Source: Vibrio sp. SCSIO 43136
Lineage (GTDB): Bacteria > Pseudomonadota > Gammaproteobacteria > Enterobacterales > Vibrionaceae
Direction of reading: 5' to 3'
NCBI RefSeq assembly: GCF_023716565.1
Contig: NZ_CP071848.1
Span: 992,001 to 1,056,000, forward strand
DNA length: 64,000 bases
Program-made: the position numbers and the translations under genes
Notes under the pieces: generated by a model
What the model was told of the DNA's origin: nothing
What the model saw: only the letters and a program-made list of their open reading frames with translations
The model's database searches: none
Part shown: positions 1 to 64,000 of the stretch, one piece after another
How positions within the stretch are numbered: position 1 is the first letter of the stretch
Layout of the letters: every line of letters begins with the position of its first letter

Positions 1-18
1 TAAATTTTTTGATGAAAA

Positions 19-43
19 AAGCGGCTCAAAAGATGAGCCGCTT
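19..43 (-). terminator. Rho-independent terminator of the cysteine desulfidase gene
   Basis: A perfect 10-bp stem (19-28 with 34-43, core GCGGCTCA) with a 5-nt loop lies 29 bp past the stop codon of the minus-strand gene. Read on the minus strand it is followed by a T run. Confidence 0.85.
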
Positions 44-71
44 AATAAAGAATATGATGTTTGGTTTGAGG

Positions 72-1370
72 CTATTTATTTACCATGATATCCAAGATCT
101 GCACATCAGTTTGGGTCATCGAACCGTTGGCTAATGAGGATAGATTGGCAATCGACTGGTCAACATCATTGGCTACGATGCCTTCATTGCCTGTCACTCG
201 AATACCATCAATCGCCATTAGGGATGCTTTGAGTGCGGCACCAGCAGAAGAGGAGACCTTCATAGCACATGCGGTTTTTGCACCATCACAGATAACGCCA
301 GCAACATCACCAATCATGCTGCAAATAGCGTCACTGACCTGTTCTAAACCACCATCGAGCAAGTAAGTAATACCCGCAGCTGAGCCCATGGCTGCCGTCG
401 TGGCTCCGCATAGTGCCGAGAGTTTGTTTTGATGGCTTTTAATGTAGATTGCTACCAAGTGCGAAAGCGCTAGCGCTCGGATAGTTTTCGCTTCACTACT
501 GTTGAGGAAGTCGGCAGTAACGACAACTGGCATGGTGGCAGCGATGCCTTGGTTACCTGAACCCGAGTTGCTCATAGCAGGTTTCATCGCTCCATCCATG
601 CGCGCATCAGAGGCGGCTGAGGTGCGCTTTAGGATCTCAGTCAGTAGCCCTCCTGAGAGCAGGCCGCGCTGTTCATTGCGAGCAAACGTTGCCCCGATCT
701 GCAGCCCGTAATCTTTGCTTAGACCCTCTTGGGATAGTGCTTGATTTAGCTCTTTAGCTTGTTGAATGAATTGAAGATCTTTAATAGGTGCGTTTGCAGC
801 GAAATCGAAAATGTCTTGTAAGTAGACTCCTTCAAACGGGTTGGTACTGGGAGGCAAGTCTTGCCCTTTTTGCGTTTGAGAAGAGAAGGTGGTCATTCCG
901 TTTTCTTCAATGGAAACAACGTCGGTATGACTGTCAGCTATAGTGACGGCCACGCTCTGGTCTTGGTATAACACGGTCACTTTCGCATAAAGTATGTGTG
1001 CGACATCTGCAACACCAACAGTCACTTGGTCGTTATCTAGCATTTGCTTAGCTATTTTCACATCGTGATCATTGATCTCTTTAAGCACTTCAAGCTTGGC
1101 TGAAGGCACACCGGCAATCGCACCAATCGCCGCAGCAACAGGTAAGCCGACCATACCTGTACCGGGGATCCCGACACCCATGCCGTTCTTCATCAGGTTA
1201 GGAGAGACACTAGCACAGATGGTGACTTGAGAAGCGTCATCTTTGATTCCGAGTTTCTCCACCGCAATGGCACTGGCCAACGCAACCGATACTGGCTCGG
1301 TACATCCAAGGGCAGGGACTACATCTTTGTTCATTACATCGATAAACGATTGCCACAAGTGCTTTCTCAT
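72..1370 (-). CDS. cyuA: L-cysteine desulfidase family protein (CyuA/YhaM, UPF0597)
   Basis: The 432-residue product matches the CdsB/YhaM (UPF0597) family, related to the alpha domain of iron-sulfur L-serine dehydratases. Known members break L-cysteine into pyruvate, ammonia and sulfide in the cytoplasm. The N-terminal GCTEP motif (Cys23) and the glycine-rich SNSGSGNQG segment, plus several conserved cysteines near the C terminus, fit a bound Fe-S cluster. Length is normal for the family. It is divergent from an Lrp/DecR-type regulator at 1596, the arrangement expected for cysteine-responsive control. Unlike enterobacterial yhaM/cyuA it has no transporter gene beside it inside this window; the region downstream is outside view. 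The family assignment is firm, the exact substrate is inferred. Confidence 0.88.
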   Translation of the reverse strand: MRKHLWQSFIDVMNKDVVPALGCTEPVSVALASAIAVEKLGIKDDASQVTICASVSPNLMKNGMGVGIPGTGMVGLPVAAAIGAIAGVPSAKLEVLKEINDHDVKIAKQMLDNDQVTVGVADVAHILYAKVTVLYQDQSVAVTIADSHTDVVSIEENGMTTFSSQTQKGQDLPPSTNPFEGVYLQDIFDFAANAPIKDLQFIQQAKELNQALSQEGLSKDYGLQIGATFARNEQRGLLSGGLLTEILKRTSAASDARMDGAMKPAMSNSGSGNQGIAATMPVVVTADFLNSSEAKTIRALALSHLVAIYIKSHQNKLSALCGATTAAMGSAAGITYLLDGGLEQVSDAICSMIGDVAGVICDGAKTACAMKVSSSAGAALKASLMAIDGIRVTGNEGIVANDVDQSIANLSSLANGSMTQTDVQILDIMVNK

Positions 1371-1483
1371 TGAGGATTCCTTCTATTTGACCATTAGCGT
1401 CATTATTCTTAATCGTTATGTAGTAATTTAAAGTATTGCTTGTGGAAATTTGTTGCTAATTTTGCTTCTATATCGCTACAGGA

Positions 1484-1498
1484 TAGAAAAATTTTCTA
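1484..1498. promoter_or_regulatory. Lrp-like palindromic operator between cyuA and its regulator
   Basis: TAGAAAAATTTTCTA is a perfect 15-bp palindrome and agrees at 14 of 15 positions with the general Lrp consensus YAGHAWATTWTDCTR. It lies 113 bp upstream of cyuA and 97 bp upstream of the Lrp-family gene, so it could serve both promoters. Binding is inferred. Confidence 0.6.
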
Positions 1499-1595
1499 CA
1501 TGTATTCCTTTGTAGGGTTGGTGAGTCTCCAAGGTTCGGCGTGAGAAGGAATAATTTCTTTCTTTTGGTTTTTCGTCAAATCTTTTGAGGTGATT

Positions 1596-2063
1596 GTGGA
1601 TAAAGTAAAACTAGATAGTGTTGATAGAATGTTGCTATCAATCTTGCAAAAAGATGCGACAACCTCGCTTAATGACCTAGCAGAGTCGGTCAACCTCACC
1701 ACCACACCTTGCTGGAAGCGGATCAAACGACTGGAAGAAGAAGGGGTGATTGCAAGTAAAGTTGCGATATTAAACCCTGAAAAGCTAGGCCTTAGTTTTA
1801 CTGCATTTGTTCAGGTGAAGACCAGTGATCACTCCCATGATTGGTATCAAGCTTTTGTTGATGCCGTCGTTGATATGCCAGAAGTGATGGATTTCTATCG
1901 AATGGCCGGGGAGTATGACTATATGATGCGGGTCCAAGTGGAAGATATGCGTGCGTTTGACACCTTTTACAAAACCTTGGTCAATAGTGTCGAAGGTTTG
2001 ACTAACGTGACGTCGACATTTGCCATGGAACCGCTCAAATCATCGACGGTACTTCCGGTTTAA
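1596..2063 (+). CDS. decR: Lrp/AsnC-family transcriptional regulator (DecR/CyuR-like)
   Basis: A 155-residue Lrp/AsnC protein: N-terminal helix-turn-helix (about residues 5-60, [12 protein letters not shown] ... [17 protein letters not shown]) and a C-terminal RAM/AsnC ligand-binding domain. I place the start at GTG 1596, with GAGG at 1587-1590 five bases upstream; the longer reading from GTG 1590 would overlap that ribosome site. Divergence from the cysteine desulfidase gene and the TTPCWKR helix suggest the DecR/CyuR type that activates cysteine detoxification, but the specific name is inferred from context. A terminator follows at 2082. Confidence 0.8.
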
Positions 2064-2081
2064 CCGGGGCGATGGATAAAA

Positions 2082-2102
2082 AAGGCGACAGAGAGTCGCC
2101 TT
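2082..2102. terminator. Terminator between decR-like gene and tesB
   Basis: Stem AAGGCGAC/GTCGCCTT (2082-2089 with 2095-2102) with a 5-nt loop, flanked by an A run on the left and TT on the right, between two convergent genes; it can serve both strands. Confidence 0.75.
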
Positions 2103-2129
2103 AATTGATTGCTGAGTTATCGTCGAAGG

Positions 2130-2999
2130 TTACAGTGTCTTATTGGTAAAGCGCATTACCCCTTCTTGAACGGCGCTTGCCACCAACTCACCTTTTTGGT
2201 TAAAAATCTCACCTCGAACCAGTCCGCGAGAGTTGCTTGCTGTCGGGCTTTCGATTGCGTATAGCAACCATTCATCGGTTTTGATTGGGCGATGGAACCA
2301 CATAGAGTGGTCGATAGTCGCCACTTGGAACTTAGGTGTCATCAAGGTCACTTTGTGTGGATGAAGGGCTGTAGTTAAAAAGCCCCAGTCGGATGCATAT
2401 GCCAGCAAATACTGGTGGATAAGCTGATTATCAGGCACGTCACCATTGGCTTTGATCCATAGATACTGTTTCGGATCTGTGCGGTGTGGTTGTAGCGGGT
2501 TGACAACCACGGCAGGGCGCACCTCAATAGGCTTCTCTGCGCAGAAGATTTTTTGCAGCGTTTCTGGCAAGTATTCAGCGATGTGCTCTGCAAGTTCAGA
2601 CTCTGATAGTAACTCTTCAGGCGCCGCCACTTGTGGCATCGCATTCTGGTGCTCAAAGCCCGGCTGATCACTGTGATAAGACGCCGTGAGATAGAAAATC
2701 GGACGGCCATTTTGAATAGCTTTGACTCGGCGGGTTGAGAAGCTTCGTCCATCACGTAGGTTCTCTACGTCATAAATGATTGGCTTCTCAGGATCGCCCG
2801 GGTATAGAAAATAGCTGTGGAATGAATGCACGGTACGATCACTATCTACTGTATAGCGGGCAGCGGAGAGTGCTTGGCCAATCACTTGACCACCGTAAAC
2901 TTGAGGCAGACCTAGGTTTTCACTTTGACCGCGAAACAGACCTTGTTCTAATTGTTCTAACTGCAAAAGATCCAGCAGTTCATTTAATGGTTTACTCAT
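2130..2999 (-). CDS. tesB: Acyl-CoA thioesterase II
   Basis: The 289-residue product is a double-hotdog thioesterase that hydrolyses acyl-CoA to free fatty acid and CoA in the cytoplasm. Seen are the N-terminal hotdog with [11 protein letters not shown] and the C-terminal hotdog with [21 protein letters not shown] and [10 protein letters not shown], which carry the Asp, Thr and Gln of the known active site. Length equals that of E. coli TesB. A GGAGG ribosome site precedes the ATG. It is followed, as in E. coli, by ybaY, atl and ffs, an old gammaproteobacterial gene order, here transcribed away from ybaY. Confidence 0.95.
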
Positions 3000-3100
3000 C
3001 GTACCTCCGTAAAAGTTATGTCAAATAAATACCTTGGATACGGACAAAACTCAAGCCGAGGATATACTCAAGCGAGGAATTATCGATTTGGGAGTAAGAT

Positions 3101-3544
3101 ATGTTGAACAAATCACTGACTGCATTTTTGCTGATTATGGTTTCTTTATTGGCGGGGTGCCAGTATTCAGACTCAAGTGATCACAATCAAGAAGAGTTGG
3201 CGGTGGCAACGATTGTGGGCACAGTTTCTTATCGTGAGCGTATAGCACTGCCAGAGAACGCCAAAGTTACCGTAACGCTGCAAGATATCTCGCTGGCGGA
3301 CGCACCATCGGTGGAAATTGCCCGAACTGAATTTGACTCATTTGGATTCCAATCACCGTTTGCCTACCAGTTAGACTATGACCCAAGTAAGATCATCGAA
3401 AATCATCGTTATTCTGTGAGTGCTCGAATCACAGTCGATGGACAACTGAAATTTATCACTGATACCGTCTATTCAGTGATCACTGATGGAAATGAAACCG
3501 ATGAAGTGGACTTGAAGCTGATCGCTATCGGGAATCCGCAATAA
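3101..3544 (+). CDS. ybaY: YbaY-family lipoprotein
   Basis: The 147-residue product begins with a lipoprotein signal peptide whose lipobox is SLLAGC (Cys20), so it should be anchored in a membrane facing the periplasm. The rest is one YbaY/HslJ-like beta domain (GTVSYRERIALPENAKVTVTLQDIS ...) seen in type III secretion pilotin-like lipoproteins. Function is not established. It keeps its E. coli position between tesB and atl, although its orientation toward tesB is divergent here. GGGAG precedes the ATG by seven bases. Confidence 0.85.
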   Translation: MLNKSLTAFLLIMVSLLAGCQYSDSSDHNQEELAVATIVGTVSYRERIALPENAKVTVTLQDISLADAPSVEIARTEFDSFGFQSPFAYQLDYDPSKIIENHRYSVSARITVDGQLKFITDTVYSVITDGNETDEVDLKLIAIGNPQ

Positions 3545-3568
3545 ACGTTTTGAATTGAGTTGGCAGTC

Positions 3569-3871
3569 TTAGGGCTGCCAACGATATTGTCTAAGCTTAA
3601 TTTTCCCTGCCATTGAGACCTCCACACCATCTTCTATTAAGTATTGTCTTTGCCTTATCAGATCTTCGTCTTTGAGTGAGATCTCCCCTTTAGCATTGAC
3701 GACTCTAAACCAAGGTAATTGACTGCCAGCAGGCAATCGACCTAACGCTTTCCCAACGTGACGTGCATAACCGGGATAACCTGCCATTTTTGCGATCTCG
3801 CCATAGGTTGAAACTTTTCCTTGTGGAATTTGGTGAATCACTGCAAAGATTTGGCGCAAAAACTCGTCCAT
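3569..3871 (-). CDS. atl: Alkyltransferase-like DNA-binding protein (Atl/YbaZ)
   Basis: The 100-residue product has only the C-terminal DNA-binding domain of O6-alkylguanine-DNA alkyltransferases. The usual PCHRV alkyl-acceptor motif reads PWFRV at residues 53-57, so the acceptor cysteine is Trp54. This is the hallmark of ATL proteins, which bind O6-alkylguanine and flag it for nucleotide excision repair rather than repairing it. The HTH region (VSTYGEIAKMAGYPGYARHVGKAL, read in parts) and length fit. It converges on ybaY with 24 bp between stops. Confidence 0.92.
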   Translation of the reverse strand: MDEFLRQIFAVIHQIPQGKVSTYGEIAKMAGYPGYARHVGKALGRLPAGSQLPWFRVVNAKGEISLKDEDLIRQRQYLIEDGVEVSMAGKIKLRQYRWQP

Positions 3872-3954
3872 ACTGAAATTGTCCTAGTGATTGATTTCTT
3901 AATAGTATATCGCACTAGAGGCGACCTCATAATGGATTAACACGAGGAGGCGCG

Positions 3955-4698
3955 ATGGTATTGTCTGTAATCCAATTTGCCGTGACTACAATTCTTGCAG
4001 TGGTGTGTGCACACTCTTTAAGCATCAGTGGGGGAGACATCCCAGTGATCGCGCTGATGGTGCCTGCATTGTGGATATTACCGCAAGGGGGCGCATCCGG
4101 GTTGTTATTGCTCGCCTCTGTGGCTATCTATGGGTTTACCTTACCCCATCAGCCTATTGCGATGTCTTTGAGTATCTTGATCTTACTGCCACTATTGATG
4201 GTCACCTTCTCACGACGCTCTAGTGTTTATGTGTTGATTTCGAGCGCAGCCATTATATTCGTGATGCAGTTAGGCATTATGGTGACTCAGGCAGAAGCCA
4301 AAATCCCGGGAAGCTGGGAAGTCACACTGATTCAAACCCTTTCCATGATGGGCATCTGGTACGCCATGAGCCATTGGCGCTCATCTTCACAGCATAGCTG
4401 GTGGAGCCTAGCGTTTGTTTTGGCCCTTTGGATCGGAGGCTGGACACATGCGGCAGTGATCGCTCTGTGTTTGGTAGGCATCATCGCATCCGCCGAGACC
4501 TTACCAAAGCTAAGTAAGCAGATGAAGTGGAGCACACTACTCACTTGGACATTGCCAACCGTCGCATTCGCCGCTGTGGTCGCTGCAGGTAATATTGAGG
4601 TACCAAACCCAGTATTTGTAGTGTGGATTTTCCTCCTTGGCACTGCATGGGCAACCGACTACATCCTAAGAGCATGTGACGAAGAGCAAACGCATTAA
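3955..4698 (+). CDS. Integral membrane protein of unknown function
   Basis: A 247-residue protein made almost entirely of hydrophobic segments; I count about seven or eight membrane spans, with short charged links such as SRRSS (about residue 84) and KLSKQMKW (about residue 180). I do not recognise a family. A strong AGGAGG lies six bases before the ATG, so the gene is real. It sits between atl and the 4.5S RNA gene, where E. coli has no gene, so it is an addition to an otherwise conserved block. No catalytic or binding motif can be named. Confidence 0.75.
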   Translation: MVLSVIQFAVTTILAVVCAHSLSISGGDIPVIALMVPALWILPQGGASGLLLLASVAIYGFTLPHQPIAMSLSILILLPLLMVTFSRRSSVYVLISSAAIIFVMQLGIMVTQAEAKIPGSWEVTLIQTLSMMGIWYAMSHWRSSSQHSWWSLAFVLALWIGGWTHAAVIALCLVGIIASAETLPKLSKQMKWSTLLTWTLPTVAFAAVVAAGNIEVPNPVFVVWIFLLGTAWATDYILRACDEEQTH

Positions 4699-4771
4699 TC
4701 TTCAAATTGGCGCTATCGGCATCACGCTGCGCAATAGTTAGGCACTTGAATTAAAAAGCACTTAGTTTGCC

Positions 4772-4800
4772 TTGCAATAGCCAAGCCGATAGCACATAAT
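4772..4800 (+). promoter_or_regulatory. Probable promoter of ffs
   Basis: TTGCAA (4772-4777) and CATAAT (4795-4800) are separated by 17 bp. Transcription would begin near 4807, leaving a short 5' leader before the mature 4.5S RNA, as known for E. coli ffs. Confidence 0.5.
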
Positions 4801-4843
4801 CCTCATCACTCTTTGGCAACAAGCCATAAGAAAACGAATCTAT

Positions 4844-4949
4844 GGGGGCCTGGTCCTCTCGCAACAATAGCTCGTGAACTCGGTCAGGCCCGGAAGGGAG
4901 CAGCCGCAGCGAGTGACTTGTGTGCCGGGATGTGGCTGGGTTCCCACCC
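4844..4949 (+). ncRNA. ffs: 4.5S signal recognition particle RNA
   Basis: The stretch contains the invariant SRP RNA core: the GGTCAGGCCCGGAAGGGAGC tetraloop region (about 4882-4901) and the opposite strand GTGTGCCGGGATGTGGCTGG (about 4920-4939), closed by the terminal GGGGG/CCCACCC-type helix. This is the Ffh-binding hairpin that targets membrane proteins to FtsY. Ends are set by alignment from memory with the 114-nt E. coli RNA, so they may be off by a few bases. The tesB-ybaY-atl context supports it, and a terminator follows at once. Confidence 0.95.
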
Positions 4950-4953
4950 TTTA

Positions 4954-4980
4954 AAAAAGCCGCTCAATGAGCGGCTTTTT
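4954..4980 (+). terminator. Terminator of ffs
   Basis: A 13-bp perfect stem (4954-4966 with 4968-4980, core AGCCGCTCA) ends in a T run directly after the 4.5S RNA. Confidence 0.85.
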
Positions 4981-5200
4981 GCTATCTGGCGTTTTGTCTT
5001 TTTTCTTTTTAAGTCAGTCTAAATCAATTTAATCGGTCACACAGTAGTGCCTAACTATGCCACTACACAGGATGACTAATTAGTCCTTGGTCCGAGTTTC
5101 ATTCATTTTTCAGTTATAACCCAAGTCTAGAATTTGACTTATTTTACGTAATCTGGAAACCTCATTAGGCTTATGTTTAGCCTAAAGGCAATGTGATTGT

Positions 5201-6037
5201 ATGGAGAACAACGTAAGAAATATCAGTCAAGAATATTGGAGTAGTAAATCTATACCTTATTTGACCATCCGGACTACTCGAGATAGTGCACAGGGTTATA
5301 AAGCCCACTACCATTCTGAGCTATCTGTTGGAATTATGCTCTCAGGTCAAACATGTTTGTCTTTATGTAAGGAAGATGTGCTCTTAAAAGAAGGTGACGT
5401 GATTCTTATTGAGCCGAATATGGTTCATGCTTGTAATCCTGTTGGCGGCATGCCTAGAAGCTATCGCATGCTCTATATCGATCATCAATGGTGCTGTGAG
5501 GCATTATCGAAGCTGTTTGGTTACCAGGTAAAAGCCTTCAGAGTGGATCATACTTTGTTTACCAATAAAGTTAGTAGAGTAGATACTGGCAACTTAATAT
5601 CCATGTTAATTGAGTGCGACTTACCACATATCGCAATAAAAGTAGAAAGTTTAATTCTCGATATTCTAAGTCGATGTTGTTCGCCCTGCATGGATGACAG
5701 TGATGAAGGCCTAGCATACCAAACCAGAGAACTACTCCTAAATGATGTGGAAAATGTTCCGCAGCTTGAATGCATTGCCAAGTACCTTGGATATACTCAA
5801 GAAACACTAATTAGAAAATTCAAAAAGCAATTCGGTATTACACCAAAGTCATTTCTTAACAACTATAGAGTCGAGATGGCAAAGGCACTTTTGAAAGAAG
5901 GTATGGACATTACTGATGTTGCTAATGAGTTAGGCTTTTATGACCAAAGTCAGTTGCATCGAACTTTTGTGAGCTATACGGCTTCCACGCCTAGACAATA
6001 TCAGCGAATGAAGTCAATTTTCGACAATAATGAATAA
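5201..6037 (+). CDS. AraC-family transcriptional regulator
   Basis: A 278-residue AraC-type activator: N-terminal cupin-like sensor domain (about residues 15-140, with HYHSELSVGIMLSGQ and the proline-bounded EPNMVHACNP strand) and two C-terminal helix-turn-helix motifs (about residues 175-275, ending DITDVANELGFYDQSQLHRTF and TPRQYQ). It is 46 bp upstream of a LysE-type exporter gene in the same direction, so it probably controls that exporter in response to the exported amino acid or related compound. The N-terminal type resembles regulators paired with LysE/RhtB exporters. No operator could be assigned. Confidence 0.85.
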   Translation: MENNVRNISQEYWSSKSIPYLTIRTTRDSAQGYKAHYHSELSVGIMLSGQTCLSLCKEDVLLKEGDVILIEPNMVHACNPVGGMPRSYRMLYIDHQWCCEALSKLFGYQVKAFRVDHTLFTNKVSRVDTGNLISMLIECDLPHIAIKVESLILDILSRCCSPCMDDSDEGLAYQTRELLLNDVENVPQLECIAKYLGYTQETLIRKFKKQFGITPKSFLNNYRVEMAKALLKEGMDITDVANELGFYDQSQLHRTFVSYTASTPRQYQRMKSIFDNNE

Positions 6038-6083
6038 ACTGGTTACAGCATAGTAATAGGGTATTTCAAATGGATAACCTAAT

Positions 6084-6722
6084 ATGTCGTACTCTACTTT
6101 TTTCCCAGTTGCATTTCCGGCTTTAGCTATAGCTCATTTTCTTGCTTTAATAACTCCCGGCCAAGATTTTTTCTTAATTGTTGCTCACTCAATACGTTAT
6201 AGACTAAAAGGAAGCCGCTTCATCTGTTTAGGCGTGGCTTTGGGAAATGCGCTTTATATAGGAATTTCAATCTTTGGTTTGATGGCTATTCGTAATAATC
6301 AGGTCATCTATCTAGTTGTTGAAGTAGTTGGCGGGGTATGGCTATTGTGGTTAGGGTCCATGCTACTAAGAAGCAAGAAACAAGGGACCGATGTAGGTTT
6401 CGAGCAAATACCAGTACCAACGGCGCTGAAACAGTTAGTACTTGGCTTTAACTCTGCGATCTTGAATCCTAAGAATGCGCTTTTCTATATGAGTTTAATG
6501 ACAGTGATGTTAGGCAATGAAGTCACATTGACGCAGCAAGTGTCATGCGGGCTGTGGATGTTTTGCGCAGTTCTATTGTGGGACTTATTTGTTGCTACCG
6601 TTATTGGACAAACACAAGTGCAAACTCTCTTGTCAAACTATATTCATGTGGTTGAAAGGTTAGCGGGGCTGGCTATTGTTTTCGTTGGGTTATCACTGTT
6701 TATTGGTTACTTGGAGATCTGA
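6084..6722 (+). CDS. LysE/RhtB-family amino acid exporter
   Basis: The 212-residue inner membrane protein has the LysE/RhtB pattern: six hydrophobic spans, the N-terminal ALITPGQDFFLIVAHS motif (about residues 21-36) with the conserved PG, and NPKNALFYMSL in the middle. Members export amino acids or homoserine lactone-like compounds by proton exchange. Substrate cannot be told. It follows an AraC regulator by 46 bp and is probably regulated by it or co-transcribed. A terminator follows at 6792. Confidence 0.88.
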   Translation: MSYSTFFPVAFPALAIAHFLALITPGQDFFLIVAHSIRYRLKGSRFICLGVALGNALYIGISIFGLMAIRNNQVIYLVVEVVGGVWLLWLGSMLLRSKKQGTDVGFEQIPVPTALKQLVLGFNSAILNPKNALFYMSLMTVMLGNEVTLTQQVSCGLWMFCAVLLWDLFVATVIGQTQVQTLLSNYIHVVERLAGLAIVFVGLSLFIGYLEI

Positions 6723-6791
6723 GCCCTAGGTATTTCCTGATAGGTATCAACCTCTCTATATAGGTTTTCATGATTACCTCTGAGGGTGAAA

Positions 6792-6820
6792 AAAGGGCTC
6801 TAGTTTCACTAGAGCCCTTT
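6792..6820. terminator. Bidirectional terminator between convergent genes
   Basis: A 13-bp perfect stem (6792-6804 with 6808-6820, AAAGGGCTCTAGT arm) with a 3-nt loop and A/T-rich flanks sits between the exporter and the convergent 419-residue ORF. Confidence 0.85.
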
Positions 6821-6835
6821 ACGCATGATGAAGAG

Positions 6836-8113
6836 TTAGTTTTGTCTGCGTAACCTGATTCCCCCAAATACCAGTAACAGTAGCCCAAGTAGCCCTGTGC
6901 TCCCTGCACTAGCAGAGTCATCCGTTGGAGTAACTGGCGTCGGAGTCGGATCATCCTGAGTATCTTCTTTACATTCCGCTTTGCAGCCTTGTTCTATTTC
7001 AATCTTCTCTACAAGAGACAAGGCGTCGCAATAACTACCATCATCCAAAGTACAGGCTTTATCATTTGGTGCAATACAACTATCCCAGGTACTCATATCA
7101 GCACAGTTGGATAGCATAGCGTCAAACTTGTTTCTGGTGAGCTGGCAAAGCGCTTGGCGTTCAGCTGATGCATCCGAAGAACAGCGAGATCCATGGTATC
7201 TATCCATAAACTCTTGCCACTCTGATACCCGCGCTTTGGCAGGCCTGACATCAGGAAAGAGATCATAATAAGCCCAATTGATCATCAACTCTAGCGATCC
7301 ACTATAACCATCCGAATCGATAAATAGTACTGTATTTTTTTCTTCGCCATTCACATCGAAGTCATATAGGCGCTCGCTAAAGTTCTCCATGGTCCAAGGA
7401 GAGTCATAGTCTTGGTTGGCGTAGAGGTAGACGTTTAGGCTAAATTCGTATTGAGAATGGTCTGCCAGAAAGGCTTGCAGAACCTGTCCACCTTCAGTAA
7501 GAGCTGTTGAAAATTTCAGTGCTGTCGACTCTCGTTCTTCTCTTGTTTTATGATCTGACTCTGCCGTTGCAATCGCAACTAGACGACGGCCAAGAACATA
7601 CTTTCTCAGTCGCTCATCACCGCATAAGCTTCGGAACTGTTGAAGCTCTCGGTCAACCAATAGTTTTTCTGAGGGGGCATCGAGCTCGCTAGGGACTTCA
7701 GGTCCTGACTGATCCATCATAAAGGCTCTGCCAGGAACTACTAATGACATCACCGTAGCTGCCGGGTGGCTAGCTGCAATATAGTCATCAACTATCTGTT
7801 GTCTGAAGTTAATGTGATGATATCTGTCTTCAACAAAATTAATCGAGCGTCCTATGTCTATGGCTGACAGCAAGTCGTTAGTGCTGTGAATGGTTTTTCG
7901 AATTGCCCTTTTTGGAGCAGTAGGAACCTCTGCCGCACCCCATACCTTGGTTGTCAAACATGACTGGTCAAGTATTTCACTAGTCACTGCGTTCACAGGC
8001 TTTCCCAGCAAATGATAGAAGTCTGTCACGCTAGAGGCTGCAAGACTGGTAACAGGTAGTGCCGCCAGACACAGACCCACCAAGCCCCCTAACAATTTAC
8101 CTTTTGATTTTAT
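6836..8113 (-). CDS. Secreted protein with GlyGly-CTERM-like tail; apparent ATA start
   Basis: I do not recognise the main domain of this roughly 425-residue protein. The N terminus is a clear signal peptide (LLGGLVGLCLAALPVTSLAA). The mature part has a cysteine-rich C-terminal third, then an Asp/Pro/Thr linker and a tail of glycines, a hydrophobic stretch and IRLRR, as in GlyGly-CTERM proteins cut by rhombosortase and delivered to the surface by type II secretion. The first standard start is TTG at 8095, with no ribosome site and no positive n-region. Six codons upstream, an ATA at 8113-8111 lies seven bases after AAGGA and would add the basic stretch KSKGK, giving an ideal signal peptide. 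Either ATA is used, or an ATG was lost by one base change. Confidence 0.65.
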   Translation of the reverse strand: MKSKGKLLGGLVGLCLAALPVTSLAASSVTDFYHLLGKPVNAVTSEILDQSCLTTKVWGAAEVPTAPKRAIRKTIHSTNDLLSAIDIGRSINFVEDRYHHINFRQQIVDDYIAASHPAATVMSLVVPGRAFMMDQSGPEVPSELDAPSEKLLVDRELQQFRSLCGDERLRKYVLGRRLVAIATAESDHKTREERESTALKFSTALTEGGQVLQAFLADHSQYEFSLNVYLYANQDYDSPWTMENFSERLYDFDVNGEEKNTVLFIDSDGYSGSLELMINWAYYDLFPDVRPAKARVSEWQEFMDRYHGSRCSSDASAERQALCQLTRNKFDAMLSNCADMSTWDSCIAPNDKACTLDDGSYCDALSLVEKIEIEQGCKAECKEDTQDDPTPTPVTPTDDSASAGSTGLLGLLLLVFGGIRLRRQN

Positions 8114-8680
8114 TAGTTTTTCCTTTACTTATGTATAACTCCAACCAACATGATTACGAAGGTGACCGAAAGATTAAAACTCGTTCAGTTAACGTAATTC
8201 GGTTATTATTTTACCAATTGAATGCATCTAGTTGATTATGATGATTTTGTGGTCGATCGCATTTGCGATATACAGATACTCGTTCTATAAATGTGCACCC
8301 ATCCCATGGGGTAAATTGAAGAAAGCCCTGAAAAGGGTTGCGAGGGAGGTTAATCAGGTCAGACGCTTTTGGTTATTAAGATTAAGTAGCTCACAGGTTT
8401 CCTGTTAGATTTTTTAGTTTATGAGGGCTGATTAGGTCTGATATACCTAATCAGCCCTCAAGTAATACCACCATTACTCCCTGACTCTTCCTAGCGACTA
8501 ATTTAACGACTAAGTTGTATCTATATCTTTGCGAGGCACTACAAATTCCACATGCAAGAATCGTAATAAAGTGATGAAAAATATATGAATTATTCTCCTG
8601 TATCACCTTTTAAATATTTCAGTCATTGAACAAATTTTATGAAGGTTATTTTATAAACACTTAACAAAGGGAGATATGAA
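8114..8680. other. Gene-poor stretch with hairpins, possible small RNA
   Basis: No convincing coding sequence in about 570 bp between divergent genes. Three small hairpins lie at 8297-8312, 8326-8337 and 8393-8405 (the last followed by a T-rich run to 8418), and then a strong 16-bp inverted repeat at 8422-8460. The arrangement could be a small RNA gene with its terminator, but I recognise no known family. The last 200 bp should hold the chitinase promoter; I could not assign it. Confidence 0.35.
8422..8460. repeat. 16-bp perfect inverted repeat
   Basis: TGAGGGCTGATTAGGT (8422-8437) is exactly complementary to 8445-8460, with a 7-nt loop. No long T run follows on the plus strand; on the minus strand an A/T-rich stretch follows. 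It may be a terminator of an unannotated transcript. Confidence 0.7.
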
Positions 8681-9973
8681 ATGAAGAAGGTGATAGCAGC
8701 TGGGCTGGTAGCCTCAGCGCTGAGCATGCCAGCAATGGCGGGAGATAAAGTCGTTGCGGGTTATTTTGCAGATTGGCAATACGCTAACAAGGACAACCCA
8801 TATACTGTGCAGGATATTCCGGCAGAAAACCTGACTCATGTGATATACGCTTTTTTATCTATGTGTGGGCCGCATACTGGTGCCAGTGAAACCGTCCAAG
8901 ATTTGATAGCAAAGCAGTGTGAGGGTAAAGCACCTTTTACTGCTATCGTGGTCGATAGCGAAGCCGCACTGGAAAAAGACTTTGGTCAGGTACAGGTTTC
9001 CGTGCCATATAAAGGGCATTTTGCTCAGTTGGCAGACCTTAAAAGTGAGCACCCAAAGCTGAAGATCCTTCCTTCTTTTGGTGGCTGGACCATGTCAGAA
9101 CCATTCCACGCAATGGCGAAAGATCCCAAAGCTATCGAACAGTTTTCCAAATCAGCGGTTGAGCTGATCGCCCAATATGATTTTTTTGATGGTATCGATT
9201 TGGACTGGGAATATCCGGGAGGTGGTGGCCTCACAACCTCACCTTGGAACCCAGAGACCAAGCTAGATGATGCACAGAAGCAGAGTGAACGTGAAGCCTT
9301 TACCCTACTGGTAAAATCTTTGCGTACTGAGCTGGATAAACTGGAGAAAACCACCAAGCGTGAGTACGAGCTCTCTACTGCGGTTGGGGTAGGGCCAAAA
9401 GCGGCGCAGATTGACTGGAAATCTGCCGCACCTTACCTGACTAATATGTTTGCGATGACTTATGACTTCCTAGGTGGTTGGGGCCAGCAGACTGGACACC
9501 TAACCAACTTACACGCAACAGAGCGCAGTTGGTGGGGAATGGGGGCAGATGTGTTTATCAATCAGATGATCGAGCATGGTATTCCTGCTGAGAAGTTGGT
9601 CATTGGTGCAACCTATTATGGTCGTGGCTGGCAAGAAACCCAGAATTACGATGGTGGTCTGCCGAGTTCTGATCTTCTCTCCAACCAAGGAGCGCAGTTT
9701 GGTACTGGCGAGAACGGCTACTTTATGTTTTGGGATCTAATGCAAAACTACGGTACGAAGCAAGGCTATCAGTACAAGTACGATGAACAAGCTCAAGCCC
9801 CGTATTTGTGGAACCCAGACAAGAAAGTGTTTATTTCATTTGATGATGCTCGTTCAATCCGCGCTAAAGCCGAGTGGGCGAAAAATGTAAATTTAGGAGG
9901 TATTTTCTCGTGGGAGCTATCTGGTGATCCAGACGGGGATTTGACGAAAACTATGTATGAGGCAATGAACTAA
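8681..9973 (+). CDS. Secreted GH18 chitinase
   Basis: A 430-residue glycoside hydrolase family 18 enzyme that cuts beta-1,4 linkages of chitin or chitooligosaccharides. It has a signal peptide (MKKVIAAGLVASALSMPAMA) and the catalytic motif DGIDLDWE at residues 170-177, with Glu177 as acid/base; the SFGGWT substrate strand near residue 130 and the C-terminal GIFSWELSGD are also present. No separate chitin-binding domain is visible, so it is a single-domain enzyme acting in the periplasm or outside. AAGGGAG precedes the ATG. It is isolated, with no other chitin genes around it. Vibrio genomes carry several chitinases; which paralogue this is cannot be told. Confidence 0.93.
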   Translation: MKKVIAAGLVASALSMPAMAGDKVVAGYFADWQYANKDNPYTVQDIPAENLTHVIYAFLSMCGPHTGASETVQDLIAKQCEGKAPFTAIVVDSEAALEKDFGQVQVSVPYKGHFAQLADLKSEHPKLKILPSFGGWTMSEPFHAMAKDPKAIEQFSKSAVELIAQYDFFDGIDLDWEYPGGGGLTTSPWNPETKLDDAQKQSEREAFTLLVKSLRTELDKLEKTTKREYELSTAVGVGPKAAQIDWKSAAPYLTNMFAMTYDFLGGWGQQTGHLTNLHATERSWWGMGADVFINQMIEHGIPAEKLVIGATYYGRGWQETQNYDGGLPSSDLLSNQGAQFGTGENGYFMFWDLMQNYGTKQGYQYKYDEQAQAPYLWNPDKKVFISFDDARSIRAKAEWAKNVNLGGIFSWELSGDPDGDLTKTMYEAMN

Positions 9974-10394
9974 TGGTCATTGGTAAGCGATAACTCGCTG
10001 AACAGGTAGCCGTCACCATACGAACTGTGTGCTAAAGGATGCTCAATCCTCATGCTTGGATTTATGTACGTTTGTATGGTGACTGGCAATTCCCGCAATT
10101 TTTAATAACAACTCTTTGCTATTGGCCTATTACTCGAAGTGCTTTTGGCATTAACTCCTTTCATCGAGCTTTTCTTTCTATATTCTGCGCTACTTATACG
10201 AGTGTCATCACATCGGCTCAATGTCTTGCTTGTGTTCTCTTGGCGTAAACGTGATGTGCGACGAACAAAATTGAATCGTCTACAAGCTTGTAATGCATAA
10301 TGTTGCTTATAGTGGTGAGATGTCAACCAAATTACAACTGTAGGTGAGTGAGGCCCAAGCCTGACAGGCTCACTATTTTTAAAAGGAGTTATAA
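9974..10394. other. Intergenic stretch with imperfect inverted repeat and doubtful small ORF
   Basis: About 420 bp without a confident gene. A 14-bp arm pair (10012-10025 and 10070-10083, 13 of 14 matching, core GTCACCATAC) could fold into a long hairpin after the chitinase gene. A minus-strand ORF of 74 codons at 10102-10326 encodes a very basic, Arg/Ser-rich peptide with no recognisable domain and is more likely non-coding. A terminator-like hairpin closes the stretch at 10347-10374. Confidence 0.4.
10347..10379 (+). terminator. Terminator or attenuator before the 102-codon ORF
   Basis: Arms AGTGAGGCC (10347-10355) and GGCTCACT (10367-10374) pair with one bulge and are followed by ATTTTT. 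It lies only a few bases before the ribosome site of the next gene, so it ends an upstream transcript or attenuates this one. Confidence 0.5.
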
Positions 10395-10703
10395 ATGCGT
10401 TATCTTCACATCAATCAAACTAAAGTGATTAGTGGTATATGTACATCGGAGACAAAAATCCCAATACTAGTTATCTCACTTTTTGGTAAGTACGCTCCTG
10501 ATTATATTTATCGCTTCATTCTTGGTCGCCTAACTGGGGACACGTTTGATGATCCTGAAGAATTTCAGTTCATGAAAGGATTTACCCAAACTATTATAAA
10601 GGTTATTAAAGACTCGGCTCATGATGAACAATTAGCAATGTATGACGGCGTCATCGCTGAGTTTGTGGAGGACGATACTCAAGTGAAAATTTCAATTGTT
10701 TAA
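10395..10703 (+). CDS. Hypothetical small acidic protein
   Basis: A 102-residue protein I do not recognise. It starts with a strong AAAAGGAG ribosome site six bases before the ATG, which supports translation. No signal peptide or membrane span is evident. The C-terminal half is acidic (TGDTFDDPEEF, GVIAEFVEDD). It stands alone between a hairpin-rich stretch and a convergent hypothetical gene, and base composition is somewhat richer in A/T than its neighbours, so it may be an acquired gene. Confidence 0.55.
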   Translation: MRYLHINQTKVISGICTSETKIPILVISLFGKYAPDYIYRFILGRLTGDTFDDPEEFQFMKGFTQTIIKVIKDSAHDEQLAMYDGVIAEFVEDDTQVKISIV

Positions 10704-10821
10704 GTGGAAAAACTCTCAGGTTCAATACTCGCTGCAATTGGGCTATCTTCGTTAAGTCGATTTAAAGTGTGCTGATGTCCAGACTCCGGACAAGTGGCTC
10801 AAGCTAATGTTGAGCTTGCTT

Positions 10822-11265
10822 TCAGCGCACTCTAGTAATAAAGGTGCGCTCTTCATCAACAAAAGCCACAAACCCGCCATGATAAATAAACACTCGGCCA
10901 CGTCCCTCGACCAAGCACGCAAGTTGAGGGTTTAGATCTTCTTCATTAGTTTCACATATAAATGTGCCAGTATCTGTGATCACGCCGTCGAGAGAAGGCA
11001 AATATCCATAGGAACGTTTGGCCTGATCAATCAAGCTCAATTCACTGGAGATAGAGAAGCATGAAGGGATCGATCCAGCATCTTCAATAAATATTGGTTT
11101 CAGTTCTTCAAAGGCTGTAATCACTAGCCAATCGATGCCGTTTACATGGTGGATGAACATAGTGTTTCTCGGTAATTCTAGTGGGGAGATTTTATCACTA
11201 TCAGGGGAAGATCGTAGTAGAGAATTCGTTATTGGAAGTGGTAATTCTCTGAGGTGACGTGACAT
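10822..11265 (-). CDS. Hypothetical protein
   Basis: A 147-residue soluble protein of unknown family; I see no signal peptide, membrane span or catalytic motif. The predicted strands (FIHHVNGIDWLVITAF, RVFIYHGGFVAFVDEE) suggest a small alpha/beta or beta fold. No clear ribosome site precedes ATG 11265; an internal ATG at 11160 is a possible alternative start, giving 112 residues. It is convergent with the 102-residue ORF and divergent from the giant kinase gene, 245 bp away, with no obvious link to either. Confidence 0.5.
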   Translation of the reverse strand: MSRHLRELPLPITNSLLRSSPDSDKISPLELPRNTMFIHHVNGIDWLVITAFEELKPIFIEDAGSIPSCFSISSELSLIDQAKRSYGYLPSLDGVITDTGTFICETNEEDLNPQLACLVEGRGRVFIYHGGFVAFVDEERTFITRVR

Positions 11266-11509
11266 GCTTTTGTTAACAGGCGGGATAAATGGATTCCGTC
11301 ATCCCTACTTACCTGTGCTCATAAGTTGCGTATAAAGTTCAAGTTTTGGTCAAAAGCTAGCTTTTTGACCGGATTGCATTGAATTCAGCATATGCATAAT
11401 TGAGTTCCATCACATCATTTAAATCATTACTAGGTAAACTGATGAGTTTATCGACAGGGTTAGTCGAACGATTAAAACAGCGCCAATTCAGTGCGTTGAG
11501 GATGTCAGG

Positions 11510-14500
11510 ATGGTTGAGATGAATATTGAGGGGTACTCTGAGCTGGTAGAGATCTACACGGGGGCTCATAGTAAAGTTTTTAGGGCAAAAAGAGATAAAG
11601 ATAACTTATGTGTGGCGCTCAAATGTCCAACAGGTGAGTTTCCTGATCCTAGGCAGCTTTCGGCGTTAAAGCGCGAATATCAGATCATGAGCGCTATCGA
11701 AGGTGATGGTAGAGGCGTTCCAACTCAGATCGAGTTTATTGAACTCAAAAACTCCGCAGTCTTAGTACGTGAGTGGGTCGAAGGCATCTCATTGCGAGAA
11801 TACCTAGATACGCATCATTTATCCCTACAATCCTCACTGACCATTGGTATTGCCATTGCGCAGCTTTTAAGTGCGGTTCATCGCCAAAGTTATTGTCATC
11901 GAGACATCTCTCCGGGCAACATCATATTCAATCCCGAAACGCAGCAAGTCTCGTTGCTTGATTTTGGTTCTTCGTTGGAGTTTCCTGACCGAGCAAGAGG
12001 GGTCATCAAGCCAAACTTCATCGAAGGCTCGATACCCTATATGTCACCAGAGCAAACTGGGCGAATGAATCGAGGGCTTGATTATCGAACTGATTTCTAC
12101 TCTTTTGGGGTCCTACTATACGAGCTGTTTACGGGGCAACTCCCCTTTGAAACCAAAGATACCAACGAACTTATCTATAGCCACATTGCCCTCGAACCTA
12201 CCGCTCCTGATGAAATCTCTCCAATGGTGCCTAAAGCACTAGCCCGTATTGTTCTTAAACTCCTGAGTAAAAAACCAGATAACCGCTACCAAAGTGCCGA
12301 GGGCGTTGAAGCTGATCTGTCACAATGTTTGGCTGCTTGGACTAAGTTTGGAGCCATTGAGCCGTTTGAACTCGCCTCAGCAGAACTAAATAGCAGTTTA
12401 AGGATACCTGAAACCATCTATGGTAGAGAGCAGGAAACTGAGCGTTTGCTCGATGCCTTTGCCCAAACAAGTCAGGGTAATGGTCATCTGGTCTTTGTTG
12501 CTGGCCACTCAGGGATAGGCAAAACATCGCTAGTGAGAGAGCTGTATCGACCACTAACAGCCCAAGGTGGCTACATCACCAGTGGTAAATACGATCAACT
12601 GCTGCGCCATCAGCCTTATTCGGCAATTTTGCAGGCGGTATCAGGACTGTTTCGTCAGATCATTTCAGAAAGTCATGACAGTGTGACTTTCTGGCAGCAA
12701 GCGCTGCAACAGGCGGTGGGTGGAAATGGCCAAGTGCTGATCGATGTAATCCCTGAGTTGGAATTGCTGATTGGTCCACAGCCACAAGTCATGCCGCTAT
12801 CGGCAGAAGCCGCATCAACACGTTTTAACACCACTTTCTTTAACTTGATTCATGCACTGGGCACCACTGGAAAGCCAATCGTGTTGTTTATTGATGATCT
12901 TCAGTGGATAGATCCTGCAAGTTTGACCTTGTTGGAGGCTGTGACCGCCCAACTAAGTCAGTCTACGCTAATGATCATTGGTGCTTATCGCGACAATGAA
13001 GTTTTAGAGCACCATCCGTTAATGATTGCTATGCCGACGCTTCAAGGCAATTGCACCAATACTGTGGTAGTGGAACTGAGCGAGCTACCAAAAGATACTT
13101 TAATAGATTTGCTCAAAGACAGTGTCGTACTGTCACCGTCCGAGTATGAACAGCTAAACGCCACATTATGTGACAAAACAGGTGGCAACCCTCTGATCTA
13201 TAAAACAATGCTAACCACGCTTTATACACAACAACTGCTCAGTTTCGATTACGAGAGTAAGCGTTGGGTTTGGGATCAAAAAGCGCTTAATCTGATGCCA
13301 AGGGCCGAAAACTCCGTAGCTATGTTGCAAAGCAATATGAGTGGTCTTGACACCCAGACATTGGAGCTATTGAAGTTAGCGGGCTGCATTGGTAATACCT
13401 TTAGCCTGGACTTGTTAACGGCTTTATCGAACCACGGGCGCTCTGAGCTTGCCAAGTCTCTTATTCCAGCGGTATCAAAAGGGTATATCCAGCCTTTAGA
13501 TGATGACTTTGAGCTATACACCACCGACGGTTATGACAAGTTACCAGATACTCAATTTATTTTTGTTCACGATAGAATTCAGCAAGCGGCGTATAGCTTG
13601 CTCTCCTCAGAAGAGCAGGAAAAGTTGCATTGGGCTATCGGGCAAAAGCTGCTTTCTAAACAGACTGATGAGCCTTCAGAGCGGGTGCTGTTTGATGCGG
13701 TAGAACACCAAAATCAGGGCTACCGATATGCCACTAGTGAAGAAAAATCGCTCTTGGTCAAACTTAACTTAATGGCAGGAAAGAGAGCTAAGCGCTCTGC
13801 AGCTTTTAGTGTTGCTCATTCGTGTTTAAGTCATGCCAAAACCATTTTGCAACAGCTTGGCGACGCTACAAACAGTGATCTGTCGGTGACGATTGATTTG
13901 GAGTTAGCGCAGGCTTGCTATTTAGTCTCTGAGTTTGACGCAGCAGAGGCGCTTTACAGTGATCTTCGAAGCCGAGATATTTCTGATCAAGAGAAGCTCA
14001 ATCTATACAATATTCAGGCGAAGCAATACCACCACCAAGGCGCGTATCAACGCTCACTGGAGTATGAATACGAAGCCTTGCAGTTACTGGGAATAGAGCT
14101 GCCAGAAGACGATGAATCACTTATGGCTCTGTTTGGCGAAGAGCAGAATAAAATTGAGAAATTGCTTGAGCAAACGGACCACCAACGCTTGCTCCACCAA
14201 GCCAATATTGAGGATGAGTGTTTTAGCCTAACTCACGAGCTTTTATTTGATGCATTCACCGATGGTTACCTATTAGGTAAGGGGCCGCTATTGGCAGTGG
14301 TTGCCGCAACCAGCGCTCGACTATCTATGGAGCGGGGCAACTGCGCCGCAAGCTCAGCCGGATACATCAACTATGCCACCATACTTTGCTCTAGCGGTAA
14401 CTACCGACAGGGGCACGAGATTGGTCAGTTAGCGATCAAACTGGCGGATAAATATCAAAACCCAGTGTTTAAAAACTACACCTATCATGTGTTTTCTCTT

Positions 14501-16567
14501 GGTATTAATCACTGGTTGGAGCCTTTAAAAAGCAGTTACGATTATTGGCACGAAGCGTCCAAGTTATCGATGGAATCGGGCTCGCCGTATGCTGGCTGGG
14601 TGTTTTTGCAAATGCCGCACGTCTTGCTTGCGTCGGGAGCAAGTCTTGAACAAGTACAAGCGCAGGCAGATAGCAGCTTAGACTATTTGACCGGTAATCG
14701 TCTCGGGGATATTGCCCAACTTCTTCAACTGATAGTTTTGCAGCCTCTAAGGCACCTCAAAGGCGAGACGCCAAGCTTCTCTTCGATTGACGGTGAGTTG
14801 TTCTGTACCGAGCAGTTACTGACAGATTATCAAGAAGCTCCATTCTTCTTCGGCCATACGGCCTATTCCGTATTGCGCGCTTCTTTGTTGGCTCGCGACA
14901 TTTTACCTGCCACTACGCTCAAAGCTTGGTTGCCAATCATTGAAAACACGGTACAGGCGCAGATCATCCAAGTTGATAGTTGTTTTTATACTGGCTTGCA
15001 CCTAACGGCGGGCTGCACCGAACTCAGTGGCAAAGAACGAGACAAACAGTTGGCTTGGGTAGAGAGTTTAGTCGATAAATTTAAGGTTTGGTCCGAGCTT
15101 TGTCCGGGCAACTTTGCACACAAATCGTTATTGCTTCAAGCCGAAGTTAAGCGTTTAGAAGGCGATGTACTTGGCGCTTTTGATCTGTATGAACTTTCAA
15201 GAGAAGCCGCATTGGAATCACGCTTCTTAATGGATGCAGCGCTGGCTGATGAGTTGGCTGGACTGTTTTGGTCGCAAGCAGGCAAGCCTTATCAGGCGCA
15301 GCACTATCTGCAACGTTCACTGGAAGGATATGAGCAGTGGGGAGCCAGCGGAAAGGTGGCAGCACTTGTAGAGCAGTATCCAGAACTTGAGGCGAGTCAT
15401 GTCAGTTCTGGTGTAAACATTAGCTCGACGATAGATTCTACGGTCAATACGGATGATTTTTCATCTATTCTCGATATGAGCTCAGTGGTTAAAGCGTCAC
15501 AGGCCGTTTCCCAGCACATGCAAATGGATAAATTGGCCGAAGAGCTTTTGAATTTAGCGGTTGAAAATGCGGGTGCAACCCGCGGTTTGCTATTACTGGA
15601 AAATGGTGGAGATTTCTTCGTAACCCAGAAGGTTACGGCAGAAAATGACACCAATGATACCGAAGGGCTGGATAAGCCGTATGCCGAATCTGCCTGCTTA
15701 TCTCGCACGATTGTGCGCTACGTGATCAATTCAGGCCAACCGGTCGTCTATACCCCAACAGAGCACGATGAGCAGTTCGAGCGCTGTAATTATCTTCGTC
15801 AGCAGGGGGATATTTCGGTGCTGTGTGTACCTATTATTCGTCAAGGCACTATGTCAGGTGTGCTTTATCTTGAGAATACTCATCTAGCTGAGGCATTTCA
15901 GGCTGACCGAGTGCAAACTCTGAAAATTATCGCATCTCAAGCCGCAATCTCACTCGAAAATGCACGAATGTATCGCGATCTTGAAGAGATGAATAACAAC
16001 CTCGAAGAGCTAGTTAAAGAGCGAACCAAAAAGCTCTATGAAGCCAATCAGCAGCTCACAGATACCAACCAAACCTTGTACACATTGTCGACCACTGACC
16101 AATTAACCGGGTTATATAATCGCCGTTTCGTTGAAGAACAGCTGCATAACTTGCTGGAAAGTGATCCTCAAAGTCGTCACCCAGTCTCGCTATTAATGCT
16201 GGATGTGGACCACTTTAAATCTGTGAATGACAACTATGGCCACAATACTGGCGACAGGGTGTTAGTTAACGTATCGGCTTCTATAAAGGCATCGATTCGC
16301 AGTGTAGACATGGCAGGGCGCTGGGGCGGAGAGGAGTTCATTGTGCTGTGTATGAGTGATATTGACGGTGCGACGACCAGTGCTAAGAAACTTGGCCAAC
16401 AAATCGCGAAACAAGACAACTCCCCCGTTGAACAGGTCACCGTTAGTATTGGCGTTACGCCGGTACTAAACAAAGACACCATTGACTCGGTGCTAAACCG
16501 TGTCGATCAGGCGTTGTACAGCGCTAAGAACAGCGGCCGAAATCAAGTGATGATTAAGCTGAAATAA
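11510..16567 (+). CDS. Ser/Thr protein kinase-ATPase-GAF-diguanylate cyclase hybrid
   Basis: A 1685-residue signalling protein. Residues about 8-270 are a eukaryotic-type kinase with VALK, the catalytic HRD (Asp132, HRDISPGNI) and DFG. Residues about 300-700 are a STAND/AAA-type ATPase with Walker A GHSGIGKTS (332-340) and an LFIDDLQWID Walker B. Residues about 700-1290 are helical, TPR-like. A GAF domain (about 1316-1482) and a coiled coil lead to a GGDEF domain whose GGEEF signature (1606-1610) is intact, so it should make cyclic di-GMP. The first three parts match the HstK-type kinases of cyanobacteria and proteobacteria, which normally end in a histidine kinase; here a cyclase replaces it. 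No membrane span is visible. Starts at 11510 and 11519 both have ribosome sites. The triple-fusion enzyme follows after 33 bp. Confidence 0.9.
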   Translation: MVEMNIEGYSELVEIYTGAHSKVFRAKRDKDNLCVALKCPTGEFPDPRQLSALKREYQIMSAIEGDGRGVPTQIEFIELKNSAVLVREWVEGISLREYLDTHHLSLQSSLTIGIAIAQLLSAVHRQSYCHRDISPGNIIFNPETQQVSLLDFGSSLEFPDRARGVIKPNFIEGSIPYMSPEQTGRMNRGLDYRTDFYSFGVLLYELFTGQLPFETKDTNELIYSHIALEPTAPDEISPMVPKALARIVLKLLSKKPDNRYQSAEGVEADLSQCLAAWTKFGAIEPFELASAELNSSLRIPETIYGREQETERLLDAFAQTSQGNGHLVFVAGHSGIGKTSLVRELYRPLTAQGGYITSGKYDQLLRHQPYSAILQAVSGLFRQIISESHDSVTFWQQALQQAVGGNGQVLIDVIPELELLIGPQPQVMPLSAEAASTRFNTTFFNLIHALGTTGKPIVLFIDDLQWIDPASLTLLEAVTAQLSQSTLMIIGAYRDNEVLEHHPLMIAMPTLQGNCTNTVVVELSELPKDTLIDLLKDSVVLSPSEYEQLNATLCDKTGGNPLIYKTMLTTLYTQQLLSFDYESKRWVWDQKALNLMPRAENSVAMLQSNMSGLDTQTLELLKLAGCIGNTFSLDLLTALSNHGRSELAKSLIPAVSKGYIQPLDDDFELYTTDGYDKLPDTQFIFVHDRIQQAAYSLLSSEEQEKLHWAIGQKLLSKQTDEPSERVLFDAVEHQNQGYRYATSEEKSLLVKLNLMAGKRAKRSAAFSVAHSCLSHAKTILQQLGDATNSDLSVTIDLELAQACYLVSEFDAAEALYSDLRSRDISDQEKLNLYNIQAKQYHHQGAYQRSLEYEYEALQLLGIELPEDDESLMALFGEEQNKIEKLLEQTDHQRLLHQANIEDECFSLTHELLFDAFTDGYLLGKGPLLAVVAATSARLSMERGNCAASSAGYINYATILCSSGNYRQGHEIGQLAIKLADKYQNPVFKNYTYHVFSLGINHWLEPLKSSYDYWHEASKLSMESGSPYAGWVFLQMPHVLLASGASLEQVQAQADSSLDYLTGNRLGDIAQLLQLIVLQPLRHLKGETPSFSSIDGELFCTEQLLTDYQEAPFFFGHTAYSVLRASLLARDILPATTLKAWLPIIENTVQAQIIQVDSCFYTGLHLTAGCTELSGKERDKQLAWVESLVDKFKVWSELCPGNFAHKSLLLQAEVKRLEGDVLGAFDLYELSREAALESRFLMDAALADELAGLFWSQAGKPYQAQHYLQRSLEGYEQWGASGKVAALVEQYPELEASHVSSGVNISSTIDSTVNTDDFSSILDMSSVVKASQAVSQHMQMDKLAEELLNLAVENAGATRGLLLLENGGDFFVTQKVTAENDTNDTEGLDKPYAESACLSRTIVRYVINSGQPVVYTPTEHDEQFERCNYLRQQGDISVLCVPIIRQGTMSGVLYLENTHLAEAFQADRVQTLKIIASQAAISLENARMYRDLEEMNNNLEELVKERTKKLYEANQQLTDTNQTLYTLSTTDQLTGLYNRRFVEEQLHNLLESDPQSRHPVSLLMLDVDHFKSVNDNYGHNTGDRVLVNVSASIKASIRSVDMAGRWGGEEFIVLCMSDIDGATTSAKKLGQQIAKQDNSPVEQVTVSIGVTPVLNKDTIDSVLNRVDQALYSAKNSGRNQVMIKLK

Positions 16568-16600
16568 TCGAATAAGTGCAAAAGGAGTTTAGACACGCTT

Positions 16601-18799
16601 ATGTGGACCACACAACCTCGAAACAACAGCCGAAATGTTAAGAAAGCACTGCTTGTTGTGACTAGCCATACTGAGTTAGATGGCACCGATAAACATACTG
16701 GATTTTGGTTTGATGAGTTAGCCACCCCATTTTGGGGCTTTTATGATGCAGGCTATGAAGTCACAATCGCATCAATTCGAGGTGGCTTGGCAAAAGCAGA
16801 CCCGCTGAGCGCCACGGGGGAAACTGTCACCCCCGCCGTAAAACGATTCCAAGAATCTGCTTTTGCTATGGGGCAATTGGACAATACGGTTTCTGTGGTT
16901 GAGGTTGATACCAGTGCTTACACCACTCTGTTTCTATGTGGTGGACACGGAACATTGTGGGATTTTCGACAAAGCCACGGGCTAGCACGTATCGTGAGCG
17001 AGTTTTATGCCGATAAAAAGCTGATTGGCTCGGTGTGCCATGGGCCTACAGGGTTACTTTCAGCGCAAAAGCCTGATGGAACTCCTTTAGTTGCTGGGCT
17101 AAAACTGACCGCTTTTTCCGATGCAGAAGAGAAACTGACGCCTCACCAATATATCGAAGCTTTGCCGTATCATCTTGAAGACGCTCTGGTGGACAAAGGT
17201 GCTTGTTATCAGTGCGAAAAACCTAATGCGCATTTTGTTGTGAGTGAAAAAGGGTTAATCACAGGTCAAAATCCAGCCTCCGTGGATTTGGTGGTGAAAA
17301 CCATTCTTGATGCGCTAGAGAAAACCAAGGTGTGGGTGGACACTGATATCTCTATTGGTACCCAGTCTGAGTCAGGAGTGCCTTGCGATGTGGATGATGC
17401 GTATGCTCTGCTCAGTTTGTTTAATTCAACCAACGTCAAAGTGGTTGGCGTGAGTGCAGTGTTTGGCAATACCGATGTAGATACCGCTTATAAGTTGGCA
17501 AAAACAATGGCTAAGCGATTTGGTCCTGTTGCCTTGCCTGTGAAAAAAGGTGCGGCGGCTAAGCTGGACGTCAATGAAGTCAAAGAGAATAAGGCAGTGC
17601 TTGCGTTGGCAGAAGCACTTCGCAAGCAGTCTATGACGATTGTATCGATTGGCCCCGCAACCAATATAGCTACGCTTATTTTGCTTTACCCAGAGCTTGC
17701 TAAACAGATTGATCAAGTGATTTTCGTTGCTGGTCGCAGCAGCGTTAAGCAGAGTTTTGTCGTTGGCCCTAAGCAAGAGGTTCCATTTCGCGACCTCAAC
17801 TTTGATTTGGACCCAGACGCAATGAAAGTACTGATCGAAAGCTGTGTGCCTGTGGTGTTAACTCCCTTTGAGCTGGCAAATCAAGTTTGGATGACTCAAA
17901 GCGATCTACAAACACTTGGCGAGTCGAGTGGTGCAGGTAAGTATCTGAAAAAACACACTCAACCATGGTTGGAGATGTGGGAAAACAAGTTTGGCGCACA
18001 AGGCTTTAATCCATTTGATGCGCTGGCGGCAGGTTTTGTCGAGAACCCTAACAATTACCAGTGGGAGAAAGTCGCAGTCGAGTTTCCTATTGCCCCTGAT
18101 GATACTAAGGCTGGGCGATTTAGTACTGGCAACAGTTACAAACCCTACTTGGTTGCGTCGCACGAGTGCCAAAGCGCAAACACAGTGCTTATGTGTACTG
18201 GTGTTACTCCCGATTTCTGCTCTTCGCTTGTTTCTAGAATTACAACACCAAATGATCCTTCCAAGTATATTGCGGCGGTTTCACACCTGAATATTGTGGT
18301 GGATGATGTCGACAAAGCGACGGCATTTTATCAGCGCACACTAGGCTTTGAGCAAGCCTATGATGAGTCTGGTGAAATCATGGATTATCCACACCTAACG
18401 CTTGCCTCATTTGCCAAAGACGCAGGCTTTGAAGACGGCAAAGTTGATGTCGATATTCGTTTCTTACATCATCCGACTGCAGGTTTATATCTGGAGCTGA
18501 TGCGCTACTACGAGCCAATGGGTGAGCAGCGGGTGACAATCAAAAATACCAATGATATGGGTGGCATCCGTCATACCGCATTGGAAGTGAATGACATCAT
18601 GGAAGCATTCAATTACCTGAAAGACCAACCGGGGGTTGAGATCGTACGTTACCCTGATGGGCATGAGCACGATGAGGTCGCAGGGCCACCTATGTTGCTT
18701 TCGCCTTTCCCAATGTCATTTTTCTATTGGCGAGATCCATATGGCGTGCAGTGGGAAATGGAGTGTGGCCGTAAAAGAGGCTATTTAAGAGGTATTTAA
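16601..18799 (+). CDS. DJ-1/PfpI + nucleoside hydrolase + VOC triple-domain protein
   Basis: A 732-residue fusion of three enzyme folds. Residues about 14-235 are an Hsp31-like DJ-1/PfpI domain with nucleophile Cys146 and His147 (GSVCHGPTG) and a candidate Glu39 (FDELATPFW); such proteins act as glyoxalase III or deglycases. Residues about 243-545 are an inosine-uridine nucleoside hydrolase domain: the calcium-site aspartates appear as D247-T-D249 and D263-V-D265-D266, separated by a longer loop than the usual DTDxGxDD, plus SIGPATNIATL. Residues about 555-732 are a VOC/glyoxalase I-like domain (His562; LYLELMRYY; GVQWEME). No signal peptide is seen, so it is cytoplasmic. It follows the kinase-cyclase gene by 33 bp and is probably co-transcribed. 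The ribosome site AAAGGAG is rather far from ATG 16601. No known protein with this whole order comes to mind. Confidence 0.88.
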   Translation: MWTTQPRNNSRNVKKALLVVTSHTELDGTDKHTGFWFDELATPFWGFYDAGYEVTIASIRGGLAKADPLSATGETVTPAVKRFQESAFAMGQLDNTVSVVEVDTSAYTTLFLCGGHGTLWDFRQSHGLARIVSEFYADKKLIGSVCHGPTGLLSAQKPDGTPLVAGLKLTAFSDAEEKLTPHQYIEALPYHLEDALVDKGACYQCEKPNAHFVVSEKGLITGQNPASVDLVVKTILDALEKTKVWVDTDISIGTQSESGVPCDVDDAYALLSLFNSTNVKVVGVSAVFGNTDVDTAYKLAKTMAKRFGPVALPVKKGAAAKLDVNEVKENKAVLALAEALRKQSMTIVSIGPATNIATLILLYPELAKQIDQVIFVAGRSSVKQSFVVGPKQEVPFRDLNFDLDPDAMKVLIESCVPVVLTPFELANQVWMTQSDLQTLGESSGAGKYLKKHTQPWLEMWENKFGAQGFNPFDALAAGFVENPNNYQWEKVAVEFPIAPDDTKAGRFSTGNSYKPYLVASHECQSANTVLMCTGVTPDFCSSLVSRITTPNDPSKYIAAVSHLNIVVDDVDKATAFYQRTLGFEQAYDESGEIMDYPHLTLASFAKDAGFEDGKVDVDIRFLHHPTAGLYLELMRYYEPMGEQRVTIKNTNDMGGIRHTALEVNDIMEAFNYLKDQPGVEIVRYPDGHEHDEVAGPPMLLSPFPMSFFYWRDPYGVQWEMECGRKRGYLRGI

Positions 18800-18804
18800 A
18801 TTAT

Positions 18805-18847
18805 GCGGCGTGAGCGATGCTAAGCAATGCATTGCCTACGCCGTCGC
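18805..18847. repeat. Imperfect hairpin in the gap before the DUF3574-like gene
   Basis: Arms GCGGCGT (18805-18811) and ACGCCGT (18838-18844) match at 6 of 7 pairs around a perfect 12-bp palindrome GCAATGCATTGC (18824-18835). It may shape the mRNA between the two genes. Confidence 0.4.
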
Positions 18848-18863
18848 TTTTGAGGAAAAACTG

Positions 18864-19259
18864 ATGTTAATAAATAAATTCGCAATGCCAGTGGTTGTTG
18901 CGATGCTATTGGCGATCGCACCGATAAAAGCGAACGCCAACGATGTGTATCAAGTACAACTTTACTTCGGCTTATCGATCCCAGCCGGAGGTGTAGTCAC
19001 GTCACAGCAGTGGCAGAACTTTGTTGTTGATACCATCGAACCACAGTTTGATGGGTTCAATATAGTCGACTCGGTAGGGTATTGGAAAGCCGAGCCTGAA
19101 GATTCAAAGATAGTGACTATCATACTCAATGCTCAAGATCTTCATAAGGCTGAGGCTATTGCACAGGTCTATGCTAAGCGCTTTGATCAAGACTCAGTGA
19201 TGCTAGTAAAAACTGGGGTAGAGCAGTGGGAGTTCATCTCAGGGAGTGGGGTTCAATAG
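18864..19259 (+). CDS. DUF3574-like secreted protein
   Basis: A 131-residue protein with a signal peptide (MLINKFAMPVVVAMLLAIAPIKANA) and a mature part that looks like DUF3574: YQVQLYFGLSIPAGGVV, then a small alpha/beta fold ending in a WEFI strand. Function of the family is unknown to me. I moved the start from 18810 to ATG 18864 because a GAGGAAAAA ribosome site lies just before it and the signal peptide then begins properly. It follows the triple-fusion gene by 64 bp in the same direction and could be in the same transcript. Confidence 0.7.
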   Translation: MLINKFAMPVVVAMLLAIAPIKANANDVYQVQLYFGLSIPAGGVVTSQQWQNFVVDTIEPQFDGFNIVDSVGYWKAEPEDSKIVTIILNAQDLHKAEAIAQVYAKRFDQDSVMLVKTGVEQWEFISGSGVQ

Positions 19260-19434
19260 TTAGACCCATCCACATGGTTGCCACGACCAATCTAAGGCTC
19301 ATAAATCTTCGAACGGAACTGCATTTAGTTTCAATCGCTTAGATAAATTATAAAATCTGTGTGAGTTACCTCATTTTGCGTTTGCCTGATTGCATATGGT
19401 AGAGGGTGAATACTAGTCGCCAAGAGGGAGAACC

Positions 19435-20259
19435 ATGGAATCAGATTTAGCCGCACTTGTGACCCACTTTTCTCAGCTTGAGCAGGTAGAAGCCATCGCT
19501 TTAGGTGGCTCTCATAGCACTCAGATGAATGACGAGCTGTCCGATTATGATGTCTATATTTACACCTCAGAGCCAATTCCTGTCGCACTACGGGAACAGA
19601 TCACCGCAGAACATTGCGTTGAAATGGAGCTGGACAACCAGTATTGGGAAACCGAGGATGATGGTCGACTAAACTCGGGCACGGAAATAGAGATCTTATA
19701 CCGAAGTATCGATTGGCTCGATGAGGTATTGGATAAGCAGGTATTTAAGTATCAAGCCAGCACGGGATACAGCACCTGTTTTTGGTCCAATCTTACCAAC
19801 TGTCAAATCCTCTATGATCGAGACAAAAAGCTCACTCGGTTGCAAGCGAAGTACCGTGTTGATTACCCAGTTGAGCTTGCCCATGCCATCATTACTAAGA
19901 ATTTTCCTCTGCTAAGGGATGCTTTTCCTGCCTATGCCACTCAGATAAAGAAGGCGCTGCAACGCAACGACATTATCAGTGTGCACCATCGACTCACCGA
20001 GTACTTGGCGAGTTACTTTGATATTTTGTTTGCGCTCAACCAACTGCCTCACCCTGGTGAGAAACGATTACTCGACGTGGCTAAAAGGTGGTGCCCACAT
20101 CTGCCGCAAGACTTTGAACACAACATTGAACAACTACTTTATCTGGCGGGTATTCAAAGTGAAGAGTTGCCAATGTTGCTGCATCACACCACTCTTGCTT
20201 TAGAGCAGTTGATAACACAAGTGTATAAGGGTGATCGAGACAGGGTATTTCAGGCCTGA
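19435..20259 (+). CDS. Nucleotidyltransferase-fold protein (DUF4037-like)
   Basis: A 274-residue protein with a polymerase-beta-type nucleotidyltransferase domain at its N terminus: G24-G25-S26-x-S28 and then the two metal-binding acids D37 and D39 in SDYDVYIYTS. The C-terminal helical half resembles DUF4037 or aminoglycoside nucleotidyltransferase-like proteins. The signature is intact, so it may transfer a nucleotide to a small molecule or protein; the substrate is unknown, and resistance cannot be inferred. GAGGGAG precedes the ATG. It stands alone. Confidence 0.75.
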   Translation: MESDLAALVTHFSQLEQVEAIALGGSHSTQMNDELSDYDVYIYTSEPIPVALREQITAEHCVEMELDNQYWETEDDGRLNSGTEIEILYRSIDWLDEVLDKQVFKYQASTGYSTCFWSNLTNCQILYDRDKKLTRLQAKYRVDYPVELAHAIITKNFPLLRDAFPAYATQIKKALQRNDIISVHHRLTEYLASYFDILFALNQLPHPGEKRLLDVAKRWCPHLPQDFEHNIEQLLYLAGIQSEELPMLLHHTTLALEQLITQVYKGDRDRVFQA

Positions 20260-20361
20260 GTATTTAGTTTTTCAAGATTGTTAAAAGCATGAACTGAAGA
20301 CAAAAGTAGCGTCAATGAAATCAAACCGAGCTAAGGTATTAAGAGTAAGGGCTAAAACTTA

Positions 20362-21006
20362 ATGAAAATTACACCAGCCAATCTTGTGGTCATTACGCTA
20401 CTTTTTCTACCTGTATTGTTATTGGGTACCAAAAAGTGGACTGATAACAAGCAGCGTGATGCTCAAATGGAGCTACAACGAATACACCCTGAACTTGAGC
20501 ATATTGCCACTCACACTAAACCTTATCGTTTTCCGTTAGACAGTCGCAGGTTACAACAGGGCTTTGCATCTTTTAATACTGCCCCTCGGTTTCCAAATCT
20601 CTATCACGCTGCTATCGATTATTACGCCGATGTCGGTGAGCCTGTGTACGCTATTTCTGATGGAGTTGTTAGTTTTTCAGGCTTTATGCGAGGTTATCCT
20701 GGGTTAGTGATTATCGATCATGAGCGGGATGGGCTCTATTCTTTGTATGGTCATTTATCGATGAAAAAGCCGATCGCACCGTCAGGAAAAGTGAAGCAAG
20801 GGGATATATTGGGTTATATCGCAGATCCTTCTGAGGCCTTTGGTATAGGAAGTCATTCACATTTACATTTCTCAATTCGACTAGGTACCAGAGAGGAATA
20901 TCCACAAACGGGTGAAGAAAGGTGGATGGCTGGTTACACACCAACCCATCCAGTATTTAAGCGCTTTATTGACCCTGAGAAGTTCATCTTATTGACTCAA
21001 AGGTGA
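20362..21006 (+). CDS. M23-family metallopeptidase, membrane-anchored
   Basis: A 214-residue protein with one N-terminal membrane span (NLVVITLLFLPVLLLG, about residues 6-21) followed by a periplasmic LytM/M23 domain. The zinc ligands are visible as HAAIDYYAD, LYGHLSM and HSHLHFSI. M23 enzymes cut peptide cross-links of peptidoglycan or act as amidase activators; here the ligands look complete, so an active endopeptidase is likely. Length is short, with no LysM domain. No operon partner is evident; the LacI regulator starts 215 bp downstream. Confidence 0.85.
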   Translation: MKITPANLVVITLLFLPVLLLGTKKWTDNKQRDAQMELQRIHPELEHIATHTKPYRFPLDSRRLQQGFASFNTAPRFPNLYHAAIDYYADVGEPVYAISDGVVSFSGFMRGYPGLVIIDHERDGLYSLYGHLSMKKPIAPSGKVKQGDILGYIADPSEAFGIGSHSHLHFSIRLGTREEYPQTGEERWMAGYTPTHPVFKRFIDPEKFILLTQR

Positions 21007-21096
21007 CTTCTACAAGTCTATTCATCCACATGAGTTGATCCTTCATTGTGTCGTTTTGTTGTAAGGCTTACACCTCTAATTGTGACTTTTCATCAA

Positions 21097-21116
21097 AATT
21101 TAAAGCGCTTTAAATT
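21097..21116. promoter_or_regulatory. LacI-family operator 1
   Basis: AATTTAAAGCGCTTTAAATT is a perfect 20-bp palindrome with the central CG typical of LacI-family operators. An identical copy lies 91 bp downstream; both precede the LacI-family gene. Confidence 0.75.
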
Positions 21117-21187
21117 ATTCCGCGCATTTCGTTTTTCAGCTCACATTTCATACACACACAGTTTGTACATTAAGTAAGCTAACTATA

Positions 21188-21207
21188 AATTTAAAGCGCT
21201 TTAAATT
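21188..21207. promoter_or_regulatory. LacI-family operator 2
   Basis: Second exact copy of the 20-bp palindrome; the symmetry extends one base each side (21187-21208). It ends 14 bp before the LacI start codon, so binding should block transcription. Copies are 91 bp apart, centre to centre, close to nine helical turns, allowing a repression loop. Confidence 0.78.
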
Positions 21208-21221
21208 TTTGCGAAAACACT

Positions 21222-22247
21222 ATGACGACATTATCTGAAGTATCAAAACATCTTGGATTATCTATGGCCACGGTCAGCCGTGCGCTCAATGGTTATCCCG
21301 AAGTTAATGAAAAAACCCGTCAGCGAGTGCTGCAAGCGGCGGACAAACTAGGGTATAGACCTAATAGCGTGGCTCAAAAGCTGGCGACGGGTAAGTCCAA
21401 AATGGTCGGTATTATGCTGCAATCACCCGATGAACTGGTATGCGCACCGACGTTTTTAACAGAGTTGGCAAATATCACCAATTGCCTTGGTAGCAGTGGC
21501 TACGATCTATTAATCAACTCATCTCTTCAAGGCAACAACTTACAAGCACTAAAGAACTTCGTGTCTAAAAGTGCGGTAGACGGATTGATCCTCAAAGCCC
21601 CTGAGGTCAACGATGAACGTATTCAATTTCTATTAGATAAGGGAATACCTTTTGTGGTGCATGGACACGATACCAGCGCTGCTGAGTATGCCTACTTTGA
21701 TATTGATAATGCATCTGTCGCAACACAGGCAGTTAATTTTCTTCATCAACTAGGCCATAGCAAGATTGCCTTTATCAACTCGGATGAAAAGTTGGCCTAT
21801 GCAAGGACTCGAAGCCAAGCGTTCTCGACAGCAATTGAAGCGCTCGGCTTGAGCGCCACTGACTGCGAAATCTTTCACTGTGCGCCAGAGGTGATTGCTG
21901 GACAAGAATTGGCAACAGCTATCTTTGGCGCAGATGATCGACCAACGGCCTGCATATGTTCCAGCACTAAGGTGGCTTATGGACTGTATATGGCGGCCGC
22001 TGAAAAAGGGCTAACCATTGGTCAGGATATCTCGGTGATAAGCCATGATGACGGCATCCAACACTTTGAGAGTCGAGAGTTCAATCCACCTTTGACCGTG
22101 ACCCATTCACCGCTGATCAATTCGAGCGAACCTATCGCTAACTCTATCGTGAAATTGATCTCGGGAACCAAGCCAAGCGAGCTACAGACGATTTCGCCAG
22201 TTGATCTCATCGTTCGACAATCAACGGGTAAACCTTTAACCAGTTAA
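21222..22247 (+). CDS. LacI-family transcriptional repressor of the GH13 operon
   Basis: A 341-residue LacI/GalR regulator: N-terminal helix-turn-helix (TTLSEVSKHLGLSMATVSRALNG, read in parts, residues 2-24) with hinge YRPNSVAQKLATGKS, then a periplasmic-binding-protein-like sugar domain. It is the first gene of a run with the GH13 enzyme (16 bp gap), MalE-like protein and aldo/keto reductase, so the effector is probably an alpha-glucoside or related sugar. Two identical palindromes upstream indicate autorepression. No good ribosome site precedes ATG 21222. Confidence 0.9.
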   Translation: MTTLSEVSKHLGLSMATVSRALNGYPEVNEKTRQRVLQAADKLGYRPNSVAQKLATGKSKMVGIMLQSPDELVCAPTFLTELANITNCLGSSGYDLLINSSLQGNNLQALKNFVSKSAVDGLILKAPEVNDERIQFLLDKGIPFVVHGHDTSAAEYAYFDIDNASVATQAVNFLHQLGHSKIAFINSDEKLAYARTRSQAFSTAIEALGLSATDCEIFHCAPEVIAGQELATAIFGADDRPTACICSSTKVAYGLYMAAAEKGLTIGQDISVISHDDGIQHFESREFNPPLTVTHSPLINSSEPIANSIVKLISGTKPSELQTISPVDLIVRQSTGKPLTS

Positions 22248-22263
22248 GCTAGGAAACTCTTCT

Positions 22264-23505
22264 ATGGAACATGTAAGTCAAGGTGGCTTTAACCATCCTG
22301 AATGGACAAAAGATAAAAATATCTACGAGGTCAATCTTCGCCAATACACCGCCAAGGGCTCAATTTCGGCATTTATTGAACATCTACCACGGTTAAAAAA
22401 AATGGGTGTCGACATTCTGTGGTTGATGCCGATCCATCCTGTGGGCGAGCTCAATCGTAAGGGAAGTTTGGGCAGTCAATATGCAGCAAAAGATTATACG
22501 GCACTAGATCCGTCTTTAGGCACTAAAGAGGACTTTAAGCAACTGGTAGAGACGGTTCATCAAATGGGCATGTATTTAATCATCGATTGGGTAGCAAACC
22601 ATACTGCGTGGGATAATGTCTGGGTTAAGCAACACCCGGACTGGTATCAGCGCGATGAGCAGGGTCAGCTTTTTCCTTACACCTACGTAGACAGCAAAAA
22701 GACCGAATACTGGACCGATGTTATTGGATTAGATTACAACAATAAAGCCTTATGGGATGGCATGTTAGAAGCAATGGCTTACTGGGTAGATACTTTTGAT
22801 ATCGACGGTTTTCGTTGTGATGTTGCTGGGCTGGTACCCACACCATTTTGGGAGTTTGCGACTGAAAAACTCAACCAAAATAAACATCTATTTATGCTAG
22901 CCGAATGGTCCACACCAGAGCTGCATAACAAGGCTTTCGATATGACTTACGATTGGGGCTTCTACGACCTTATGGGAGAGATTGCCCAAGGCCGTGCCAA
23001 GGCATGCGATATTCCTGACTATCTTGCCAGTTTAATCAGTGTTTACTCGCAAGATGCGTATCGAATGGTGTTTACCACCAATCATGACAAAAACAGCTGG
23101 GAAGCAAGTGATAGCGAGTATTTTGGCGAATCGTTTAAGGCTTTTTCTGTCCTTGCGATGACGCTGTACGGCATGCCACTTATCTATAGTGGGCAAGAGT
23201 CTTATCTCGACAAACGAGTTGAGTTTTTCGAAAAAGACCCGATTGACTGGAAACAGTATGAACTCTCTGACTTCTACACCAAGTTGCTGCACCTGAAACG
23301 AGAAAATGAGGCGCTTTGGAATGGCAATTATGGTGCACTGCCAGAGTTCATTCCTAGTGATAACTCAGAGGTTATCCACTTCGTGCGACAAAAGAACAAA
23401 AACCGTGTCGAGGTGTTGATTAACCTATCTCCAAAACCTCAAACCTACCACCACACGGCTCAAGGAACGCTAACGCTCGAGCCATACCAATACATGATTG
23501 GTTAA
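22264..23505 (+). CDS. GH13 alpha-amylase-family glycosidase, cytoplasmic
   Basis: A 413-residue enzyme with the GH13 barrel. The catalytic triad is visible: nucleophile Asp186 (GFRCDVAG), acid/base Glu214 (LAEWSTPE) and Asp275 (TNHDKNSW); region I is VANHTAWDNVW. There is no signal peptide, so it acts on imported oligosaccharides. It is shorter than most amylases, lacking an extended N-terminal domain, and resembles small maltodextrin or alpha-glucan hydrolases of marine bacteria. Ribosome site AGGAAA; co-transcribed with the LacI gene and the binding protein. Exact linkage and substrate are not determined. Confidence 0.88.
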   Translation: MEHVSQGGFNHPEWTKDKNIYEVNLRQYTAKGSISAFIEHLPRLKKMGVDILWLMPIHPVGELNRKGSLGSQYAAKDYTALDPSLGTKEDFKQLVETVHQMGMYLIIDWVANHTAWDNVWVKQHPDWYQRDEQGQLFPYTYVDSKKTEYWTDVIGLDYNNKALWDGMLEAMAYWVDTFDIDGFRCDVAGLVPTPFWEFATEKLNQNKHLFMLAEWSTPELHNKAFDMTYDWGFYDLMGEIAQGRAKACDIPDYLASLISVYSQDAYRMVFTTNHDKNSWEASDSEYFGESFKAFSVLAMTLYGMPLIYSGQESYLDKRVEFFEKDPIDWKQYELSDFYTKLLHLKRENEALWNGNYGALPEFIPSDNSEVIHFVRQKNKNRVEVLINLSPKPQTYHHTAQGTLTLEPYQYMIG

Positions 23506-23534
23506 TTACTAACTAACACAAAAGGTCTGAAAAT

Positions 23535-24713
23535 ATGAAGAAACTAAGTCTATTGAGCTTAGGGGTTGCGTACGCCTTGAATTCAGTCAATGTCGCCGCA
23601 TTTGATGAAGGACAAATTACGGTGTGGATGCCACTGGATAAGGGACAAAAGGGCATGACTTATGCGGTGGAACAATTTGAAGCCGATACTGGCATCAAAG
23701 TAAAGGTAGAGTTTCCTGAAAGTTTGGAGGAGCGTTTTGTCCAGTTTGCCAGTGTAGGTAAGGGACCGGACGTAATGGTTTTTGCCCATGACCGTTTTGG
23801 TGGTTATGCGGCCTCTGGATTGGTTAAAGAAGTCAATCCAGAACCTAGTTACAAAGCGCAATTTGAGGACTATGCGTGGGATGCGACCAGTTATAACGGT
23901 AAGCTATATGGCTACCCAATTGCCGCTGAAACCGTTTCTCTGATTTACAACAAAGATATTATTAAGGAGCCAATCAAGCACTGGGAAGAGTTGTTTAGTT
24001 TAGATAAACAGCTTAATGAAAAAGGGATCAAAGCGATTGCTTGGGACATCAAAAACCCATATTTCACACATCCTTTATACTCTAGTGATGGTGCATATAT
24101 CTTCGCTCAAGATGCCAATGGTTACATCCCAACCCAAACAGGTGTAAATACGCCGGCTGCCAAAAATACCATGGCGTTTCTTAAACGCATGATTGATGAA
24201 GGAGTGATGTCGTCGGATATGGACTATGCTCATGCTGAATCGGCGTTCAACAAGGGTAAAGTTGCAATGACCATTAACGGCCCTTGGTCTTGGGCAAACA
24301 TGGACAAAATGGGCCTAAACTATGGGATTGCCCAGCTACCTATGTTTGAAGGTAAAGCATCGCGTCCATTTGTAGGCATTCTAATGGCTGGGATCAACAC
24401 GGCGTCGCCAAATCATGAGTTAGCCCAAGAGTTTATCGAAAACTATATGTTATCAATGGAATCATTACGCTTTATGAACAGCCAAGTTCCTATTGGAGTG
24501 CCGTCCCGTAAGGCATTTTCTCAAGAGCTTGCTGACCAACCTCGTGTGCAGGCTGCAATTAAGAATGCGAGTAATGGTGACATTATGCCGAACATTCCTC
24601 AAATGCTTGGCTATTGGCACGGCTCTTCAGCAGCGTTAACAAACGTTATCGACGGACGCCAAAGCATTGCTGATGCACTTAATGAACTAGAACAAAAGGT
24701 GCTCGATAAGTAG
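23535..24713 (+). CDS. MalE-like sugar ABC transporter substrate-binding protein
   Basis: A 392-residue periplasmic protein with signal peptide ending NSVNVAA and the maltose/maltodextrin-binding pattern (ITVWMPLDKGQKGM, FPESLEERF, GKGPDVMVFAHDRFGGYA, AMTINGPWSWANMDK). It should bind an oligosaccharide in the periplasm for an ABC importer. No MalF, MalG or MalK gene is beside it, so it must use a permease encoded elsewhere. It sits 29 bp after the GH13 gene in the LacI operon. It has the length and signature strands of MalE but is clearly divergent, so another glucan is possible. Confidence 0.9.
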   Translation: MKKLSLLSLGVAYALNSVNVAAFDEGQITVWMPLDKGQKGMTYAVEQFEADTGIKVKVEFPESLEERFVQFASVGKGPDVMVFAHDRFGGYAASGLVKEVNPEPSYKAQFEDYAWDATSYNGKLYGYPIAAETVSLIYNKDIIKEPIKHWEELFSLDKQLNEKGIKAIAWDIKNPYFTHPLYSSDGAYIFAQDANGYIPTQTGVNTPAAKNTMAFLKRMIDEGVMSSDMDYAHAESAFNKGKVAMTINGPWSWANMDKMGLNYGIAQLPMFEGKASRPFVGILMAGINTASPNHELAQEFIENYMLSMESLRFMNSQVPIGVPSRKAFSQELADQPRVQAAIKNASNGDIMPNIPQMLGYWHGSSAALTNVIDGRQSIADALNELEQKVLDK

Positions 24714-24738
24714 CACGGGTTAAAAATGGAATAACAGA

Positions 24739-25713
24739 ATGAAAACGAAACAAATAAAGGACATTCAAGCTTCGGCACTTGGCTTTGGTTGCTGGGCAAT
24801 GGGGGGAACTTGGAACAACGTATCGGACCGAGAGTCTATTGACGCTGTGCGAGCGGCCGTTGACCATGGTTTTAACTTCTTTGACGTAGCTCCAGTATAC
24901 GGTCTAGGGCATGCGGAGACAGTACTTGGCCAGGCACTCCAAGGCATCGATCGTTCCAAGGTCGTGATAGCAACCAAATGTGGTTTGCCATGGGATGCGA
25001 ATAATAATGTTACCAATGACTTAAGCCGAACGAGTATTTTCGCTGAGGTGGAAGCGTCGTTGCAACGTTTGCAAACGGACTATCTAGATGTGTACCAAGT
25101 GCATTGGCCAGATCCAAACACACAGATTGAAGAAACAGCGCAAGCCTTGGCGGAGTTAAGGCAGCAAGGGAAAATCCGCCATGTGGGCGTCTCTAACTAT
25201 TCACTTGAAATGACTCAGGAGATGATGAAAGGCGTTGAAGTGGCGACCTTCCAAGGGCTGTATAACCTGTTGGAGCAAAACCCAACTCACTACCACAATA
25301 TCCCGCTGCAGTATCAAGCGAGAGAAGAGGTTCTACCTTTTTGTCAGCAGAATGAGATGAAGTATTTGCCATACTCACCATTGATGCAAGGTTTGTTGAC
25401 AGGGGCACTTAAACGCAGTGGTAACTGGGACAATAACGATGACCGTTGCAATAATCCTAAGCTCAATGGTGAGGCTTTTGAACCTTACTTTAACTGTGTT
25501 GAAGAACTCAAAGCTTTGGCAGCGGAGGCCAATATTCCCCTTGCTCATTTAGCTATCCACTGGTTAGTTGCTCAACCCGAAGTCGGTCCTGTTATTGCGG
25601 GTGCGCATACGGTCGAGCAAGTGAAAGCCAATGCTCAATTTTATCAATCATCCGCAAGTGATGCGTTACTAGCACAAGCCGAGGATATTGTGGCGAGATG
25701 GCAATTGGAGTAA
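24739..25713 (+). CDS. Aldo/keto reductase
   Basis: A 324-residue NAD(P)H-dependent oxidoreductase of the aldo/keto reductase superfamily: DVAPVYGLGHAE with the catalytic Tyr, VIATKCG with Lys, and VYQVHWPDP with His; the C-terminal nucleotide-binding part reads VIAGAHTVEQV. It would reduce a sugar aldehyde or ketone in the cytoplasm. It is 25 bp after the MalE-like gene and is the last gene of the operon; a terminator follows. Presence in a sugar operon suggests a role with the imported sugar, but the substrate is unknown. Confidence 0.88.
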   Translation: MKTKQIKDIQASALGFGCWAMGGTWNNVSDRESIDAVRAAVDHGFNFFDVAPVYGLGHAETVLGQALQGIDRSKVVIATKCGLPWDANNNVTNDLSRTSIFAEVEASLQRLQTDYLDVYQVHWPDPNTQIEETAQALAELRQQGKIRHVGVSNYSLEMTQEMMKGVEVATFQGLYNLLEQNPTHYHNIPLQYQAREEVLPFCQQNEMKYLPYSPLMQGLLTGALKRSGNWDNNDDRCNNPKLNGEAFEPYFNCVEELKALAAEANIPLAHLAIHWLVAQPEVGPVIAGAHTVEQVKANAQFYQSSASDALLAQAEDIVARWQLE

Positions 25714-25754
25714 CTAAGTGAACTTATAAAGTGAACCACGGTCAATGAAATTAT

Positions 25755-25793
25755 AGGGAGCTCTGAACTAGGATAGGTTAGCGCTCCCTTTTC
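25755..25793 (+). terminator. Terminator of the LacI-GH13-MalE-AKR operon
   Basis: Arms AGGGAGC (25755-25761) and GCTCCCT (25783-25789), loop 21 nt, then TTTTCT. The long loop makes it a moderate call. Confidence 0.55.
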
Positions 25794-25820
25794 TCATTCT
25801 GTTTGTCTTTGGAGGATCAC

Positions 25821-27554
25821 TTGCGATTCGTCTTAATATGTCTAAGTGCCTTTAGTGCTTCGGCGGCCCTTGCCGCCCAATCAAACGCTTTGCCCATTTC
25901 TCAACAGAGCGAAGGCAGTTCTTTTATGGTCAGTGCGACCAACCCATATGTTGCCAACGTAGGTTATGAGACGCTCAAAAAGGGAGGAAATGCGGTTGAT
26001 GCCATGGTGGCGATGCAAATGGTGATGTCGGTAGTCGAGCCTGATATGACGGGTATTGGCGGTGGTACATTTGCCCTGATGTACAACAACAAGACCGGAG
26101 ATTTTACTGCGCTAGACGGCCGAGAAGAGGCTCCTTCTAGCGCAACGCCAGATATGTTTGTTGAAAACGGTCAGGCGATCAGCCGAAATGAGATATTAGG
26201 GCCTCGCTCAGTGGCTATACCAGGAACGCTGCGCTTACTCTACAGTTCACATCAGACATATGGAGCACTTCCATGGAGTGAGTTACTTCAACCTGCGATC
26301 GAGTTAGCATCTCAGGGTTATGCCATGAACAGCTACACCTACGATATCGTGGTGCGTGAGCAGTCGAGATTGATCAAGGACCCTGAAGTGAGGGCTATGT
26401 ATTGGCAAGGTGAGGAAATCAAACCTACGGGAACCTTGATGACCAATCCCCAAATGGCGAACACATTAAAAATGATCGCCTCCCAAGGAGACAGCTACTT
26501 ATACGGTGGTGAGCTTGGCAAGCGTATTGTGAATACCATTAATCAGCGCCTAGAGGATGATCAACCAAAATTGTCCCTTCAAGATTTTGAAAGCTATCAA
26601 GTGAAGCAGCGCAACGTGATTAAAAGTGATTATCGGGGTCACAATATCGTTTCTTTTGGTTACCCGACCTCTGGTGGCTTAATGGTAGCGCAAACATTGA
26701 AGCTGCTTGAAGCGTATCCAATCTCTTCTATGTCGATCTCGTCAGCAGAGCCGTGGCGTTTGATGGTTGAAGCGATGCGGTTAACTCGAGCGGATAGGAT
26801 CGCTTATGCAGGAGATCCAGATTTTGTTCAGTCGGATACTCAGCAATTGTTATCGCAAGCCTACCTTGACCGCCGCAGGTCGTTAATTCCTGTACAGGGT
26901 GCTGCGAAACAAGATCCAAAAGCTGGGGTGTTAGAGGCCCCAATGCCAGCCGAGCACCAAGGTTTTGAAAGCCAAGACACAGGCCATATTTCAATTGTGG
27001 ATGGGCAGGGAAATGCTATCGCAATGACGAGTACTGTAGGGACAGGCATGGGGGCCGGTATCATGGTCGATGGTGTGTTGCTTAACGCTCAAATGGCGAA
27101 CTTTTCGACTACCCCAGAAATCAATAGCAAAGTGGTAAACAACAGTATTCAGCCGGGTAAAAGGCCACGTTCTGCGATCACCCCTGTGATGGTTACAGAT
27201 GATAAAGATAAGCTTCGTTTGGTGGTCGGCTCTCCGGGCAGTTCTCAGATCCCGGGTTACGTGCTGAAAGTAATCGTGGGAGTACTTGATTGGGGGTTAA
27301 GTGCTCAGCAAGCGATTGACTTACCGAACATTCAGTACGGAACTAAGATTGATCGAACCAAGCCATATAACCCTAAAGGTTTGCTGGTGGAGAAAAAAAC
27401 CTTTGCTGAGACGTTAGTACCTGAATTTATGCAGCAAGGGTATCCAGTACACGTTATTCCTGTGGTTAGCGGTCTCAATGCTGTTGAGATTAAAGCAGGT
27501 AAATTGTATGGAGCATCTGACCGTCGCAGAGGGTCATCAGCGTTGGGCGAGTAA
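25821..27554 (+). CDS. ggt: Gamma-glutamyltransferase
   Basis: A 577-residue Ntn-hydrolase that cleaves the gamma-glutamyl bond of glutathione in the periplasm; it self-cleaves before the nucleophile Thr, here Thr387 in DTGHISIVD. Also seen are MTGIGGGTFAL and the C-terminal GSPGSSQIPG. I start it at TTG 25821, with GGAGG five bases upstream and a clean signal peptide (MRFVLICLSAFSASAALAA), instead of TTG 25803. The motif TGH differs from the more common TTH after the cut site. It follows a terminator, so it is a separate unit from the sugar operon. Confidence 0.9.
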   Translation: MRFVLICLSAFSASAALAAQSNALPISQQSEGSSFMVSATNPYVANVGYETLKKGGNAVDAMVAMQMVMSVVEPDMTGIGGGTFALMYNNKTGDFTALDGREEAPSSATPDMFVENGQAISRNEILGPRSVAIPGTLRLLYSSHQTYGALPWSELLQPAIELASQGYAMNSYTYDIVVREQSRLIKDPEVRAMYWQGEEIKPTGTLMTNPQMANTLKMIASQGDSYLYGGELGKRIVNTINQRLEDDQPKLSLQDFESYQVKQRNVIKSDYRGHNIVSFGYPTSGGLMVAQTLKLLEAYPISSMSISSAEPWRLMVEAMRLTRADRIAYAGDPDFVQSDTQQLLSQAYLDRRRSLIPVQGAAKQDPKAGVLEAPMPAEHQGFESQDTGHISIVDGQGNAIAMTSTVGTGMGAGIMVDGVLLNAQMANFSTTPEINSKVVNNSIQPGKRPRSAITPVMVTDDKDKLRLVVGSPGSSQIPGYVLKVIVGVLDWGLSAQQAIDLPNIQYGTKIDRTKPYNPKGLLVEKKTFAETLVPEFMQQGYPVHVIPVVSGLNAVEIKAGKLYGASDRRRGSSALGE

Positions 27555-27565
27555 ATCGCTATCAA

Positions 27566-27592
27566 CCAAGCCGCTTAAGATAAGCGGCTTGG
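27566..27592. terminator. Terminator between ggt and the convergent LacI gene
   Basis: A 12-bp perfect stem (27566-27577 with 27581-27592, CCAAGCCGCTTA arm) with a 3-nt loop, just past the ggt stop. No long T run follows, so strength is uncertain. Confidence 0.6.
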
Positions 27593-27677
27593 AATACTAG
27601 TTATACTTTGCGCACTCGATCCGCTTCTATCGTGGGTGGGGTGAAAGCCTGCGACGTTATCACAGGCTTGATAAATG

Positions 27678-28685
27678 TTAATCAGCGGTGGTGTTTCGCT
27701 CAATGAGTTTGACGGGCACCATCATTCGAACCAAGCTAGTGTTTTTGTTATTGATCTGGTCTACAACTATTTTGACTGACTCACGGGCTAGGCGACGAAA
27801 ATCCTGACGAAAAGTCGTTAGCTGGTAGCTTAACCATTCCGTTTGCGGGATATTGTCGAACCCAATAACTTGCAAATCTTGCGGTATTTGCAAGCCAAAT
27901 TCTTGTCGAGCAATGTCCATGACTGCCATGGCTAGGTTATCAGTGGCACAAAATACCGCCTCTGGGCGTTGCTCACTGGCCAACATCGTGCGGATCTTAT
28001 CGAGTGAACCCGCATAGTCGTATGTTGCTTCTACCACACTTGGTTTATTGCCAGTTAAATCATAAAACTCTGATCTAAAGCCATTTTGTCGTTCATCATT
28101 AGTAAACGTTGGCACTTCACCAGTTAGGTATATAGCTTCTTTAACCCCTTTGCTGTGCAGTAACTGCGCAGCTTGCTGGCCCGCTTCATAGTTGTCGCTA
28201 ATGACGTAGCTGCTCTTGGTCCCTTCCACCACACGAGCATATTGAACGATAGGAATATCGAATTTCTCACACTCTTCATACAAGGTTTTATTCATGGTGG
28301 CTGATGCTGCAATGACACCATCGACACGGTACTGGAAAATATTGGGTATGGAGTGGTTGTCTTCTTCATCGATCTGCCAAGGGATCAACACGGCTGAATA
28401 TCCTTGTTGCTGCAATTCGATCGATATGAGCTGAAGAGTTTTCATATGGATAGGGTAGTCAGCATCAGGGAAAATTAAACCAATCAGTTTAGATTCTTTA
28501 GTGGTCAAGCTACGAGCAAATGCATTTGGGCGGTAGCTCAGTGCTTTTGCAGCTTCAAAAACCTTGTTCTTGGTGGCCTCAGAGACACTGCTTCCCGGAA
28601 CAAATACACGCGAAACAGTAGACTGGGAAACTCCCGCTAGTTTGGCGACATCTTTTGAAGTGACAGTTTGTTTGGTATCAGACAT
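27678..28685 (-). CDS. LacI-family transcriptional regulator
   Basis: A 335-residue LacI/GalR protein: helix-turn-helix (TSKDVAKLAGVSQSTVSRVF, residues about 9-28), hinge YRPNAFARSLTT, and a sugar-binding-protein-like effector domain. It precedes, on the same strand, nothing in the window; upstream of it lie the porin, SnoaL-like and MFS genes on the same strand. A 16-bp near-palindrome 42 bp upstream of its start recurs in the MFS/symporter intergenic region, so it probably regulates itself and that locus. The effector is unknown. Confidence 0.9.
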   Translation of the reverse strand: MSDTKQTVTSKDVAKLAGVSQSTVSRVFVPGSSVSEATKNKVFEAAKALSYRPNAFARSLTTKESKLIGLIFPDADYPIHMKTLQLISIELQQQGYSAVLIPWQIDEEDNHSIPNIFQYRVDGVIAASATMNKTLYEECEKFDIPIVQYARVVEGTKSSYVISDNYEAGQQAAQLLHSKGVKEAIYLTGEVPTFTNDERQNGFRSEFYDLTGNKPSVVEATYDYAGSLDKIRTMLASEQRPEAVFCATDNLAMAVMDIARQEFGLQIPQDLQVIGFDNIPQTEWLSYQLTTFRQDFRRLARESVKIVVDQINNKNTSLVRMMVPVKLIERNTTAD

Positions 28686-28726
28686 GGGTACGGTTATATG
28701 ACGTTGAAGAAGTTATAGATTACCAC

Positions 28727-28742
28727 AAATAGGTACGTATTC
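28727..28742. promoter_or_regulatory. Putative operator upstream of the second LacI gene
   Basis: AAATAGGTACGTATTC; its core AATA-n6-TATT is near-symmetric around GTAC. It differs by one base from the reverse complement at 32764-32779 and by two from 32952-32967. Assignment to the adjacent LacI regulator is inferred. Confidence 0.55.
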
Positions 28743-28853
28743 ATTATGATAAGTCTCAATTTAGAAGGTAACTACAGGTTTCTGAACAGATTAAGGTTCA
28801 CTTTTGGGTTGACCCAAGGTGATAACTAAACGGTAAGCTTCGAGAATACTGAA

Positions 28854-28879
28854 AAAGCCTTACTGCAAAGTAAGGCTTT
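28854..28879 (-). terminator. Terminator of the porin gene
   Basis: An 11-bp stem (28854-28864 with 28869-28879, AAAGCCTTACT arm); on the minus strand it ends in a T run. It lies 60 bp past the porin stop. Confidence 0.85.
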
Positions 28880-28938
28880 ATGACATCGCTAACTAAAACA
28901 ACGCTCAGCTACGTTCCCCTAATAATTGAGTGAATCGA

Positions 28939-30024
28939 TTAGAAGTAGTAGCGCAGACCAGCAGCAAACTGGTCATCATGGTTTTCGTACTTGTTATTTT
29001 CGTACTTATCTTTACCTAAGTCGACTTGGTATTCCGTCCAGACAAGGAACTTATCTTTTAGGAAGTGGTATTCCAGACCAGGGATAAGTAGGTTGCGTTC
29101 GTAACCATTGGTTTCGTTGTTGCGATCACTTAAGTAGTTGTAGTTCAGTGTAGGGCGAAGACCATTTTCTAGGTGGTAGTAGGTGTAGAACTCGCCACCG
29201 ATGGTATCAAATAGCACATCAGTGCCACCCTGTTTGACCGCTTCCCAATTTTCACCGACGTGGAAAGTTGCACCAGCATAGAAGCTGCCATCACTGTAGT
29301 TGGCACCAAGTAACATGATGCGCATGCTGTCGCCATTTTCGACACCAGTGACGTTACCGTCTAGGTCAGTGATATCGTTTTGTTGGTACGCCGCACCTAA
29401 TGAAACACCTGCGACTGGCTTATAGGTGATCGAGGCGCTCATTCCGTTCTTTAGGGTTGCTGTCGCATTACCTGCCAGTGCAACTTCTTCACGAGTGGTT
29501 TGATAGGTGAAACCATAGTTCACTTTTTCATTTAGTGAGTTACGGTAAGTGATTGAGTTTTCTGCTCGGCCGGTTCCCGAAGCGATGCCCCAATCAGATA
29601 GGTTGTATACGCCAGAACCACGGGTACCAAAAACTCGGCCCATATCCGTGTACCAAGCCACGTCGTAGAAAGTAGACCATTGTTTAGTACCAACAGCGAT
29701 CTTACCGTATTTATCGTGTTCCACACCTGCATAGAGTAAGCGATCGTAGATGTTATCACCGTTTGCGCCTGAGTTGTAACCCCATTCAGCGTGGCCAAAA
29801 CCTTTCCAGTCATTGTCGAGGTTCATTTGGCCTTTAAGGCCAAAGCGTGAACTGCCGCTGTTCCACTCTCCATTATGCTCTTCACCCTTATCTTGGTAAC
29901 GAAGATCGAAACGGCCATCCAGTGTTAGGCTGTCGCCAGCATCATTAGTAAAGGTGTGCGCTGCAAAAGCAGAGCTCGTGGTCAATAAGGCGAGAATTGT
30001 TGCCGAAAGTGTCGACTTTTTCAT
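28939..30024 (-). CDS. Outer membrane porin (gram-negative general porin type)
   Basis: A 361-residue porin: signal peptide MKKSTLSATILALLTTSSAFA, then alternating amphipathic beta strands (LTLDGRFDLRYQDK, RFGLKGQMNL, WKGFGHAEWGY, KYGKIAVGTKQWSTFYDV) and a C-terminal phenylalanine (GLRYYF) needed for BAM recognition. The GxKQWST segment resembles loop 3 of trimeric OmpC/OmpU-like porins. It has its own terminator and sits in a locus with a SnoaL-like protein, an MFS transporter and a LacI regulator, so it may admit the substrate of that pathway rather than being a housekeeping porin. Confidence 0.88.
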   Translation of the reverse strand: MKKSTLSATILALLTTSSAFAAHTFTNDAGDSLTLDGRFDLRYQDKGEEHNGEWNSGSSRFGLKGQMNLDNDWKGFGHAEWGYNSGANGDNIYDRLLYAGVEHDKYGKIAVGTKQWSTFYDVAWYTDMGRVFGTRGSGVYNLSDWGIASGTGRAENSITYRNSLNEKVNYGFTYQTTREEVALAGNATATLKNGMSASITYKPVAGVSLGAAYQQNDITDLDGNVTGVENGDSMRIMLLGANYSDGSFYAGATFHVGENWEAVKQGGTDVLFDTIGGEFYTYYHLENGLRPTLNYNYLSDRNNETNGYERNLLIPGLEYHFLKDKFLVWTEYQVDLGKDKYENNKYENHDDQFAAGLRYYF

Positions 30025-30167
30025 GGTATGTCTCTTTATTCTAAGTGAAGAAAGCAGCCGTGCCTTCAGGCACTTTAGGAATAAGTTTTCTATCTTCAGT
30101 GATGCCCATCCATGAGGCGAAAAAGTTAGTTAATGCACTGAAAATCATGATCAATTGGCTAAAAATT

Positions 30168-30188
30168 GGCGGGCTCATGGCCCGCCAT
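30168..30188 (-). terminator. Terminator of the SnoaL-like gene
   Basis: Stem TGGCGGGC/GCCCGCCA (30168-30175 with 30181-30188) with a 5-nt loop; on the minus strand it is followed by ATTTTTA. It lies 8 bp past the stop codon. Confidence 0.8.
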
Positions 30189-30196
30189 TTATTGAC

Positions 30197-31213
30197 TTAT
30201 AGCGAAGGGTTAAGGATGCTAGAAGTACGCTCAAACACATCTAGACCTTGCTGTTTTAGCCAGTATGGAAGGTCGATTAGTACCCAGTTCTCTGACAGTT
30301 TGTCACCGTCGCGGTAGTAAACATCAACTACTTGCATGTCTGCACGTACTTCACCACCAGTCATACCTAGGAAACCACCAATTGGCGTGTTTGATAGGTT
30401 TGGCCAACCGAAGAAACAAGAGAAGTTACCTTCTGCGAAACGACATACGTGACCGTTAAACTTCTTATCTTTTAGGTTGTTACGGAATGGAAGTTGGTGC
30501 TGTTGTTGGTAACGTGGAATAGTGTAAGAAGCACCGATACCACATGGACCGTACCAGATCATGTCTTCAGACCAGCTCTTAGCTAGAACCTCTGGTGGAC
30601 AGCCCATTGCACCGCTATCGTTTAGTGCAGACAGGTCATCTACCATCTTGTTAACAAGAGCAAGTGTTGCTACACCTTCTTCTGGTGCTGCATCTTCGAA
30701 CAGTAGGCCATCGTGGTTACGTGGGCCAGGGTAGACAAAATGCTTGCCCGTTGATGGTGGTAGTGGGTAACAACCCGCTTGATCCATCACACCAAGTAGG
30801 TCAAGGAATAGGCCAGTCTTAGTGATCTTACCGTTTTCAACACAGTTAAACTCTGCGTAACGGATGTTCATGATCTTGCCGGTAGGGCGCATGCCAAGGT
30901 ACTCAGCATCGAATAGGCCCATGAAGTGACCCATGCTCATTACCCAGATTTCACCTGAAGTTACTTCGTTTTCACCACCGATAAAGATGTCTTGACGACG
31001 TTGCATACGCGTCATTGATTTCATCAAAGGAGACCAGAAAACGTCAGCGGCTGCTTGTGCGCCCTGCTGCTCACGGAATGGGTAAACACCGCGCCATAGG
31101 TAATCTTCAGAGGTATGTTCTTTTAGTACTTGTGCAACGTTTTCGTGAGTTGCGTTTTCCATTGCATCGAAGTAATCACGGACAATGCGTTTCGCTTCTT
31201 GATATTTAGACAT
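30197..31213 (-). CDS. Double SnoaL/NTF2-like protein
   Basis: A 338-residue cytoplasmic protein that I read as two SnoaL-like (NTF2 superfamily) alpha+beta barrels in tandem, about residues 5-150 and 180-325. The second has the typical polyketide-cyclase/ester-cyclase pattern (DMIWYGPCGIGASYTIPRY, then HQLPFRNN, AEGNF, GGFLGMTG). Such folds act as cyclases, isomerases, dehydratases or hydrolases on small molecules; no reaction can be named. It is downstream of an MFS transporter (101 bp, with a hairpin between) and ends in a terminator before the porin. Probably a catabolic enzyme for the compound taken up by the transporter. Confidence 0.72.
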   Translation of the reverse strand: MSKYQEAKRIVRDYFDAMENATHENVAQVLKEHTSEDYLWRGVYPFREQQGAQAAADVFWSPLMKSMTRMQRRQDIFIGGENEVTSGEIWVMSMGHFMGLFDAEYLGMRPTGKIMNIRYAEFNCVENGKITKTGLFLDLLGVMDQAGCYPLPPSTGKHFVYPGPRNHDGLLFEDAAPEEGVATLALVNKMVDDLSALNDSGAMGCPPEVLAKSWSEDMIWYGPCGIGASYTIPRYQQQHQLPFRNNLKDKKFNGHVCRFAEGNFSCFFGWPNLSNTPIGGFLGMTGGEVRADMQVVDVYYRDGDKLSENWVLIDLPYWLKQQGLDVFERTSSILNPSL

Positions 31214-31276
31214 AATAAACTCTCTATTTTGCTGTCGAGCCAGCTTTCGGAACAGGACTCGGAATGACGTTTTTTA

Positions 31277-31298
31277 TCCGGCTAGCTTGCCAGCCGGA
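31277..31298. repeat. Hairpin between the MFS and SnoaL-like genes
   Basis: Arms TCCGGCT (31277-31283) and AGCCGGA (31292-31298). In the direction of transcription (minus) no T run follows, so it is more likely an mRNA-stability or attenuation hairpin within the operon. Confidence 0.5.
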
Positions 31299-31314
31299 CG
31301 TTTTGAAATTTCAG

Positions 31315-32616
31315 TTAAGCTTTTGCCGCTTCGGTATTCTTGTTTTTGTTGAATACGCCGCCTTTTAGTGTCTCTGGCAGTGATAGCCATAGAAGGCCTG
31401 CAACGATCCAGACGATTGGTGAGCCCCACATTGCGGTTTGCAGGTCAGTACGCTCTTGGATGAAGATAAGAACCATAGGTGCCCACATGCCGATGATACG
31501 ACCACCGTGGAACAGTGCTGCGCCGTAGCTTCGAAGGTGTGCAGGGAACAGTTCGGAGAAGTAACCACCCCATACTGCGGAAGAGGACAAACCAAAGTTA
31601 TAAATCAGACCTAAGATAGCCAGCATGTTTAGGCCACCAATCACCATGTCACCTGGAGCGACAAAGAAGATTGAAACCATGATGCCCGCAAGGATGAAGC
31701 CAAAGGCATTAACCTTGCGACCGAATTTGTCTGCAGACCAACCCCAGAACCAAGCACCAAATAGTGAGCCGAACGCTGAAATTGAGAAGATAAGACCGAT
31801 GGTTGCACCGTCAAACATACGGACGTCACGCAGGTAAGTGGTAACGAAACCGCTGAAGAATTGGAAACCGTAGAAGTTAAGACCTGCCAAAAGCAGACAT
31901 GTAATGGTGATCTTGCGGTAAGGCTTACTCAGCATTTCGCCCCAAGAACCCTGTTTTACTTTGGTAGTCTCTGTGGAGTCGGCGGCTTGCGCCTGCTCTT
32001 CTTCACCGTAAGCGATCACTTTTTTATCGCTAGGTAGAACAAAGATCATTGCTGCAGCAGCGACAAGCGGTGGGATACCACCAACAAGCATTAAGCTTTC
32101 CCAAGGTGCATCGATACTAGAGATAAACGCTGCATACGCACCCATTGCCATCAGTGCAACTGAGAACATTGAAGAGGCAAATGCAGTTAACTTACCACGT
32201 ACGGTTGGTGTAAATAGACCAATCATTAAGCTCACCGCAACGGTGAAGTAGCCACCCAGTGATAAGCCAATGATGAAACGCATTGCCGCCCAAGTGGTGT
32301 AGTCGGTGAACATCATGTTAATGATGGTGGCACCACCATTGAGGGCTGTAATAGTAATGAGTGTCGATTTCTTACCAAATTTTGTGGCAAACCAAGCACA
32401 ACTTAATGCACCAATAAGCGCACCAACGGATTGCCAAGTATAGAACTGGGCAGTATCAGACAGGCTAATCCCATCATACGCCTCGACAATGTAAGGGCGT
32501 ACGTAGTCAATAATTACAAAGTTGTAACAATAGAAAAAGTAACCAACTAGTATCGCTAGATACGCAGCTACCCTTTGAATCATAGGAACTTCGCTCATGT
32601 GTCTTTTGGTAGTCAT
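31315..32616 (-). CDS. MFS transporter (sugar/organic acid:H+ symporter type)
   Basis: A 433-residue inner membrane protein with twelve predicted spans and the MFS signatures: WFATKFGKKSTL after span 2, RFIIGLSLGGYF in span 4, GWSADKFGRKVNAF after span 8. The overall pattern is like the AAHS/SHS families that take up organic and aromatic acids or sialic acid. A charged loop near residues 205-225 (EEEQAQAADSTE) separates the halves. It heads the MFS-SnoaL operon; its promoter region carries a LacI-type operator and a CRP-like site. Substrate unknown. Confidence 0.85.
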   Translation of the reverse strand: MTTKRHMSEVPMIQRVAAYLAILVGYFFYCYNFVIIDYVRPYIVEAYDGISLSDTAQFYTWQSVGALIGALSCAWFATKFGKKSTLITITALNGGATIINMMFTDYTTWAAMRFIIGLSLGGYFTVAVSLMIGLFTPTVRGKLTAFASSMFSVALMAMGAYAAFISSIDAPWESLMLVGGIPPLVAAAAMIFVLPSDKKVIAYGEEEQAQAADSTETTKVKQGSWGEMLSKPYRKITITCLLLAGLNFYGFQFFSGFVTTYLRDVRMFDGATIGLIFSISAFGSLFGAWFWGWSADKFGRKVNAFGFILAGIMVSIFFVAPGDMVIGGLNMLAILGLIYNFGLSSSAVWGGYFSELFPAHLRSYGAALFHGGRIIGMWAPMVLIFIQERTDLQTAMWGSPIVWIVAGLLWLSLPETLKGGVFNKNKNTEAAKA

Positions 32617-32763
32617 GACCGATAAACCTCTATTTATTATGGAATTTATTTAATGTTGTCTTTCAGGAAGAGTGTTCACTAGCTGTGCTCTTCATGTTGA
32701 TTTCGGAATGGATCATAGTTTTTTTTGGTAGGAGTTAACCGTGATCAAAATCAATTTTCAGCT

Positions 32764-32779
32764 GAATACGTACCCATTT
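32764..32779. promoter_or_regulatory. Putative LacI-type operator between MFS and symporter genes
   Basis: GAATACGTACCCATTT; its reverse complement differs in one base from the site at 28727-28742 before the LacI gene. Confidence 0.6.
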
Positions 32780-32788
32780 ATAAGTTTT

Positions 32789-32804
32789 GGTGATGAAGAT
32801 CACA
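32789..32804. promoter_or_regulatory. CRP-like binding site
   Basis: GGTGATGAAGATCACA matches TGTGA-N6-TCACA with one mismatch, and the flanks are A/T rich. It is next to the LacI-type operator and suggests catabolite control of one or both divergent operons. Confidence 0.6.
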
Positions 32805-32810
32805 TAAAAT

Positions 32811-32832
32811 GGGCTGAATTGAAATTCAGCCC
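32811..32832. repeat. Perfect 10-bp-stem hairpin upstream of the symporter gene
   Basis: GGGCTGAATT (32811-32820) pairs with AATTCAGCCC (32823-32832). It may attenuate either divergent transcript; a weak T-rich run follows on both strands. Confidence 0.55.
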
Positions 32833-32951
32833 GAAATTTTAGATTATATTAGCGCTTGTTGGTACTTTTTTGGTGTTTTTATCGCCAGAAATACCTTGTT
32901 ACAGTTATTGCTAAGTATGGATATTGGCACATTAGTTATGAGTAAACTTAT

Positions 32952-32967
32952 AAATGGTTACGTATTC
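32952..32967. promoter_or_regulatory. Third copy of the LacI-type motif, over the symporter start
   Basis: AAATGGTTACGTATTC differs by two bases from the copy at 28727-28742 and by one from the reverse complement of 32764-32779. Its place across the ATG is unusual; chance or a real repression site are both possible. Confidence 0.4.
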
Positions 32968-34495
32968 AAGTTTGGTGGTTATTGTAATATATGTATTTAT
33001 TACGTTAATAATCAGCTATTTAGTTAATGGCCGCTGGAAGGTAAGTGGCGATTTCTCAACAGGGGGAAAGCAATTTGGTTGGTTCACTGCCGGAGTTTCG
33101 ATATTAGCGACCTACATCAGTGCGATGACATTTGTTGGAATGCCGGGTTGGGTATATAGCTCTGGTATGGAGGCTATGAGCGTCCATTTGAACTATCCGT
33201 TGGTGATTTTTTTCTCCGTCATCTTTTTTGTCCCCTTATTCTATCGGTTAGGGCTGACCTCGATATATGAGTATCTTGAGCGTCGGTTTGGTGTCTATGC
33301 GAGAACCATTAATTCGATAGTGTTTATCTTAGTCCAGTGCATCTCAGCTGGGGTGATCCTTTATGCCGTTGCGCTGATTTTGGTGCAGGTACTGCCAATC
33401 AATATTTCGACGGCGTTTATTGCCATCAGCATATTCACCGCTGTCTATACCTATGCTGGCGGGATATCAACGGTCATTTGGACGGATATGTTGCAGTCGG
33501 TGGTGCTGGTGGTCGGCAGTGTTGCCATTTTGGTCATATTGATGACAGAGATAAACACAGGTCAGCAAGTTTCGGTGAGCGACTTGAATATTATTAATCT
33601 CGAGTTCGATCTTGGTGTCGATACGACACTTTGGGCAGGTGTGGTTGCCGTGAGTTTCTTGCATCTAAGTGTTTATGGAACAAACCAACTGATCATTCAA
33701 CGAACTCTTGCCACGAAATGTGAGAAAAGCGCCCAAAAATCGATGCTGCTTTGTGGGTATGGTGCGTTTTTCATCTACTTATTCTTCGCTTTGCTAGGCG
33801 TGTTGTTGAACGTCTTTTATCAAGGCCAGTCGTTTGAAAACAGCAATGAAGTCATTTTAGATTTTGTCTTCAACCATACTAACGCCTTTGTGGTTGGATT
33901 GATTATTTCGGCGTTGGCTGCGGCGGCTATGTCGACACTTGACTCCACCTACAACTCAATTGCCACGGTAGCAACATCTGATATCTATCGGCGCTTTTTG
34001 AACAAAGACGCCAGTAATCAACACTATGAAAAGGTTGCACGCAAAATGAGTTTAATGGCGGCCGCTATGGTGGTTGTGCCTGCTTTACTGGCGGTGTCGA
34101 ATGAGTCGGTATTGAAAACGATCGCCAGTCTGACCTCAATTTTTGTTGGGATCCGTTTGGGCTCGTTTCTGCTGGGGTTGTTTTGGTCAAAAGCAAATGA
34201 AAAAGGTGTTATTGCTGGCAGCGTTGCCAGCGTACTCGTGGTATTTGCCGTTATGCATCAAGATATTGCGTGGCCATGGTTTGCTCCAGTAGGCACGATG
34301 GTCTTTCTTGTGGTTGGCGTTTTGGTCAGCCGTCGATGGGGGTCTTTGACCCAAGAGCAGCAGTCCTTTATTCATTATCAAAAACATCTTTTTGCTAAGC
34401 CAACGATAAGCCATTACGGGTTGCTAGTGTTTGCTATCGCGACCATCACTGCCTGTATCGTGCTTCCTGATTGGCTTTATGCTGCGCTAACTTAA
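32954..34495 (+). CDS. Sodium:solute symporter (SSS family)
   Basis: A 513-residue inner membrane protein with about 13 spans and SSS features: GGKQFGWFTAGVSILATYISAMTF (read in parts, residues 37-60), YEYLERRFG, and SALAAAAMSTLDSTYNSIATV, a sodium-site helix. It imports a small solute by sodium symport. The serine dehydratase gene starts 12 bp after its stop, so the pair is one operon and the solute may be serine or a serine precursor. A LacI-type motif overlaps the start codon (32952-32967). The start has no strong ribosome site, but the first span leaves little room for a later one. Confidence 0.87.
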   Translation: MVTYSSLVVIVIYVFITLIISYLVNGRWKVSGDFSTGGKQFGWFTAGVSILATYISAMTFVGMPGWVYSSGMEAMSVHLNYPLVIFFSVIFFVPLFYRLGLTSIYEYLERRFGVYARTINSIVFILVQCISAGVILYAVALILVQVLPINISTAFIAISIFTAVYTYAGGISTVIWTDMLQSVVLVVGSVAILVILMTEINTGQQVSVSDLNIINLEFDLGVDTTLWAGVVAVSFLHLSVYGTNQLIIQRTLATKCEKSAQKSMLLCGYGAFFIYLFFALLGVLLNVFYQGQSFENSNEVILDFVFNHTNAFVVGLIISALAAAAMSTLDSTYNSIATVATSDIYRRFLNKDASNQHYEKVARKMSLMAAAMVVVPALLAVSNESVLKTIASLTSIFVGIRLGSFLLGLFWSKANEKGVIAGSVASVLVVFAVMHQDIAWPWFAPVGTMVFLVVGVLVSRRWGSLTQEQQSFIHYQKHLFAKPTISHYGLLVFAIATITACIVLPDWLYAALT

Positions 34496-34507
34496 CCGGG
34501 TAACTAT

Positions 34508-35878
34508 ATGCTTTCTATCTTTGATATTTATAAAATTGGGGTTGGTCCTTCCAGCTCTCACACTAATGGCCCAATGATTGCAGGCCACCATTTCGTGCAG
34601 TTGATCGCATCTGATCTAGACCATGTGAGTCGTATTCAGGTGGACTTATATGGTTCGCTATCCTTGACAGGTATTGGCCACCATACTGACCGAGCAGCGA
34701 TTTTGGGTCTATTGGGTAATAAGCCAGACACTATCCAAATCTCTGCGGCTAACAAAGCGATGAGATGCGCAATTGACCAAGGCACGATGCTTGTCGATGG
34801 CCGTCATTCGATAAAGTTCGACTATAAAACTGACATGCTTTTTCATGAGGAAAACCTGCCTCTGCACGAAAACGGTATGACGATTAGCGCTTTTGACTGT
34901 CATGGAAACCAAGTGGGTTTTGAAACTTACTACTCGATTGGTGGAGGCTTCATTGCTACTGCGCAAGAGTTACAAACTGGCAGCTCGACACATTCTATCG
35001 ATGTTGCATTTCCATTCTCCAGTGCCGAAGAAATGTTAGCGCAAGCGGATACCAATGGAATGAGTCTGGGCAGCCTCGTTTTGAGAAATGAGCAGGCGTT
35101 TAATGATATGGAGACCATTGATCAGCGTGCTGATCAGATCTGGCAGGTAATGAGCCAATGCATGGAGCGAGGATTTGAAACCGAAGGTATTTTGGACGGC
35201 GGTTTGAACGTGGTTCGCCGTGCACCAAGTTTGCTGAAAAAACTCGAAGCGAATGCCGCAATTGAAAATGATCCTATGGAGATCATGGATAGGATTAACC
35301 TATTTGCTTTTGCTGTCAGTGAAGAAAATGCTGCTGGTGGACAGGTTGTTACCTCACCAACCAATGGGGCGGCGGGCGTTATTCCTGCCGTGTTGATGTA
35401 CTACCACCGTTTTATTAAGGCGCTCGATACCAAACAGCTTAAAGACTTTCTCGCCGTCTCTGGGGCGATTGGGATTTTATATAAAACCAATGCGTCAATC
35501 TCTGGTGCGGAAGTTGGGTGTCAAGGGGAGGTAGGCGTATCTTCTTCGATGGCAGCAGCAGGCTTAACGGCACTTCGTGGTGGTAGCAATGAGCAGATTT
35601 GCATGGCAGCAGAAATTGCCATGGAGCATTCGCTTGGCATGACTTGCGATCCGATTGGTGGTCTAGTGCAAGTTCCATGCATTGAGCGAAACGCAATGGG
35701 GGCGATGAAAGCGATCAACGCATCCCGTATGGCGTTAAAGAGAAATAGTAAATGTTTGATCTCTCTTGATAAAGTCATAGAAACCATGTATCAGACAGGC
35801 AAAGACATGAACAAGAAATATCGTGAAACCTCGTTGGGAGGTTTGGCCTTGATTCATCTTGCTCCACCTTGTGAATAA
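34508..35878 (+). CDS. sdaA: L-serine ammonia-lyase, iron-sulfur type
   Basis: A 456-residue enzyme that deaminates L-serine to pyruvate in the cytoplasm. The N-terminal beta domain begins SIFDIYKIGVGPSSSHT, and the C-terminal alpha domain has the cluster and active-site motifs SGAEVGCQGEVGVSSSMAA, GMTCDPIGGLVQVPC and ERNAMGAMKA. It is the single-chain type of normal length. It is 12 bp after the sodium symporter gene, so uptake and deamination of serine, or of a compound giving serine, are probably coupled. A second paralogue elsewhere in the genome is likely in Vibrio. Confidence 0.94.
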   Translation: MLSIFDIYKIGVGPSSSHTNGPMIAGHHFVQLIASDLDHVSRIQVDLYGSLSLTGIGHHTDRAAILGLLGNKPDTIQISAANKAMRCAIDQGTMLVDGRHSIKFDYKTDMLFHEENLPLHENGMTISAFDCHGNQVGFETYYSIGGGFIATAQELQTGSSTHSIDVAFPFSSAEEMLAQADTNGMSLGSLVLRNEQAFNDMETIDQRADQIWQVMSQCMERGFETEGILDGGLNVVRRAPSLLKKLEANAAIENDPMEIMDRINLFAFAVSEENAAGGQVVTSPTNGAAGVIPAVLMYYHRFIKALDTKQLKDFLAVSGAIGILYKTNASISGAEVGCQGEVGVSSSMAAAGLTALRGGSNEQICMAAEIAMEHSLGMTCDPIGGLVQVPCIERNAMGAMKAINASRMALKRNSKCLISLDKVIETMYQTGKDMNKKYRETSLGGLALIHLAPPCE

Positions 35879-35984
35879 AGAGCATTGAGTTCGCTGTCCA
35901 CACCAAATGCGTGGGCAGCGTTAGTTCACAGTCTGCTATGGTTTAAAGGCATTCACAGCTCATTTTTTGCAAACAGGTTGAGTG

Positions 35985-36641
35985 TTACTCTTGAGTCGCC
36001 TCCGCCAAAAGATCGGTTATCACCTGCTTGTAAGCCTCAACAGGTTGCGCCCCCGTCATTGCGCCTTTCATATCAAACACCACGGTTGGCACAGAGCTGA
36101 TCCCCAGGTTACGCCAGTGCTGCTGTTCCTGTTCTAGTAGGCGTAATGCAATGGAATCGTCCAAAAATGCCATCGCTTTATCCGCATCAAGCCCAGTATC
36201 AATGATCAGCTTTTGGAGTTCTTGTGGGTCTGAAACATCTTTACGTTGGCTAAAGAATGCCTCGAATAACGCCATTTTTAGCTCAGTCTGTTTGTTAAAC
36301 GACTTGGCATACTCGAGCAGTAAGTGGGCTTTTTTGGTGTTGACCATTTTCATCTCGTCAAAGTAGTCAAAACGAAACCCTAGCTCGCTGCCCAGTTGAG
36401 TTAAATTGTCTCTAGCTCGGATACTGTCTTCTTTAGTGGTGCCATACTTGTTGGCAAGGTGCGCCCGAAGGTTCTCACCTTCCTGCGGCATGTTTGGGTT
36501 AAGCTCAAAAGGGTGCCACTCAATTTCCACTTGGTATTGAACACCTAGCTCTGTAATTGCTTGCTCCAGGCGTTTATATCCAATCACACACCAAGGGCAT
36601 ACCACATCGGACACGATATCAAGTTTGATGGTTTTACTCAT
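35985..36641 (-). CDS. DsbA-family oxidoreductase (FrnE-like)
   Basis: A 218-residue thioredoxin-fold protein of the FrnE/DsbA type without a signal peptide, hence cytoplasmic. The redox motif is C15-P-W-C18 in the first strand-helix, and the cis-proline strand reads ISSVPTVVF near residue 186. Members are thought to act as disulfide oxidoreductases or isomerases in stress; function here is not shown. It is convergent with sdaA and stands alone, 126 bp after the PhoD-like gene on the same strand. Confidence 0.88.
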   Translation of the reverse strand: MSKTIKLDIVSDVVCPWCVIGYKRLEQAITELGVQYQVEIEWHPFELNPNMPQEGENLRAHLANKYGTTKEDSIRARDNLTQLGSELGFRFDYFDEMKMVNTKKAHLLLEYAKSFNKQTELKMALFEAFFSQRKDVSDPQELQKLIIDTGLDADKAMAFLDDSIALRLLEQEQQHWRNLGISSVPTVVFDMKGAMTGAQPVEAYKQVITDLLAEATQE

Positions 36642-36767
36642 AGTTGCCTACACCGTTAATTTTTATTGATACGGTTTATTATTGGGGCCAGGTTTCATTA
36701 ATCAACCAGTATGCTTTTGGTAACCTGCCTGTTTTGACCTCAAGCGGTTAATGTTTCCAATGGGTGA

Positions 36768-38687
36768 TTATCTCTGTTCGGGGAAGTCGACCTGCTCACC
36801 TTTGCTGGTCAAAATACTGATTTGCTCTGGTTTACCTTGTGCATCCATCCTCAATTCACCAATTGCACTTTGATTGACCAATCGGTAAAACGACTGGTTG
36901 CTTGGATGTCTTTTGCTAATTTTCAATCGCTTACGTTTAGTGAACCAGTTGAGTGGAGAGCGTGGGCTATAGAGCAAGGTGTCTACTGTGTCGCAGAATG
37001 TGAGTAACTTAGCGGGGAATTGATTTTTAATCCCGCTGCAGGTGATCTGATAAATGTTAGGGCTGTTTTTTCGATAACGAAGTTTCACATCATAGGCAAA
37101 TGAGTAGTGGACATCGCCCGATAAAATGACGAAGTTAGTTGGCGTCTTGGTATGAGTGAAAATGCTAATTAAGGTGTTTGCGCTTCCCGGGTGCGCCATC
37201 CAGTTTTCAGCATCGATCAATAAAGGTTGGCGCAGTATTGTCATCATTTTTTGCAGCGCTTCGATGAACTTCACCCCAAAGATAGGTGCTGCTGAGACCA
37301 CCACGACTTTGTCCTGATGAAGCAGCTCTTGCTGAAATTCAATTAATCCTTCCCAATCAAGTAGACCAGAAGGTTTGTACATTTTCGACTCTGAGCGCCA
37401 GCGACGGGTTCGAGTGTCGAGCACTACAACCTTAGGTGAGGTCTCTGTGGTGTAGTGCCACTGCTCAAACCGATATAGATGGGCAATGAAATCGTCTTGA
37501 GTTTGAGTGTTTGGCGATGCGAAATAGTTGTGTGCAAGCTGCATGAAACTAGGCTCAAACTTTTCTGGGGCATTGCCCCAGCCTTGGCATAACCAATACG
37601 CCATTAAGCCATTGCCTATGATACGTTTTGAAAAATCGTTGCTAAAGGCAGCTTTTTCCCAGCCGATGGTCAGGTTCCAATCATCCGTGATGTCGTGATC
37701 ATCAAAAATCATATAGCAAGGGATATGAGCAAGCAGACGTTGGACATTAGCAAGGCCGTCGACAAACTTGTCAATATGGACTTTCTCTTCTCGCCAATGC
37801 TGCTGCCACTCTGGACTCAGTGGTACATCAGCCGTCTTAAATTCACGATTGGCTAAGCGGTCACTTTCGATGAGGCCCCATGGAGTGGGTGACCAAACCA
37901 ACAGATACATGGCAAAGTATTCTGCAAAGCTGATGAGATGGTTCTCCGCTTCACGAGAACTAAAAATTGGTGTTCTTAAGTGTGGGAAAAACTTATAGGT
38001 GAGCGAACCATCATCTATATAGTGGGGCAGGATTTTATCTCTGCCGTAATAGCAGTCTGGGTGCTGGTAGAGCGCATTGGTATCTTGAATGGGCGCTTGA
38101 GAAAAGGTCTCTTGCGGCAGACCTAACAGGCTAACTAGCTGCTCAATTGCGTCGAGTGTTGGCCCAGCCACGTGGTCGGCGTAGATTTGATCACCACTCA
38201 TCAATAGCATATCGGGGCGCTGGTGAGCATCTAGTGAGGCGACCTTGCTATCAGTGGTCACTAGCGTGTCATCGCTAAAATGGTGTGGGTTTCGGCATGA
38301 GCCATGCAGGATGTAGTCCGCTTTGGTGCTGATAATAAACTCCACACCATGCTCTGCTTCTTTGCCATCATAAGTTAAGTGAGGCAGCAGAGCTGTGAGC
38401 AAGCCTTGTTGTATGTTTAATTGGTAATAGAGTGAAGTATCCGTTGGGAAGTCGCCAGACAAACGGAGCAGAGAAACCCAGCAGTGGGTACCGACTTGGA
38501 TCTGTTGTTCGGTAGCGATTGGCGCATCGTAGATTAAACCTTGACTTGTGGGGCAGTAGACACTTGCTTGACCACTCAGGCACTCGGTGGTTACCAACCA
38601 CACATTGATTTCTGAGCTCGTGACTTTTCTCAATAGGGGGCCTGCAATGACCAAGGGTAATGACGACATGTTTTCACTTTGAGTCAA
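36768..38687 (-). CDS. PhoD-like metallophosphatase
   Basis: A 639-residue protein with a PhoD-like metallophosphatase domain: HGSCRNPHHFSDD (about residue 130), MSGDQIYADHVAG, MIFDDHDITDDWN and VILSGDVHYSF carry the metal ligands. There is no signal peptide or Tat motif, unlike secreted PhoD, so it is probably cytoplasmic and may act on phosphodiesters rather than serve phosphate scavenging. The N-terminal 110 residues form a beta-rich extension of the kind seen in this cytoplasmic subgroup. It has no operon partners other than, possibly, the FrnE-like gene. Confidence 0.85.
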   Translation of the reverse strand: MTQSENMSSLPLVIAGPLLRKVTSSEINVWLVTTECLSGQASVYCPTSQGLIYDAPIATEQQIQVGTHCWVSLLRLSGDFPTDTSLYYQLNIQQGLLTALLPHLTYDGKEAEHGVEFIISTKADYILHGSCRNPHHFSDDTLVTTDSKVASLDAHQRPDMLLMSGDQIYADHVAGPTLDAIEQLVSLLGLPQETFSQAPIQDTNALYQHPDCYYGRDKILPHYIDDGSLTYKFFPHLRTPIFSSREAENHLISFAEYFAMYLLVWSPTPWGLIESDRLANREFKTADVPLSPEWQQHWREEKVHIDKFVDGLANVQRLLAHIPCYMIFDDHDITDDWNLTIGWEKAAFSNDFSKRIIGNGLMAYWLCQGWGNAPEKFEPSFMQLAHNYFASPNTQTQDDFIAHLYRFEQWHYTTETSPKVVVLDTRTRRWRSESKMYKPSGLLDWEGLIEFQQELLHQDKVVVVSAAPIFGVKFIEALQKMMTILRQPLLIDAENWMAHPGSANTLISIFTHTKTPTNFVILSGDVHYSFAYDVKLRYRKNSPNIYQITCSGIKNQFPAKLLTFCDTVDTLLYSPRSPLNWFTKRKRLKISKRHPSNQSFYRLVNQSAIGELRMDAQGKPEQISILTSKGEQVDFPEQR

Positions 38688-39168
38688 AGGTTTACCTCCA
38701 CAACAACCTATAGCGTCAGTTTATATGAAGTTTAAACGGACTATCTAGCGAAATCCGCCTTCTTAGAGAGCTCCTCCACATTCTGTTTTTCCCTGACAAG
38801 GTTAACCATTAAAAATGCATGGTTAATCAAAGGCTTTATTCACTTTATCTTTGCTGAACTATACTTTATACCAATCCAACTAATTATCTGTTCAGCCTAG
38901 CTAGTCCATATTTCCTCTAGCCGCGTCAGAAATCGTATCCCTAGTCCCAGCTAGGCATAAGATTTCTTCCTTGCTAGAGAAAACCTGTCCGTCGCCATGC
39001 AAGAACACATAATTAGTCGTATTGGTATTAGTGTGATACACAATAAGTTTTTAATACTGTTGATGCATATCTAAACAGGAAGCGATTGATTCATAGAGTA
39101 AATGCTAGATAATCTCGCCACTTGTTTCAGCTAAGGTTAAAACCGTCGCTGGTGAGTTTAGAGGCAGT
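38688..39168. other. Intergenic region with a long palindromic repeat
   Basis: About 480 bp between divergent genes, with no ORF. The centre is a 159-bp palindromic element (38869-39027). The outer parts should contain the promoters of the flanking genes; I identified none. Confidence 0.6.
38869..39027. repeat. 159-bp imperfect palindrome, MITE-like element
   Basis: Ends TACCAATCCAACTAATTA and its counterpart at 39010-39027 match at 16 of 18 positions and extend inward for about 25 bp (TCTGTTC against TGTGTTC). Inner arms also pair (TTTCCTCTAGC with GCTAGAGAAA; GAAATCGTAT with ATAAGATTTC), meeting at CCTAG/CTAGG near 38948, so the whole element could fold into one hairpin. It has no coding capacity. 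It resembles the dispersed palindromic units of Vibrionaceae, but copy number cannot be seen here. Confidence 0.75.
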
Positions 39169-40926
39169 ATGAATAAACACCCCAATAGATTTTCGTTAAC
39201 CAACGTATATGGACATACGATGAAAGTTAGCTCTTTTAGCAAGATGCAGTACTTGCCCATTTTCGCCTTGGCCTTGTCGATGGTGTTTGGTGGCTACTTA
39301 TACAATCAAACCCTAGACCGCTGGTTGGGTAACTTGATCAGCCAATATATGTTTGGTCTGGTGGAGGATGTTATCTTCGACATCGAGGATAAATACATTC
39401 AGTTTGACGTCATGAATGTGGAGGGGATTGATCGTTATTTGGATACTCGTCCGCAATCTAAGTTTGGTCGTCGATTTACCTTGATCCGCAGTGATGGCAA
39501 GGTCTTAGGAGATACCAACCTAAACTTGGCAGAGATCCGAGCAACGGATGATCATAGCGACCGCCCTGAAGTCATTGCTGCGCTTGCTGGGCAAGATGGT
39601 GTTGATCAACACACCAGTTCATCCACCAATCAAGAACTGCTATACGTCGCCAAAACCGTGCCTCAAGCCGAGAGTTCTGAGTATCACTATGTGTTGCGAT
39701 TGGCGATGCCAATGACGACGCTTAACTCAATGATTAGCGATTTACAGTGGATTTTTAATGCATTGATGAGCGTTTCATTGATCACGCTGGTGTTTTTCTC
39801 TTGGTATAGTAACCGCAAGATTTTGCGTATGGTGGATCAGGAGCGTGATCAACAAGAAAGCCGAATAGTGCAGCGCACGCAAGAGATAGAGCTTTTGCAT
39901 CGACTTGCCAATATGTTGGCCGCTTGTAACAGCATTAAAGAAGCACAATCGGTAGTTGAAGATATTATTCCTCGAATTTTAGGGGACATAAACGGCAGCG
40001 TAGCGATATTGCGTGAATCAAGAAATATTCTCGAAGTGCAACTGGACTGGGGCGGCGCTTGGCCTGGGCAGCGAATTTATAGTCCTGATGATTGTTGGGC
40101 ACTGCGCAAAGGTAAACACCATCTATCTAAAGATGACTATCACCATCTACCTTGTCGGCATATGGAGGGGTGTGAACAAGATGGCGTGACATTATGTGTA
40201 CCCCTTACAGCTCACGGTAATACGATTGGTATGTTTCACCTTCATTTTGACCAAGAAAAACTGCCAGTATCGGATGAGACCAAGCAGCTCGCATTCACCA
40301 TTGCTGAGCATTTAGGTTTGGCATTGGCCAACTTGAATCTACAAGAGAAACTGCGCAATCAAGCCTTGAGTGATCCATTAACAGGTCTGTTTAATCGTCG
40401 TTACTTCGAGCAGGAGTTTGAGCAACAGTGGCTTAAAGCTCAGCAAGATCAAAGTGAACTCTCGTTGTTGATGCTCGATCTCGACCATTTCAAACGTTTT
40501 AACGATAACTTTGGTCACGATGCGGGAGATTATGTCCTCAAAGAAGTATCGAACCTGCTTACCGCACATAGCCGAGAGCTCGATTATTGCTGTCGATTAG
40601 GTGGTGAGGAGCTTGCGATCATTTGCCCTGAATGTGGTGTAGAAGAGTCTCAACAAATCGCTAATTTGATTGTTGAGCAAGTGCGTGAGCTGCATTTGGA
40701 CATGCGAGGTTTATCATTGGGGCAGCTCGGTGTTTCAATAGGTATTGCAACTTACCCAAGTATGAATCTCACCACGGATAATCTGATCAAAGAAGCGGAC
40801 AAAGCACTGTACATGGCGAAAGATCAGGGAAGAAGTCGGGCGATACATGCCCACTCAACGGAGAATAAAGTTTCCTCAATCACTAAAGCCAACCATGAGA
40901 CTTCAGAGGCTGAAACAGTTTCTTAA
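39169..40926 (+). CDS. Membrane sensor with GGDEF domain (GGEEL variant)
   Basis: A 585-residue inner membrane protein: span near residues 24-43 (YLPIFALALSMVFGGYLY), a periplasmic sensor loop, a second span near 190-210, a linker helix, a GAF-like domain (about 240-395) with cysteines in DDCWALRK and LPCRHMEGCEQDG, and a GGDEF domain (about 405-555). The signature reads GGEEL at 478-482 rather than GGEEF, so activity is uncertain. An upstream RxxD-like inhibitory site is not obvious. It may make cyclic di-GMP in response to a redox or small-molecule cue. A terminator follows. Confidence 0.85.
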   Translation: MNKHPNRFSLTNVYGHTMKVSSFSKMQYLPIFALALSMVFGGYLYNQTLDRWLGNLISQYMFGLVEDVIFDIEDKYIQFDVMNVEGIDRYLDTRPQSKFGRRFTLIRSDGKVLGDTNLNLAEIRATDDHSDRPEVIAALAGQDGVDQHTSSSTNQELLYVAKTVPQAESSEYHYVLRLAMPMTTLNSMISDLQWIFNALMSVSLITLVFFSWYSNRKILRMVDQERDQQESRIVQRTQEIELLHRLANMLAACNSIKEAQSVVEDIIPRILGDINGSVAILRESRNILEVQLDWGGAWPGQRIYSPDDCWALRKGKHHLSKDDYHHLPCRHMEGCEQDGVTLCVPLTAHGNTIGMFHLHFDQEKLPVSDETKQLAFTIAEHLGLALANLNLQEKLRNQALSDPLTGLFNRRYFEQEFEQQWLKAQQDQSELSLLMLDLDHFKRFNDNFGHDAGDYVLKEVSNLLTAHSRELDYCCRLGGEELAIICPECGVEESQQIANLIVEQVRELHLDMRGLSLGQLGVSIGIATYPSMNLTTDNLIKEADKALYMAKDQGRSRAIHAHSTENKVSSITKANHETSEAETVS

Positions 40927-40945
40927 TCGCTATAGAGTATATACA

Positions 40946-40971
40946 AGGCCCAGTTTTGACTGGGCTTTTTT
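40946..40971 (+). terminator. Terminator of the GGDEF gene
   Basis: Stem GCCCAGT/ACTGGGC (40948-40954 with 40959-40965), 4-nt loop, then a six-T run. Confidence 0.88.
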
Positions 40972-41094
40972 GTACCTATTAGCTGCACTAATAGTTCCTA
41001 ATTGGTTGCAGTCCTCAAACGAAATTAAAGTCTGCCTCGCTAAGGAGAGGTAACACGCCTAAGGAAGGTATTACTTAGTTTGAGGATACAAAAA

Positions 41095-41754
41095 ATGAAA
41101 AAAGCTATCGTGGCAGCATCACTTGCTGCTCTATTTTCTGGTGCAAGCATCGCAGATGATTTATCTGGCGGTTTAGAAATTGATCAGAAAGTGAACTCAC
41201 AAGGTGCTTTGTCGAACAATAAAGCTGGTCTAAAAGTGTTTGTTGGTTACCAAGACATTGGTTTCTCAGCAAAACGTTCGGGTGCTAACAACGAATACAA
41301 CATCAACTACACCCACGGTTTTGACAACTTTTGGCTAAAAGGTGAAGGTGAGTTTGTGGATAAAACCAATGCGAATGAATCTGATGTTCGCAAGTTGGGC
41401 GTTTCTGTTGGTACATCAGTCGGTGCATTTGATGTGAGTGCACGTGCTCGTAATGATGCGGAAACCCAACGCATTGGCCTTGGGCAATCAAACATCGCTC
41501 GTTTTGATTTAGCAGCAGGTATTCAAGCCACGGACAATGTTTACTTGAATGCAAAAGTTGTGCACCAAGCAGAGTTAGACAAAACCACTAAGGCGCTTAA
41601 CGCTCGTGATAATATCCAAAACTACGAACTTCGTGCGACGTTCAATAACTTAAATGGCTTCAAGCCTTACATTGAAGTTGGCAACGAAGGCACATTTAGC
41701 AATAAGAACCAACGAGATTCTTACGGAAAAGTAGGGGTTGTTTTTAACTTCTAA
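41095..41754 (+). CDS. Small outer membrane beta-barrel protein
   Basis: A 219-residue protein with signal peptide MKKAIVAASLAALFSGASIA and a mature part of alternating amphipathic strands ending in phenylalanine (VGVVFNF), the mark of BAM-inserted barrels. Ten to twelve strands fit the length; it recalls KdgM/NanC-type oligosaccharide porins by size and pattern, but I cannot confirm the family. I start it at ATG 41095 with TGAGGA eight bases before it, not at the TTG 41080 that lies in the ribosome site. It stands alone between a GGDEF gene and a LysR gene. Confidence 0.72.
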   Translation: MKKAIVAASLAALFSGASIADDLSGGLEIDQKVNSQGALSNNKAGLKVFVGYQDIGFSAKRSGANNEYNINYTHGFDNFWLKGEGEFVDKTNANESDVRKLGVSVGTSVGAFDVSARARNDAETQRIGLGQSNIARFDLAAGIQATDNVYLNAKVVHQAELDKTTKALNARDNIQNYELRATFNNLNGFKPYIEVGNEGTFSNKNQRDSYGKVGVVFNF

Positions 41755-41775
41755 GTACAAAGTCTTTAATTGATT

Positions 41776-41820
41776 AACTCAGCGCTTAGGTATCGAGTTT
41801 TCTCGGAGAGTTGAGTTTTT
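41776..41820 (+). terminator. Probable terminator of the barrel protein gene
   Basis: Arms AACTCA and TGAGTT enclose an inner CGAG/CTCG hairpin, followed by a T run and 22 bp past the stop codon; the outer stem is short. Confidence 0.45.
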
Positions 41821-41874
41821 GCCACGGATGGCTTTTTTATTGTTAGGATAATGAAGTAGGTGAAAGGAGTGCCG

Positions 41875-42834
41875 ATGTCATTAACTAATCAATTATCGCT
41901 ATTCTTGGATGTGGTTCAGCAAGGTTCATTCAGTAAAGCTGCCGCACTCCATGACATGGATAACTCTTCCCTTTCAAAACAGATCAAAAAGCTTGAAGCC
42001 CACCTTGGTGTGCAATTGCTTAATCGTTCGACTCGGTCTATTTCATTGACGCCAGCCGGTGAAGAAATTGTTCCACAAGTGCAGCAGTTACAGAGCACAT
42101 TGACCCAAATTCACAATATCGCCGACTCTTATCACTCAGAGCCCAAAGGGCATTTGCGCATTACGTCTGCCACACTGTTTGGCCAGCAATATGTGCAACC
42201 AGTCATTGCGAAATTCATGCAGCGATACCCAGAAGTTAAGATCTCCCTATCGTTAGATGATAGGCGAAGTGATCTGATTTCAGACCACTTTGACTTAGCA
42301 TTTCGAATTGGCAAGTTAAGAGATTCGAATCTCGTGGCCAAGAAACTCGCAAATACCAATTTTGCGCTGGTGGCGTCTAAAGATTTCATTGCCAAACACG
42401 GCGAACCACAAACACCTGAGGCGTTAATAAAACTCCCTGCGGTGGTTTATTTCAATGGGGATACGACGCTTGACCAAATGAAGATTGGTTTGACTCCAGA
42501 AAGTGACACACTGACGACACTAAAAATGCGGGGAAACTATAAAGTCAGCGACGTACGTTCAATGATCAATGCGGTATGCTCAGGTCTTGGTTATTGCCAG
42601 TTGGACCTCTTCAATCTTGACCAATCAATTGAAAAGCTAGGGCTAGAGCCGTTACTGACCGATTATCACTTATCGACGCTAGATACCGGGATCTACGCCA
42701 TTTATCCGCACCGCAAACCAACTTTGTTGGTGAGAGAATTCATACAGACCTTCCAAGACCATATTGGCTCGCCACCTTACTGGGAAAGCCATATTCCCAA
42801 TTACCATACGATGTACCTCTCACGAAAGTCATAA
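41875..42834 (+). CDS. LysR-family transcriptional regulator
   Basis: A 319-residue LysR protein: N-terminal winged helix (LFLDVVQQGSFSKAAALHDM, then SSLSKQIKKLEAHLGVQLLNR) and a substrate-binding-protein-like effector domain. The start ATG 41875 has an AAGGAG site five bases before it; a GTG at 41860 is the longer alternative. The neighbouring genes are not divergent, so the target is not evident; LysR genes often control the adjacent gene, which here could be the upstream barrel protein or the downstream chemoreceptor. Confidence 0.9.
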   Translation: MSLTNQLSLFLDVVQQGSFSKAAALHDMDNSSLSKQIKKLEAHLGVQLLNRSTRSISLTPAGEEIVPQVQQLQSTLTQIHNIADSYHSEPKGHLRITSATLFGQQYVQPVIAKFMQRYPEVKISLSLDDRRSDLISDHFDLAFRIGKLRDSNLVAKKLANTNFALVASKDFIAKHGEPQTPEALIKLPAVVYFNGDTTLDQMKIGLTPESDTLTTLKMRGNYKVSDVRSMINAVCSGLGYCQLDLFNLDQSIEKLGLEPLLTDYHLSTLDTGIYAIYPHRKPTLLVREFIQTFQDHIGSPPYWESHIPNYHTMYLSRKS

Positions 42835-43062
42835 ACCGCATGTGAAACTGTTTTCATTTTGGCGCAGAACTTCCGTACTAGCGCTGTGACTCAATTCTTA
42901 GTTTTACACAATTGATCATTAAGTTATGTGACCTGTTCGCATTGGTGGATACGTTTACATTTTCATTATGGATGAAGATTGCTTAAATAGGGCTACACTT
43001 ATAGGTGCATTGTCTGTTTTTACAACAATTGCCAAAAAAAGAACAAGATGGAGACGGTGTGA

Positions 43063-45180
43063 ATGAAAACGTTCTCAGTTCAGTGGAAGATTACCTTGCT
43101 GGCCGCTATTTGCTTAGTGCTATCTGCTGTGCTCTTAGTGAGCTTTTCAGTATATAACGCTAAGCAAAACCAACGAGTTATCCGAGACCAAAGTACCCAG
43201 TCTGTGACTGAAAAGTCTCAGCACATGCTAGTGAGTGAAGCGGAGCTTATTGCCACCGAGATCCAAAATTACCTTTCTGATGCTCAGGTTCGTACCGAGA
43301 TGATGGCGAGTACGGCATTGTTGCTCAAAGATAGCGCTGAGTTCAATGATACAGATAGCGAAGTGCTGCGTATCTCGCTCGATGACCTCGTGCGTCGCTC
43401 TGTGGAGACGTTTGATACGATTCAAGCGGGCTACTTGCTGTTCAAACCAAATGCTCTAGATGAAAAGGACGCTGAATTCACAGGAGCTGACTATGCAGCG
43501 TCTAACGATATTGGTCGGTTTGCTACCAACTGGGCTAAGTCTGCTGATGGGGCGGAAGTATTTCAAAACATTCTTTACGAAGGGTTAATCAATGACCCAA
43601 CCAGTGCGGCAAAATATCAGTGTCCGATTACTTCTGGTATTGAGTGTATCGCTGAGCCTAAGTTTAGCGATTATGGTGACGTGAATGATTTGATCACCTC
43701 TGTCTCAGTTCCATTGAAGTGGGATGGAGAAGTGATTGGTTTGGTTGGTATCGACTTTAAACTTGATGTGCTCAAGGCGGTTGCGGCTAAGTCTGATCAG
43801 AACCTTTTTGATGGTATGGGACGTATAGCCATCGTATCGCAACAAGGGCAGTTGCTAGCGAGTGACTCTCAGGAACTCAAAATTGGCCAGCAATATCAAA
43901 GTAGTGTCTTAGACTCGGGTCAGATCCGTTCGATTTTGGGAACCTCTCAACCAAGTTCCGAATGGAGTAGTGATGGTAATTGGCTAATTGCGTCTGCACC
44001 GATTGCCATCGCAGATAAGCGTTGGGGGGTGATTCTTGAGTTGCCTAAATCGAGCGTGGTCGCAGATGCTGCCAAGCTAGATATGATGATCGATACCCAA
44101 ATTCAACAAGGGGTACGTTCCGAGATTATTCTGGGTATTGCCACTTCTTTATTTGGACTGATGCTAATTGCTTTTGCTGCGATACGTCTAGTCAAACCTA
44201 TTCGCGATGTTGTTGCGCGGCTTAATGATATTGCGTCTGGTGAAGGTGACTTAACACAGCGTCTTAAAGTGACCAGTCGAGATGAAATAGGCCAGCTTGC
44301 TGATAGCTTCAATCAGTTCTTGGCCAAGCTGCAAGGTACGATACAAGATATTGTTGCGAACTCCCATAGCGTGGTTGCATCGACTCAAGAGGCAAGAGAA
44401 ACCGCAAGTGTGACTCGCAGTAGTAGTGAATCTCAGTTCCAAGAAGTGGATATGGTGGCTACGGCAACCGAAGAGATGGCCCAGACCTCGGCTTTAGTGC
44501 TTGATAGTGTAAATTCCGCACTGACCAATGCCCAGCAAGCTGATGAAGCTGCCCGTCAAGGTCAGAAAGTGATGAATCAGTCCCTTGATAAAATGAAAGG
44601 ACTGGTAGAAAAAATGCAATCAGCAAAACCTGTGGTTGCGGAATTGGCGGATAACAATCAGGCCATTGTGTCTATGCTGACCATCATTGAAGAGATCTCA
44701 GAGCAAACTAACTTATTGGCGTTGAACGCTGCGATAGAAGCGGCGAGAGCGGGTGAACAAGGCCGTGGGTTTGCTGTGGTTGCTGATGAAGTCAGGCAGC
44801 TTGCCCAACGCACGCAAAGTTCAGTGAACGAGATTAAAACCGTGATCGACAAAGTTCGCAGCTGCACCAACAGCGTGGTGGAAGTGATGGAGTCGAGCGG
44901 TAATATGGTGGATGACGCTCAACTAGATGTCGAACATGCGTTTAATGGCTTAAAAGATGTTTTCGATGCTATTGAAGGTATTACGCAAATGAACGGCCAT
45001 ATTGTCGAAGCAGCGCAAGAGCAGCAATCAGCTTCGAATGAAGTAAGCCAGAGCATCAGTAATATTCGTGGTCTTAGTGCTACCATTCTCGACCAAGCGG
45101 AAGCGTCGCAAAATGCAGGTGAGACAATCAATCAACTTGCGGATGAACAGCAGCGATTGGTTGGGCAGTTTAAAGTCTAG
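43063..45180 (+). CDS. Methyl-accepting chemotaxis protein
   Basis: A 705-residue chemoreceptor: N-terminal span ([21 protein letters not shown]), a double-Cache periplasmic sensor (about residues 35-340), second span ([20 protein letters not shown], about 353-372), HAMP (about 375-430) and a signalling domain with hairpin tip [35 protein letters not shown] (read in parts, about 547-580). It would sense a small ligand outside and control CheA. The C terminus (GQFKV) has no CheR-binding pentapeptide. Ligand unknown. A strong terminator follows. Confidence 0.94.
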
Positions 45181-45195
45181 GATCACGCCTCTAAT

Positions 45196-45230
45196 AAAAG
45201 CCCCTATGGCTAATGCGATAGGGGCTTTTT
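45196..45230 (+). terminator. Terminator of the chemoreceptor gene
   Basis: Stem AAAAGCCCCTAT/ATAGGGGCTTTT (45196-45207 with 45218-45229) ending in T; 16 bp after the stop. It may also serve the convergent proV. Confidence 0.88.
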
Positions 45231-45253
45231 AATGGCTAAAAGATTTTGTGTGG

Positions 45254-46516
45254 CTAGCCAGCTTTGGCTAGGTTGTCAGACTTTTTTTCGTCAGTACCAC
45301 TTTGCTCAAGAGCGTTTTCTTCTTGGTTACTCGGCTCACTAAAGATTTCTGCTACCACGCTTCTCTCTAGTTCACCTTTAAGGTTGCCGTCATCATCCAC
45401 CACTGGCAGAGAGTAATCACATGACATAGTGTCAGTCAGAACTTCTTCAATGGCACTTTCTGGGGAGACAGCAGGCACTTCTTCATAGAGCTCTTCACAG
45501 ATGTCTTCGCTCACCGCTTCATCGGCCGCAGCGTCCATGAGACCTTCTTGAGTCAATACCCCTTGATAACCTTCTTCAGTGACATGGTAACCATAGTCAT
45601 GTTTGGATTTCTTCATTTGAGCAAGTGCCTCTTCAATGGTACTTGCCGTAATACGTAGCTCTGGTGGTTGCATTACCGTTTCAACAGTCAGCGCTCGAGC
45701 TCGATTCACGTCTTTGACAAAGGCTTCTACGTAATCATCTGCAGGAGAGAGAAGGATCTCATCAGGAGTGCCTTCTTGTACTAGCTCTCCATCTTTCAGG
45801 ATGGCGATACGATCGCCTAATCTCAGTGCTTCATCGAGGTCGTGAGTGATAAAAATAATGGTTTTGTGCAGCTTTTGTTGCAACTCAATCAACTGATCTT
45901 GCATTTCACTGCGGATCAAAGGATCGAGTGCAGAGAATGCCTCGTCCATCAGCAATATCTCGGCGTCAGTTGCCAGCGCACGTGCCAGTCCAACACGTTG
46001 TTGTTGACCACCGGAAAGCTGCGCTGGGTATTGTTTTTCGTAGCCTTGTAAGCCAACGGTTTCAAGCCATTCCGTAGCTTTTTGATGCCTTGCTGGTTTT
46101 TCAATGCCTTGGATCTCTAATCCGTAAGCTACGTTATCAATGACGTTACGATGCGGTAGCAGACCAAAGCGTTGAAACACCATCGACATTTTATGGCGTC
46201 TGAAATTTTCAAGCTCGGAAGTATTGAGGCTCATAACATCAATGCCTTCAACCATGATCTTGCCCTCAGTCGGGTCGATAAGGCGGTTGAAGTGCCTGAT
46301 CAGGGTCGATTTACCTGAGCCAGAAAGCCCCATGATGACGAATATTTCGCCCTTGTGGATTTTTAGGTTGATGTCACGAAGGCCAACGGTGTGGCCAGTT
46401 TCTGCAAGGATGGCATCTTTGCCTTCTCCTGCATGGACCTTTGGTAACACGGAGTCAGGCTTAGGGCCAAAAACTTTGGACAAGCCACTAATCTCAACCA
46501 GTGGTAAATCAGTCAT
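45254..46516 (-). CDS. proV: Glycine betaine/proline ABC transporter ATP-binding protein
   Basis: A 420-residue ABC ATPase that powers uptake of glycine betaine and proline. Walker A is GLSGSGKST (63-71), signature LSGGQQQR, Walker B LLMDEAFSALD; the C-terminal CBS pair (about residues 270-390) is the osmosensory part in relatives. A Gly/Glu-rich tail extends past the CBS pair. It is the last gene of a proX-proW-proV run; its start overlaps the proW stop by 8 bp. Confidence 0.94.
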   Translation of the reverse strand: MTDLPLVEISGLSKVFGPKPDSVLPKVHAGEGKDAILAETGHTVGLRDINLKIHKGEIFVIMGLSGSGKSTLIRHFNRLIDPTEGKIMVEGIDVMSLNTSELENFRRHKMSMVFQRFGLLPHRNVIDNVAYGLEIQGIEKPARHQKATEWLETVGLQGYEKQYPAQLSGGQQQRVGLARALATDAEILLMDEAFSALDPLIRSEMQDQLIELQQKLHKTIIFITHDLDEALRLGDRIAILKDGELVQEGTPDEILLSPADDYVEAFVKDVNRARALTVETVMQPPELRITASTIEEALAQMKKSKHDYGYHVTEEGYQGVLTQEGLMDAAADEAVSEDICEELYEEVPAVSPESAIEEVLTDTMSCDYSLPVVDDDGNLKGELERSVVAEIFSEPSNQEENALEQSGTDEKKSDNLAKAG

Positions 46517-47408
46517 GTTTTAGGTCTCCTAGGTGAGCTTGAGTACGTTTTGCATAGGCCTGAGAGGCACGGTCAAACAAAATTGCCAGAGCGACAATGG
46601 CAAAGCCATTCAAGAGCCCTAAGGTAAAGTATTGGTTAGTGATCGACTTAAGTACAGGTTGGCCCAGACCTTTTACCCCAATCATTGAGGCGATTACGAC
46701 CATAGACAGCGCCATCATGATGGTTTGGTTGATCCCCGCCATTATGGTTGGCATCGCAAGGGGAAGCTGAACCCCTAAAAGTCGTTGCTTCTTAGTCGCA
46801 CCAAAGGCTGTTGCCGCTTCTAGCACCTCTTTATCTACTAAGCGAATACCGAGGTTGGTGAGGCGAATAACAGGAGGAATGGCATAGATGATAACCGCAA
46901 TTAGGCCCGGAATTTTACCGATGCCTAGCAGCATGACGACAGGTATCAAGTAAACAAATGCTGGCATAGTCTGCATCACGTCAAGCATCGGGGTCACGAT
47001 AGACTGAACTCGGTTAGAGCGTGCCATCGCAATGCCAATTGGAATGCCCATGACAATGGCGAGTAAGGTACAGACGGTGATGATACTCAAGGTGCGCATG
47101 GTATCTTCCCACATGCCAAAATAACCAATCAGTAGTAGTGATACAACGCAGCCTACGGTGAGCTTCCATGAACGGCTCGCAAGGTAAACCAAGCCGGAAC
47201 AAGCAGCAAGCGTAATGATCCAAGGGGTAGATATTAGAAGTTTTTCGAACCAGACGAGAAATGTGAGTAGGGGGTCAAACAGTGATTCGATGGTATCGCC
47301 ATATTCTCGAGAGAATTCGCGATATGCGCCATCCAGCGTTTTTTTAATTGTACGTAGGTCTGAGCGTCCCATTTCAGGGAACTCAGTTAACCAGCTTGAG
47401 TCAGCCAT
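46509..47408 (-). CDS. proW: Glycine betaine/proline ABC transporter permease
   Basis: A 299-residue inner membrane protein with the BPD permease EAA loop (EAATAFGATKKQRLLGVQLPLAMP, read in parts) and a cytoplasmic N-terminal extension (DSSWLTEFPEMG ...) as in ProW. It forms the channel for ProV and ProX. It is the middle gene of the operon, 138 bp after proX with a hairpin in the gap. Confidence 0.94.
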   Translation of the reverse strand: MADSSWLTEFPEMGRSDLRTIKKTLDGAYREFSREYGDTIESLFDPLLTFLVWFEKLLISTPWIITLAACSGLVYLASRSWKLTVGCVVSLLLIGYFGMWEDTMRTLSIITVCTLLAIVMGIPIGIAMARSNRVQSIVTPMLDVMQTMPAFVYLIPVVMLLGIGKIPGLIAVIIYAIPPVIRLTNLGIRLVDKEVLEAATAFGATKKQRLLGVQLPLAMPTIMAGINQTIMMALSMVVIASMIGVKGLGQPVLKSITNQYFTLGLLNGFAIVALAILFDRASQAYAKRTQAHLGDLKHD

Positions 47409-47500
47409 TGTAAATCCTTTACAGCTTAGATTTTAAAGCCCAGATAAGTGTTTGGGTATTCATCAAGTCCGTATCACTTATCTAGATCGGTATGAGCTAA

Positions 47501-47525
47501 ATCGGCTCTGAAGTTCAGAGCCGAT
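47501..47525. repeat. Hairpin between proX and proW
   Basis: Perfect 11-bp stem (47501-47511 with 47515-47525, ATCGGCTCTGA arm), 3-nt loop, without a long T run on the minus strand. Such hairpins can protect the proX part of the message and raise ProX over ProWV; that use is inferred. Confidence 0.6.
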
Positions 47526-47546
47526 AAATATCATGTGCTTTGTGGC

Positions 47547-48536
47547 TTAGAGTTCCGCTTTTACTTTTTTGGCCACTTCTGGTGTTACCCAGCTTTCCCA
47601 AACTTGACCATAAGTTTCTAGGAAATGATGCATTGTCTCTTCACCGTCCGCTTGATTGTCTTCCATCCAAGCGAGCAGTTTGTTTAGGTCAGAGTTAGTA
47701 AAGCTACGAGTACTCACATAGGCGTAGGCTTCAGGTGAACGAGAAGCAAATTCTTCAGTGGTGACAGTATGTACTGGTGAAGGCGGGTACATGGTCACTT
47801 TTGGCTCATCACATTCTTCTTGAGTGGTACAGTTCAAGAACTCCTGTTCGTTGACACCACTACCGAAGTCGACTTTGACCATTTCATATTTACCGAGTAC
47901 CGCTGTTGGTGCCCAGTAGTAACCGAACCAAGCTTGTTCACGTTCATATGCTTTGGCAATTGAACCCGATAGACCAGCACCCGAGCCTGGGTCAACGATG
48001 ACAAAACCTTTGTCTTCAAGTCCCATCGCTTCAAAAAGGTTGCCTGCCGAGATCTGGCAGTTCCAACCGGCAGGGCAACTATAGAAAGCGGACACGTCAG
48101 GGTCTTCTGGGTGTTCGAACATGTCTGCGTGTTTGATCACACCTTCAATCGTGGCAAGCTCAGGGTGTTTTTCGACAAGGTATTTAGGAACCCAAAAGCC
48201 TTCTTCACCCCCGTCGCTCAATACTTTGCCGGCATAACGTAGGCGGCCTTCTTTGACACCGACATCCAATGCCTCTTTTAAACTGTTACTCCATAGCTCA
48301 GGCGCAAGATCTGGTTGACCTTTTTCGATCATAGAGGTGCCCGTTGGCATGGTGTCGCCTGGTACGAGCTCAGCGTCACAACCAAAACCGTGTTCAAGAA
48401 TGAACTTGTCTACGTTGGCGATTAAGCTTGCAGAGTTCCAGTTCATTTCTGCGATGGTGACTTCACCACATTCACTTGCATTTGCAGAGGCGCTCATCAG
48501 TGTCGCTGCAAATAAAAGAGAAATTTTATGTTTCAT
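47547..48536 (-). CDS. proX: Glycine betaine/proline-binding periplasmic protein
   Basis: A 329-residue periplasmic binding protein of the ProX/OpuAC type. The start is at ATG 48536, preceded by AAGGAAG, giving signal peptide MKHKISLLFAATLMSASANA; the longer reading from 48602 adds a non-signal extension. The mature part begins ECGEVTIAEMNWNSAS and has PGDTMPTGTSM and aromatic residues fitting a quaternary-amine cage. It is first in the operon, X-W-V, the reverse of E. coli proVWX but common in Vibrio. It serves osmotic adaptation of a marine cell. Confidence 0.93.
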   Translation of the reverse strand: MKHKISLLFAATLMSASANASECGEVTIAEMNWNSASLIANVDKFILEHGFGCDAELVPGDTMPTGTSMIEKGQPDLAPELWSNSLKEALDVGVKEGRLRYAGKVLSDGGEEGFWVPKYLVEKHPELATIEGVIKHADMFEHPEDPDVSAFYSCPAGWNCQISAGNLFEAMGLEDKGFVIVDPGSGAGLSGSIAKAYEREQAWFGYYWAPTAVLGKYEMVKVDFGSGVNEQEFLNCTTQEECDEPKVTMYPPSPVHTVTTEEFASRSPEAYAYVSTRSFTNSDLNKLLAWMEDNQADGEETMHHFLETYGQVWESWVTPEVAKKVKAEL

Positions 48537-48838
48537 GGAGACTTCCTTTGTCTGCTTTTGATTCTCAATATTTAGAGTACGAAGAAAAAAAGCATTATTC
48601 AAACCAAATAAACGTTTGATTTTTCGTCAATGCAATTCAAAAGCGAGTTGTTTGCTCAATTTTTAGCAGGGCTATGGCGTTTAAATTGGTTAGTACACTA
48701 AATAAGTTGAGTGGTGGTTGTTGAAAACTACTTAGATGTCGAAATAAATGTAGAAAGATTTTATTGTTGTTTTGAGCTTGAGAGTTAAATAAACCACTGC
48801 TAAACCTTTCATATAAACTAAGTTTTTAGTGAGGAAGA

Positions 48839-49789
48839 ATGAAGCATTGCTTAGTAGGGTTACTCGCCGCTTTGCTGGTATTCCCTGCGGTCGCCAAGTA
48901 CGCCATCGTGTTGCCTATCAACCCAGTTGATGAGGTAGAGTTGGATCGTGCGCGACTTGGCTGGATGCTTTTTAATGACCCAAAATTGTCTTCCGATGGC
49001 ACTATTAGTTGTAATTCTTGTCATTTGTTGAGCACCAGTGGTGCAGATCCTCGTCCAGTATCTTTCGGTGTTGAAGGCAGGGCAGGGACACGAAATAGCC
49101 CGACAGTGTTCAATGTGAAATCAAATTATCGATTTTTCTGGGACGGGCGCGCTAAGACGCTATCTGAGCAAATCGAAGGCCCAATCCATCATCCCGATGA
49201 AATGAATTCGAGCTGGGATGAAATTGTGAAGTACGTCACATCTCACCCTGTGTACCCCCAATTGTTCAATGAGTTAGGTATCAGCGATATCCAAAATGAA
49301 GACGTCAAGCAGACCCTAAATTACTTTGTTGGCACGCTTGCAACTCCCAATGCACCTTTTGACCTGTATTTGAATGGAGATGATACGGCGATCAGTGACT
49401 CGGCCAAAAGAGGATGGCAGGCTTTTCAAAGTTTGGGTTGTGTCTATTGCCACCAAGGTGAAAACATTGGTGGGCAGCTAATGCAGCGCATTGGTTATTA
49501 CGGAGATTATGAAGCTAACAATGTGGATACTGGGCGCCATAATGTGACCCAGCGAGAGTCCGACCGATTGGTATTTCGAGTGCCTAGTCTAAGAAACGTA
49601 GCATTAACTGCCCCATATTTTCATGATGGTGGCGTTGCCACTCTAGATGAAGCTATAACTATCATGGCGCAGTTGCAGTTAGGTATCGAGATTCAGCCAG
49701 AGATGCGCAAAGACTTGATTGCGTTTCTTGATAGCTTAACCGCACCACCCCCACCAGTTTTGGAGGCGATAACTAATGATTCGCCGTAA
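48839..49789 (+). CDS. Di-heme cytochrome c peroxidase family protein
   Basis: A 316-residue periplasmic protein with signal peptide MKHCLVGLLAALLVFPAVA and two heme c sites: C58-N-S-C61-H62 and C201-V-Y-C204-H205. The pattern (RNSPTVFNV, FFWDGRAKTL, VPSLRNVALTAPYFHDG) is that of the CcpA/MauG superfamily, which reduces hydrogen peroxide or oxidises protein residues. Its stop overlaps the start of the hybrid histidine kinase gene by 14 bp, so translation is probably coupled. A GAGGAAG site sits close to the ATG. Confidence 0.88.
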   Translation: MKHCLVGLLAALLVFPAVAKYAIVLPINPVDEVELDRARLGWMLFNDPKLSSDGTISCNSCHLLSTSGADPRPVSFGVEGRAGTRNSPTVFNVKSNYRFFWDGRAKTLSEQIEGPIHHPDEMNSSWDEIVKYVTSHPVYPQLFNELGISDIQNEDVKQTLNYFVGTLATPNAPFDLYLNGDDTAISDSAKRGWQAFQSLGCVYCHQGENIGGQLMQRIGYYGDYEANNVDTGRHNVTQRESDRLVFRVPSLRNVALTAPYFHDGGVATLDEAITIMAQLQLGIEIQPEMRKDLIAFLDSLTAPPPPVLEAITNDSP

Positions 49790-51746
49790 TTGGAAAGTGC
49801 TAGTGGCAGTGGTTTTGATTTGTATCCAATTAGGGTACTTAGCTTACTTGCATCATCAATACGATCATGTGCGTGGTGTTGCCGCTCAATACAGTGCTTT
49901 GGGGCACGATGTGTTGAACCTAAGAGATAAAGTGTTGGCGTTTCACCGAGGGCTAGACACACCAGCCTATGTTTTGAGTACAGAGTTGGTTGAGTTAGAA
50001 AAGCAAGTCGAACGTTTACATGAGCTCATTGGTTGGCGACCACAGCATACCTGGTTAGGTTTGCCAACTATGGAGGTGGAAGCTTTTACCCAGGTATTTG
50101 ATCAAGATGTCAGTAATGTACTGGTCATTTTGGAAGATATGATCCGTTACCACACGGCGATGGATTACTCGCAGACGGCAATTAGCCGAATCACTTTGCT
50201 TGAAATTGGTCAAGAGAATAACCAACACCGTACGGATATTAATTCTCTAGTAGATATCATGACTCAAAAACTCTCTAGTCGACTTCAATCGGACAACAAG
50301 GTTTTGAGTGGATTCTTACTAGAGTACAACAACCTCAATTACGATTTAAAAGTGCTCACTCAGCAGATGCTGGGTGATAAAACACATTTTGTCGAAGACA
50401 ATGAACATCAGTGGAATCATACCCTAGAAGAAATTAACTTTTTCAGTGATATGGTCACCATTGCCGTGTTAGTAGAGCTTTGTGCGTTGTTGCTTATTGT
50501 TATGTATATCAAGTTGAAAGACACACGGGTGACGAATCAGGCCCTGTCGGAATTGGTGGCGAAAACTGAGCAGGCGAATCAAGCGAAATCGATGTTTTTG
50601 GCGACCATGAGCCACGAATTGAGAACACCAATGAATGGTGTGTTGGGTGTGGCTCAGTTATTAGAGGCCGAGGTAAAAGAAGAATCTCACAAACATAAAG
50701 TGGGCATCATCCTAGAGTCCGGTAACCACCTGATTGAGATACTGAATGACATCCTCGATTTTTCTAAGGTGGAACAAGGAAAATTAAGCCTAGAAGATAA
50801 ACTATTTACGATTACTGACCTGACCGACCCTATCATGTCCACCTACATGACTATCGCCATGGAAAAAGAGTTGGCGCTGACGTTTGATAATCGAATTGAC
50901 CCCAATTTATATATGAGTGCGGATGTTTCGAGAATTCGCCAAATTATTTTTAACTTGGTTGGCAATGCAATCAAGTTTACCCACCAGGGATTTGTAGAGC
51001 TCAGTGTTGAGCTGGATACTGCTCAAATTACCCCCCGCCTTATTATCCAAGTTAAGGACAGTGGTGTTGGGGTGCCTGAAGACCGTAAGCGAGCGATTTT
51101 TCATCCTTTCGAGCAAGCAGATCTTTCTACGACGAGAAATTTTGGTGGCACTGGGCTGGGGCTGGCAATAGTGAGGAAGCTTAGTCAGGCAATGAATGGC
51201 GATGTCAGCTTAAAAAGTGTTGAAGGTGTGGGGAGCGAATTTACCTGTGTTGTAGACGTTAAAGTACTTTCAGAACAAGAAGCTAAAGAAGCCAATGCCA
51301 GCCGTTGCGATGAGGTCGGGGTTGGATCGCTTAGTGTCCTTATCGTTGAAGATAACCGAGTAAATGCCTACGTTGCGGTGAAGTTCTGTGAGAACTTAGG
51401 CCATGTTGCCAGTGTTAGTGAATCGGGTATGGACGCTTTAGAAAAGCTTAAGAACAATACTTTTGATTTGATCTTAATGGACAATCATATGCCGGGAATG
51501 AACGGCATCGAAACGACTCGCGTTATCAGGCAAACTCTCAAAATAAATACCTTGATATTTGCCTGTACCGCAGATGCATTTCAGCAGCCTCATGATGACT
51601 TTATGCGAGCAGGGGCAAACTATATTTTGACCAAACCGCTTAAGCAGGAAAAATTCCAAGAGGCGATTTCATTGTTTAGTGACGATCTACGTGCATCCAA
51701 TCAATCAGCATCAGTCGAGATGGCTAAAACTGGTAGCGATAGTTAG
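49776..51746 (+). CDS. Hybrid sensor histidine kinase
   Basis: A 656-residue inner membrane kinase: span 1 near residues 8-24, a mainly helical periplasmic sensor (about 25-225), span 2 (about 228-248), HisKA with phospho-acceptor His280 (MSHELRTPMNG), HATPase_c with N-, G1- and G2-boxes (IFNLVGNAIKFTH; DSGVGVPED; GGTGLGLAIV) and a C-terminal receiver with Asp569 (DLILMDNHMPG). There is no Hpt domain, so the final target is elsewhere. Its start overlaps the peroxidase gene by 14 bp. The sensor is not a named domain and may touch the peroxidase in the periplasm. Confidence 0.9.
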   Translation: MIRRNWKVLVAVVLICIQLGYLAYLHHQYDHVRGVAAQYSALGHDVLNLRDKVLAFHRGLDTPAYVLSTELVELEKQVERLHELIGWRPQHTWLGLPTMEVEAFTQVFDQDVSNVLVILEDMIRYHTAMDYSQTAISRITLLEIGQENNQHRTDINSLVDIMTQKLSSRLQSDNKVLSGFLLEYNNLNYDLKVLTQQMLGDKTHFVEDNEHQWNHTLEEINFFSDMVTIAVLVELCALLLIVMYIKLKDTRVTNQALSELVAKTEQANQAKSMFLATMSHELRTPMNGVLGVAQLLEAEVKEESHKHKVGIILESGNHLIEILNDILDFSKVEQGKLSLEDKLFTITDLTDPIMSTYMTIAMEKELALTFDNRIDPNLYMSADVSRIRQIIFNLVGNAIKFTHQGFVELSVELDTAQITPRLIIQVKDSGVGVPEDRKRAIFHPFEQADLSTTRNFGGTGLGLAIVRKLSQAMNGDVSLKSVEGVGSEFTCVVDVKVLSEQEAKEANASRCDEVGVGSLSVLIVEDNRVNAYVAVKFCENLGHVASVSESGMDALEKLKNNTFDLILMDNHMPGMNGIETTRVIRQTLKINTLIFACTADAFQQPHDDFMRAGANYILTKPLKQEKFQEAISLFSDDLRASNQSASVEMAKTGSDS

Positions 51747-51752
51747 TACGCC

Positions 51753-52688
51753 CTAATACCCCCAATTTACCAGCTGTTGATTCAGCTTTTCGATGCTATT
51801 TAGCATGCTAGGGCTTGGCAGCGTTTGAGTGTAGGGTAGGGTAACTATATGCTGCCTTTTTATTGCGTCTGTTTCTGATAACTTGGGATCTGTCATTAGC
51901 TCCTTGAGTACTGCGTCGGTAGGTCCGTGCTGATATGTCGCTAGTACGATTACATCAGGATTAAGCTGAGCAACACTGAGATTAGAAATCACGCTCCAAC
52001 GGTTATCAAAGCCATCAGCGGCATTGTCTCCTCCTGCTAGACGGACCATGAGATCCGCACCACCGCAGCAGCTCGCTACTTTTAAATCGACACTTTTTGC
52101 ATCAAGAACCAGTACTCTTGGTTGGGTGCGGAGTTTTGGCAATGCGTCTAGTCGCTTCATGCCTTGTAATTCCAATTTTTCGGCACGATCGGTGACCGCA
52201 AAACGGTCTGCCACAGCTTTAATATCTTTCCAAATATCTTTAGCTGTAAGTGTCATTGGTGGCTTAACTGTCGCTGTCGGATTCACCAAGGTTGCAACGC
52301 CTTTACAGTGCCACCATGCTGCATTTCCGAGCTCAGTGGGAGTGAATGCACTTGGGTGACCAGCGTAAATGAAGTCAGGCTTGGCGTTAAAAATTTGCTC
52401 GCGACTTGGCATCTGCTGCGAAAGGTAAGTTATGTTTTGTGCTTGACGCATGAACTCCGCTGGCAGGTCATTTTCACGCAGGGCGTATGCCATGATTTGA
52501 TCTTCAAGACCTAGGCGCAACATATTCTCTAGCGCCACTTGATGAACAGTGATGACTTTAGGCAAGTATGCTTTATTGTCAGCATTGGACTTGCTAACTC
52601 GGCTAAGGCAAGTATTCGCATTGATAGACAGGCTCATTAGGCAAAAAGCACTGATAAAGGTCAATAATAGGGCTTTGATTGGTTTCAT
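51753..52688 (-). CDS. Metal-chelate/cobalamin-type ABC substrate-binding protein
   Basis: A 311-residue periplasmic protein with signal peptide ending LSINA and a single-helix-hinge fold of the FepB/BtuF type (PKVITVHQVALENMLRLGL, KPDFIYAGHPSAF, LNPDVIVLATYQHG). It would bind an iron-siderophore, heme or cobalamin. A vicinal cysteine pair in SCCGGADLMVRLAGG is unusual. No permease or ATPase is adjacent. Its stop lies 6 bp from the convergent histidine kinase stop. A Fur box could not be identified upstream. Confidence 0.82.
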   Translation of the reverse strand: MKPIKALLLTFISAFCLMSLSINANTCLSRVSKSNADNKAYLPKVITVHQVALENMLRLGLEDQIMAYALRENDLPAEFMRQAQNITYLSQQMPSREQIFNAKPDFIYAGHPSAFTPTELGNAAWWHCKGVATLVNPTATVKPPMTLTAKDIWKDIKAVADRFAVTDRAEKLELQGMKRLDALPKLRTQPRVLVLDAKSVDLKVASCCGGADLMVRLAGGDNAADGFDNRWSVISNLSVAQLNPDVIVLATYQHGPTDAVLKELMTDPKLSETDAIKRQHIVTLPYTQTLPSPSMLNSIEKLNQQLVNWGY

Positions 52689-52847
52689 TCGGTCGGTAAT
52701 GCTTTGCTGTGTTCACTCTATCAACATAAGCGGCGATCACTTATGTGCCAATTATCGTAGAGAACTAAGCCTATCTTGGTCTGAAAGACACATTAGGTGA
52801 GAGATCAATCTGAGGATCAACAGTTCCATCGCAATTTACAGCAGTTA

Positions 52848-52874
52848 ATACCATTAATCTCAACAATGGTATTA
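52848..52874. repeat. Inverted repeat between the binding protein and PAS-GGDEF gene
   Basis: AATACCATT (52848-52856) and AATGGTATT (52866-52874) are exact complements around a 9-nt loop, 50 bp past the stop of the PAS-GGDEF gene on the minus strand. It may be a weak terminator or an operator. Confidence 0.5.
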
Positions 52875-52924
52875 TGTAAAATTTATGCGCATTCTACATA
52901 AATGATCCATGGGTTTCAAATAGC

Positions 52925-53884
52925 TTATGAAAATAAGTGGATGCTGCCTCGCTGAAGTTTTTTTGCATCAAATAATGCAGAATCAGCGAGGTTAATGTAG
53001 CGCTCGATCGAGACAACTTCACTGGTGTGATGACACACTTTTATGCCAATAGTCACGGTTAATGTCGAGCAGACTTTAGACTCTGCGTTGGGAATTTGCA
53101 GCGCCCGAATCGCTTTGGCAAGCTCATTGGCTTGCTCAACAATGCGAGTTTCGTCCACATTGCGCATGAAGACTAAAAACTCATCCCCACCATAGCGAAA
53201 AGCGATGCCACTATTCTTGCACCATAAACGAATTTGTTCTGAGACGGCTCTTAACGCTTGGTCACCTTGAAGGTGCCCATAACAGTCATTGAGTAGCTTG
53301 AAGTGGTCGATATCTATCATAAAAAATGCCCCATCTTGTTGGCTGTGATGGGTCGCATGGATAGCGGGCGGAAGCAGACTCTCTAACGCATAGCGATTAT
53401 GAAGCTGAGTGAGGTGGTCGGTATACGTCAGGTGTTCTAACTCAGCTTGGTGCTCTTCAAGCCTCATTAGTGCCCGTTTGTACTCTGAAATATTTCTAAC
53501 CGCCCATAACACCAATTGCTGCTCTTGAAGTGGAATGAGCAACGAACTGAAATATTGGACCTCTTTCGGACCATCTTCGTTTTGAAAAGCGGGAAGTGCC
53601 TTAGGGTCAAGGTCGTACTCTAACTCGGTGTAACGGTTTTCATCTAACACTTGATTGATGACTTCGATAAACCACTTAGCTTTGTCCGCTGGCAGTACGT
53701 CATATTGATGCAGGCCGATAATGCACGAAGGGTCATGGTGACGCTTTAGATCGGTTCCGCCCCAAGCTTCCACATAATATCCCTCCCGATTGAGCAAAAA
53801 CGTCGGCTCAGGCATAGATTCAAAGATTTTGTGGATTAACTCAGGGTTAGTCACTAATGCTTTTTCTAGCAAAGAGTGAGACAT
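52925..53884 (-). CDS. PAS domain diguanylate cyclase
   Basis: A 319-residue cytoplasmic protein: N-terminal PAS (about residues 15-140, FESMPEPTFLLNREGYYVEAWGG read in parts), a short coiled link, and a GGDEF domain (about 155-318) with the intact signature GGDEF at 232-236. It should make cyclic di-GMP. No I-site RxxD is visible in the usual place five residues before the signature (GIAFRYGGDEF), so product inhibition may be absent. It stands alone, no operon partner. Confidence 0.92.
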   Translation of the reverse strand: MSHSLLEKALVTNPELIHKIFESMPEPTFLLNREGYYVEAWGGTDLKRHHDPSCIIGLHQYDVLPADKAKWFIEVINQVLDENRYTELEYDLDPKALPAFQNEDGPKEVQYFSSLLIPLQEQQLVLWAVRNISEYKRALMRLEEHQAELEHLTYTDHLTQLHNRYALESLLPPAIHATHHSQQDGAFFMIDIDHFKLLNDCYGHLQGDQALRAVSEQIRLWCKNSGIAFRYGGDEFLVFMRNVDETRIVEQANELAKAIRALQIPNAESKVCSTLTVTIGIKVCHHTSEVVSIERYINLADSALFDAKKLQRGSIHLFS

Positions 53885-53947
53885 ACAGCGCCTTACATTT
53901 TCAAAGTCCTACTAAAAATATAGACGAATGTAAGTCAGCTAGGGGTG

Positions 53948-54856
53948 CTAAGTGTGTCTGTTGGCGCGATTTTCTAAGCGAGCAAACAATCTTGATAGTC
54001 CAAAGCAGAGTATAAAGTAGCTAAAGCCAACTAATAACCAGATTTCAAAGATCAATCCAGACGAGTTCGCTATCTCTGTACCGACAAATGTCAGCTCTTG
54101 GATAGAGATAAGCGCAACGATAGAAGAGTCTTTTACCAGTGAAATCGCTTGTCCCGCCAGTGCTGGTGTAACTGCGGTCAGAACTTGTGGTGCAATCACG
54201 TCCCGGTATTTATAGAACGGCGAAAGCCCTAGAGCTTGTGATGCTTCCCACTGGCCTTGAGGAATGCTAGCAAGGCCGGCGCGTACCACTTCGGCCACAT
54301 AAGCTGATGAAAGTAAGCCTATACATAAAACGCCAGAGAGTAAGTTTTCCCATAAGCGAGCAGGACCAAACAGGAAGTGCTGTAGGGAAGAGACCTCTCC
54401 ATTGTGCTCTCGCAGCAGGGTTTCTAACCCAAGCAAAGGAATGAGCTGATTGGAGATAAAAAAGTAAAAGATAAAAACAAACACCAAGGGTGGAATGTTT
54501 CTCACCAATTGCACAAAGGCGTTTGCAGGGATCTTAACCACTGATACATTGGAAAACCTTGCCACACCTAATAGGGTACCGACGATGGTTGCGAGTACCA
54601 GTCCCCAGACACTGAGGCGCAGTGTTGAAACGATGCCTTCAAAAAAATAGGGCATCCCGCCATCACTTCTTGGCGTGAATATCAGTGAAAACGCACTTGA
54701 CCAATCCCAGTGGTACTGTACGCCAACGCCTAGCCTTGAATAGATCCAGACAAACGCACCAATGAGTATGGTGAGCAATAAGTAATCTAAACGGTTTAAG
54801 CGAGGTATAACTGATGCTGGGGCTTTGGTGATGCTTGGTTTCACTCGGGTTCTCAT
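53948..54856 (-). CDS. Polar amino acid ABC transporter permease
   Basis: A 302-residue membrane protein of the HisM/GlnP (HAAT) family: five or six spans and an EAA loop (GQWEASQALGLSPFYKYRDVIAPQ, read in parts). It is the last gene of a four-gene transporter operon: ATPase, permease, binding protein, permease. A long N-terminal part precedes the permease core and matches those of the two-permease type. It forms a heterodimer with the other permease. Confidence 0.9.
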   Translation of the reverse strand: MRTRVKPSITKAPASVIPRLNRLDYLLLTILIGAFVWIYSRLGVGVQYHWDWSSAFSLIFTPRSDGGMPYFFEGIVSTLRLSVWGLVLATIVGTLLGVARFSNVSVVKIPANAFVQLVRNIPPLVFVFIFYFFISNQLIPLLGLETLLREHNGEVSSLQHFLFGPARLWENLLSGVLCIGLLSSAYVAEVVRAGLASIPQGQWEASQALGLSPFYKYRDVIAPQVLTAVTPALAGQAISLVKDSSIVALISIQELTFVGTEIANSSGLIFEIWLLVGFSYFILCFGLSRLFARLENRANRHT

Positions 54857-54896
54857 TCCTTAAAATACGGCCGCAGCTAGGCTGCGGCGCACACAG

Positions 54897-55706
54897 TTAT
54901 TGTCCTGTTGCCACTTGGTCTTGCCAATCTAACGTTGCGAACCAGTATTCGTAACGCTCAGAGAGCCAACCATCTTCGGTGCGAGCTTGGATCCACTGGT
55001 CGAAGAACGCTTTTTTGTCTGCTTCATCTAAGCGTACTGCAAAGGCTTCATTACCTTTAGATAGACGTTCATTGAACGGGATAAACAGCGCATCTGAGTG
55101 TTTGATGGCTTCGTGTTCAGGTTTAGGGCTAGAAGCAATCACCGCATGAGCATTGCCATTTAACACTTCTTGGAAGGCTTGCGCATCATCATCAAATTGC
55201 AGCACTTTCGCTTTCGGGAAGGTTTCACGGGCGACCTGCACGGTAAACGCACCACGGCGGGCGGCAATTTTTACTCGGCGAGAGTTAAAATCACTGAGTT
55301 GGCTAAAATCTCCAGCGAGAGACTTGCTCGCAGCTACCTGAACGCCAGAATGCGAATATGGTGTGGTGAAGAGCACGCTCTTAGCACGCTCTTCTGTGAT
55401 GGACATACCACCGATGATGACATCAAATTTTTTGGCTAAAAGGGCGGGAATAATGCCATCCCAAGCGGTAGGGACAAACTCAACTTTCCAGCCAGAGTCT
55501 TGAGCAAGACGTTTGGCGACATCAATTTCAAACCCGATAAGATCGCCTTGCTTGTTACGCATCGCCCACGGGACGAAAGTCGACATGCCTACACGCAAGG
55601 TACTGCGGTCGTTGATTTTATCGAGATTGGGAGTATCACTTGCCATAGTTGGTAAGGCAATAGCCAAACCCAGTAGAGCGGTGATGGCTCGTTTGAATAG
55701 CTTCAT
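54897..55706 (-). CDS. Polar amino acid ABC transporter substrate-binding protein
   Basis: A 269-residue periplasmic protein of the HisJ/GlnH family. The start ATG 55706 has AAGGAG upstream and yields signal peptide MKLFKRAITALLGLAIALPTMA; the longer reading to 55748 adds residues inside the upstream permease gene. Signatures are LRVGMSTFVPWAMRNKQGDLIGFEIDVAKRLA (read in parts) and DVIIGGMSITEERAKSVLFTTPY. It delivers an amino acid to the flanking permeases; which one cannot be told. Confidence 0.9.
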   Translation of the reverse strand: MKLFKRAITALLGLAIALPTMASDTPNLDKINDRSTLRVGMSTFVPWAMRNKQGDLIGFEIDVAKRLAQDSGWKVEFVPTAWDGIIPALLAKKFDVIIGGMSITEERAKSVLFTTPYSHSGVQVAASKSLAGDFSQLSDFNSRRVKIAARRGAFTVQVARETFPKAKVLQFDDDAQAFQEVLNGNAHAVIASSPKPEHEAIKHSDALFIPFNERLSKGNEAFAVRLDEADKKAFFDQWIQARTEDGWLSERYEYWFATLDWQDQVATGQ

Positions 55707-55722
55707 GCTGTTGTGCTCCTTG

Positions 55723-56520
55723 TTATTGAGTGCGCCATTGGGCACCAAGTTTATGTTCCATCCATGCAGCGAGTGCCGACAGGGAGAGAGTCAGCAATAG
55801 ATAGATACCTGCTACTGTGAACCAGATTTCAAAAGGCATCGCTGTCTCTGAGACGATATTGCGACCTTCTGTGGTTAAATCAAATATCGCCATAACACTG
55901 ACAATAGAAGAGTTTTTAATTAAAGACACCACTTCGTTAGTTAATGGCGGCAGTGTACGCTGCAACATCTGCGGCAATATGACGTCTTTGTATGTGTCAA
56001 AAGGTGACAAGCCGAGTGAGCGAGCCGCTTCAAACTGGCCTACTGGAATACTTTTTAACCCAGCACGAAACACTTCGGCGGTGTATGCGCCTTGAAACAG
56101 TGCTAATGCCAATACTGCGGTAGAAAATCTATCCAGTCCAATGATGGGGCCGAAGATAAAGTAAAGCAGGTAGATTTGTACCAGTAGTGGTGTGTTTCGT
56201 ATGACTTCAACATAAGTTGCTGCAATCGCTCGTCCAACGATAGAGTTTGAAAGCTTAAGCAGCGCAGTGCCTAGGCCGAAAATAAGTGTCAGGATTAGAC
56301 TCAAACCCGAGAGTTTAAGCGTTACGACAAGCCCTTCGATCAACTCGGCAGGCCACCACTGCCCATCTTCGTAAAAAGCAATGTAGTCCCAGACTCGCTC
56401 CCACTGCCAGCGGTATTGCATTGCCTCAGCCCCAGCATCAAGGAGCCAAGCAATACCTAATAGCAGTACAATAATTTGGGCAATCGCAGATAGGGCAGGT
56501 TTGAATACACGCAACAGCAT
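55723..56520 (-). CDS. Polar amino acid ABC transporter permease
   Basis: A 265-residue HAAT-family permease with EAA loop (GQFEAARSLGLSPFDTYKDVILPQ, read in parts) and about five spans. Start ATG at 56520 overlaps the stop of the ATPase gene (TGATG), so they are translationally coupled. It pairs with the permease at 53948-54856. Confidence 0.92.
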   Translation of the reverse strand: MLLRVFKPALSAIAQIIVLLLGIAWLLDAGAEAMQYRWQWERVWDYIAFYEDGQWWPAELIEGLVVTLKLSGLSLILTLIFGLGTALLKLSNSIVGRAIAATYVEVIRNTPLLVQIYLLYFIFGPIIGLDRFSTAVLALALFQGAYTAEVFRAGLKSIPVGQFEAARSLGLSPFDTYKDVILPQMLQRTLPPLTNEVVSLIKNSSIVSVMAIFDLTTEGRNIVSETAMPFEIWFTVAGIYLLLTLSLSALAAWMEHKLGAQWRTQ

Positions 56521-57242
56521 CAGTGGCTCAATATTTGTTCAAGGAAATTTCTGGTGCGAGGGTGCTGCGGGTCACTGAATAAGGTCGCAGGTGTACCTGA
56601 CTCAACGATCTTACCTTCATCCATAAAGATCACTTTATCAGCCACTTGCTTGGCAAACCCCATTTCGTGAGTAACACACATCATGGTCATGCCTTCTTTG
56701 GCAAGTTCGATCATGACGTCAAGCACTTCACTGATCATTTCAGGGTCAAGTGCAGATGTTGGCTCATCAAACAGCAAGATTTGTGGCTGCATACATAGAG
56801 AGCGAGCGATAGCCACTCGTTGCTGCTGGCCGCCAGACAAGGCTGACGGGTACTTATTTGCTTGCTCAGCAATTTTGACTCGTTCTAGGAACTCTAGCGC
56901 TTGCTTAGTTGCTTCTTGCTTTGACAGCTTTAGCGTACGCATTGGAGCAAGTGTGAGGTTCTCTAACACAGTTAGGTGAGGAAATAGGTGGAAGTGCTGG
57001 AATACCATGCCGACAGCTCCTGGGGTCTGTGCTCGGCTTCCCGCTGGGTGACCTAATACATCCAGTTGCCCGGAGCTAAAAGTTTCTAATCCATTGACAC
57101 AACGAATTAATGTCGACTTACCCGAGCCTGACGGCCCACAGACAACGACAATTTCCCCTGACTTTACTGAAAGGTCGATTTGATGGAGTGCTTGGAATTG
57201 TCCATACCATTTGTCGACTTGGCGGAACTCAATGACATTCAC
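56520..57242 (-). CDS. Polar amino acid ABC transporter ATP-binding protein
   Basis: A 240-residue ATPase of the GlnQ/HisP type: Walker [10 protein letters not shown] (36-44), [15 protein letters not shown] signature and [13 protein letters not shown]alker B. It is first in the operon and overlaps the permease gene by one base. The order ATPase-permease-binding protein-permease is complete, so the operon should make a whole importer. Confidence 0.94.
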
Positions 57243-57467
57243 AATAAGTATTCTAGTGCTGACGTTTATTTGTTTTATCAGACTACCTTAACAATATGTG
57301 GCTGGAAATGCATCCTAAGTGACTCAAGGAGTTAAATAAATCCTACTGGGAACCTGATTCGTTAAGATGAGCATTTTGTTATTAGTGGTCGGTTGAGGGG
57401 AAATCTGAACTTTTGGGTAAAAAATGAACTATGTTTTATCTTAGGTAAAGCTAGGGATATAGAGACT

Positions 57468-58427
57468 ATGAGTCGAGCGATGGGTTTTGGATGGGCTCTG
57501 CTAGCACTGTTAGCGATGCCGATTTATGCCGCTAATCATGCTTCCATTGGTACGGGGGCCGAAAATGGCGTGTATTATCCAGTCGGCCAAGCGTTGTGCC
57601 GTACTGTGGTGAAACAGAAAAGCTGGCGTGATAGCCAGTGCCAAGTGCAACTTTCGGACGGTTCGGTATCTAACCTCAACGCATTAAGGGAGGGCAAACT
57701 CGATTTTGCTATCGTTCAAGCCGATTGGCAGTTTTTTGCTTATTCTCCAGCGTATCAATTCGGTGATAACTCGCCACTTTCAGGCCTTCGAGCGGTGTTT
57801 TCTCTTCACGCTGAACCTTTTACGGTGGTAGCGAGAAAAGATAGTCAAATTACTCACTTTGATCAGTTGGTGGGTAAGCGAGTTAATATTGGTAACCCGG
57901 GCTCAGGCCAGCGAGCGACGATGGAAGTGCTAATGAAAGCCATGGGCTGGCAAAGTAGTGATTTTGAAAAAGTCACTGAATTTAGCGCAATTGAACAAAC
58001 GCAGGCGTTGTGCAGTAATCAAGTGGATGCGGTGGTGTATACCGTAGGGCACCCGAGTCGTGCCATACAAGATATGACGTTAGATTGTGAAACCACCATC
58101 GTTGAAGTCAGTGGAAGAGTGATTGATAGCCTGATTGACGATCATACGTTTTACTCTAAAGCGGAGATCCCTGGTGGGATCTATCGTGGCACGCCGAACG
58201 ATGTAGCAACGTTTGCGGTGCGAGCGACGTTAGTGACCTTAGATACCGTTGACCCTAAGCTGGTTTATGGGCTAGTGAAAGCGGTGTTTTCTGATCTCGA
58301 TACTTTTAGACGACTCTTACCTGTACTTGCACCACTGAGTGAAATGTCTATGACTCGCCAAGGGATTTTTGTGCCATTTCATCAAGGGGCTCAGCAGTAT
58401 TTTGAGCAGGTGAAGCTCATCAACTAG
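57468..58427 (+). CDS. TAXI-family TRAP transporter substrate-binding protein
   Basis: A 319-residue periplasmic protein of the TAXI type: signal peptide MSRAMGFGWALLALLAMPIYA, then HASIGTGAENGVYYPVGQALC (read in parts), VNIGNPGSGQRATMEVLM and the VDAVVYTVGHPS hinge segment. Such proteins bind glutamate-like or other carboxylates for a sodium-driven TRAP importer, whose membrane subunit is a fused DctQM; none is adjacent, so it is an orphan in this window. I prefer ATG 57468 over ATG 57393, because a signal peptide then begins at the start. Confidence 0.85.
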   Translation: MSRAMGFGWALLALLAMPIYAANHASIGTGAENGVYYPVGQALCRTVVKQKSWRDSQCQVQLSDGSVSNLNALREGKLDFAIVQADWQFFAYSPAYQFGDNSPLSGLRAVFSLHAEPFTVVARKDSQITHFDQLVGKRVNIGNPGSGQRATMEVLMKAMGWQSSDFEKVTEFSAIEQTQALCSNQVDAVVYTVGHPSRAIQDMTLDCETTIVEVSGRVIDSLIDDHTFYSKAEIPGGIYRGTPNDVATFAVRATLVTLDTVDPKLVYGLVKAVFSDLDTFRRLLPVLAPLSEMSMTRQGIFVPFHQGAQQYFEQVKLIN

Positions 58428-58447
58428 GCAAGGTTGGCTTTTGTACA

Positions 58448-61400
58448 TTAATGGAAATCCCTAGACTTGCTTTTAAACTGAGCTAAGTGCTCGGTCATAT
58501 CGGTAAGCTTACCTGCGATCACGTGGGTAACTTCTCCTTCTCGCTCTAAAATACCGCTAACTTTCAAAATCTTTGCTGTGAGGTAAGCTTGCTTCTGCGC
58601 TCTGGCGGTTCCCGCCCAAACGACGACGTTAATGTTTCCGGTGTCATCTTCTAAAGTGAAAAATGTTACCCCCGCTGCCGTGCCGGGTGATTGTTTACCA
58701 GTGACAACACCCACCACATGTACCAGTGATTGATGATCAGTGTTGACTAAATCCCGATGGCGGGTAAAACGTCCCAGTTTTCCAGCTTCTTCAAGCAAGG
58801 TGATAGGGTGTTTATTGAGTGAAAGCCCAGTGGCGGCGTAATCTTCCGTGAGGGTTTCTAGCTCATCTGGTTGGTGGACAAAGCTTTCATCAGGCTGAGA
58901 TAAGCCCTTAAACAAGGGCAGATCTTCTAAATTATCCATTAACTGCCAGCGGGCATTGAAACGGTCTCCGGCAAAGCTTTTCAGGGCATCGGCAGAGGCA
59001 AGGTGAGCTAAATCTTTATCGCTGATACCGATGTGTCTCAGCTGATGTGCATGTTGGTAACCTGCTTTTGGCCGATGGCTCAAGAGTGCGGCTGCGCCAG
59101 CGGCACTCAAGCCTTTGATAAGCCTAAGACCAAGACGAATCACCAAACGTTCTCCTTGGTTGACGAGTAGATGCTCATAGCTAGAGTAGTTAGCACAAAC
59201 GGGTAATACGGTGACACCGTGACGTCTGGCATCTTGGATAAGCTGCGATGGGCTGTAAAATCCCATCGGCTGACTGTTAAGCAAGGCCACATAAAACGCA
59301 TGCGGATAATAGTGCTTTAACCATGCAGAGGCATAAGCCAATACAGCAAATGAGGCGGAGTGGCTTTCAGGAAAACCATATTCACCAAAGCCACAGATCT
59401 GATCAAATAACCGCTGGGCAAACTCAATCGGATAACCTCGAGCTTGCATACCATCGATAAGCTTGGTTTTAAATTGCATCAGTTGCCCTGTTTTCTTCCA
59501 CGATGCCATCGCTCGGCGTAGCTGATCCGCTTCGCCGCCAGAGAAACCTGCGGCCACCATAGCAAGTTTGATGACTTGTTCTTGGAAAATAGGCACTCCA
59601 AGCGTGCGTTCTAGTACTTCTCGAACTTCTGGCGATGGGTAGCTGATTTGTTCTTTGCCATCACGACGTTTGAGGAAAGGGTGCACCATATCCCCTTGGA
59701 TCGGCCCGGGGCGGACGATGGCAATTTGGATCACTAGATCGTAGTAGCAGGCCGGTTTTAACCTTGGCAGCATGCTCATTTGTGCACGAGACTCAATTTG
59801 GAATACGCCAACGGTATCGGCGTGTTGCAGTCGTTGGTAAACCGCAGGGTCGTCTTGACGGCGAGTGAGTTCGGCAATCGAGAGTTCATGCCCGTGATGG
59901 GTTTTAATAAGATCAAAGCATTTGCGTATCGCACTGAGCATGCCAAGCGCTAATACATCAACTTTCATCAAGCCGAGACTTTCCAGATCGTCTTTATCCC
60001 ACTGAATGACGGTGCGATCTTGCATGGCGGCATTTTCGACTGGCACTAGCTCATACAGCGGGCCGGATGCGATGACAAAGCCACCAACGTGTTGAGATAG
60101 GTGGCGAGGAAAACCCATGATCTCATTAACCAAGTGGATAAAGTGCTGGCCCGTTGAGGAGTCAGGGTCCAGTCCAAGCTGCACGATCTGGGCTTGCCAA
60201 TTTTGGCTACGATCTCGACGATTGGTGTTTTTAATGAAGTAATCCAGTTGCGCTTCAGCAATGCCAAGTGCTTTGCCTACGTCTCGTACGGCACTTTTAA
60301 AGCGATAAGAGATCACAGTTGCGGCGAGTGCAGCTCGTTCACGACCATATTTTTGATACAGGTATTGGATCACCTCTTCACGGCGTTCGTGTTCAAAATC
60401 CACATCAATATCAGGTGGTTCGTTACGCTCTTTACTGATGAAGCGTTCAAATAGGACTGAGATCTGTCGTGGGTCCACGGAAGTGATTTCCAAGCAGTAG
60501 CAGACCACCGAGTTTGCCGCTGAGCCTCGCCCTTGATAGAGAATTTTTTTCCGTTTGGCGAACATAACCAAATCATGGATGGTGAGAAAGTAAAAAGGGT
60601 AGTTAAGCTCTTCAATCAGTTGTAGCTCTTTATCTATAGTGCTTTGAATGCTTTGCGGTACACCTTCGGGAAAGCGCAGCTTAGCGCCATGACTCACGAG
60701 ATGGCGCAAGTAACTCATGGCGCTATAGCCATCGGGTACGAGTTCACTTGGGTACTCGTATTTGAGCTCCTCAAGGCTGAATTGGCAGCGTTCTAAAATG
60801 CGCATGCTTTCTGCAAGCCACTGGGGCTCAAACAGTTTACTGAGCTTTTCTTTAGAACGAAGCGTGCGCTCAGTATTGGCTTGGAGTCGTTTGCCCGCTT
60901 TGGTGACATTAGTGCCGTGCTTTAATGCGGCTAAAACGTGTTGCAGCGGTAGGCGATTAGCGTTGTGCATCAATACTCCACCACAGGCCGTTATCGGGAT
61001 GTGGTATTGCTGAGCCAGTTCTCGACAGTGCTTGAGGTAGTGATGTTCATTGGCCGTGAGGTGGCGCTGAATACCAAGCCATAGACGATCTCGAAAGTAG
61101 TGGTTGAGCCACTTTGCCCAATGACGATCTTTATCGTTATGTTTGGGCAGCCAGAGCACAAGGCAGTGTTTGACGGACATGAGATCCCACTCGGTGAGTT
61201 GGTACTCACCTTTCTCACTACGACGGCGTGCATTGGTGATGACTCGGCAAAGCTCTGCGTAGGCTTGACGATGCGGACAAAGCAAAATGAGCGAGAGTTC
61301 ATCTTCGAAGTGAAACAAACTACCAATCACTAATTTGATGGCTAAGTTGTGGTCTTTGATAGCGGTATGGGCTCGGACCACGCCTGCCACGGAACACTCA

Positions 61401-61519
61401 TCCGTGATGGCAAGCCCAGCGTACTGCAAAAAGTCCGCTTGGATGGCTAGCTCTTCTGCATGTGATGCACCATGCAGAAAAGAGAAATTACTTTGGCAGA
61501 AAAGTTCAGCGTATTGCAT
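58448..61519 (-). CDS. dnaE2: Error-prone DNA polymerase DnaE2
   Basis: A 1023-residue C-family polymerase (ImuC): N-terminal PHP domain, palm with the catalytic acids D370, D372 and D374 (PDIDVDF), helix-hairpin-helix and OB domain (VVGVVTGKQSPGTA ... FTLEDDTGNINVVVW). It carries out mutagenic lesion bypass in SOS. It is the last gene of the imuA-imuB-dnaE2 operon under a LexA box and starts 9 bp after the imuB stop. Length is normal for DnaE2. Confidence 0.95.
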   Translation of the reverse strand: MQYAELFCQSNFSFLHGASHAEELAIQADFLQYAGLAITDECSVAGVVRAHTAIKDHNLAIKLVIGSLFHFEDELSLILLCPHRQAYAELCRVITNARRRSEKGEYQLTEWDLMSVKHCLVLWLPKHNDKDRHWAKWLNHYFRDRLWLGIQRHLTANEHHYLKHCRELAQQYHIPITACGGVLMHNANRLPLQHVLAALKHGTNVTKAGKRLQANTERTLRSKEKLSKLFEPQWLAESMRILERCQFSLEELKYEYPSELVPDGYSAMSYLRHLVSHGAKLRFPEGVPQSIQSTIDKELQLIEELNYPFYFLTIHDLVMFAKRKKILYQGRGSAANSVVCYCLEITSVDPRQISVLFERFISKERNEPPDIDVDFEHERREEVIQYLYQKYGRERAALAATVISYRFKSAVRDVGKALGIAEAQLDYFIKNTNRRDRSQNWQAQIVQLGLDPDSSTGQHFIHLVNEIMGFPRHLSQHVGGFVIASGPLYELVPVENAAMQDRTVIQWDKDDLESLGLMKVDVLALGMLSAIRKCFDLIKTHHGHELSIAELTRRQDDPAVYQRLQHADTVGVFQIESRAQMSMLPRLKPACYYDLVIQIAIVRPGPIQGDMVHPFLKRRDGKEQISYPSPEVREVLERTLGVPIFQEQVIKLAMVAAGFSGGEADQLRRAMASWKKTGQLMQFKTKLIDGMQARGYPIEFAQRLFDQICGFGEYGFPESHSASFAVLAYASAWLKHYYPHAFYVALLNSQPMGFYSPSQLIQDARRHGVTVLPVCANYSSYEHLLVNQGERLVIRLGLRLIKGLSAAGAAALLSHRPKAGYQHAHQLRHIGISDKDLAHLASADALKSFAGDRFNARWQLMDNLEDLPLFKGLSQPDESFVHQPDELETLTEDYAATGLSLNKHPITLLEEAGKLGRFTRHRDLVNTDHQSLVHVVGVVTGKQSPGTAAGVTFFTLEDDTGNINVVVWAGTARAQKQAYLTAKILKVSGILEREGEVTHVIAGKLTDMTEHLAQFKSKSRDFH

Positions 61520-61527
61520 GGCGACAC

Positions 61528-62934
61528 CTAGCTAAACAGACCATGCAAGAACCACTGCTGAGCAGGGGTTCGATAGACCCATAACCAGCGGCCAGTATCG
61601 GTTCGGGCTATGAAGTAATCTCGGACGACTTGCTCATCATCCCACCACCCAGTCGCAATACGCTCTGGGCCGTGGAGTAGTGTCACTTTTTCTTTCAGTG
61701 GTGCAGGGTGGCTGAGTAGTACACTCGGACGCATCGGTAGAGCGGTCACGTTTTCCTGCGGTTTTGAAAGTGGTGAACACACTCGATTGCCTTTTTCTGG
61801 GCGAGGGTCGTCAGCCAAGCAGATCCCTTGTACGGCACTATCGCCTAACTTGGCTTGCAATATGGACAGCAGCTCATGTGCATTGATCTCTCCTTGTTGC
61901 CCCACAAACATATCTTGGCCTTGGCCACTTTGTGCGATGAGCTGACCAGCTTCAAGTTTGACCACAAGCACAGGGCTAGACAGCTTGACGGACTCAAACT
62001 TTAATTCGGCTAACTGCCACCACCGCTTGGCAAGATATTCTCCTTGCGCTGCTTGAATCGTGACGGTGAGCTCTTCACCATCACGCAACCCAAAACTCAG
62101 GGTTAGACCTAGTGCTAACATATCTCGGCGCTTGAGATAGTGTTCAAGCTGTTTGAGCAGCTTGAACAGCGGCTTATTTAGGTGTTGTAGATTTTCCAGC
62201 TCGTAGAGTAAATCGAGCTGGCGATGAAACACCTGTGGGGGATGGTAGAAATTTACACCCTCATGAAATTGACCCAACAATCGGCCTAAGTAGGTGACCA
62301 GTTGGTGATCAAATCGTTTGGCTAATTCAGCCCATGGAAGATCCAAAAGATCCCCGAGACGACGGACCCCGACACGGTTGAGTTTTTCGACCGCTTTGGC
62401 TTCTAAGTGCGTATGGTTTATGGCGTAGCGACGCAATTGGTTTTTAAGCTGATTCTCATCGGTGATGAGTTGATCATAGCCATTGCACGCCAGCAGTTCT
62501 GCCGCCGTGGAAGAGTAGGCGGTAGCGTAATGAAAGCGACACTGAAAGAGAGTGAGCTGAGACTGTATCACCTGCCAGTAGTTTGGCAGATCAGTGTATA
62601 AGGTCAGCATATCACTCACTTTTAGCAATAGGCCATTAGGCTCTTTTAACACGATATCGGAGGTCACCAGATAAAGTTGCTGGGCAATCTCTTTCAAGCG
62701 TGTTGATTCAGTTTGAGCCATGTACGGGTAGAGCTTTAAATCTGGACATAATGATGCGGCGGTAGCAATGCCCATACCGATGTTAATTCCTTTGCTGAGA
62801 GCCGAGGTGCTGGCTTGGACAATGTGATTATTTTGTCCATCCACTATCAATACCGCTTGCTGATCTTGCTCTGAAGTAGGGCAAAGCGTATCAAGCTGTA
62901 AGTAGGGGAAGTAGAGGTATAACCATAGGGCCAT
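61528..62934 (-). CDS. imuB: Y-family polymerase-like protein ImuB
   Basis: A 468-residue Y-family polymerase homologue. The start is ATG 62934, one base after the imuA stop; the longer reading to 63027 would run through imuA. The N terminus (LYLYFPYLQLD) lacks the DxD catalytic motif of active Y polymerases, as known for ImuB, which is a scaffold binding the beta clamp, ImuA and DnaE2. The little-finger part and C-terminal tail are present. It functions only with dnaE2. Confidence 0.92.
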   Translation of the reverse strand: MALWLYLYFPYLQLDTLCPTSEQDQQAVLIVDGQNNHIVQASTSALSKGINIGMGIATAASLCPDLKLYPYMAQTESTRLKEIAQQLYLVTSDIVLKEPNGLLLKVSDMLTLYTDLPNYWQVIQSQLTLFQCRFHYATAYSSTAAELLACNGYDQLITDENQLKNQLRRYAINHTHLEAKAVEKLNRVGVRRLGDLLDLPWAELAKRFDHQLVTYLGRLLGQFHEGVNFYHPPQVFHRQLDLLYELENLQHLNKPLFKLLKQLEHYLKRRDMLALGLTLSFGLRDGEELTVTIQAAQGEYLAKRWWQLAELKFESVKLSSPVLVVKLEAGQLIAQSGQGQDMFVGQQGEINAHELLSILQAKLGDSAVQGICLADDPRPEKGNRVCSPLSKPQENVTALPMRPSVLLSHPAPLKEKVTLLHGPERIATGWWDDEQVVRDYFIARTDTGRWLWVYRTPAQQWFLHGLFS

Positions 62935-62935
62935 A

Positions 62936-63613
62936 TCAACCTCGTTTACGCAGTGGGAAAGGCACCACAGTATTGGGCTGACTTGCCTGAGCAAGGGCAG
63001 ACCATTGCTCGGTAAAGTCGATGACAAACTTCCCTTGTGGCCAGCCGCCTTTGCGTTTAGTGATCTGGCAGATGAGCCCTTGTGGGTGGGCTTCTAGGCG
63101 CATGCTCAACGATACCGGTAATGGAAAGCTGTTGGCCATGGGGCGCTTAAAAATGATCTGACTGCATTGGCCCTGATCACAGGCTAATTGCAGGCGTTTG
63201 GCTTGTTGAATGTTGAGTTTTTGCTGCCACAAAATAACGTGAGCACAAGCGCCACTTTTGGCACACTGCTCCGCCGCCCACAAGGCTTCTTTTTCCTGTT
63301 TTGGTCGAATGATTAAAATGTTTTCAATATTAAACCCTTGTGCAGAAAAGAACTCTGCGCATAGCTGCCCTGGAGGCGCAATAAACACATTCAAACGTGC
63401 GCTGGACGCCTGTTGCAAGTAAGGTTTGAGTAGGCGTAATTCACCAATGCCTGGTTGCGCTTGGATCTCAATCAGACCGACTTTCGGTAAGCCACCATTG
63501 AGTTTTTCATCCAGTTCAGGGTAACCACTTGGCAATACATCGGGCTGGCTTTGTTGTTGATTACCTTGCCAAAGCCACTGTTTACGCTGCAAATTTTCGA
63601 TCAGTTCATGCAT
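62936..63613 (-). CDS. imuA: SOS mutagenesis protein ImuA
   Basis: A 225-residue RecA-like protein of the ImuA/SulA-like family: PSGYPELDEKLNGGLPKVGLIEI (read in parts) begins a RecA-type core, but the Walker A is degenerate (QPGIGELRLL, lacking GKT), typical for ImuA. It helps ImuB and DnaE2 at the fork. The LexA box lies 11 bp upstream of the start codon. Confidence 0.92.
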   Translation of the reverse strand: MHELIENLQRKQWLWQGNQQQSQPDVLPSGYPELDEKLNGGLPKVGLIEIQAQPGIGELRLLKPYLQQASSARLNVFIAPPGQLCAEFFSAQGFNIENILIIRPKQEKEALWAAEQCAKSGACAHVILWQQKLNIQQAKRLQLACDQGQCSQIIFKRPMANSFPLPVSLSMRLEAHPQGLICQITKRKGGWPQGKFVIDFTEQWSALAQASQPNTVVPFPLRKRG

Positions 63614-63623
63614 ATTAATTTAC

Positions 63624-63639
63624 CTGTATGTATATACAG
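63624..63639. promoter_or_regulatory. LexA (SOS) box of the imuA-imuB-dnaE2 operon
   Basis: CTGTATGTATATACAG matches the SOS consensus CTGT-N8-ACAG exactly, with an A/T centre. It lies just upstream of imuA. Confidence 0.93.
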
Positions 63640-63849
63640 TATAATTTGATTTAAATGAACTGCAAGAAGTTTATCTTTGAGCTGAGCCCAGCAAACAGAG
63701 AAACGCTTCTAAAATAACCGACCCTTTAACAGATTTTACTTATTTTTTACCGTCTTATAGATAGTTTGATGTTGATTCATTTGCTAGAATTTTGACCGCT
63801 AATCCTTTGATTAATTGAGTAAATACTCAAAAAAAGTGAGAAAATACTA

Positions 63850-64000
63850 TGAATTGGCTCAACAACCTTTCGTTACGCAAGAAATTAGCTCTGCCTGTCC
63901 TTGTGATGGTGGCACTATTTTCAACCGTAGCGATTTATCATGTAATACAGTTTGAAAAGCAAACCGACACTACATTGATTTTGAACCAGGAATTGCAGCC
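63850..64000 (+). CDS. Methyl-accepting chemotaxis protein, 5' part only
   Basis: The first 50 codons of a gene cut by the window edge. The product begins with a short basic n-region (RKKLALP) and a membrane span (VLVMVALFSTVAIYHV), then a charged helix (QFEKQTDTT), the typical opening of a chemoreceptor with a four-helix sensor. Signalling domains are outside the window, so this call rests on the N terminus only. The region upstream to imuA has A/T-rich promoter sequence. Confidence 0.55.

Follow-up and report, generated by a model that had tools for sequence, protein, structure and literature searches.

A DJ-1/PfpI, nucleoside hydrolase and VOC fusion protein encoded beside a GGDEF-domain gene in Vibrio sp. 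SCSIO 43136

The fusion gene and its neighbours

The window analysed here is a stretch of 64,000 nucleotides from Vibrio sp. SCSIO 43136 (contig NZ_CP071848.1, positions 992,001 to 1,056,000). It contains a gene for a single polypeptide that joins a DJ-1/PfpI domain, a nucleoside hydrolase (NH) domain and a VOC domain. The features of the locus, in window coordinates, are as follows:

11510..16567, + strand: upstream gene, 1685 aa, protein kinase - AAA - GAF - GGDEF; GGEEF and RSVD motifs present
16583..16587, + strand: AGGAG, possible ribosome-binding site, 13 nt 5' of the ATG, read from the sequence
16601..18799, + strand: DJ1-NH-VOC fusion gene, 732 aa, confirmed as a real open reading frame
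16637..17308, + strand: domain 1 (residues 13-236), DJ-1/PfpI of the Hsp31/glyoxalase-III class
17036-17038, + strand: codon of Cys146 in domain 1, whose other key residues are E39, H147, E176 and E177
17318..18253, + strand: domain 2 (residues 240-551), NH of the GFNPFD subfamily
17339..17347, + strand: DTD (residues 247-249), first half of the NH aspartate motif
17387..17398, + strand: DVDD (residues 263-266), second half of the aspartate motif, after 12 extra residues
18017..18019, + strand: Asp473, C-terminal calcium-ligand position of the NH domain, within GFNPFD
18266..18796, + strand: domain 3 (residues 556-732), VOC, with the metal-ligand set H562/E632/H658/E719
18864..19259, + strand: downstream DUF3574 gene, from a chosen internal ATG (the longest open reading frame starts at 18810)

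The DJ-1/PfpI domain scores above its family cut-off and has a nucleophilic Cys-His pair (C146, H147) with acidic partners (E39, E176 and E177). It misses the NCBIfam equivalog cut-off for HchA glyoxalase III (67.8 vs 365 bits). The NH domain scores above the Pfam cut-off for PF01156 and has the NH fold. A contiguous DXDXXXDD motif is not present in it, the sequence reading DTD-(15 residues)-DD; the ribose motif GN is found at residues 289-290, and DLN stands in place of EXN at 398-400. The domain deviates from active NHs in sequence, and its calcium/ribose residues are all intact. The VOC domain exceeds the PF00903 cut-off (44.9 vs 20.6 bits) and contains two modules and the metal residues, an H/E/H/E set like that of E. 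coli glyoxalase I. It falls below the equivalog cut-offs for glyoxalase I (TIGR00068, 26.2 vs 120 bits) and methylmalonyl-CoA epimerase (TIGR03081, 26.0 vs 114.95 bits); NCBIfam gives the two families similar scores. The motifs singled out in the initial annotation (nucleophile Cys146, DTD/DVDD and the VOC residues) are intact in the window copy.

Only 33 bp separate the upstream gene from the fusion. The DUF3574 protein looks exported, judged by eye from its hydrophobic N-terminus. Its best match among solved structures, to unrelated proteins, has an E value of 0.063, and the only match in a literature search for DUF3574 concerned plant SET proteins. There are no glycation-related genes among the annotated neighbours. 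A scan for promoters and terminators gave about as many candidates as in shuffled sequence. No family of the PADLOC defence models matched the fusion at E 0.001, and a role as an anti-phage defence protein was set aside on this result; the PADLOC matches of the upstream gene (best 25 of 37) lie in or around the kinase domain.

Recurrence, gene order and conservation

We call the DJ1-NH-VOC order type I, the NH-DJ1-VOC order type II and NH-VOC the two-domain form. A protein search found type I in 23 of the 60 proteins among the matches listed, the window's own counted; because the search scored the 8000 candidates with the most shared words, protein counts are lower bounds. The other 22 type I proteins among the matches listed are 60-82% identical to the window protein (P0006, P0016 and P0022 are truncated), and the hosts include Vibrio, Motilimonas, Psychromonas and Desulfobacterales. 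With these 22 relatives, one polypeptide of three recognisable enzyme folds is real and not an artefact; nor is the domain order confined to one genome, the outcome by which the initial annotation would have been given up. Genomes around the Desulfobacterales hosts gave matches in 1/395 (phylum-wide) and 4/389 (order-wide), all probably already counted. Part of the type I fusion is matched by 824 plasmid records, none of which covers 80% of it, and type II has no match among plasmid records at 1e-40; since the plasmid matches to the fusion are all partial (<80%), a mobile-element reading was set aside.

The two-domain form is commoner than type I. Type II was represented by 38 aligned proteins, and its predicted structure has a mean pLDDT of 80.5, with values of about 60-75 in the VOC part. 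Type II VOC domains form a single clade (support 100/100), and the NH domains of the two types are only remotely related (25% identity). The DJ-1 domains belong to different classes and give no significant BLASTP match to each other (best E 3.1), whereas the VOC domains align at 46% identity (E 7e-50); DJ-1 has therefore probably been recruited to NH and VOC twice. A split form occurs at locus L039, where an NH-VOC gene is followed by a kinase-GGDEF gene belonging to the same cluster (39% identity) and then by DJ-1 as a gene of its own (29% identical to the window DJ-1 domain, E 1e-35). Because the three families are joined in two architectures and adjacent at L039, the functional tie proposed for them in the initial annotation is supported.

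Locus counts were drawn from 80 loci, with L054, L083, L087, L089 and L096, where no NH gene was called, excluded. The kinase-AAA-GAF-GGDEF gene lies upstream of the fusion in 6/6 type I loci (the window and 5/5 others), and a DUF3574 gene is present in the same 6/6. Genes closely orthologous to this kinase gene (≥56% identity) occur in 2/227 Vibrio genomes, with two candidates scored per genome, and it is these two genomes that encode type I. A GGDEF gene also adjoins 14/15 NH-VOC loci (that of L041, missed by the simple gene caller, was added from a separate analysis). Type II has an HD-GYP neighbour in 2/3 loci, about 470-700 bp away; the third, L127, lies inside a YcaO/TfuA cluster instead, and a search for YcaO/TfuA with V. 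nigripulchritudo found no literature. The link to cyclic-di-GMP may be partly chance, because the window's own genome has 78 GGDEF matches and loci of the same type are not independent.

The VOC domain is the most conserved of the three in type I: mean pairwise identity over 21 rows is 0.78 for VOC, 0.71 for DJ-1 and 0.60 for NH. H562, E632 and H658 are kept in 57/57 rows with a VOC domain and E719 in the 56/56 that reach it, all four being invariant in the type I, NH-VOC and type II alignments. E39, C146, H147, E176 and E177 are invariant in the 21/21 fusions complete enough there to score. The NH calcium/ribose residues are altered in 10/25 type I rows, on more than one branch, and intact in 15/25 (the 25 include P0024 and P0025, which have NH-VOC length and fall in the type I clade). 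Asp473 is lost in nine of the 25, and D249 is replaced by N in seven. A tree of 20 full-length proteins places three changes, possibly one gain and two losses. Loci L028 and L031, with altered NH domains, retain the usual type I gene order. The NH calcium/ribose residues are intact in 30/32 two-domain rows and nearly invariant in type II. A DTD-type start was read by pattern in 57/76 NH proteins; many of the remaining 19 have D-A-D, or are cut or changed. P0098 and P0111 were excluded from A3.

Proposed function and alternatives

The architecture, motifs, gene order, conservation, recurrence and NH degeneration are established here. Our preferred explanation, held tentatively and with less than even confidence, is a signal-controlled modular enzyme built around a VOC isomerase or epimerase for a ribose-type sugar, with NH supplying or binding and DJ-1 clearing a carbonyl; the chemistry, substrate and reaction order are as we infer them. 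The VOC core, with its H/E/H/E ligands, would be a metal-dependent isomerase or epimerase, most likely shifting a proton beside the carbonyl of the sugar. A profile comparison puts methylmalonyl-CoA epimerases (E 4e-7) nearest among its named solved relatives, a weak match of 33 bits in which no individual stretch is significant; a single-sequence search returned only a generic glyoxalase-family protein (E 0.004). Ancestrally, NH would have cleaved an unusual nucleoside to yield the sugar for VOC, and in the altered copies it probably serves at most for binding or as a structural module. Against a catalytic NH stand its deviation from active NHs and the inactivity of some NH-fold proteins that keep the calcium site (XopQ, Sde_0182; PMC8910321). 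Since an MTR-kinase-like gene accompanies the NH-only relatives in 40/54 loci (L104, from Veronia, is counted here although it carries CxxCH and GGDEF genes), the NH product may be free, possibly 5-modified, ribose. The Hsp31/glyoxalase-III-type DJ-1 domain would remove a reactive aldehyde or α-oxoaldehyde arising en route, any single DJ-1 role being weakened by the other class found in type II. We also infer co-transcription and the direction of control: the fusion gene is probably co-transcribed with the kinase-AAA-GAF-GGDEF sensor gene and the gene for the putatively exported DUF3574 protein, and the fusion would thus be made on a signal tied to cyclic-di-GMP.

In a narrower form of this explanation the substrate derives from SAM and is a 5'-modified nucleoside, either 5'-methylthioadenosine or 5'-deoxyadenosine or an analogue; NH would free from it a 5-modified ribose for VOC to isomerise, DJ-1 taking the leftover carbonyl. 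The MTR-kinase-like gene beside NH-only relatives points this way: 7/7 members tested score best against TIGR01767, and the one at L059 matches only 2olc and 2pyw in the PDB (E 1e-15). These proteins are, however, far below the MTRK cut-off (110-129 vs 275 bits). At L030 and L032 the fusion and DUF3574 are separated by an MTA/SAH-nucleosidase-like gene, but its products also fall short (62.6 and 62.9 vs 73.8 bits). Among 20 fusion-bearing genomes searched, MTR kinase is above cut-off in none and MTA/SAH nucleosidase in 19, which fits the proposal, although the hosts thereby already have a standard nucleosidase. DUF3574 proteins weakly match S-AdoMet lyase (1/4 above cut-off, 29.5 vs 28), but the apparent export of DUF3574 makes a cytoplasmic SAM lyase role unlikely. 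We regard a SAM-derived substrate as unlikely, if still a serious candidate. It is also unlikely that DJ-1 and VOC are two aldehyde enzymes on a non-catalytic NH scaffold with a regulatory role, sensing ADP-ribose or another ribose compound. NH degenerates while its partners stay, signalling genes adjoin the fusion, and PMC8910321 describes NH folds that act as non-catalytic binding modules for ADP-ribose or sugar. Wider decay would be expected had catalysis never mattered, and the intact residues of most type I and two-domain rows and of type II weaken this model.

The initial annotation proposed a channelled pathway for glycated or otherwise damaged nucleosides, with one domain stripping off the adduct or aldehyde and another releasing the base; spelled out, these would be DJ-1 and NH, with VOC handling glyoxal. 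Three folds in a single chain, all motifs intact in the window copy and a DJ-1 domain whose sequence puts it in the glyoxalase III class agree with it. But the fusion persists with NH altered in 10/25 rows while DJ-1 (21/21) and VOC are kept, which argues against an obligatory channel with an essential hydrolase; the second fusion uses a different DJ-1 class, the VOC domain is below the glyoxalase I cut-off, and DJ-1 deglycase activity is itself disputed, in favour of glyoxalase activity, in PMC10634309. What survives of that interpretation is the three-fold fusion, the intact motifs and the functional tie, and the obligatory channel is improbable. A still smaller probability attaches to an arsenosugar pathway enzyme acting on 5'-deoxy-5'-dimethylarsinoyl-adenosine. 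The NH-only relative at L051 lies near a TIGR04283 glycosyltransferase (229 bits, cut-off 182), and an edge fragment at L059 matches TIGR04282 (100 bits, below the cut-off of 134); this route was set aside after the search for ArsS (TIGR04167), which is above cut-off in only 9/45 genomes (45 of the 80 loci), in 0/5 type I genomes and not in the window genome (best score 37.4 vs 300 bits). ArsS was not named in the matches of an arsenosugar/nucleoside literature search. Finally, the idea that three unrelated genes were joined by chance or in the assembly has nothing in its favour beyond the rarity of the architecture; it is refuted by the conserved relatives, gene order is identical in 6/6 loci, and its probability is negligible.

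Each fold is well known, and that they have been joined repeatedly suggests a reaction sequence, one apparently undescribed in the literature found, judged from listings. Of searches joining nucleoside hydrolase with another term, that with VOC listed matches unrelated by title, that with PfpI only a secretome catalogue, and that with diguanylate cyclase nothing on such fusions by title; 'nucleoside hydrolase' was absent among the matches listed in a broad-term search. A wider reading, possible but on the whole doubtful, is that the three domains make up a new kind of tripartite catalytic unit, which arose at least twice around a single VOC lineage, is mostly kept near cyclic-di-GMP enzymes and processes or senses a ribose-derived small molecule. 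As parts of that same reading, the molecule would be absent from the literature found, its level would be coupled to the second messenger of biofilm and motility, and NH in one branch would now be a ligand-binding pseudoenzyme. Intact and altered NH domains in identical gene order, the split form and the differently built second fusion provide natural test material. If the linked cyclic-di-GMP gene controls the fusion, work on the enzyme could uncover a metabolite with an input into the biofilm signalling of marine bacteria.

Comparison with known systems

The NH domain is closest to the inosine-uridine nucleoside hydrolases (PF01156; 4kpn, RihA, RihB and the Crithidia IU-NH). It differs from them in having 12 extra residues inside DXDXXXDD, DLN for EXN and a Phe ahead of the last Asp, and in type I the NH domain is fused to other enzymes and altered in 10/25 relatives of the same architecture. 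PMC10526354 defines the NH motif as DXDXXXDD and mentions some fungal enzymes with longer spacing. The DJ-1 domain resembles Hsp31, HchA and Glx3, with full-length matches to 1u9c (E 3e-38), 4lru (E 2e-19) and yeast Hsp31 (E 6e-19) and the same Glu-Cys-His-Glu residues; unlike these proteins it is the N-terminal part of a fusion, and it scores below the HchA cut-off. With the metal-dependent VOC isomerases (methylmalonyl-CoA epimerase, glyoxalase I) the third domain shares two VOC modules, a GGxxH motif and the H/E/H/E set, but it reaches 33 bits at best, lies below both equivalog cut-offs and is fused to NH. XopQ/HopQ1 and Sde_0182 have the NH fold without nucleosidase activity (PMC3608555 and PMC8910321); like the window protein they use the NH fold inside a larger protein, and HopQ1 likewise has an altered aspartate motif. 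In contrast to these proteins, the window copy keeps all of its acidic residues and has enzymes as its partners.

Occurrence and assembly of the fusion

The initial annotation described the window protein as a union of three families, an Hsp31-type DJ-1 domain, a nucleoside hydrolase (NH) and a VOC domain. This is confirmed and is stronger than first noted, since two architectures were found. A protein search listed 60 proteins, of which P0001-P0023 have the order DJ-1, NH, VOC (type I); P0001 is the window's own protein, and P0006, P0016 and P0022 are truncated. The 22 further type I proteins, whose sources include Vibrio, Motilimonas, Psychromonas and MAGs of Desulfobacterales, are 60-82% identical to the window protein. 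The fusion is thus not limited to one genome and is conserved across relatives. P0024-P0057, which make up 34 of the remaining 37 matches and mostly have about 490 residues, contain NH and VOC but lack DJ-1 (NH-VOC). A survey of 227 Vibrio genomes gave two with type I, 11 with NH-VOC, and one more, G203, with a VOC match alone. Through the G203 match we found the type II order, NH, DJ-1, VOC (about 747 residues), for which 38 proteins were aligned; named hosts are Vibrio nigripulchritudo, Psychromonas ingrahamii, Psychrilyobacter, Pseudomonas syringae and a Clostridia MAG. Three type II proteins of about 900 residues (P0112-P0114) have long N-terminal extensions and lie on a long branch of the tree; we guess that they may be eukaryotic.

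The VOC domains of the window protein and the type II protein P0061 are 46% identical over 172 residues (E 7e-50) and the NH domains 25% identical (E 8e-8), while their DJ-1 domains gave no significant alignment (best E 3.1). The window DJ-1 domain is nearest to glyoxalase III HchA (67.8 bits) and that of type II to FtrA-type regulators (41 bits), the former below and the latter far below cut-off, and the position of DJ-1 in the chain differs. A VOC tree of 106 rows places type II in a single clade (support 100/100). The type I rows gather in another clade, of 24 rows (100/98), which also holds P0024 and P0025; these two are of NH-VOC length only, and P0025 is annotated as partial at source. 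Most simply read, the two types acquired DJ-1 independently, each by its addition to NH plus VOC. An unfused state is seen at locus L039, where NH-VOC is followed by a kinase-GGDEF gene that clusters with the window's and then by a separate DJ-1 gene.

Gene neighbourhood and cyclic-di-GMP

The relevant window genes are:

11510..16567, + strand, protein kinase-AAA-GAF-GGDEF gene (1685 residues), ending 33 bp upstream of the fusion
16601..18799, + strand, type I fusion (732 residues), with a DUF3574 gene downstream
39169-40926, further GGDEF gene
52925-53884, further GGDEF gene

The kinase-GGDEF gene is adjacent upstream, and DUF3574 present, in all five other type I loci. Two Desulfobacterales loci, L030 and L032 (the latter with its fusion cut by the contig edge), carry an MTA/SAH-nucleosidase-like gene, below the family cut-off, between fusion and DUF3574, at 11241-11975 and 1456-2193 respectively. 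With two candidates scored per genome, the 227 Vibrio genomes yielded close orthologues of the kinase-GGDEF gene (at least 56% identity) only in the two that also hold type I; four more have matches of 29-32%.

In 13 of 15 NH-VOC loci, genes for a small CxxCH protein and a GGDEF protein precede NH-VOC; clustering gave 12 of these loci, and L041 was added separately. Of the other two, L039 carries the kinase-GGDEF gene, and L047, a short contig, lacks a GGDEF gene. The CxxCH protein (cluster c8: L033-L046 except L039, plus L104; about 175 residues), encoded ahead of a GGDEF gene and NH, looks exported judging by its N-terminus. All 14 members have the heme-type motif, and the two tested had no Pfam match. 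For type II, a Cache-HD-GYP gene lies nearby on the same strand, about 470-700 bp away, in two of three loci. The third, L127 (1698-8874, in a Vibrio genome), places the fusion within a YcaO/TfuA cluster with choloylglycine-hydrolase-like genes, apparently a peptide natural-product cluster; its protein is 95% identical to one from V. nigripulchritudo.

A script scan found GGEEF in all seven kinase proteins and in 13 of 14 GGDEF-cluster proteins, the fourteenth, from window 39169-40926, reading GGEEL. The Vibrio sp. SCSIO 43136 genome has 78 GGDEF matches, so that by chance about 3% of genes would have a GGDEF gene next to them on one side or the other, a rough estimate that assumes about one gene per kb in place of a gene list; loci of one type are related and are not independent events.

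Conserved residues and the proposed channel

DJ-1 residues E39, C146, H147, E176 and E177 are invariant in the 21 type I proteins having the region. In alignment A2, VOC residues H562, E632 and H658 are present in 57/57 VOC-bearing rows and E719 in all 56 that reach it. The 38 type II rows have invariant VOC H600, E668, H694 and E745, DJ-1 Cys479, and NH D20, E195, N197 and D280. NH is the fastest-changing part of type I, with a mean pairwise identity of 0.60 (DJ-1, 0.71; VOC, 0.78). Of 25 type I rows, 10 carry an alteration at one or more of NH D249, D265, D266 and D473; D473 is affected in nine and D249 in seven. The window copy has its own NH residues intact, as do 30 of 32 NH-VOC rows (one D266G, one partial). 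One Desulfobacteraceae MAG seemingly holds both P0014, a type I protein that has lost Asp473, and the shorter NH-VOC copy P0024, with NH residues intact; the contigs of both are 48,780 bases long.

On a tree of 20 full-length proteins the NH state requires three changes, possibly a single gain plus two losses; the alteration was therefore not a single event, and the fusion does not everywhere depend on a working hydrolase. Loci L028 and L031 combine an altered NH with an unchanged type I gene order. The initial annotation had read the fusion as a channelled pathway for glycated or damaged nucleosides. That interpretation holds only in part. The joining of three families stands; the channel is unlikely as stated, because NH has changed in at least two branches and deglycation by DJ-1 is described as disputed in a passage of PMC10634309. 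That the fusion is kept despite a changed NH argues against an obligatory three-step channel.

Substrate hints and the NH subfamily

Of the 54 loci of NH-only relatives, which come mainly from Bacteroidota and Acidobacteria, 40 contain an MTR-kinase-like gene and 39 contain SusC- and SusD-type genes, the SusC/SusD names having been tested in two of the loci. Seven MTR-kinase-like members tested all scored best with TIGR01767 (110-129 bits; cut-off 275), and one, compared with the PDB, matched only methylthioribose kinase (2olc, 2pyw; E 1e-15). Among 20 fusion-bearing genomes, MTA/SAH nucleosidase exceeded its cut-off in 19 and MTR kinase in none. DUF3574 weakly resembles S-AdoMet lyase; it looks exported, however. 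These hints point toward 5'-modified adenosines, short of proof. NH-only operons such as L058-L063 also encode an ABC importer, whose binding protein belongs to the PRK11622 subfamily and is YnjB-like, and could form an unusual import system with the SusC/SusD-type and MTR-kinase-like genes; a radical SAM gene is present in 8 of 54 loci.

In a profile search with the VOC domain, the solved structures that matched best were methylmalonyl-CoA epimerases (33 bits, E 4e-7). This would fit proton-transfer chemistry on a carbonyl compound, but in NCBIfam the epimerase and glyoxalase I models scored equally, and both low. In the reading that we favour, tentatively and at rather less than even confidence, VOC would be the core enzyme, acting on a ribose-type sugar that NH would supply or bind, DJ-1 would remove carbonyls, and control would be linked to cyclic-di-GMP.

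GFNPFD or GFIPFD lies near the end of 71 of 76 NH proteins from the loci, a frequency partly selected, as GFNPFD was among the patterns used for locus finding. In the 57 NH proteins readable by pattern, DTD and DD are 10-17 residues apart, whereas the canonical motif has three. Activity of the window protein on ordinary nucleosides is not to be assumed: compared with the hallmarks DXDXXXDD, GN and EXN, as listed in part of a review (PMC10526354), the aspartate spacing is longer and DLN replaces EXN. According to passages of the respective papers, the NH-like HopQ1, with an altered motif, is inactive on standard nucleosides (PMC3608555), and XopQ shows no nucleosidase activity but does bind ADP-ribose (PMC8910321).
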